From positions 1 through 30,637 of IMG/VR virus record IMGVR_UViG_3300040770_000138: a DNA stretch of 30,637 nt; one strand, given 5' to 3'. Below, one piece after another: positions 1 to 30,637 of the stretch. How positions within the stretch are numbered: the stretch's first letter is position 1; each line of letters starts with the position of its first letter. Source of the stretch: a virus. Position numbers and translations under genes: made by a program. Below the pieces are notes generated by a model. That model was not told where the DNA came from, made no database searches, and was given only the letters and a program-made list of their open reading frames with translations.

Positions 1-5235: not shown

Positions 5236-5457
5236 ATGAATTGGAAATTACTCATATCAGACCTCAAAACCCACGGGATGAGCGAAAACCAAATCGCTTC
5301 TGAGGTGGGTTGCGGCCAGGCGTCGATCAACGAGATCGGCGGCGGCAAGACCACCAACCCCCGTTACAACCTGGGCCGCGCGCTGGTCGAGTTGCATGCG
5401 CGGGTTTGCGGGCAGCAAAAGCGATCCAAGGCCCTTGCAAGCCGCCTCTCCCACTAA
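5236..5457 (+). CDS. Cro-like HTH regulator, 73 aa
   Basis: A 73-residue DNA-binding protein, the first gene of the rightward operon. Residues 13-36 form a helix-turn-helix (HGMSENQIASEVGCGQASI), followed by a conserved-looking ALVELHARV helix and a basic tail (QQKRSKALASR). Size, position and divergence from the repressor are those of lambda Cro, which turns down early promoters and favours lytic growth. The ATG lies seven bases after the -10 box, so initiation may be leaderless; only a weak AAGATGG precedes it. Confidence 0.8.
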   Translation: MNWKLLISDLKTHGMSENQIASEVGCGQASINEIGGGKTTNPRYNLGRALVELHARVCGQQKRSKALASRLSH

Positions 5458-5476
5458 AACCCAAGGATTTTTGAAC

Positions 5477-5665
5477 ATGCCTTCATCATGCCGCGCCGAT
5501 ACAGGAAATCAAGATAAGTTAACAGACGGTAACAACGGTATCGCGCCGCTGGTTAACCCGCCCATCACGGTTCGGCAAATGTGCAAGCGCGCGCCGCATG
5601 CGTTTCAAGTGAACTGGCCTAACAGCAAGCCGTCGCAAACCCTTGAGCAGTGGGCGGCACTGTGA
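5477..5665 (+). CDS. Hypothetical small early protein, 62 aa
   Basis: A 62-residue protein starting MPSSCRADTGNQDKLTDG and ending SQTLEQWAAL. The start at 5477 is chosen because it follows the Cro-like stop by 19 bases and has AAGGA upstream, though at a long spacing. The next gene starts at a GTG that overlaps its stop (GTGA). It occupies the place of lambda cII, but it is shorter and shows no clear HTH, so no cII role is claimed. Confidence 0.5.
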   Translation: MPSSCRADTGNQDKLTDGNNGIAPLVNPPITVRQMCKRAPHAFQVNWPNSKPSQTLEQWAAL

Positions 5666-5811
5666 GAAAGCCCGCCCTCACCGACCTGCAAAAGCGCCGC
5701 ATCTCACAGGCCCGCCTGCTGGCATCGCTGCCGGTGCCGCAGCACACAAAGCTCGAACACGGCTACCCGGTCAAGCAAAAGCCCGCCAGCGGCATCAACG
5801 CATCTGTTTAA
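5662..5811 (+). CDS. Small basic protein with GTG start, 49 aa
   Basis: A 49-codon frame opens at GTG 5662-5664, overlapping the upstream stop as GTGA, and ends in TAA at 5809-5811. The product begins with formyl-Met then RKPALTDLQKRRISQARLL, is strongly basic and ends in GINASV. Translational coupling and base composition support it, but it is short, has no recognised family and no separate ribosome-binding site. Confidence 0.45.
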   Translation: MRKPALTDLQKRRISQARLLASLPVPQHTKLEHGYPVKQKPASGINASV

Positions 5812-5845
5812 GGCAATGCGGCTGTGCCTGTTATCAGCCGCGCAC

Positions 5846-5871
5846 AAAAAAGCCAGCTTCGCGGGCTGGCT
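5846..5871 (-). terminator. Hairpin with T tract on the minus strand
   Basis: AGCCAGC (5851-5857) and GCTGGCT (5865-5871) form a perfect 7-bp stem. The T run follows it only when read leftward (AAAAA at 5846-5850 on the plus strand). No leftward gene lies to the right, so it may stop antisense transcription heading toward the immunity region, or act only as a stem-loop in the rightward message. Confidence 0.5.
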
Positions 5872-5898
5872 GATTTGAACAAAGAAAGTAACTTCGTT

Positions 5899-6195
5899 AT
5901 GACTGACCTGATTCTAAACACAACCCGGCTTGCACGCAAGACCGACCCGGCCACGAGCCACGCCGCTGCCGCACGGGTGGGCGAGTTTTCCACCACGCAC
6001 ATCCAAAAGATCCTGCGCTGCCTGTCGTACCACGGCCCGCTGACCGTTGACCAGATTGCAGAGCGCGCCCTGCTGGACCGCCAGGCGGTCAACAAGCGCC
6101 TGCCGGAGATGGCGCGCAAGGGCTTTGCGGCACCGACCGGCGCGCTGCGGCCTTCGGACAGTGGGCGCTTGGCTCGCGTGTGGGGGGTTGCGTAA
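5899..6195 (+). CDS. Winged-helix DNA-binding protein, 98 aa
   Basis: A 98-residue protein with a MarR-like winged helix. Residues about 35-80 read HIQKILRCLSYHGPLTVDQI, then ALLDRQAVNKRLPEMARKG, the last a typical recognition helix followed by a wing containing the Ala-Pro-Thr-Gly turn. The N-terminal TDPATSHAAAARV is a motif often seen before phage wHTH domains. The start at 5899 lies after the hairpin; a longer start at 5824 would include it and is less likely. The stop overlaps the next ATG as TAATG. It is a probable early regulator with unknown target. Confidence 0.75.
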   Translation: MTDLILNTTRLARKTDPATSHAAAARVGEFSTTHIQKILRCLSYHGPLTVDQIAERALLDRQAVNKRLPEMARKGFAAPTGALRPSDSGRLARVWGVA

Positions 6196-6599
6196 TGGAT
6201 TGCCCAGACTACTTCGAAGCCATCAAGCGCGAAGAAGATGCTTACATCGCAGTCAAGCGCCTCGCTGCTGAGTTGGCGGATGCCGCTTTCCCAATTAAGC
6301 ACATTGGTGACGGCAATTGCGGCTCAGTCATCCAGTACGTCATGGATGCACTTATCGCTCGTGGCGTTTACAGCGACCCGGCCACATGGCCCAGGGTTGC
6401 GCCAAAGAAAAAGATCATCGGTAACGCCCTACGCACAAAGGTTTTTGAGCGCAACGCCTACCGCTGCGTCCATTGCGCCACTCACATCGATTTGTGCGTT
6501 GACCACATCAAACCGGAAAGCAAAGGCGGCACGCTGGCCTTTGGCAATCTCCAGACGCTTTGCCGTTCGTGTAACAGCATCAAAGGGGCAAAAGAATGA
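6195..6599 (+). CDS. HNH endonuclease with zinc ribbon, 134 aa
   Basis: The C-terminal half is an HNH domain: Cys91-x2-Cys94 (CVHC), Asp103-His104 (VDHIKPESKGG), Asn118 (FGNLQTLC) and Cys123-x2-Cys126 (CRSC) followed by NSIKGAKE. These are the metal ligands and His/Asn of the McrA-type family. The N-terminal 70 residues are helical and of unknown role. It is coupled to both neighbours (TAATG and ATGA). It could be a phage recombination or host-DNA nuclease, or a mobile HNH; the tight fit in the replication operon favours a resident function. Confidence 0.85.
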   Translation: MDCPDYFEAIKREEDAYIAVKRLAAELADAAFPIKHIGDGNCGSVIQYVMDALIARGVYSDPATWPRVAPKKKIIGNALRTKVFERNAYRCVHCATHIDLCVDHIKPESKGGTLAFGNLQTLCRSCNSIKGAKE

Positions 6600-7534
6600 G
6601 TACGCACCACTCCTTTGACATTGAACATGCCCAGCTTTACGGCCTGCGCGAGGCTGTGCTGATTTCAAACCTCCATTATTGGGTGAGCTACAACTACGCC
6701 AATGGCACGCACCAGCATGATGGCCGCACATGGACCTACAACAGCGTCAATGCGTTCGAAGCTCTGTTCCCTTACCTCACTTATAAACAGATTCGCACAT
6801 CGCTGGAGACGCTTATCACGCTTGATGTGTTGGAGCGTGGGAACTACAACAAAAACCCGGCTGACCGTACATCGTGGTTCGCTTTTACTGACTCATTCCT
6901 GGCGAACAACCCTCTGCCCGAACGGGCAAATGGGCCAAAGAAGAAGCCTAAACCATCTGCCCCTGAGGGCAAATGGACTGCCCGGGAGGGCACAGCATCT
7001 GCCCAAGAGGGCGAATCACTAATAGAACCAGATGTAACCCCATTTGAAACCATTCTTTCGGCAGCGCCTACGGCACTCCCGGCAAAGGTTGAAATTCAAG
7101 ACATTACTGTCAAACAAAAGAAATCCAGCAAAGCCAAGCCTGACGACGAAGACACCGCCCTGCAAGCGGCCTGCCGGGCAACGTGGTCGGCCTACTCGGA
7201 TGCCTACTGCGCCCGCTACGGTGTCGAGCCGACGCGCAACGCATCGGTCAGCTCCAAGGTCAAGCAGTTCGTTATCCGCATCGGACAAGATGAATCGCCA
7301 GGCGTAGCCCGCTTTTTCGTTGAGCGCGTCAGTGAAGCCTTTGTCGTCCGCGGCTATCACGCCATAGGCACGCTGCTGCAAAACGCCGAGGCTTACCGCA
7401 CGCAATGGGCTACTGGCCAGGCCATGACCAACACCCGCGCCCAACAGGCCGACAAAACCCAATCCAACTTCGACGCAGCACAAGGCGCTAAAGCCCTGCT
7501 GCGCGCCCGCCGGGAGCAACGCGATGCTGAATGA
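6596..7534 (+). CDS. Phage replication initiator (lambda O-like role), 312 aa
   Basis: A three-part replication protein. Residues 1-105 form an N-terminal winged-helix domain of the replication-initiator type (YGLREAVLISNLHYWVSYNY, TYKQIRTSLETLITLDVLER). Residues 105-145 are a low-complexity stretch with repeated A-x-E-G units, encoded by a run of DNA iterons. The C-terminal 130 residues (from ALQAACRATWSAYSDAYC) are helical, with a GYHAIGTLLQNAEAYRTQWA element, and probably contact the helicase loader. The start forms an ATGA overlap with the HNH gene. Position before a lambda P-position gene, and the origin-like iterons inside the gene, match the lambda O arrangement. Sequence similarity to lambda O itself is not evident. 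Confidence 0.8.
   Translation: MSTHHSFDIEHAQLYGLREAVLISNLHYWVSYNYANGTHQHDGRTWTYNSVNAFEALFPYLTYKQIRTSLETLITLDVLERGNYNKNPADRTSWFAFTDSFLANNPLPERANGPKKKPKPSAPEGKWTAREGTASAQEGESLIEPDVTPFETILSAAPTALPAKVEIQDITVKQKKSSKAKPDDEDTALQAACRATWSAYSDAYCARYGVEPTRNASVSSKVKQFVIRIGQDESPGVARFFVERVSEAFVVRGYHAIGTLLQNAEAYRTQWATGQAMTNTRAQQADKTQSNFDAAQGAKALLRARREQRDAE
6915..7013. repeat. Four iterons, candidate replication origin
   Basis: Four copies of TGCCC-N4-GGGCA lie at 6915-6928, 6958-6971, 6979-6992 and 7000-7013 (the last ends GGGCG). Start spacings are 43, 21 and 21 bases, close to whole helical turns. Copies 1 and 2 share CTGCCC, four variable bases, then GGGCAAATGG, although copy 1 is read in a different codon phase. 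An AT-richer stretch follows (about 7013-7060). Lambda has the same plan: four palindromic O-binding iterons inside gene O beside an AT-rich region. Confidence 0.75.
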
Positions 7535-8345
7535 ACAAGAGCTTGATTGGCTGGTTGACCAACTGGCTGCAACATCCGAACTGCTGGGCCAGCAATTGAG
7601 CATGACCGCCGCGGCGATGCTCGCTGAGGACTTAGCCGACTACACGCGCCCGGTGCTGGCCGCGGCTTTAAAGCGTGTTCGCACGGAATGCACGGGCAAG
7701 ATGACGCCCAAGGTCATCATTGAGTGCATTGATGCAGCCATGGGCCGGCCAGGCGCAAACGAAGCCTGGGCGGGGGCGCTGATGGCCTTGGACGAGCGCA
7801 ATACAGTCGTTTGGACTGAGGAAATGGCGCAGGCTTGGGCGGTGTCGCAGCCGCTGGCCGCGGGTGGCGACCTAATCGGCGCTCGCATGGCCTTCAAGGA
7901 TGCCTATGAGCGACTGGTCCGGTCTGCCCGTGAAGAACGCCGCACGCCGGTGGTTTCTGTGTCGATTGGCTGGGATGCCGCGGGCCGCACGGCGCCGATT
8001 GAGCAGGCTATGAAGCTGGGTTACATGCCGCCCAGCCAGGCCGCGCACTACCTGCCAGCGCCAGCGGCCACAGTGGACCCGGTGCTCATGTTGGCTGGCC
8101 ATGGCGAGATGCCCGCCGACATGCCGCAGGCGGTTCGCGCCCGGCTGCTGGCGCTGCGCGATGAGTTGGCAAACGCCAAAGCGCAGCACGCCGCGGCGAT
8201 GGCCCTGCGCGCAGAGGCCGCGGCTGCTGATTTGATCGCCCGCAAAGCACAGGCGCAAAGCATGGCCGATGAGTTCACCGCACTGATTGATGAGGCCGCA
8301 GTGTTGCGTCAGGCCGAGTGGGCCGCCGCAGGAGCGCTCGCATGA
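7524..8345 (+). CDS. Replication-module protein in the helicase-loader (lambda P) position, 273 aa
   Basis: A 273-residue, Ala-rich and largely helical protein. The N-terminal 70 residues (QELDWLVDQLAATSELLG, MLAEDLADYTRPVLAAALK, TPKVIIECIDAAMG) match a family I know only as conserved phage hypothetical proteins next to initiator genes. RPGANEAWAGALMA and VVWTEEMAQAWA are further recognisable blocks. The C-terminal 80 residues are a probable coiled coil. No Walker motif is seen, so it is not a DnaC-type AAA+ loader; a lambda P-like helicase-delivery role is inferred from position only. It overlaps the initiator gene by 11 bases. Confidence 0.7.
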   Translation: MLNEQELDWLVDQLAATSELLGQQLSMTAAAMLAEDLADYTRPVLAAALKRVRTECTGKMTPKVIIECIDAAMGRPGANEAWAGALMALDERNTVVWTEEMAQAWAVSQPLAAGGDLIGARMAFKDAYERLVRSAREERRTPVVSVSIGWDAAGRTAPIEQAMKLGYMPPSQAAHYLPAPAATVDPVLMLAGHGEMPADMPQAVRARLLALRDELANAKAQHAAAMALRAEAAAADLIARKAQAQSMADEFTALIDEAAVLRQAEWAAAGALA

Positions 8346-8821
8346 CCGCCCCGACCTACACCGCAGTCAAGCCGTGCAAGAAATGCGGCACGGCTGACCG
8401 CTATGCGACAGGCGTCTGCAAAAAGTGCAAGTCAGAAAACAAACGGCGAATTCGTATGTGCAAAGGTGAGCCGGTGATTACTTGGGCCGGCAAGCAACTA
8501 CTGGCCAACCTGCCCGGCGACTGTGAACAACTCATGGCCGCTTCAGGGCTGTCCCGGTGGTCGGTCAAGAAGTGGCAGGCACTTTTGCGCGAAGCAGGCC
8601 ACATGCACATTGCCCGAGTTGAAAAGCGGCATGGCGGCCATGCGGAGGTGTATGCGATTGGTCCTGGACCTGGAACTGTGCCGCCTGTGGTTGTTGTGTT
8701 CGTTGCATCGTGGAGCACAAAGGCAAAAGTCCGCTGCGAATCATTGGCTGTGCAGACGATGACGAAAAGCGCGATAGCAAAGACCCGCGCCGCGTTTCCG
8801 CTTTACGCAGTGTGGGGTTGA
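8342..8821 (+). CDS. Zinc-ribbon and helix-turn-helix protein, 159 aa
   Basis: Residues 10-30 hold two pairs of cysteines (CKKCGT and CKKC), a likely zinc ribbon. Residues about 45-100 form a winged helix (CEQLMAASGLSRWSVKKWQA, then HIARVEKRHGGHAEVYAIGPG). The start at 8342 overlaps the upstream stop as ATGA; an upstream in-frame ATG at 8318 lies inside the previous gene. The tail from about residue 108 (VPPVVVVFVASWSTKAK) looks unlike the rest, and the alternative frame there is also open, so a frameshift or a recently exchanged C-terminus is possible. A DNA-binding early regulator is the likely role. Confidence 0.65.
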   Translation: MTAPTYTAVKPCKKCGTADRYATGVCKKCKSENKRRIRMCKGEPVITWAGKQLLANLPGDCEQLMAASGLSRWSVKKWQALLREAGHMHIARVEKRHGGHAEVYAIGPGPGTVPPVVVVFVASWSTKAKVRCESLAVQTMTKSAIAKTRAAFPLYAVWG

Positions 8822-8823
8822 GC

Positions 8824-9033
8824 ATGACTTGTGCAACCTGCATCTCATGGGCCATCACAAACAGCCCAATGAAGCCCGCACACATGGCGCCCTGCGATTT
8901 AAACGTCCGATGGACCTACTTGCCGCCTCAGCACTCTTGCGAGCGTCACAAGGCGATTGAGTCGGTGATGTTCGCCAGGCGCAAGCGGTGGCTTGACCGA
9001 ATCATGAAAAAACAAACAAAGGGGACGAAATGA
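8824..9033 (+). CDS. Small Cys-rich phage protein, 69 aa
   Basis: A 69-residue protein beginning MTCATCISWAITNSPMKPA. It has a Cys-x2-Cys pair, later single Cys residues (APCDL, HSCER) and a basic C-terminal helix (ESVMFARRKRWLDRIMKKQ). This is the usual shape of small phage proteins of unknown function in replication regions. It starts two bases after the preceding stop and overlaps the methyltransferase by ATGA. The same frame is open upstream to 8710, but 8824 fits spacing and family shape best. Confidence 0.65.
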   Translation: MTCATCISWAITNSPMKPAHMAPCDLNVRWTYLPPQHSCERHKAIESVMFARRKRWLDRIMKKQTKGTK

Positions 9034-9704
9034 GCGCTTATCAGCAGAAGGTTGTTATCGGGGACGCGGTTTTGTATCAGGCTGACTGTGCGGAATTGCT
9101 GCCGACGCTGGGGCGGTTTGATGCGGTGATCACTGATCCCCCGTATGGGATTGCTGACGACTATCTAAAGCCAGGAAAAACCGGGGAATGGTCGAAGTTG
9201 TACTCCGAAAAAATAGAGTGGGATTCGTTTGCTCCAAATGATGCGGTTTTGCTGTCTATTTCAATTTCAAGTAATGCAATTGTTTGGGGCGGCAACTATT
9301 TCGGATTGGCACCAAAACGCGGCTGGTTAATTTGGGACAAGATGCAAAACCATTCATCTGGCCATGCAGAATTGGCGTGGACAAATATCGATATTCCTGT
9401 TCGCTCGTTCGCATACAGCAGGGCGCAACTCGCTACAGAGCAAAAGCAACACCCAACACAAAAACCAGTCAGTTTAATGAAGTGGTGCATTGAGCTTGCT
9501 GGAAACCCGCAAACCATCATCGATCCTTTTGCTGGATCGGGCACGACCGGCGTAGCAGCCGTGCAAATGGGTCGCAAGTTCACAGGCATCGAGCGCGACC
9601 CAGCCTATTTCAAAATTGCCTGCAAGCGCATCGAGCAAGCCTACGCACAGGGGCAGCTATTCGAGCCTGAGCGCGCCAAGCAAGTCCAGGAGGCTTTGGT
9701 ATGA
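9030..9704 (+). CDS. DNA methyltransferase (adenine-N6 or cytosine-N4)
   Basis: A 224-residue site-specific DNA methyltransferase using S-adenosylmethionine. The catalytic motif DPPYG is at 36-40 and the SAM-binding motif DPFAGSGTTG at 165-174, preceded by HPTQKP at 141-146. This motif order, catalytic motif before SAM motif, defines the beta group. DPPY is compatible with adenine-N6 or cytosine-N4 methylation. The central part (about residues 45-135), where target recognition is expected, is encoded by clearly more AT-rich DNA than the flanks. No restriction partner lies nearby, so it is an orphan methylase that could protect phage DNA from host restriction or regulate genes. ATGA overlaps join it to both neighbours. 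Confidence 0.9.
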   Translation: MSAYQQKVVIGDAVLYQADCAELLPTLGRFDAVITDPPYGIADDYLKPGKTGEWSKLYSEKIEWDSFAPNDAVLLSISISSNAIVWGGNYFGLAPKRGWLIWDKMQNHSSGHAELAWTNIDIPVRSFAYSRAQLATEQKQHPTQKPVSLMKWCIELAGNPQTIIDPFAGSGTTGVAAVQMGRKFTGIERDPAYFKIACKRIEQAYAQGQLFEPERAKQVQEALV

Positions 9705-9895
9705 GCGCAGCTAAAACCGACCTGGCCGACCGCTTGACGCAGCTGTCAGACAAACTACACGAAGCCGCTGACGATATGCGCGCCCTGAACCATCCCGTTC
9801 ACGCCGACCAGCTGGGCAGCATGGCATCCCATGCAAGCATTTACGCGCATCAACTGCGCTCGCTGGTCAAGCTGAATGGGGTGTCGTCATGCTGA
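9701..9895 (+). CDS. Hypothetical small helical protein, 64 aa
   Basis: A 64-residue mostly helical protein (LADRLTQLSDKLHEAADDM, then HASIYAHQLRSLVKL). It overlaps the methyltransferase by ATGA and NinG by 7 bases, so its translation is probably coupled. No family recognised; the two helices could form a small helical hairpin. Confidence 0.6.
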   Translation: MSAAKTDLADRLTQLSDKLHEAADDMRALNHPVHADQLGSMASHASIYAHQLRSLVKLNGVSSC

Positions 9896-10518
9896 TACGC
9901 GCCGGAATCCGCAGAAGGCCCGAAACCCGGCTGGGTCAGTTCTTCGCCGTCAAGTCCAAGGTCTGCCAGAACTGCAAACAGAAGTTCACGCCGGATCTGC
10001 CTGGGGCCATCGCTTGCTCTGAGCTTTGCGCCATCGCTTACGCCGTGTCCGTCAACGGCAAGGCGCGCAAGGTGGCGCAGGTCAAGGAGCGCAAGGAGAC
10101 CAAGGCCGCGCTGGAGAAGTTCAAGACGCCCTCAGCGCATGAGTCTGAATGCCGGACCATCGTGCAAAAGCTCGCCCGGATCCGGGATCGCCACGATGGT
10201 TGCATTTCATGCCACATGGGCGCCGGCTACTCGGGCATGTGGCACGGCTCGCACTTTCGCCCAGCCGGGAACAACGCCGCCGTCCAGTTCCACCTTTGGA
10301 ACATTCACAAAGCCTGCGCGCAATGCAACCTGTTCAAAGGCGGGAACCTGTCGGCCTACCGCCCGCGCCTGGTGGGAAAGATTGGCGCCGACCGCGTGGA
10401 ATGGCTGGAGTCGCAAAACCAGCCCGTCAAGACGAATGTGGCTTACCTGATCCGCTTCAAGGCGGTGATGGGCAAGCGGCTTCGAAGAATCGAAAAACAA
10501 ATTAAGGCCCAAGCATGA
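9889..10518 (+). CDS. ninG: NinG/Rap-family recombination protein
   Basis: A 209-residue protein matching lambda NinG (Rap) in length and pattern. Lambda Rap is a structure-specific nuclease that acts on recombination intermediates such as D-loops and Holliday junctions. The N-terminus has zinc-ligand cysteines (Cys26, Cys29, Cys43, Cys47). The C-terminal domain has the family core, with CISCH, MWHGSHFRPAGN, HLWNIHKACAQCN and LSAYRPRLVGKIG, which is HNH-like with His and Cys ligands. It overlaps the previous gene by 7 bases and the next by ATGA. With NinB two genes on, it marks a lambda-type nin region. Confidence 0.88.
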   Translation: MLIRAGIRRRPETRLGQFFAVKSKVCQNCKQKFTPDLPGAIACSELCAIAYAVSVNGKARKVAQVKERKETKAALEKFKTPSAHESECRTIVQKLARIRDRHDGCISCHMGAGYSGMWHGSHFRPAGNNAAVQFHLWNIHKACAQCNLFKGGNLSAYRPRLVGKIGADRVEWLESQNQPVKTNVAYLIRFKAVMGKRLRRIEKQIKAQA

Positions 10519-10856
10519 GCAACGTAAACGAAATCCTGGCTGAGCGCGGTTCGCGTTATGGCGTGTTCAGTGAACATGCCCGCGTTACACAGGGCATTAA
10601 AGACCGCATGAGGGACTCCAAAAACTGGAAGTTTCTTGAGGACGACATGAAGGAGTCTTTGGAAATGCTGGCTCACAAAATGGGCCGGATTCTGAACGGC
10701 GACCCCGACTATGCTGATTCTTGGGTGGATATTGCCGGGTATTCGCAGTTGATCGTCAACCGCCTTGAGGACGAGGCCGGCCTGAAAGCTGGACGGTGCG
10801 CGCTGGAGGTCAAGCTGGCCGAGGCGATGCTGGCGGACGCGGCGAGGCACGCATGA
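10515..10856 (+). CDS. DUF6378 domain protein, 113 aa
   Basis: A 113-residue phage protein with the features of DUF6378: ILAERGSRYGVFSEHARVTQ, then MKESLEMLAHKMGRILNGDP and SWVDIAGYSQLIVNRLE. The helical pattern and the conserved acidic and His residues (HKMGRI, D-x3-D-x2-Y) recall MazG-like nucleotide-binding helical bundles, but enzymatic activity is not established as far as I know. ATGA overlaps join it to NinG and NinB. Confidence 0.8.
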   Translation: MSNVNEILAERGSRYGVFSEHARVTQGIKDRMRDSKNWKFLEDDMKESLEMLAHKMGRILNGDPDYADSWVDIAGYSQLIVNRLEDEAGLKAGRCALEVKLAEAMLADAARHA

Positions 10857-11266
10857 GCGACAGCAGCCTAACCCTCGAACTGCACAACAAGGCCCAGGCG
10901 TGGGCCGTCATTCGCGACCAAGCCTACCCCTTCCTGACGCGCTGGCTCAACGACAGTAAGTCGTTGGTGCTGACGATCAAGTTCAAGACGCGCACCAAGC
11001 CGCAGAACGCTCGCTATTGGGGTCAGGGCGTGCTGGCGCAGATCGCAGCGCAGGCCGCCCCGTCAGGACGGCTCTACAGCGCCGAAGCGTGGCATGAGCA
11101 GTTCAAGCGCCAGTTTATCGGGGTGATCGAGCTGCCAAACGGCCAGGTCATCGGGGAAAGCTCGGCGAAGCTGTCAACGGCCGAATTCAGCGAGTTTTGT
11201 ACACAAGTCGAGGCATTCGCAGCGACGGAGCTGGGCGTTACTTTTTACGATTTAAGGACAGCATGA
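10853..11266 (+). CDS. ninB: NinB-family recombination protein
   Basis: A 137-residue protein matching lambda NinB (Orf), which binds single-stranded DNA and SSB and can replace RecFOR in phage recombination. Family blocks visible are LVLTIKFKTRTKPQNARYWG, EAWHEQFKRQFIG, NGQVIGESSAKLSTAEFSEF and VEAFAATELGVTF. The start at 10853 overlaps the upstream stop as ATGA; an in-frame upstream ATG at 10796 lies in the previous gene. Length is close to lambda NinB (146 residues). Confidence 0.88.
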   Translation: MSDSSLTLELHNKAQAWAVIRDQAYPFLTRWLNDSKSLVLTIKFKTRTKPQNARYWGQGVLAQIAAQAAPSGRLYSAEAWHEQFKRQFIGVIELPNGQVIGESSAKLSTAEFSEFCTQVEAFAATELGVTFYDLRTA

Positions 11267-12105
11267 AAAACGACTCTAAAGCCATCCTTGACGACATTCT
11301 GAGCCGCTGCTGTCGAGGTAAAATAGGCAAGCCTGTAAAGCAGTGGAATGCAATACAGGCTCTAACCAATCAACCTGTACGAGAGGTCCTCATGGCTAAG
11401 TCAAATTTTATAGCAATCCACCCCTGCGTAAAGCGTGGGGGTAAGACGTTTTATCTCTACACGCACGCCCGGCCATGCGGAACCATCTTTTATGTCGGCA
11501 AAGGGGTGGGTGATAGGGCTAAGGACTTCTTCAATAGAAATGAGTGGCATCAGCGAATTTGTGCCAAGGTGGGTATTGAGAATATTCAAATCGGTGTTTA
11601 CCCAACCTTGGACGAACGACACGCCTTGGCCGTTGAAGTGCAAATGATCGCTGCACTTAAGAAAGCCGGGTTCATCCTGTGCAACGCAACGAACGGCGGC
11701 GAGAGTGGGTCTGGCCGCGTATTCAGTGATGAGCATCGGCGCCGCTTGAGTGAAGCTGGCAAGGGCTTCAAGAAAAGCGCCGAAACACTGGCCAAGATGA
11801 GTGCTGCGAGTAAGGGGCGCGTCAAGAGTGATGCCACTAGGGCGAAGCTGGCATCTAAAACTCTTTCGGATCACCATAAGGCGGCGCTCCTAGCCGCTAT
11901 TACTGGTAGGTCATGCTCCGATGAGACAAAGCGGAAGATTGGCGCGGCCAATGCAGGAAGGCCAAAATCCCCGGAGACGCTGCAAAAAATGAGTGCAGCC
12001 AGGAAAGGCGTGAAGTCCACGCCCGAGGCAATTGCCAAGCGGACGATTGGGATCAAGGCCAGCTGGGCCAGACGCAAAGCTGCCGAACTACTGGAGGCGT
12101 TATGA
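11263..12105 (+). CDS. GIY-YIG homing endonuclease with NUMOD3 repeats
   Basis: A homing endonuclease with an N-terminal GIY-YIG nuclease and a DNA-binding tail. In the 280-residue reading the nuclease elements are FYLYTHA and IFYVGKG (the GIY and YIG strands), Arg in GDRAKD, the catalytic Glu in LAVEVQMIAAL, and NATNGGES. The C-terminal half carries four to five NUMOD3-type repeats, for example FSDEHRRRLSEAGKG, SAETLAKMSAASKGR, CSDETKRKIGAANAGR and SPETLQKMSAARKG. Two starts are possible. The ATG at 11263 makes an ATGA overlap with NinB but adds 43 residues that do not look like the family. The ATG at 11392 has GAGAGG upstream and starts just before the domain (237 aa). The gene is less GC-rich than its neighbours, as expected for a mobile nuclease. 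Confidence 0.88.
   Translation: MKNDSKAILDDILSRCCRGKIGKPVKQWNAIQALTNQPVREVLMAKSNFIAIHPCVKRGGKTFYLYTHARPCGTIFYVGKGVGDRAKDFFNRNEWHQRICAKVGIENIQIGVYPTLDERHALAVEVQMIAALKKAGFILCNATNGGESGSGRVFSDEHRRRLSEAGKGFKKSAETLAKMSAASKGRVKSDATRAKLASKTLSDHHKAALLAAITGRSCSDETKRKIGAANAGRPKSPETLQKMSAARKGVKSTPEAIAKRTIGIKASWARRKAAELLEAL
11330..11361 (+). promoter_or_regulatory. Stem-loop before the internal start of the homing endonuclease
   Basis: AGCCTGTA (11330-11337) and TACAGGCT (11354-11361) form a perfect 8-bp stem with a 16-base loop, 30 bases before the ATG at 11392. No T tract follows, so it is not a terminator. It could control translation of the nuclease, as stem-loops do for some T4 homing endonuclease genes. 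Confidence 0.4.
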
Positions 12106-12488
12106 GGGATGACTCTAGGGATGTGCTTCGTTCGCGTTTTGACGAAATGTTACGCGCCTGGCACCGTTGGGCCAGCGGCTATCAGCATGTGGGCGGCATC
12201 AACTCCAGCCCGATGTTTCGGGGTGCCGCGCCCAACAAGACACGGGAAGATGACGATGCGGTCGATGGCGCGATTCACAACTCAACGTGTGAGGCCATTA
12301 ACTTCCAGGTGTTTGAAATGTCTCCGGTGCATCGAACGATCCTGCAGCTGCACGCCCGAAACCTGAACGCAGGCGTGGCGGTGTGGTCAAGCCCAAGGCT
12401 GCCGGTTGACCCGGAGGAGCGCGCCATCATCCTCATGGAAGCCTGCAACAGCTTGACGAAACGGCTTATTTTCTGCGGAGTGATTTAA
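12102..12488 (+). CDS. Q-position late regulator candidate, 128 aa
   Basis: A 128-residue protein, last gene of the rightward early operon and immediately upstream of the late promoter, the position of lambda Q. It begins MRDDSRDVLRSRFDEML, has WHRWASGYQHVGG, then an acidic EDDDAVDGAIHNS region and a helical block (FEMSPVHRTILQLHARNLN) that recalls the DNA-binding helices of phage antiterminator and RinA-type activator families. The C-terminus (ERAIILMEACNSLTKRLIF) is helical. Function as an antiterminator is inferred mainly from position and the promoter-terminator pair that follows. ATGA overlap joins it to the homing endonuclease gene. Confidence 0.6.
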   Translation: MRDDSRDVLRSRFDEMLRAWHRWASGYQHVGGINSSPMFRGAAPNKTREDDDAVDGAIHNSTCEAINFQVFEMSPVHRTILQLHARNLNAGVAVWSSPRLPVDPEERAIILMEACNSLTKRLIFCGVI

Positions 12489-12492
12489 ATGC

Positions 12493-12521
12493 TTGACAAC
12501 TGCGGTAAAAGAATTTATTAT
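12493..12521 (+). promoter_or_regulatory. Late promoter (pR'-like)
   Basis: A perfect -35 box TTGACA (12493-12498), a 17-base spacer and TATTAT (12516-12521) make the best sigma-70 promoter in the window. It starts five bases after the stop of the Q-position gene, reads into the late operon, and is followed about 30 bases after its predicted start by a terminator. Confidence 0.9.
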
Positions 12522-12555
12522 TTTTGCCAGTAGGACAGCCACGTCTAAATATTGA

Positions 12556-12587
12556 AGCCGCCTGATGCAAGTCACGCGGCTATTTTT
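12556..12587 (+). terminator. Late leader terminator (tR'-like)
   Basis: AGCCGC (12556-12561) and GCGGCT (12576-12581) form a 6-bp stem that can extend by TGA/TCA inside one C-C mismatch, followed by ATTTTT. It would end transcripts from the late promoter after about 60 bases unless an antiterminator acts, as in the lambda pR'-6S-tR' unit. Confidence 0.8.
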
Positions 12588-12841
12588 ACGCCTGCAGCAT
12601 CGGCCTCAACTACGCGGCCATGTGCCAACTTCCCGATTGCCTGCACGGCACCCATTGACCCCAATCATCGCAAAACCTGATTGCGCAGCGCAGGGGTAAG
12701 TGCGCTGTTTCTCCCACGACTGCGCCACCGTGCCATCAGGGGCGGCGCGAACGGCCACACCCAGCGCGCAAGCGTAGTCCGATGGGGGGTTAGCGCATCA
12801 CACCACGACCTGACGACTCAGGGCGCCTGAAAGGGCATGGC
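12588..12841. other. Late leader without a convincing gene
   Basis: Between the leader terminator and the first small late gene lie about 250 bases without a supported coding region on the plus strand; all plus frames are broken by stops. On the minus strand a 50-codon frame could start at a GTG (12758-12756) and end at 12606. It has no ribosome-binding site that I can see and opposes the late promoter, so it is not called. The region may be untranslated leader. Confidence 0.5.
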
Positions 12842-12994
12842 ATGACGTATTTCAATTTTCACCGCCGTATAGGTTTGACTTCTGGCTATGGCTTGCATTG
12901 GGACAATTACGGGGCCGCCAAGATTCTGACGGTCCGTTGTGGCTGGTCGGCTTTGACGATGGTTGTCCCGTTTGGCCGAAAGGCTCGACCATGA
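12842..12994 (+). CDS. Small late protein before terminase, 50 aa
   Basis: A 50-residue protein beginning MTYFNFHRRIGLTSGYGLHW, with AKILTVRCGWSALTM in the middle and a basic end (FGRKARP). Its stop overlaps the ATG of the terminase small-subunit candidate as ATGA, which supports it. It has the aromatic and basic pattern of small phage proteins I have seen at this place. AAAGGG lies just upstream at 12829-12834. Function unknown. Confidence 0.6.
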   Translation: MTYFNFHRRIGLTSGYGLHWDNYGAAKILTVRCGWSALTMVVPFGRKARP

Positions 12995-13287
12995 CCATCA
13001 AACCCGGCACAGTGCCGAAAACTGCCAACAAGCCGCAACCTAAGGGCGGGAGCCGCAAGGGAATACCGAACAAGGCCACCGGCGAACTCAAGGCAATGAT
13101 CCTGGAGGCGCTGGACAAGGCGGGCGGGGTGAACTACCTGCTGGACTGCGCACATAACGAAAAGACGCAGGGCGCGTTCCTGTCGCTGATTGGCAAGGTG
13201 CTTCCGATGACGATAGCCGGCGACGACAAGAACCCGCTGACGGCGATTGTGCGTATCGAGCGGGTCATTGTTGACCCCAAGCAGTGA
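12991..13287 (+). CDS. Terminase small-subunit candidate, 98 aa
   Basis: A 98-residue protein directly before the large terminase and overlapping it as GTGA. The N-terminus is basic and unstructured (TVPKTANKPQPKGGSRKGIP) with the typical KGIPNKATGELKAMILEAL start of the helical domain, followed by AGGVNYLLDCAHNEKTQGAF and FLSLIGKVLPMTI. Proteins with this pattern precede terminases in many proteobacterial phages and are usually called hypothetical or small terminase. A small terminase would recognise the packaging site and load the motor. It is short for the role, so the call is moderate. Confidence 0.6.
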   Translation: MTIKPGTVPKTANKPQPKGGSRKGIPNKATGELKAMILEALDKAGGVNYLLDCAHNEKTQGAFLSLIGKVLPMTIAGDDKNPLTAIVRIERVIVDPKQ

Positions 13288-14525
13288 CCGCGCTGCAGAT
13301 CCAGACGCCGCGCGTCTATGTGCCGCTGCTGGCCGATGCGCGCTACAAGGGCGCGCATGGGGGGCGGGGTTCAGGCAAGTCGCATTTCTTCGCCGAAATG
13401 CTGATTGAGGAATGCATCCGGGAAAAGACCGATGCGGTCTGCCTTCGGGAGATCCAGAAAAGTTTAAAGTTTTCAGTGAAAAAGCTGCTGGAAAACAAGA
13501 TTGCCAGCATGAATGCCGGCGCGTACTTTGAAGTGCAGAACGAGCAGATCAAGAGCGCAGCGGGCGGGGTCATCATCTTTCAAGGCATGCAGGACCACAC
13601 CAGCGACTCGATCAAGAGTCTGGAAGGCTTCAAGATCGCGTGGTTTGAGGAGGCGCAAACGGCCAGCCAGCGCAGTTTAGATTTATTGCGTCCGACGATA
13701 CGGGCGCCAGGCTCGCAGATTTGGGCCACCTGGAACCCGCGCTTTGCGACCGACCCGATCGACCAGCTGCTTAGAGGCCCGACACCGCCGCCCAGTGCAA
13801 TTGTGGTCGAGGCCAACTACGCCGATAACCCGTGGCTGCCTGACGAGCTGACGGAGGAGATGGAATACGACAAGCGCCGCGACCCGGACAAGTACGCGCA
13901 TATCTGGCTGGGCAAGTACCAAAGCAACACCAGCAGCCGGGTTTTCAAGAACTGGACGATTGAGGAATTTGAGGTCGATCCGGCCGCTTTGATTCGCCAG
14001 GGGGCGGATTGGGGGTTTAGCGTCGATCCGACGGTTCTGGTTCAGGCCTACATCGTGGGCAGGAGGCTTTACATCCCGTATGAAGCGTACCGCGTCGGCT
14101 GCGAGATTGTCGATACGCCGGATTTGTTCATGAGCCTGCCGGATGCCGAGAAGTGGCCGATGGTGGCCGACAGCGCCCGGCCGGAAACCATCAGCCACCT
14201 GCGCAAGAACGGCTTTCCGAAGATCACCAGCGCCATCAAGGGGCCGAAGTCGGTCGAGGAAGGCGTCGGGTTCCTGCAGGGCTTTGACATCGTGGTGCAT
14301 CCACGGTGCAAGCACACGATTGACGAATTGACGCTGTACAGCTACAAGACCGACCCGCTGGACGAGTCGAAGGTGCTGCCGGTGTTGGCCGACAAAGACA
14401 ACCATGTGATTGATGCGCTGCGCTACGCCATGGAAGGCGCAAGGCGCGCCCGGCCTGCGGCTGACCGCACAGTGCACGAAAAAAAGTACAACCACGCGCA
14501 AGGCGCCGGGGGATGGATGGCATGA
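13284..14525 (+). CDS. terL: Terminase large subunit
   Basis: The 413-residue packaging motor and nuclease (Terminase_3/PBSX-like). The ATPase has Walker A GGRGSGKS (26-33), Walker B IAWFEE (118-123) and the coupling motif ATWNP (148-152). The RNase H-like nuclease has acidic residues Asp242 in GADWGFSVDPT, Asp296 in ADSARPE and Asp377 in DNHVIDALRYAM. It cuts concatemers and pumps DNA through the portal into the procapsid. The start is GTG at 13284, overlapping the small-subunit stop. Full-length and intact. Confidence 0.95.
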   Translation: MTALQIQTPRVYVPLLADARYKGAHGGRGSGKSHFFAEMLIEECIREKTDAVCLREIQKSLKFSVKKLLENKIASMNAGAYFEVQNEQIKSAAGGVIIFQGMQDHTSDSIKSLEGFKIAWFEEAQTASQRSLDLLRPTIRAPGSQIWATWNPRFATDPIDQLLRGPTPPPSAIVVEANYADNPWLPDELTEEMEYDKRRDPDKYAHIWLGKYQSNTSSRVFKNWTIEEFEVDPAALIRQGADWGFSVDPTVLVQAYIVGRRLYIPYEAYRVGCEIVDTPDLFMSLPDAEKWPMVADSARPETISHLRKNGFPKITSAIKGPKSVEEGVGFLQGFDIVVHPRCKHTIDELTLYSYKTDPLDESKVLPVLADKDNHVIDALRYAMEGARRARPAADRTVHEKKYNHAQGAGGWMA

Positions 14526-14863
14526 AAGTTGATTATGAAAATGAACATTCAAGCTGCATGGTGTTGAAGCGTGAGTTTCTGCCCGTGGGTGCGTTTGAGC
14601 TTCACGACCTGCAAACCGAGGAAGACTTTAGAGGCCAGGGCTGCGCCACCGAACTGCTGCAGCAAGTCTGCCACGACGCCGACATTGAAGGCGCTGTGCT
14701 GGTGCTGTCGTCTGCCAGCGAAGCCCTGCACGCCTTTTACCAGCGCTTTGGCTTTTCCGCGATCCAACCGCGCCCGGCGCTCATGGCGCGCATGCCGCAA
14801 ATTTACAAAGTCAAAATGAACCCTATTTCCTCCGCTGCTTTCAGCGTGCTGCATGGCCGATAA
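14522..14863 (+). CDS. GNAT-family N-acetyltransferase, 113 aa
   Basis: A compact 113-residue GNAT protein. The acetyl-CoA-binding motif A is visible as DFRGQGCATELLQQV (R37-x2-G-x-A42), motif B as ALHAFYQRFGFSAI (about 69-82). A transferred acetyl group on a protein or small molecule is expected; the substrate is unknown. It starts with ATGA overlap at the terminase stop and overlaps the portal gene by 11 bases, so it is co-expressed with packaging genes. A GNAT in this place is unusual for P22-like modules. Confidence 0.85.
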   Translation: MKVDYENEHSSCMVLKREFLPVGAFELHDLQTEEDFRGQGCATELLQQVCHDADIEGAVLVLSSASEALHAFYQRFGFSAIQPRPALMARMPQIYKVKMNPISSAAFSVLHGR

Positions 14864-17057
14864 GCCGTCCATTGTCGAGACCGCCAAGGCCCGCTACCGG
14901 CGCGCCAGGGACGCCTACGGCACGCTGCGCCAGCAGGCCATTGCGGACACGAAATTCGTCATGGGCGACAGCGAAAACCGCTGGCAGTGGCCGGATGACG
15001 TGTATGAAAAGCGCTCGGCGGTCAGCGGCAAGCCCTGCCTGACGATCAACATCACGGCGCAGCACTGCAACCAGATCATCAACTCCATCCGCCAGAACCG
15101 CCCGAGTGCGAAAGTCTCGCCGGTCGATGGCGATGGCGACAAAAAGACCGCGCTGATTCTGGGCGGGATGCTGCGCGCCATCCAGAGCTACAGCAATGCC
15201 GACACCGCCCACGACACGGCCGCTGAGCACTCGGTTTACGGCGGCGAAGGGTATTGGCGCATCCTCACCGAATACGAGACCCCTGAGTCGTTTGACCAGA
15301 TTATCACCATCAAGCCGCTGGTCAATCCGCAGCTGGTTTACATCGACCCGGACGCCATCGAGCCCGACCGATCGGATGCCAAATGGGGGTTTATCTTTGA
15401 GGACCTGAGCAAAGAGCAGGCCGCCGAAGAGCATCCCGACATGGACGCATCGAGCTGGGTTGAGGATGATTCAGGCTGGGTGGGCAAGGATTCGATCCGC
15501 CGCGCTGAATACTTCTGGTGCGAGTCCGAAGCCGACACGCTGCTGAAACTGGCCGATGGCTCAATTTCATTGGCCTCCAAGCTGCCCAAGGGTGTCAAGG
15601 TCATGGGCAACTACCTGGTCAAGCCAGACGGCGGCCAGATTGAGATTGTTGCGCAGCGCGAGACCAGCCGCAAAGTCTGGTACTGGTGCAAGCTGCTGGG
15701 GGGCGATGCCAAGCCGATTGAAAAGCGCGTCTGGCCCGGCCAGTACCTGCCGATCATTACCGTGGTGGGCAAGGAAGTGAACGTCAATGGCGAGATCGTG
15801 CGCAAAGGCGTTGTCCGCGACCTGAAGGACTCGGGCCGCATGGTCAACTACAGCTATTCGGCTGCGGTTGAAACCGTGGCGCTGCAGAACAAAGTGCCTT
15901 ACCTTGCGTCGGCCGAGTCCATTGAGGGATTCGAATCCATTTGGGGTGCGGCGAACATGGAAAACCGCGCCTACCTGCCGTACAACGCATTGGATGCAGA
16001 CGGCAATGCGCTGCAGATGCCATCGCGCCAGGCGCCCGCCACGATGGCCACGGCCCAGGTGCAGATGCTGCAATTGTCGGTCGAGCAGATGCGCGCCAGT
16101 TCTGGCCAGCAAAATGCCAATTTTGGCATCCGCAGCGAAGCGCAAAGCGGGGTCGGTATTCAACGGCTCAAAGCCCAGGGCGAGATTGCCACCTTTCACT
16201 TTCCCGACAACCTGGCGCGCGCGCTGGGCTACGAGGCCAAAGTGATTCTGGACCTGATCCCTAAGCTGTATGACACCAAGCGCATCGTCCGTGTGCTGGG
16301 CCTTGATGGCAAGCAGACCGCCGCCATGCTGGACCCCGACATGGACGCGGCGCATCAGGAAACCCAGGACGAGGCCATTGAGGCGGCTTTTAACCCGCTG
16401 GTGGGCCGCTATGACGTGTCCATCGACACCGGCCCGAGTTACCAGACCCAGCGCCAGGAAAGCGCCGATGCGCTCACCAGCCTGACCAAATCCATGCCGC
16501 ACCTGAACGATGTGGCGGCGGATTTGGTGGTGCGCTCCTACGACTTCCCGATGGCCGAAGAAATCGCAACCCGGCTGGAAAAGGCCCTGCCGCCTGGCTT
16601 GAAAGAGCAGAAGGGCCAGGCCGCCATCCCGCCAGAAGCGCAGCAAGCCATGGCGCAAATGAAGCAGCAGATGGCGCAAATGGGCGAAGCGCTGGGCAAG
16701 GCCGGCGACGAGGTGGACAAGCTGGAAGCCGACCACGAAGCCGCCGAACATGCCAACCGCATTGCGTCCGAAGGCCGGGAGGTGGACCGCTTCAAGGCCG
16801 AAACCGAACGGCTCAAGCTGGTCATGCCGTTTCTCAATCAAAAGTCACTGCAGGAGCTGGCCGCCAGCGTGGGCCTGCAAGCGCGCAGCACGCCTGACAT
16901 TGCCACCGGGCCGCAGCCGCAAGAGCCAGAAGCTGCGCAGGAGGCCATGGAGCCGCTGCCCGAGATCGCAGAGCCGCCCGGCATAGCCGAGCCACAACCA
17001 CCCGAACAAGCGCCCGACCAAGGCGCTTTTTCTTTGCCTGAACCGATTCCGGCGTAA
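14853..17057 (+). CDS. Portal protein, P22 gp1-like
   Basis: A 734-residue portal, close to the 725 of P22 gp1. It forms the dodecameric ring at one capsid vertex through which DNA is packaged and ejected. Family blocks include FVMGDSENRWQWPDDV, PCLTINITAQHCNQIINSIR, YGGEGYWRI, YIDPDAIEPDRSDAKWGF and SGVGIQRLKAQGEIATFHF. A long C-terminal coiled coil (about 590-660, MAQMKQQMAQMGEALG onward) corresponds to the P22 barrel, and the last 60 residues are Pro- and Glu-rich. Intact and full-length. Confidence 0.93.
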   Translation: MADKPSIVETAKARYRRARDAYGTLRQQAIADTKFVMGDSENRWQWPDDVYEKRSAVSGKPCLTINITAQHCNQIINSIRQNRPSAKVSPVDGDGDKKTALILGGMLRAIQSYSNADTAHDTAAEHSVYGGEGYWRILTEYETPESFDQIITIKPLVNPQLVYIDPDAIEPDRSDAKWGFIFEDLSKEQAAEEHPDMDASSWVEDDSGWVGKDSIRRAEYFWCESEADTLLKLADGSISLASKLPKGVKVMGNYLVKPDGGQIEIVAQRETSRKVWYWCKLLGGDAKPIEKRVWPGQYLPIITVVGKEVNVNGEIVRKGVVRDLKDSGRMVNYSYSAAVETVALQNKVPYLASAESIEGFESIWGAANMENRAYLPYNALDADGNALQMPSRQAPATMATAQVQMLQLSVEQMRASSGQQNANFGIRSEAQSGVGIQRLKAQGEIATFHFPDNLARALGYEAKVILDLIPKLYDTKRIVRVLGLDGKQTAAMLDPDMDAAHQETQDEAIEAAFNPLVGRYDVSIDTGPSYQTQRQESADALTSLTKSMPHLNDVAADLVVRSYDFPMAEEIATRLEKALPPGLKEQKGQAAIPPEAQQAMAQMKQQMAQMGEALGKAGDEVDKLEADHEAAEHANRIASEGREVDRFKAETERLKLVMPFLNQKSLQELAASVGLQARSTPDIATGPQPQEPEAAQEAMEPLPEIAEPPGIAEPQPPEQAPDQGAFSLPEPIPA

Positions 17058-17069
17058 CGCCACCCGCTA

Positions 17070-17087
17070 CCCGTTGCGTCTAACGGG
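17070..17087 (+). promoter_or_regulatory. Hairpin between portal and scaffold genes
   Basis: CCCGTT (17070-17075) and AACGGG (17082-17087) form a perfect 6-bp stem with a 6-base loop in the 54-base gap before the scaffold gene. No T run follows. The scaffold start at 17112 has no strong Shine-Dalgarno. In P22, scaffolding synthesis is autoregulated after transcription, so an RNA control site here is conceivable. Confidence 0.35.
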
Positions 17088-17111
17088 GTCGAGCCGCCAG
17101 GCTTTCACACG

Positions 17112-17888
17112 ATGACCATTGACACGCAAGAACTTGATGCGGGCTTGCCCGCGCCCGTCGCACCTGATGACGTTAACCCAGGGCTGACCACGCCAGCGGG
17201 CACTGCGCCTGCCGGGGAAGTGGATGAATCCAAGCAGGATGAGCCGGCCAAGACCTTCACGCAAGCGGAAGTTGACGCATTGGTTCAAAAACGGCTCTTG
17301 AAGGAAGAACGCCGGGTGCACCGCCGGGTCGAGCAGCAGATGCGCGAGCAGACTGAGGCACAGACCCGCGAGATTGCGCCAAAGCGTGACGAATTCAGGG
17401 ACGATGACGCGTATTTCCAGGCCCAGATCGAGCACCTGGCCGAGAAAAAAGCCGCCGAAAAGCTGCAGCAGCGCGAACAAGCCACCGAAGCCACCCGGCG
17501 AAGCGAAAGCTTCATCGAAAAGGCCGAGAAAGCCAGCGAGCGCTACCCGGATTTTCAGTCGGTGGTCAGTAACCCTGCGCTGCGCATCAACGACGAGATG
17601 GCCGAGTTCATTTCCGAGTCCGATGCCGGCGCGGACCTGGCGTATTTTCTGGGCAAGAACCCGACCAAAGCCGCCGAAATCGCCGGCCTGTCTCCCATGA
17701 AGGCTGCGCGCGAGCTGACCCGCATTGAAAGCGAGCTGCCCGCCCGTCCGTCTGTCAAGACCTCCAGCGCGCCCGCGCCAATCAGCCCGATTGGCAACCG
17801 GGGCAGCGCCAGCCCGACCATCGCAAACGCTGACTTCTCGGAGTACAAAAAACTCCGGGCGGCCCAGGGCGCGCGCTGGTCACGTTAA
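17112..17888 (+). CDS. Scaffolding protein, P22 gp8-like role
   Basis: A 258-residue acidic, highly helical protein between portal and coat, the place and character of P22 gp8 (303 residues). The N-terminal 50 residues are Pro-rich and disordered. A charged coiled coil runs from about 55 to 145 (VDALVQKRLLKEERRVHRRV, KKAAEKLQQREQATEATRR). The C-terminus ends in EYKKLRAAQGARWSR, a basic helix like the coat-binding end of scaffolds. It would guide coat assembly into procapsids and then leave. Confidence 0.85.
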   Translation: MTIDTQELDAGLPAPVAPDDVNPGLTTPAGTAPAGEVDESKQDEPAKTFTQAEVDALVQKRLLKEERRVHRRVEQQMREQTEAQTREIAPKRDEFRDDDAYFQAQIEHLAEKKAAEKLQQREQATEATRRSESFIEKAEKASERYPDFQSVVSNPALRINDEMAEFISESDAGADLAYFLGKNPTKAAEIAGLSPMKAARELTRIESELPARPSVKTSSAPAPISPIGNRGSASPTIANADFSEYKKLRAAQGARWSR

Positions 17889-17908
17889 CCATTTTTTGAA
17901 AGTCCCTC

Positions 17909-19117
17909 ATGAGCAATATTCTTGTCACCAATGCCATCGTCGCCAAAGAAGCGCTGGCCATCCTGCAAAACATGGTCGGCTTCGCGAAGAACGTGAACCG
18001 CGACTTTGAAAGCGAATTCACCGGCAACCAAGGCCGTGGCTACTCGCCCGGCCAGACCATCAACATCAAGAAGCCGCCGCGCTACACCTACCGCGCCGGC
18101 CGCGTGGCAGCGCCGCAAGCCACGGTGGAAACCAGCCTGCCCATCACCTTGTCACAAGGCGGCGCGGACCTGAATTTCTCCAACTTTGAAAAGACCGTCA
18201 GCCTGCAGCAATTCGAGCGCAAGATGCAGGCCGCTGTCGTGGCTGTGGTCAACGAGATCGACCGCCAAGGCCTGGACATGGCGCGCCGAACGACCGCCAA
18301 CGCCGTGGGCACGCCCGGCACCCTGCCATCGACTCAGGCCGCCGCCTATGCGCTGCTGACCGGCGCGAACCAAAAACTCGACGAGATGGCCGCGCCCCGT
18401 GATGGCCAGCGCTCCTTGATCGTCAACCCGGCCATGAACGGCTCGCTGCTGCAAGGCTTTGGCGGCCTGTTCAACCCCGGCGCGCCGGTATCGAAGGGCT
18501 ACACCTCGGGCATGTTCCAGAACGCCTTTGGACTGGATGTGTCGATGGACCAGAACGTCGCGCGCCACGTCAACGGCACCGCAGTCGCCGGCACCAACAC
18601 CGTGTCGGGCGCGGGCCAATCCGGCTCGGCGCTGACCACTGCCGCGCTGAACGGCACGCTCACCGTGGGAACGGTGTTCACCGTCGCCGGCGTCAATGCG
18701 GTCAACCCGCAATCACGTCAGGACACCGGCAGCTTGCAACAGTTCGTGGTCACCGCCCCTGCTGCCGCGTCGGCCACCTCGGTCGCCATCTTCCCGGCCA
18801 TCGTGACCTCGGGCGCCTTCCAGACCGTGACCGCTTCACCCGCCAACGGCGCGGCCATCACCATCCTGGGCGCTGCTTCGGCCGCCTATGACAGCAATGT
18901 GATTTACCACCGCGACGCGTTCACGCTGGCGATGGTGCCCATGGCTGAGCCCGACGCCGGCACCGGCGCCAAGGTCACGCAAATGAGCGATGACGGCTTT
19001 TCTGTGAAGGTCACGACCTTCTACGACGGCGTGAACGACAACAACATCATGCGCCTGGATGTGCTGTTTGGCTGGGCCGCCCCGTATGGCGAACTGGCTT
19101 GCAAGGTCGTCGCCTAA
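17909..19117 (+). CDS. Major coat protein, P22 gp5-like
   Basis: A 402-residue HK97-fold coat protein of the P22 type (gp5 is 430 residues). Recognisable blocks are NILVTNAIVAKEALAIL at the N-terminus, RDFESEF, GQTINIKKPPRY, LPITLSQGGADLNF, MFQNAFGLDVSMDQNVARH and HRDAFTLAMVPM. Residues about 225-330 (GTLTVGTVFTVAGVNAVNPQ, LQQFVVTAPAA) form the inserted beta domain that stabilises P22 coat subunits. The start at 17909 is preceded by TTTTTTGAAAGTCCCTC. It is the most abundant virion protein. Confidence 0.93.
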   Translation: MSNILVTNAIVAKEALAILQNMVGFAKNVNRDFESEFTGNQGRGYSPGQTINIKKPPRYTYRAGRVAAPQATVETSLPITLSQGGADLNFSNFEKTVSLQQFERKMQAAVVAVVNEIDRQGLDMARRTTANAVGTPGTLPSTQAAAYALLTGANQKLDEMAAPRDGQRSLIVNPAMNGSLLQGFGGLFNPGAPVSKGYTSGMFQNAFGLDVSMDQNVARHVNGTAVAGTNTVSGAGQSGSALTTAALNGTLTVGTVFTVAGVNAVNPQSRQDTGSLQQFVVTAPAAASATSVAIFPAIVTSGAFQTVTASPANGAAITILGAASAAYDSNVIYHRDAFTLAMVPMAEPDAGTGAKVTQMSDDGFSVKVTTFYDGVNDNNIMRLDVLFGWAAPYGELACKVVA

Positions 19118-19126
19118 GCACCCGAA

Positions 19127-19157
19127 CCCGCTTCGGCGGGCTCCCTTCCTTTTTTGA
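19127..19157 (+). terminator. Hairpin after the coat gene, weak terminator
   Basis: CCCGC (19127-19131), TTCG tetraloop, GCGGG (19136-19140), then CTCCCTTCC and a run of T (19150-19155). The T run is nine bases from the stem, so termination may be partial and would step down expression after the coat gene; the hairpin could also protect the coat message from 3' decay. Confidence 0.5.
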
Positions 19158-19167
19158 AAGCTCCATC

Positions 19168-19563
19168 ATGATTCTCCTTTTCCGTGCGTATGACGCCTAC
19201 CCCACCGGCACCATTGTCCAGCTGCCCACTTCTGTTGAAGCCGCACTGGTGGCCCAGGGACTGGCCACGTTCAGCGCTGGGCCAGTCACGCCTGGCGCTG
19301 TCAATGTGGGCAACCAAGTGGCGGGCCGCGTCGGTATTGCCGCTGCTGGCATCAGTGTGGTCATCAGTTCGCCCGGCATCACGGCTGAAACCAAGGTCAA
19401 TGCGGTGATTGCCCAGGCCGCCGCTGACACCACCGCCCTGTACGTGGCCCGCGCCCTGTGCGCGGCCGGCTCCGTGACGCTGTACCTCAATGCGGCCGCG
19501 ACTGCCGCCGTGGCCATTGATTGGTACTTGGTGAACCCGTCTGGCCTGACCCCAAAGAACTAA
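19168..19563 (+). CDS. Structural protein of unknown function after coat, 131 aa
   Basis: A 131-residue protein right after the coat gene. It begins MILLFRAYDAYPTGTIVQLP and has beta-rich Ala/Val/Gly stretches (GRVGIAAAGISVVISSPGI, GSVTLYLNAAATAAVAIDWY). Its position suggests a head decoration or minor capsid protein. The start at 19168 is preceded by the same TTTTTTGAAAG leader as the coat gene, which suggests high, similar expression. No family recognised. Confidence 0.65.
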   Translation: MILLFRAYDAYPTGTIVQLPTSVEAALVAQGLATFSAGPVTPGAVNVGNQVAGRVGIAAAGISVVISSPGITAETKVNAVIAQAAADTTALYVARALCAAGSVTLYLNAAATAAVAIDWYLVNPSGLTPKN

Positions 19564-19571
19564 CACCAATC

Positions 19572-19595
19572 GCTCCCGCCTCGGCGGGGGCTTTT
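19572..19595 (+). terminator. Hairpin with T tract
   Basis: CTCCCGC, a CTCG loop and GCGGGGG make a strong stem (about 19573-19590), followed by CTTTT. It lies between the 131-aa gene and the 55-aa gene and, like the hairpin after coat, would lower expression of the downstream head-completion genes. Confidence 0.6.
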
Positions 19596-19611
19596 CCCTG
19601 AGATTTTCCCC

Positions 19612-19779
19612 ATGTTCCAAGAATTCCCCAAATGCCTTTATCAAGGCGGCGCGGTCGATGCCGCCTTTTGTATGGTCCTCGACCCGCAAGAAGAAGCCCA
19701 GGCACGCCAGGAAGGCTTTGCCATGGCCGGCGAGTCGCAAGCAAAAGCCAAACCCTCACGCAAAGCAAAGGCGCTGTAA
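19612..19779 (+). CDS. Small structural-module protein, 55 aa
   Basis: A 55-codon gene between the hairpin and the gp4-like gene. It begins MFQEFPKCLYQGGAVDAAFC, continues with DPQEEAQARQEGFAMAGESQ and ends in a Lys-rich tail (KAKPSRKAKAL). The stop TAA is followed at once by the next ATG. Proteins with a YxGG start and an EEAQARAEGF-like segment are common beside coat genes of phages; function unknown. Confidence 0.7.
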   Translation: MFQEFPKCLYQGGAVDAAFCMVLDPQEEAQARQEGFAMAGESQAKAKPSRKAKAL

Positions 19780-20490
19780 ATGGCCACTGTCCTCCTTCCC
19801 ACGGCGCCCGCCGTCACCGCCCTGATGCTGATTGACCGCGCCTATGCCCTGCTGGGCTACAAAGCGGCCGGCGAAGCGCTGAGCGCCGACGATGCCGACT
19901 ACGGCCTGCAGGCGCTGAACGCGATGCTCGACGGCTGGAACACGCAACCCCTGTCGATTGTCTCGGTCGGTGAGGTCGTGGGCAATGTGTCGGGCATCTC
20001 GGCGACGGTCGGCCCCGGCCTGGACTTTGACACGCCGCGCCCGGTGCGCGTCGAAAACGGCGCGTTTTCCCGCGTCAACGGCATCGACTACCCGGTGCAG
20101 TGGATCGACCGCGAAACCTACGCAGCGATTGCCCTGAAAGCCGTCGGCAGCCAGTTCCCGCAATACGCCTATTACGACGCGAACCAGCCCACGGCCACGG
20201 TGTATTTCTACCCCGTGCCGCCTGCCGGCCTGGAGTTCCACCTGCCGGTGCAGACGCAGTTCGCCGCGTTCGAGTCGGTCGCGCAGGAGGTCAGCCTGGC
20301 ACCCGGCTACCGCAAGGCCATCGAGTACAGCCTGGCCGAAGAACTCGCGCCGGGCATCAAGGAGTTGCCGCTGGCGGTGATGCGCGCGGCGGCCAATGCG
20401 CGCCGGGCGATGCGCCGCACGAATGTCAGTGTGCCGTTGCTCGACAGCGGCATTGAAAACGCCCGCTTCAACGTGTACAGCGGCCTGTGA
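19780..20490 (+). CDS. Head-completion (packaged DNA stabilisation) protein, P22 gp4-like
   Basis: A 236-residue protein of the P22 gp4 family (P22 gp4 has 166 residues), which binds below the portal ring after packaging and starts the tail. Visible blocks are MLIDRAYALLGYKAAGEALS, DYGLQALNAMLDGWNTQPL, FSRVNGIDYPVQWIDRETY, ATVYFYPVPPAGLEFHL and KAIEYSLAEELAPG. The gene overlaps the gp10-like gene as GTGA. It is full-length and in the expected order. Confidence 0.88.
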   Translation: MATVLLPTAPAVTALMLIDRAYALLGYKAAGEALSADDADYGLQALNAMLDGWNTQPLSIVSVGEVVGNVSGISATVGPGLDFDTPRPVRVENGAFSRVNGIDYPVQWIDRETYAAIALKAVGSQFPQYAYYDANQPTATVYFYPVPPAGLEFHLPVQTQFAAFESVAQEVSLAPGYRKAIEYSLAEELAPGIKELPLAVMRAAANARRAMRRTNVSVPLLDSGIENARFNVYSGL

Positions 20491-21920
20491 AAACAAAATT
20501 GCCTTTTGTGGGTCCGGCCTACACCGCGCGCAGCCTGAACGTGGACGCGCAGAAAAGCGTCAACTGCTTTCTGGAGCTGGACAACGCCAGCCCGCGCGCC
20601 CCGGTGGCGCTCTACGGCACGCCCGGCACGGTGCGCAAGTTCACGCTGCCCACGGGGCCGGTGCGCGCGGGATGGAAAGAAGGCGCGTATTCCTGGTGGG
20701 TGGCGGGCAATACCGTTTACCGCGTCGATGCGGCCTTTGCCATTCTGGCCATCGGCACCCTCGGCACGGCCACCGGTGAGGTCGGCATGTGCTCGAACGG
20801 CCAGCAGGTCTTGATCGTGGACGGCGTGGGTGGCTGGATCATCAACACGGCGACTTCGACCCTGACGCGCATCACCTCGGACGGCTTTCCGTCCGGCGTG
20901 AAGCGCGCGACTTACCAAGATGGTTACTTCATCGTCACCGGCCAGCCGGGCAGTCAATCGTTCTGGATCAACCAGACGCCTTACATTGGCACCATTTGGG
21001 ACGCGCTCGACTTTGCCAGCGCCGAAGGCTCGCCGGACAACACCATTGGATTGATCTCGGACCACCGCGAGCTGTGGCTGTTTGGCGAACTGAGCGCCGA
21101 AGTCTGGATCAATACCGGCTCGCTGGACTTTCCTTTCCAGCGTTCGGGCAACACCTTCATTGAACACGGCTGCGCGGCGGCCGGCACCATCAGCAAGGCT
21201 GACAACACCGTCTTTTGGCTGGGCGCCGACGACAAGGGTTCAGGTATCGTCTGGCGCGCCGCCGGCTACACGCCGACCCGCATCAGCACGCACGCACTCG
21301 AACACGCGCTGGCCGGCTATGTCATCAATGATGCCTTTGCCTTCACCTACCAGCAGGAAGGCCACATTTTCTACGTCCTGACGTTCCCGACCGCGCAGAA
21401 AACCTGGGTCTATGACGCCAGCACGCAAGCCTGGCACGAACGCGCCTGGCTCAACCCGCTGACGGGCGCGCTGAGCCGCTGGCGGGCCAATTGCAGCGTC
21501 TTTTTCGCTGGCCTGCACCTGGTGGGTGACTTTGAAAGCGGCGCGGTCTATGCGCTGGATTTGGACACCTTCACCGATGACGGCGGGCCAATCAAGCGGA
21601 TTCGCGCCACGGCGACCACCGAAGGGCTGCAAAACCGGCTGTTTTATGCCAGCCTGCAAATTGACATGGAAACCGGCGTCGGCACGGCCACCGGGCAGGG
21701 GCAAGAGCCGCGCCTGATGCTGCGCTACTCAAACGACGGCGGCCACACCTGGAGCAACGAAAAGAGCGCCAGTGCGGGCAGGGCCGGCGAGTACGACGCG
21801 CGGGCGAAGTTCAACCGGCTCGGCTCGGGCCGGAACCGCGTGTGGGAACTCAGCTTTACCGATCCCTGCAAGTTTGCCATTCTGGGTGCGGTGGTTGAAG
21901 GCGAGCCGGGGACCGCATGA
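20487..21920 (+). CDS. Packaged DNA stabilisation protein, P22 gp10-like
   Basis: A 477-residue protein, close to P22 gp10 (472), a tail-hub component between gp4 and the needle. The family start (LPFVGPAYTARSLNVDAQKS, then VNCFLELDN) and blocks such as ALYGTPGTV, YQDGYFIVTGQPGSQSFWI, DHRELWLFGELSAEVWINTG and GCAAAGTISKADNTVFWLG are clear. A beta-propeller-like repeat pattern runs through the middle. The start codon is GTG, overlapping the upstream stop. Confidence 0.9.
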   Translation: MKTKLPFVGPAYTARSLNVDAQKSVNCFLELDNASPRAPVALYGTPGTVRKFTLPTGPVRAGWKEGAYSWWVAGNTVYRVDAAFAILAIGTLGTATGEVGMCSNGQQVLIVDGVGGWIINTATSTLTRITSDGFPSGVKRATYQDGYFIVTGQPGSQSFWINQTPYIGTIWDALDFASAEGSPDNTIGLISDHRELWLFGELSAEVWINTGSLDFPFQRSGNTFIEHGCAAAGTISKADNTVFWLGADDKGSGIVWRAAGYTPTRISTHALEHALAGYVINDAFAFTYQQEGHIFYVLTFPTAQKTWVYDASTQAWHERAWLNPLTGALSRWRANCSVFFAGLHLVGDFESGAVYALDLDTFTDDGGPIKRIRATATTEGLQNRLFYASLQIDMETGVGTATGQGQEPRLMLRYSNDGGHTWSNEKSASAGRAGEYDARAKFNRLGSGRNRVWELSFTDPCKFAILGAVVEGEPGTA

Positions 21921-22396
21921 CCGTCCTGAACCTTTCCACCCGCATCCGCTTTGTCAACGAGGACGGTACGCTGACCTCGGAGGCCTACCGCTCGCTGGCA
22001 GAAATCATCAGCCGCACGGGCGGCACGATGGGCAGTGTGGGTGGTGACACGTTCGTCACGAACAACGATTTGTCCAGCGTGCAAGGCCAGTCCAGCGCCG
22101 GCGGCGACCTGGGCGGTGATGTGGCGGGCGCGATGGAAGTCCCCTCCGTCAGCGACATGACCCCCCAGCCTGTCGAGGCACCAATGCTGCTGGAGACAAC
22201 CCCCCAGCCGGCCAGCGTGTCGGCCCTAGACGAGATGGTGCTGCAGCCGGCCTCGGAATTGCGTTTTGTGGACCTGCCGCAAGCGACAACCGCCCAGGCG
22301 CCGGCCTACAAAAAAGGCCGCTTGTACTTTGACACCACGCTGAACAAGGCGCGCATTGGCGGCGCCACGGCTTACGAAACCATCACCTCTACTTAA
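21917..22396 (+). CDS. Minor tail protein candidate, 159 aa
   Basis: A 159-residue protein after the gp10-like gene, at the place of the P22 tail needle gp26 but without its long coiled coil. It starts with VLNLSTRIRFVNEDGTLTSE and EAYRSLAEIISRTGG, has a Pro/Ser/Thr-rich middle with TPQP units, and ends with YKKGRLYFDTTLNKARIGG, a motif common at the end of phage fibre and tail proteins. It is a probable virion component; exact role unknown. ATGA overlap with the upstream gene. Confidence 0.65.
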   Translation: MTVLNLSTRIRFVNEDGTLTSEAYRSLAEIISRTGGTMGSVGGDTFVTNNDLSSVQGQSSAGGDLGGDVAGAMEVPSVSDMTPQPVEAPMLLETTPQPASVSALDEMVLQPASELRFVDLPQATTAQAPAYKKGRLYFDTTLNKARIGGATAYETITST

Positions 22397-22403
22397 GGCG
22401 CCC

Positions 22404-22745
22404 ATGCAACGACTCCCCAAACGACTGATTGACGGCGTGCAGCTGACCGCTACCGCCGCCGCTTACTTCACCACGCCCGACAACAGCCTGACGACCATCA
22501 GCGCGGCCAGCGTGACCAACACCACGGCCACGCCGCGCACCGTCACTGTGCATCTGGTGCCCTCGGGCGGCACGGCCGGCGTCGGCAATGTCGTCTGTTC
22601 GGGCCGGGTGGTGGCGCCCGGCGAAACCTTCAACGTGTCCGGCGCGATTGGCCAGACGCTGGCGGCAGGCGGCATGATCCAGGCGCTGAGCGATGCGGCC
22701 ACGGCGCTGACGCTGGTGGCGTCAGGCTACATCACCGTGCCATGA
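22404..22745 (+). CDS. Small beta-rich structural protein, 113 aa
   Basis: A 113-residue protein starting MQRLPKRLIDGVQLTATAAA. It looks like one Ig-like or beta-sandwich domain (AASVTNTTATPRTVTVHLVP, GETFNVSGAIGQTLAAGG, ALTLVASGYITVP), a type often seen as phage tail or capsid accessory. It starts seven bases after the preceding stop and overlaps the next gene as ATGA. An upstream in-frame ATG at 22356 lies in the previous gene and is rejected. Confidence 0.7.
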   Translation: MQRLPKRLIDGVQLTATAAAYFTTPDNSLTTISAASVTNTTATPRTVTVHLVPSGGTAGVGNVVCSGRVVAPGETFNVSGAIGQTLAAGGMIQALSDAATALTLVASGYITVP

Positions 22746-23218
22746 TCGTTAGCTACGGTCCCGGCCTCAAGCCACACGCCACCCAGCGCCAGAAGGCTGA
22801 ACGGCTGGAGGCAGCGATGCTGGCCCTGCCGCAAGCGGATTGCCCGGTGCGCCACTACTTCGCGCCCGGCCTGTATGCGCGCGAAATGAGCATTCCCAAG
22901 GGCGTGACCGTCACCGGGGCGGTGCACAAGACCGAACACCTGATTGTCGTCAGCCTGGGCCGGCTGCGCGTCAGCACCGAAGGCGGCTGGCGCGATGTGG
23001 CGGCGGGTGAAACCCTCACCTGTGTGCCGGGCATGAAAAACGCCGTGCATGCGCTGGAAGATTCGCGCTGGACGAACTTCCTGCCGAACCCGGACAACTG
23101 CACCGACACCGACCGGCTGACCGAACGGTTCACCGAGTCGAAGGCCTGCGAGCTGCTGGGTGGCGCAAATAACAAGCAATTGCTGGCCCATGTGGCAGCG
23201 GAAAGAATCGAGGCTTAG
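22742..23218 (+). CDS. Cupin-fold phage protein, 158 aa
   Basis: A 158-residue protein whose middle (about 58-115) fits an RmlC-like cupin: MSIPKGVTVTGAVHKTEHL, VVSLGRLRVSTEGGW, VAAGETLTCVPGMKNAVHAL. His61-His65 and His98 could be metal ligands in the usual cupin positions. The N-terminal YGPGLKPHATQRQKAERLEA is helical. It lies among tail genes, and similar proteins occur in P22-like modules, but whether it is a virion part or an enzyme is unknown. ATGA overlap upstream; one base separates it from the ejection gene. Confidence 0.72.
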   Translation: MIVSYGPGLKPHATQRQKAERLEAAMLALPQADCPVRHYFAPGLYAREMSIPKGVTVTGAVHKTEHLIVVSLGRLRVSTEGGWRDVAAGETLTCVPGMKNAVHALEDSRWTNFLPNPDNCTDTDRLTERFTESKACELLGGANNKQLLAHVAAERIEA

Positions 23219-23219
23219 T

Positions 23220-24305
23220 ATGGCATTTGGACTATCAGCAGGGGCCATTGGCCTGATTGGTGCCGGCGCGGGGTTGGTTGGCGGTGCCATGTCAGCCGGC
23301 GCCGCCCGTGATGCAGCCGGTGCGCAAGCCGGCGCAGCCGCTGCCAGCGATGCGACGCAGCGCTACCAGTACGACACGACCCGCGCCGACAATGCGCCTT
23401 TTCGGGAGACCGGGCTGCAAGCGAACAACCGGCTGGCCTACCTGATGGGCCTGGGCGGCTCGGGTGGTGCTTCAAGTGGCGGCACAGCGGGCGGCGGCTA
23501 TCCTGCTTCGGCGCCCATCCGCAACCCGTCGCCGGCGCAGTACACCACGCCGGGCAGCAATGTCGATGCTGAGTTGGCCAGGTATGGGCTGACCCGCCAG
23601 ATGATTGCGGAGATGGACCACCCTGAGACTTACGCCAGCTTGTTGGCGGGCACGCCGGCAAGTGCCAACGCGCCCGGGTCAATGGGTGAGGCGGATAGAA
23701 CCTTCACCATTGACCCGGTGCGAAGCGGCCAGCAGTTCACGAAAACCGCACCAGCGGATGATCCGTCCTTTGGCTCGCTGACACGCCGTTTCAGCGCGTC
23801 TGACATGGCCGCCGACCCGGTGTATAACTCCGGCCTGCAGTTCGGGCTGGACCAGGGCACGCAGGGCATCAACCGCCAGGCAGCGGCGGGCGGCTCGATG
23901 CTGTCCGGCGCCACGCTCAAGGCCTTGACCCGGTTCGGCAACGACTACGGCAGCACCAAGGCGAACGAGTCTTACAACCGCTTCAACACCGACCAGAATT
24001 CGCAATACAACAAGCTGGCCGGCCTAAGCGGTGCGGGCCAGCAGGCAACCAACCAGGTCAGCGCGGCCGGCCAGAACATGGCGAACAACATCAGTCAGTC
24101 GCAGCAGGGCGTGGGCAACGCGCGCGGCTCGGCTTACCTGTCACAAGGCAATGCCTGGCAGAACGCGCTCAATGGCGGCGTGTCGGCCTTGCGCAATGGC
24201 ATGGGCGGCGGCAACAGCCTGTATGGCGGCTCGGGTATGTCGGGCGGCGGCGGCTTTGGTACCGGCTCGGCCTTTGGCAATCAAGACTACGGCATCAATT
24301 TCTAA
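23220..24305 (+). CDS. Ejection (DNA transfer) protein 1, P22 gp7-like role
   Basis: A 361-residue Gly/Ala-rich protein. It begins with a hydrophobic, membrane-active type of start (MAFGLSAGAIGLIGAGAGLV), followed by an Ala-rich helix (AARDAAGAQAGAAAASDATQ) and the common APFRETGLQANNRLAYL block. The C-terminal half has QFGLDQGTQGINRQAAAGGS and NSQYNKLAGLSGAGQQAT, well known in phage DNA-transfer proteins, then a Gly-rich tail. P22 gp7, gp16 and gp20 are carried in the virion and injected to form a conduit for DNA. This is the first of three such genes. Confidence 0.8.
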   Translation: MAFGLSAGAIGLIGAGAGLVGGAMSAGAARDAAGAQAGAAAASDATQRYQYDTTRADNAPFRETGLQANNRLAYLMGLGGSGGASSGGTAGGGYPASAPIRNPSPAQYTTPGSNVDAELARYGLTRQMIAEMDHPETYASLLAGTPASANAPGSMGEADRTFTIDPVRSGQQFTKTAPADDPSFGSLTRRFSASDMAADPVYNSGLQFGLDQGTQGINRQAAAGGSMLSGATLKALTRFGNDYGSTKANESYNRFNTDQNSQYNKLAGLSGAGQQATNQVSAAGQNMANNISQSQQGVGNARGSAYLSQGNAWQNALNGGVSALRNGMGGGNSLYGGSGMSGGGGFGTGSAFGNQDYGINF

Positions 24306-24313
24306 AGGCACCC

Positions 24314-25567
24314 ATGGCTATTGATTCGAGTATTTACCAGTTGGCCGGCCGGGGCGTCAAGTCCGTGGCCGACTACGACAACGAAGCGGCGCAGGCCCAG
24401 CAAAACAAGCTGGCCCTGATGATGGGCGGCATGAAGATGGACGAGGCCAAGCGCGGAATTGCCGACCAGAACACCCTGCGCGGCGTCTATGCGCAGTTCG
24501 GCAGCGACACGGCAGCCAACACCAATGCGCTGTACGGGGCAGGGCTGGGCAAAGAGGCCGGCGCTTACGCCAAGTCGGCGCAGGACATGGCCAAAGACAA
24601 GGCCGACACCCAAAAGACGCAGATGGCCAACACCATGCAAAAGCTGGCGCTGGGCAGCCAACTGCTGGGCGGGGTGACGGACCAGGCCAGCTATGACGCG
24701 GCGCGGCAAACAGCGCAGGCCAGCGGGCTCGACGTGTCACGCATGCCGCCCGCCTACGATCCGACGTTTGTTGCGCAAAAGCTCAAAGAGGGCCAGACGG
24801 TCAAGGAGCAGTTCGACCAGCACTGGAAAGCCATGGAATACAGCTCGCCGAACGCCAATGCGGTGCTGGCGGCAAAGACCTCGACGGACAACAACAACAA
24901 CAGCAACGCCACCAGCCGGGCAAACAATTCCGCCTCGGTGGGCGCTACGATGCGCGGCCAGAACATGACCGACGCGCGCAGCCGCGACACCATTGCATCC
25001 ACCATGACAAAGCCGTTTGAAGTCACCGGGCCGGACGGTACGCCGGTGCTGGTGCGCCAGGACAAGCAGGGCAACATCAGCCGGGTGGAGGGGTTCGGGC
25101 CAAAAGCGGGCAGCGACAAACCGATGACGGACGGGCAAAGCAAGGCGGCGCTGTTTGGCTCCCGCATGGAGGCGGCCGACAAGATACTGGGCACGCTGGC
25201 GGGACAGGGCACGCAAACCTCGATCCCCGGCGCAAAGGCGGGCTACGGCATCGGCTCAATGGTCAACATGGCCAGTTCCGGCGCGCAGCAGCAGCTCGAA
25301 CAGGCCAAGCGCGACTTTGTGAATGCCGTGCTGCGCCGGGAGTCGGGCGCGGTGATTGCTGATTCTGAATTCGCCAATGCCGACAAGCAGTATTTTCCGC
25401 AGGTCGGCGACTCGGCGGCGGTGATTGCCCAAAAGGCCAGCAACCGGGCGATTGCCACACGCGGTATTCAGGCCGAAGTGCCCAAGGCACAGCGTGGCGT
25501 CATCAAAAGCATCATCAACGGGGATGCGGCGCCTAACATCGATTCCCTGCTGGACAAGTACAAATAA
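24314..25567 (+). CDS. Ejection protein 2, P22 gp20-like role
   Basis: A 417-residue protein, close to P22 gp20 (471). The N-terminal 150 residues are helical and Gln/Ala-rich (EAAQAQQNKLALMMGGMKMD, YAKSAQDMAKDKADTQKTQM). A low-complexity Asn/Ser stretch (TDNNNNSNATSRANNSASVG, about 191-210) separates the C-terminal part, which includes VNAVLRRESGAVIADSEF and QYFPQVGDSAAVIAQKASNR, a recurrent block in phage virion proteins. It is followed by the third ejection gene with a TAATG overlap. Confidence 0.78.
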   Translation: MAIDSSIYQLAGRGVKSVADYDNEAAQAQQNKLALMMGGMKMDEAKRGIADQNTLRGVYAQFGSDTAANTNALYGAGLGKEAGAYAKSAQDMAKDKADTQKTQMANTMQKLALGSQLLGGVTDQASYDAARQTAQASGLDVSRMPPAYDPTFVAQKLKEGQTVKEQFDQHWKAMEYSSPNANAVLAAKTSTDNNNNSNATSRANNSASVGATMRGQNMTDARSRDTIASTMTKPFEVTGPDGTPVLVRQDKQGNISRVEGFGPKAGSDKPMTDGQSKAALFGSRMEAADKILGTLAGQGTQTSIPGAKAGYGIGSMVNMASSGAQQQLEQAKRDFVNAVLRRESGAVIADSEFANADKQYFPQVGDSAAVIAQKASNRAIATRGIQAEVPKAQRGVIKSIINGDAAPNIDSLLDKYK

Positions 25568-28035
25568 TGGCCACACTCGAACAACTCTCGGCGGCGCTGG
25601 TGAAGGCCGACGCGGCGGGCAATGCCTCGGACGCCAAAGCCTTTGCCGACGAAATCCGCAAGATGCGCGGCGCGGCACCTGAACCCAAAGCGCCGGGCAT
25701 GCTGTCGAGCATCGGCCAGGGTATCGGCAACCTGGCGGCCGGTGCGGTGCGCGGCGCGGGCTCCATCGGCGCCACGCTGCTGACGCCTTACGACCTGGCC
25801 ATGGGCAACACCCAAAGCCTGGGCAACCCGGAACGCCGCGCCGGCATGGATGGCGGCTTGCAGTCGCTGGGCGCTGAAACTGACTCCTGGACGTACAAGG
25901 GCGGCAAGTTGGCTGGCGAGATTGCCGGCACGGCCGGCGCGGGCGGTGCGCTGGCGCAAGGTGTGGCACGGGTGGCGCCTGTCGCGGCGCAAGCACCACG
26001 GGCGGCGCAAGCGCTCGAAGCCCTGCGCACGGGCGGCTTTTCGCTGGGCGGCACGGCGGCCACGACGCTGGGCGGCAAGGCGGCGGAGGTCGGTGTGCGC
26101 GCGGCGGGCGGTGCGGTGTCGGGCGGTGCGCAGGCGGGCGCCATTGACCCCAGTGAGGCGGCCTTGGGCGCGGCGATTGGCGGCGCTTTTCCGCTGCTGG
26201 TCAAGTCGGCGGGCAGTGTCGCGGGCGGCCTGGGCGACCTGGTGAAATACGTGAAGAACCCGGGCGACCGGGCGCTGGCCAACAAGCTGGCGCAGTCGCT
26301 GGGCATGACGCCTGAACAACTCTCGGCGGCGGTGACGCAGCCAGGGCCGGGCATGATTCCCGGCTACCAGGCGACGGTGCCGCAAATCCTGCAAAACCCG
26401 GTGGCCAGCCAGTTGCAGCGCACGCTCAAGACGGCTGGCGCCAATGCCCTGGGCGATGCGGAAAAAGTGCAGCAGGGCCAGTTCAGGCAGGCTATTGACC
26501 GCGTGGCGCCGGTGGACCTGACGGTGCAGGACGCAGCCGCGCGGGCCGGTGGCTCGATCCAGGGCTATGCCGGGCCGGCGCGCGCGCAGGCGTCCAAGCA
26601 GGTCAGTGCGCTGTTTGAGTCGGTCGATCCGTTTGACCAGTCGGCGCTGCACCTGCCGATTGACCAGATGCAGGCGGCGTCGGCCAAATACCTGGGCGCC
26701 GGCACGTTCGGCACCGGCTCCAAAGCCGACGCCGCCATCAATACAGCCAAGCAGGTCGGTACGCAGACACTGCCGGCCATCAAGGCGATTCCGCAATCGG
26801 CCGGGCAGACGCAATCGCTAGAACAAGCGGTGCGCAGCCAGGGCGGCATCCGTCCGGGTGAGTACCTGGGCCGTGAAATCTCGGAGCTGGGGCGCAAGCA
26901 GCCCAAGACCACCGGGCTGGTGGCGAAAACCGGCCGCGACATTGAAGCCATGGCGACCACCATGTATGAGCGCGGTTTCATCTCCGACAACGACCCGGCC
27001 ACGCTGCTGGACATGCTGCGCAACGGCGGCGGGCGCGGGGTGTATGCCGCTGACCATGTGGAGGCCGGCTTTCAGCGCATGGCCGACAATGCGGCGGGTG
27101 ACCTGCCGGGCGCCGAAACCATCAGCAAGGCGGTGCCGTTTCGCACCGTGCAAAACCTGCGTTCGAGCATGGGTGAGGCGGCGCAGCAGGCCGAAGCCAA
27201 GGGCGCGAACAAAGAGGCGGCGGCCTTAAAACAGATGGTCAAGGCCATTGACGACAAGATCAACCAGACGGCCCAAGGCGGCGCGGGGCCAGGCGAGTAT
27301 TTTGAACAAGACATGGTGGACACCTACCGCCAGGCGCTCAAGGCTCACGCCGACAAGATGCAGAAGTTTGACACCGGCCCGCAAATTGGTATGTTCCGCC
27401 AGGGCGGTGACGGCCAGGCATCCGTCCAGGGCGCGGAGATCCCCGGCAAGTTTTTCAGTGGCCGGCGCTCGCAGGTCGAGGATATGAATGCCCTGCAGCG
27501 CCTGGTCGGCGACCAGCCGGCCATCCTGGGCGACATGAAGCGCTACGCCACCACCGAAGGCATGGGCACCGCCAACGTGGCCGGCGACCTGACCAGCAAG
27601 TACGGCAAGTGGCTCGATGCCCGATCGGGTGCCCGGCGCGGCCTGTTCAGTGCGCAGGAAAACGCCACGCTCGAAGAAGTCGGCAAGGCGGTGGACAGCA
27701 GCATCAATGCCGAAAGCCTGGGGCGCGTCAGCGGCTCGGACACGGCGCAAAAGCTCGAAGCGCTGAACAACCTGGGATTGCTGGATAACAAGCTGGTGAA
27801 CATCCTGGCCACGCGGATTCCAGGGGTGGGCGCCTTCACTGCGCCCATGCTCAATTCACTCAAAGAAACGGCCGGCCAGACGCGCAACAACGCCCTGTCC
27901 AAGCTGCTGGCGAGTCCGCAAGACTTGGCGCAAGCGCTCAAGCCCGGCACGGCGCAAAGCAATGCGCTGGTGAATTTCATGAACAAAAGCGGCCAGATTG
28001 GCGCGCGCGTGGCGCCGGCTATCGCCGTCCAGTAG
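25567..28035 (+). CDS. Large ejection protein, P22 gp16-like role, 822 aa
   Basis: An 822-residue virion protein, larger than P22 gp16 (609). The first 45 residues form a helix pair (LEQLSAALVKADAAGNASDA, FADEIRKMRG), a start common to phage internal proteins. Hydrophobic Gly/Ala-rich segments follow (GIGNLAAGAVRGAGSIGATL, AGEIAGTAGAGGALAQGVAR, ALGAAIGGAFPLLV), compatible with membrane insertion during ejection. The rest is helical with repeated polar segments. No lytic transglycosylase motif is evident. Its 3' end overlaps a small opposite-strand gene by 17 bases. Confidence 0.78.
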   Translation: MATLEQLSAALVKADAAGNASDAKAFADEIRKMRGAAPEPKAPGMLSSIGQGIGNLAAGAVRGAGSIGATLLTPYDLAMGNTQSLGNPERRAGMDGGLQSLGAETDSWTYKGGKLAGEIAGTAGAGGALAQGVARVAPVAAQAPRAAQALEALRTGGFSLGGTAATTLGGKAAEVGVRAAGGAVSGGAQAGAIDPSEAALGAAIGGAFPLLVKSAGSVAGGLGDLVKYVKNPGDRALANKLAQSLGMTPEQLSAAVTQPGPGMIPGYQATVPQILQNPVASQLQRTLKTAGANALGDAEKVQQGQFRQAIDRVAPVDLTVQDAAARAGGSIQGYAGPARAQASKQVSALFESVDPFDQSALHLPIDQMQAASAKYLGAGTFGTGSKADAAINTAKQVGTQTLPAIKAIPQSAGQTQSLEQAVRSQGGIRPGEYLGREISELGRKQPKTTGLVAKTGRDIEAMATTMYERGFISDNDPATLLDMLRNGGGRGVYAADHVEAGFQRMADNAAGDLPGAETISKAVPFRTVQNLRSSMGEAAQQAEAKGANKEAAALKQMVKAIDDKINQTAQGGAGPGEYFEQDMVDTYRQALKAHADKMQKFDTGPQIGMFRQGGDGQASVQGAEIPGKFFSGRRSQVEDMNALQRLVGDQPAILGDMKRYATTEGMGTANVAGDLTSKYGKWLDARSGARRGLFSAQENATLEEVGKAVDSSINAESLGRVSGSDTAQKLEALNNLGLLDNKLVNILATRIPGVGAFTAPMLNSLKETAGQTRNNALSKLLASPQDLAQALKPGTAQSNALVNFMNKSGQIGARVAPAIAVQ

Positions 28036-28114
28036 CGTGTAACCAGAATTTGTAAATGAAAGCGGCGGCGCAAACAATGCCAACTTTCCACATCATGTAT
28101 TCAGTGAAGTCCAT
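28019..28114 (-). CDS. Tiny opposite-strand membrane protein, 31 aa
   Basis: A 31-residue frame on the minus strand in the gap between the ejection genes and the tailspike gene. It begins MDFTEYMMWK, has one hydrophobic segment (VGIVCAAAFIYKFWL) and ends in a basic tail (HATGRR), the usual inside-positive layout of a single-pass inner-membrane peptide. An AAGGA ribosome-binding site lies five bases before the ATG, which argues against chance. It is the only late-region gene on this strand and fits the P22 immI location, where exclusion and repressor genes lie. Function unknown; no clear promoter seen. Confidence 0.6.
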   Translation of the reverse strand: MDFTEYMMWKVGIVCAAAFIYKFWLHATGRR

Positions 28115-28145
28115 CTAGTTCCTTTTTGTAACTCCCGCAACTGTA

Positions 28146-28177
28146 AGCCCTGTCGAGCGATTCGTCAGGGCTTTTTT
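28146..28177 (+). terminator. Strong intrinsic terminator before the tailspike gene
   Basis: AGCCCTG (28146-28152) and CAGGGCT (28166-28172) form a perfect 7-bp stem with a 13-base loop, followed by six T (28172-28177). It lies 20 bases before the tailspike start, so tailspike expression needs readthrough, antitermination or its own promoter. Confidence 0.85.
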
Positions 28178-28196
28178 CATTTCAGAAGGCCAATTT

Positions 28197-30494
28197 ATGC
28201 CCGGTGTAATAGCTACCATCCCTAAGCTGCAGTTTTCCAGCCTGACCGGCGCCCCGTTGGCGGGCGGCACGCTTGACGTTTATCTGGCGGGCACCACCAC
28301 GCGCGCGACCACCTGGCAGGACTCGGCGCTGAGCTCCGCCAACACCAACCCGGTCGTTCTCGACTCACGCGGCGCCTGTGTCATCTGGCTCAATTCGACA
28401 ACAGCCTACAAGCTGGTGCTGAAAAATTCGGCCGGCGTGTCGCAGTGGACGCAGGACAATATCGTGGGTGGCGGCGTCAGTGGGGCCATTGAACTGGCCG
28501 CTGCCGCCATTGAAGCGGCCCGCACGGAGTCAGCCGCCAGCGCCGCCGCTGCCCTGGCCACGCAAACCGCCATCAACGACATTTACTACGGCGCCCGCAG
28601 CAGCGACCCGGCGACCAAGCCAAGCGGTGCGGCTCGGGCGGTGGGCGATGAGTATTTCAATACTTCGGCGGGATTGCTCAAGCGCTGGAATGGCGCGGGC
28701 TGGCAAGCGAGCGATATTTCTACGGCGAATCTGGCGGCGGCGGGTGGCGTGCTACTGGTAGGCAATGCAACAGACAAACGCGACCTGGCGGCCACTGGGG
28801 GCGCGGTGCTGATCGGAAACAAGCGCGCCATAGCCAGCGCGGCCACGCTGACCCTTGCCGGGTGGGTTGAGTCGCAGACCTACTGCACCGCCGATTTTGC
28901 CGGAATTGTGTCAAATGGCACGGGCGACAACCAGGCAGCGCTGTCCACCATCATCGGCTTGCTGCCCATCGGCGCCCGCCTGCGCGTCAAGGGCGTGGTG
29001 CGCATTGCTACACCCTTGAGCATCGCCCGGCGGGTCAGCTTATGGTGCGATGGTGCGGACGATGCGCTGCTGGTCGATGTGGGTGTCGGCAACGATGGCA
29101 TCACCTACACCGGCCCGGCTGCTGGACTCAATGGCCTGGATGTGCAGCTCAACGTTTATGGCCCGGCCAATGCCTGCAAAAACGCCGTGGTGCTGGACCG
29201 CGTGGACCGCTCGAAAGTGTTTTTAAACGTTCGGGCCGGGGCGGCTCAATATTCTGCCGTTTACAGGGGGTGCCTGATAAACCGTCTGCACCTCGAATCG
29301 ACGGTGAACTACCTACCCCCAGGCGCAGCAGTCGGGATGGCGGTCGATCACTTGCTGATCGAGAAAAATACCGCGTTTGCTGTTGCCACCAATGCGAATG
29401 ACATTTGGGTCAACTTGGAAGGTGCACGGCACGGCATTGTTGGAACCGCGCAGCCGGGGGAAGGCAACAACACCTACCGGGGAACCATTGAAGGTTTGTC
29501 GGGCCGACCTTTTGTGATGGGTAATTGTTTGGGTGCGTCTATTTGCGACATCCATCTGGAAGCCAATGCGCTTGCGGGCACATTTGCCAATTGCGAAAAT
29601 ATGCGGGTTGGTCCCGCCGTCACGAACTCCAGCACCACGCCCCTGGCGTTTGCCACCTGCTTCGGCACCACAGTCGATGGCTACTTTGGCAAGCTGGACT
29701 TTGATCCGGCCTGCGTCGGAACGCGCCTGGGACAGTTGTTCGTCATCGCCCGAGAAGATATTACCTGCAACGACGCCAGTGCGGAAAGCTTTGGCTCGGT
29801 CATTGTGTCGGGAGCCTCAAGCGTGCCCCTGGATTCGGCAGGCTCGGCGCAGCTAGAGAATATATTTGTTAACCCTTACCTGGACATTTGGAGCAACGGC
29901 CCTTCGGCTGCGCCCGATGGCGTGGCGCTGGTGGGGGCAACAGCGACGCGCAGCGTAAGCGGGCCATTCGAAGGCAACCCGGCCAAAGTGCTGGCCGTTG
30001 TCAGCGTGACCGGCACCACGATTGCGGATGGTGCCAACATGACACCAACCGCCCCACACAACCCGGCCAGCGGCGCCGGGTTTGTCTCTTTTGCCGTGCC
30101 GATCTTTGTCCCTGCAGGTCAGCCCAACGTGCGGGTGTACCTGTTCAATGGCTCGGCCTACAACTTTGTGTCCGATGTGACGGCAAAAGGCGGCTGGGTG
30201 GTGGTACGGGGTTCTGCTCCTGTGGTGGCGGGCAATGCGTTTTATGTCGCGCTGCGCTGCTTCAACGGAACGGCTTTTGTCGCCGGCTCATTTTCTGTCG
30301 GTGGCTGCACGATCACCAAAGGGTTTCGGGCACCTAAGTTTCTAGCCGACCACGGCGCACGGTCCGGCTTTATTGTTTCTTCCGTCGGCTTTGTGCCGGC
30401 CTTCTTGGGTCAGCGCGCCTACCTGGTTGCAACAGGCAAGTGGTACATGGCCGGTGGCACGGCAACTGCGGCCGACTGGCTGCTGCTGAACTGA
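28197..30494 (+). CDS. Tailspike or tail fibre with P22-type head-binding start, 765 aa
   Basis: A 765-residue receptor-binding protein. Residues 1-90 resemble phage head- or tail-binding domains (PKLQFSSLTGAPLAGGTLDV, NPVVLDSRGACVIWLNS, AYKLVLKNSAG). An Ala-rich helix at about 100-125 probably trimerises. From about residue 240 (GTGDNQAALSTIIGLLPIGA) starts a pectin-lyase-like beta-helix that would carry glycan binding or cleavage. The last 200 residues include a carbohydrate-binding-like beta-sandwich (VRVYLFNGSAYNFVS, NAFYVALRCFNGTAFV) and a C-terminal GFVPAFLGQRAYLVATGKWY cap. The start codon is ATG at 28197. The target surface sugar is unknown. Confidence 0.85.
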   Translation: MPGVIATIPKLQFSSLTGAPLAGGTLDVYLAGTTTRATTWQDSALSSANTNPVVLDSRGACVIWLNSTTAYKLVLKNSAGVSQWTQDNIVGGGVSGAIELAAAAIEAARTESAASAAAALATQTAINDIYYGARSSDPATKPSGAARAVGDEYFNTSAGLLKRWNGAGWQASDISTANLAAAGGVLLVGNATDKRDLAATGGAVLIGNKRAIASAATLTLAGWVESQTYCTADFAGIVSNGTGDNQAALSTIIGLLPIGARLRVKGVVRIATPLSIARRVSLWCDGADDALLVDVGVGNDGITYTGPAAGLNGLDVQLNVYGPANACKNAVVLDRVDRSKVFLNVRAGAAQYSAVYRGCLINRLHLESTVNYLPPGAAVGMAVDHLLIEKNTAFAVATNANDIWVNLEGARHGIVGTAQPGEGNNTYRGTIEGLSGRPFVMGNCLGASICDIHLEANALAGTFANCENMRVGPAVTNSSTTPLAFATCFGTTVDGYFGKLDFDPACVGTRLGQLFVIAREDITCNDASAESFGSVIVSGASSVPLDSAGSAQLENIFVNPYLDIWSNGPSAAPDGVALVGATATRSVSGPFEGNPAKVLAVVSVTGTTIADGANMTPTAPHNPASGAGFVSFAVPIFVPAGQPNVRVYLFNGSAYNFVSDVTAKGGWVVVRGSAPVVAGNAFYVALRCFNGTAFVAGSFSVGGCTITKGFRAPKFLADHGARSGFIVSSVGFVPAFLGQRAYLVATGKWYMAGGTATAADWLLLN

Positions 30495-30567
30495 TGCCCA
30501 TGACGCAAAGCACACAACACCCCGGCACACGGGTAGCCATGGACTTTACTTTACCCAAGAGGAAAGC

Positions 30568-30637
30568 ATGAGCGACCCCAACCACGACCACGCCATCCGC
30601 ATTGCCCTTTTAGAGCAATCCATGGCGGGCATTAAAA
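30568..30637 (+). CDS. Start of a downstream gene, possibly lysis module
   Basis: An ATG at 30568 with AAGAGGA upstream opens a frame that runs off the window after 23 codons: MSDPNHDHAIRIALLEQSMA and on. Starts of this type (acidic/His, then ALLEQS) are common in small phage proteins with a helical part and C-terminal membrane segment, such as XhlA-like or holin-associated proteins. With only 23 residues that is a suggestion. Confidence 0.55.
   Translation, partial: MSDPNHDHAIRIALLEQSMAGIK

Follow-up and report, generated by a model that had tools for sequence, protein, structure and literature searches.

A probable iteron replication origin inside a viral initiator gene, and a candidate residue-base code for its recognition

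Palindromic repeats lying within a protein-coding gene raise the question of which is being conserved, the DNA or the peptide that it encodes, and what the repeats do. The question was addressed for a stretch of viral DNA of 30,637 bases (IMG/VR record IMGVR_UViG_3300040770_000138, positions 1-30,637), a linear fragment referred to below as the window. A sequence-only reading of the window had proposed that palindromes in a replication initiator gene form an iteron-type origin, and that the DNA is the object of selection.

The initiator gene and its palindromes

The palindromes lie in gene P0001 (6596-7534, + strand; 312 aa). Its proposed identity as a replication initiator is borne out by a match of residues 3-122 to PHROG 11233, 'replication initiation protein' (E 5.4e-34). 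Residues 182-309 match PHROG 11527 (E 3.9e-29) and residues 113-297 match PHROG 391, 'O-like' (E 1.4e-13). Pfam searches returned no family for P0001 at E 0.01 and none for its N-terminal domain at E 1; the other 39 members of the family gave 51 matching families in the Pfam search, 25 of them listed.

According to the predicted model and its fold matches, residues 1-104 (6596-6907, + strand) constitute an N-terminal winged-helix DNA-binding domain, for which the pLDDT means over 10 residues were 86-98. A helix of the model at residues 63-75 (6782-6820, + strand) is the putative recognition helix, a designation also based on covariation described below; K64 (codon 6785-6787) and R67 (codon 6794-6796) lie at its start. 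Nearly all residues of the linker (117-184) have a pLDDT below 50 and the linker is predicted to be largely disordered. The C-terminal part of the model is helical, with mixed confidence, and contains the domain matching PHROG 11527 (7139-7522, + strand).

Structural comparison of the window model ranked 4pql_A (Z 9.7, rmsd 3.0, 93 residues aligned) and 4pt7 (Z 9.5) highest. Four of the seven top structural matches were 4pql, 4pt7, 5kbj and 4pta (Z 9.7 to 8.6), which we take to be staphylococcal RepA entries; 5kbj is a Rep-DNA complex. Winged helices of RNA polymerase III equalled these matches, with Z scores of 9.3 and 9.0. The likeness in predicted fold supports kinship with Rep N-terminal domains, but is no proof of it. 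Foldseek found nothing below E 0.001 for the window model, nor for the second model searched, and a profile of the N-terminal domain compared with the sequences of solved structures yielded two Fic-family entries only (E 0.33 and 0.36).

Four TGCCC-N4-GGGCA palindromes had been claimed within the gene. Three are exact, namely iteron 1 (TGCCC-GAAC-GGGCA, 6915-6928), iteron 2 (TGCCC-CTGA-GGGCA, 6958-6971) and iteron 3 (TGCCC-GGGA-GGGCA, 6979-6992), while the fourth (TGCCC-AAGA-GGGCG, 7000-7013) carries one mismatch. Steps of 43, 21 and 21 bases separate the copies, as proposed. The 43 bases between copies 1 and 2 are approximately two 22-bp steps, and no further copy is visible by eye between them. 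Together the iterons cover codons 107-140, the first of them lying at the border of the folded domain. The exact palindrome does not occur in the 30,637-base record other than at 6915, 6958 and 6979, and the pattern read backwards has zero matches across the whole record; when two mismatches are permitted the pattern becomes unspecific, with 52 matches against 37.8 expected. Cumulative GC skew of the linear fragment pointed neither for nor against an origin position.

Distribution of the palindromes and of the N-terminal domain

Viral contigs were scanned for pairs of palindromes with 4-30 bases between them. Such pairs were present in 72 stretches, against one for the reversed pattern, a rough control with an unmatched expectation since the reversed pattern contains CG steps and the real one none. 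After one stretch had been dropped for want of a covering frame, a frame extended over the pair in 71 of the 72, and an iterated profile search showed that 58 of these 71 frames encode an N-terminal winged-helix domain of the window type. At least 116 stretches with a palindrome pair were present in genome contigs; all 116 were analysed and nine were dropped for want of a covering frame. The domain was found in 13 of the remaining 107 frames, 94 being without it, and the palindrome pair alone is therefore not diagnostic in genome contigs. The C-terminal domain of the window matched none of the 178 viral and genome-contig frames at E 0.001. Sampling of genomes for the N-terminal domain gave 9 positives among 385 genomes and 2 among 369, loci that lie outside the further analysis.

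TGCCC-N4-GGGCA arrays in frames without the initiator N-terminal domain were observed at L087, L091 and L144 of a Neorhodopirellula genome and likewise in genome contigs L141, L146 and L154. These arrays have steps of 20-28 bp and several occur in one genome.

The C-terminal domain has been exchanged between initiators. In L074, L075, Pavtok and Parlo a C-terminal domain of the window type (C-part identity to the window 45.5% for Pavtok and 57.4% for Parlo) stands behind unrelated N-terminal domains, and initiators of this composition contain no TGCCC pairs. L074 and L075 possess repeats of their own alongside the unrelated N-terminal domains; the initiator of L075 (2779-3693) has six copies of CTTCGGAAA at steps of 21-23 bp, in all three codon phases. 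No repeated inverted repeat was found in Pavtok or Parlo. Since the TGCCC pairs are gone where the C-terminal domain is kept and the N-terminal domain changed, the palindrome goes with the N-terminal domain in both directions.

A protein-based scan of viral sequences for the N-terminal domain used two peptide patterns; the best 80 of 289 relatives were kept and yielded 73 distinct genes, a set that leans towards K64 because one of the patterns includes KQ. Two or more TGCCC-type linker sites were present in 19 of these 73 genes. The relatives without TGCCC are not simple losses: many have palindromes with different arms at the corresponding position, and these arms follow the recognition helix, as shown below. 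For 55 dereplicated genes selected on protein only, the best palindrome triple at 21-23 bp steps, scored blind to the arms, reached 11.2 of 15 in the linker; the N part scored 9.3, the C part 9.7 and shuffles 9.4. A caller that in addition favours like arms was applied to 101 genes, 38 of them palindrome-selected, that remained of 154 after dereplication with a cut-off of 0.85 for the similarity ratio of the N-terminal domain; it scored 23.2 in the linker against 16.2 in the N part and 16.5 in the C part (Wilcoxon p 2e-18 and 1e-17).

Copies within one gene tend to share their arms and the arms differ between genes. They read CGCCG in BcepMigl, TGGCG in plasmid pBVIE05, AGCC in Vibrio phage 1.091.O, GTGCA in a Flavobacterium phage, TTGCA in Bacteroides phage B124-14 and TCACA in Lactobacillus phage phiLdb. 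Among the 12 named relatives scored, clear iterons were absent from D'Alembert, a Helicobacter equorum prophage and a Geobacillus phage; phage Ld25A and the distant N-domain relatives SopranoGao and 8P were left unscored.

Covariation of the recognition helix with the palindrome arms

Arms were called blind to the protein, and the information between each variable residue of the N-terminal domain and the five arm bases was calculated. The caller, which considers steps of 21-24 bp only and whose spacer preference comes from TGCCC genes, was fixed before the test, as was a score cut of 22.5, below which 11 of the 101 first-set genes and 14 of 84 new genes fell; a cut of 25 was added later. Among 480 pairs in 90 genes, residue 64 with base 3 showed the highest excess (0.85 bit), followed by residue 67 with base 2 (0.51). 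The same two pairs ranked highest, at 0.99 and 0.65, when palindrome-selected genes were removed (53 genes, 430 pairs). The third pair was residue 64 with base 5, with an excess of 0.48 in the first set and 0.44 in the new genes; K64 thus also tracks base 5 and the residue-base pairing is not cleanly one-to-one. In the first set K64 occurred with C at base 3 in 62 of 64 genes, D64 with G in 6 of 6, N64 with G in 5 of 5 and R64 with A in 4 of 5, and R67 occurred with G at base 2 in 76 of 79.

Predictions from this code were fixed in writing, after which three further scans were performed and the best 80 of 224, 236 and 343 relatives, respectively, were taken. Once genes similar to one another or to those of the first set, as well as two short ones, had been removed, the 84 dereplicated new genes were left. 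For the 70 above the cut of 22.5, the prediction was right for base 3 in 33 of 46 cases and for base 2 in 41 of 57, where shuffling gave means of 12.8 and 19.9. Without the commonest residue the figures were 21 of 32 for base 3 (shuffled mean 10.3, p 0.00005) and, for genes lacking R67, 15 of 27 for base 2 (shuffled mean 7.8, p 0.0011). At the cut of 25, which 48 new genes passed, the predictions taken together were right in 22 of 27 cases for base 3 and in 30 of 38 for base 2.

Broken down by residue, the new genes gave D64 with G in 7 of 7, K64 with C in 12 of 14 and N64 with G in 6 of 8, and the assignment of R64 to A was weak (8 of 17). At residue 67, R went with G in 26 of 30, D or E with C in 6 of 13, Q with A in 6 of 9 and G with T in 3 of 5. 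Beyond the predictions, Q64 was seen with T (4 of 4), G64 with T (3 of 3), H64 with G (3 of 4) and K67 with G (5 of 6). Analysed alone, the new genes again gave residue 64 with base 3 the top rank among 430 pairs and residue 67 with base 2 the next. BcepMigl, with R64, is a misfit to the code, and the K64 relatives L222, L241, L284 and L287 had no TGCCC call.

Gene pairs were also sorted into four bins according to their identity outside the recognition helix. Where residue 64 agreed, base 3 was shared in 240/248, 810/854, 1051/1168 and 350/370 cases (90-97%), and where it differed, in 20/212, 145/1356, 400/2902 and 135/765 (9-18%). For residue 67, base 2 was shared in 87-94% of like pairs against 24-29% of unlike pairs across the four bins. 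No p value is attached to these comparisons as gene pairs are mutually non-independent. Relatedness does not explain the covariation between residues and bases. The covariation strongly supports the view that the iterons would be bound by the product of the gene in which they lie.

The AT-rich stretch and the downstream element

An AT-richer stretch had been reported to follow the palindromes, and the base composition agrees, with an AT fraction of 0.64 in 7014-7060, the gene as a whole having 0.44 and the window 0.39. Over the whole candidate unwinding region (7014-7135) the fraction is 0.57, and the AT-richest 60-mer of the gene begins at 7084. Across 126 relatives, A and T make up 68-69% of the 40 bp that follow the final called iteron; the genes average 56%.

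A single CCAGAT, read from the sequence, is present at 7028-7033 (+ strand) of the window. In relatives the element [AC]CAGATANTAA often repeats at 12-bp steps directly behind the iterons.

The motif [AC]CAGAT is 30-fold commoner in the 70 bp behind the iterons than in the rest of the genes and is found within those 70 bp in 97 of the 126 genes; 74 of 106 spacings between [AC]CAGA motifs are 12 bp. Behind the iterons, Pro-Asp pairs are written CCAGAT in 104 of 109 instances, compared with 12 of 75 elsewhere, and Thr-Asp pairs are written ACAGAT in 82 of 85, compared with 15 of 90 elsewhere; proline without a following aspartate in the same stretch is encoded by CCA in 100 of 269. This codon bias indicates that the downstream element, too, is held at the level of DNA. 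It stays in one frame in 182 of 192 cases. Among initiators with repeats of their own, L075 has one site behind them and none was found behind the repeats of L074, SopranoGao or 8P; Pavtok and Parlo have CCAGTAA-like variants only. The element may serve unwinding, helicase loading or the binding of a host factor.

Neighbouring genes

The gene following the initiator (7524-8345, + strand) matches PHROG 6028, of unknown function, and had no Pfam family at E 1. Its model was best matched by the lambda P loader on DnaB (9oa1_Z; Z 5.9, rmsd 8.2) and also matched SPP1 G39P (1no1; Z 4.7), both Z scores being inside the chance range for helical proteins. With fold matches this weak and no Pfam family, it is only tentatively called a helicase loader. 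Among 17 named regions, the next gene is hypothetical or something else in 12. In the other 5 it is annotated as DnaC-like loader in BcepMigl and phiLdb, loader of the replicative helicase in the Geobacillus phage, primase/helicase in the Flavobacterium phage and P-loop protein COG0305 in Vibrio phage 1.112.O.

Upstream, the start of the initiator gene shares 4 bases with an HNH endonuclease gene, an arrangement present in the window and also in BcepMigl and Vibrio phage 1.247.A. HNH genes are located at 6180-6599 in the window, 2555-2998 in L194 and 1124-1492 in L203; the top NCBIfam match of the window gene is IscB, far below the cut-off. Elsewhere in the window, a gene at 11197-12105 matches PHROG 314, a homing endonuclease, and lies downstream of a NinG gene (9889-10518).

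Proposed function of the locus

As a whole, these observations are very probably best explained by an iteron replication origin that extends from 6915 to approximately 7135 inside its own initiator gene and is read by the N-terminal domain of that gene's product. We infer binding, dimer formation, unwinding, helicase loading and use as an origin as follows. Each palindrome would be bound by the winged-helix domain, most likely in the form of a dimer that places a recognition helix on either TGCCC arm, with R67 reading arm base 2 (G) and K64 reading base 3 (C). Several dimers would line up along the same side of the double helix, at steps of two turns (21-22 bp) or four turns (43-44 bp). The AT-rich DNA directly downstream, with its CCAGAT element, would then open, and the C-terminal domain and the protein encoded by the following gene may together bring in the host helicase.

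Alternatively, the palindromes might be operators, bound by the N-terminal domain for autoregulation of its own gene, with replication starting elsewhere. A winged-helix domain acting on sites in its own gene would give the same sequence picture, and all of the covariation demonstrates binding specificity rather than origin function. The sites, however, lie in mid-gene, away from any start, with an AT-rich stretch and a second DNA-level element close behind them, and the family is annotated as replication initiation; furthermore, the available parts of the literature on lambda O and pSK41 Rep describe the same layout as an origin (PMC7466680, PMC5703833). Autoregulation of this kind is accordingly considered unlikely.

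It is reasonably probable, though by no means assured, that initiator genes of this type are self-labelled pairs of reader and target. Residue 64 would set base 3 (K for C; D, N or H for G; Q or G for T) and residue 67 would set base 2 (R or K for G; D or E for C; Q for A; G for T), so that sequence would reveal origin specificity, and with it which initiator can fire which origin, throughout a large family of phages, and the second element at 12-bp steps behind the iterons would be a widely shared sequence for unwinding or helicase loading. Origins in such a family would be locatable from DNA alone and each genome would provide a data point on DNA reading by a winged-helix domain. Compatibility of origins between phages, and targeting by origin-directed nucleases resembling ICP1 Odn, would become predictable and testable.

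DNA or peptide as the selected object

The frame of P0001 agrees with the proposed change of codon phase, copy 1 beginning on the second base of a codon and copies 2-4 on the third. Copies 1 to 4 translate as LPERAN, SAPEGK, TAREGT and SAQEGE, peptides that differ as had been stated, and copies 1 and 2 nevertheless agree at 21 of 26 bases (81%) despite the change of frame. From the window alone the argument amounts to one frame change; it becomes strong with the addition of the relatives. The prediction that the palindromes would persist in homologues while the linker peptide drifts was upheld in 49 dereplicated relatives having at least two TGCCC sites with one mismatch allowed, most of them found by the palindrome: 46 of the 49 use two or three codon phases (three in 23, two in 23, one in 3). 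Of 98 steps in these relatives, 59 are exactly 22 bp, a step that shifts the frame each time, so that the copies pass through all three frames, and a single DNA element reads CPxGQ, LPxRAN or AxxGK depending on the frame. The 11 relatives found without the palindrome comprise five with three phases and six with two.

Single-phase exceptions include L079 (276-1214) and L039 (4709-5377), each with five copies, one mismatch allowed, all in phase 2. Their steps are 21-36 or 24 bp.

Synonymous recoding of residues 97-160, drawing on the codon usage of the main genes of the window, produced no exact palindrome in 96,814 of 100,000 trials, one in 3,169, two in 17 and three in none; the peptide does not imply the palindromes. 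Taken with the use of several phases in relatives, the recoding result upholds the view that the DNA is the selected object. The alternative, in which a peptide repeat (APEGK, LPERAN and so forth) is selected, for example in a protein-binding linker, and the likeness of the DNA merely follows, draws on window copies 2-4, which lie in the same codon phase and encode similar peptides. It is highly improbable and was rejected on account of the frame changes, which give different peptides in nearly all of the relatives, and of the recoding trials; the linker is, moreover, mostly predicted to be disordered. Iteron DNA must also be translated, and here it encodes this linker, whose peptide would be free to change. 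The family offers a clear case in which a constraint on DNA overrides that on protein within a gene, one 22-bp element being translated in three frames.

Every copy is an inverted repeat, as would also be expected of hairpins in mRNA or of cruciforms that have no sequence reader. Pairing alone, however, would leave each copy drifting independently, whereas the arms are shared within a gene, differ between genes and track two residues of the recognition helix; structures of this kind are very improbable as the explanation and were rejected on the sharing of arms and the covariation. Selfish palindromic elements spread by insertion in some bacteria, and pairs with the same arms do lie outside initiators in genome contigs (the 94 frames without the N-terminal domain), but the landing of such a small repeat in the initiator gene is extremely improbable and was rejected, as the palindromes occupy the same place in the same type of gene in many viruses, their arms are matched to the protein of that gene and the record contains no other exact copy.

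Comparison with known systems

An iteron origin inside an initiator gene is a kind already known from lambda O, P22 gene 18 and pSK41 Rep. Searches of the open-licence literature found no earlier description of a 22-bp array in three frames as the trait of a family, of the two-residue code or of the 12-bp element.

Phage initiators annotated as DnaD-like, from phages of Gram-positive bacteria, are related in sequence: PHROG 6493 matches residues 12-126 of the window protein (E 3.1e-16), and tblastn with the N-terminal domain of a relative retrieved Staphylococcus phage proteins with this annotation. An iteron origin inside the initiator gene is stated for P22 gene 18 and gene 18 of phage L in the available part of PMC8022706, where the phage L repeat is an 11-base sequence unlike the window palindrome and no residue-base code is given. 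In PLE the RepA_N domain covaries with its origin (PMC8263062); the origin of PLE RepA and ICP1 Odn, by contrast with that proposed here, is intergenic with three semi-palindromic iterons of approximately 30 bp, and the excerpt available gives no per-residue code.

Lambda gene O had been said to follow the same plan with other iteron sequences, and this holds. Its annotated iterons stand at gene phases 0, 2, 2 and 1 and are mid-gene inverted repeats at steps of 20, 24 and 23 bp, in several codon phases as in the window family. Lambda and Stx phages have an iteron origin inside the O gene followed by an AT-rich tract, and O proteins are dimeric, as described in the portion of PMC7466680 concerned. 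The lambda arms are of the ATCCCT..AGGGA type, unlike TGCCC, and the lambda tract differs from the downstream [AC]CAGAT element. The window protein has no full-length sequence match to the O family, PHROG 391 covering residues 113-297 only.

The window protein has no Pfam sequence match to RepA_N (PF06970), and the Rep fold matches share only 6-11% identity with the window model over the aligned parts; both kinds of initiator gene have origin-type repeats within the part coding for the central linker. In pSK41 Rep, according to the available sections of PMC5703833, an N-terminal domain of 120 aa binds Rep boxes in mid-gene, the C-terminal domain is separate and the origin encodes the linker, a stretch of peptide that can be dispensed with. 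This plan of N-terminal domain, origin-encoded linker and C-terminal domain resembles that of the window initiator.
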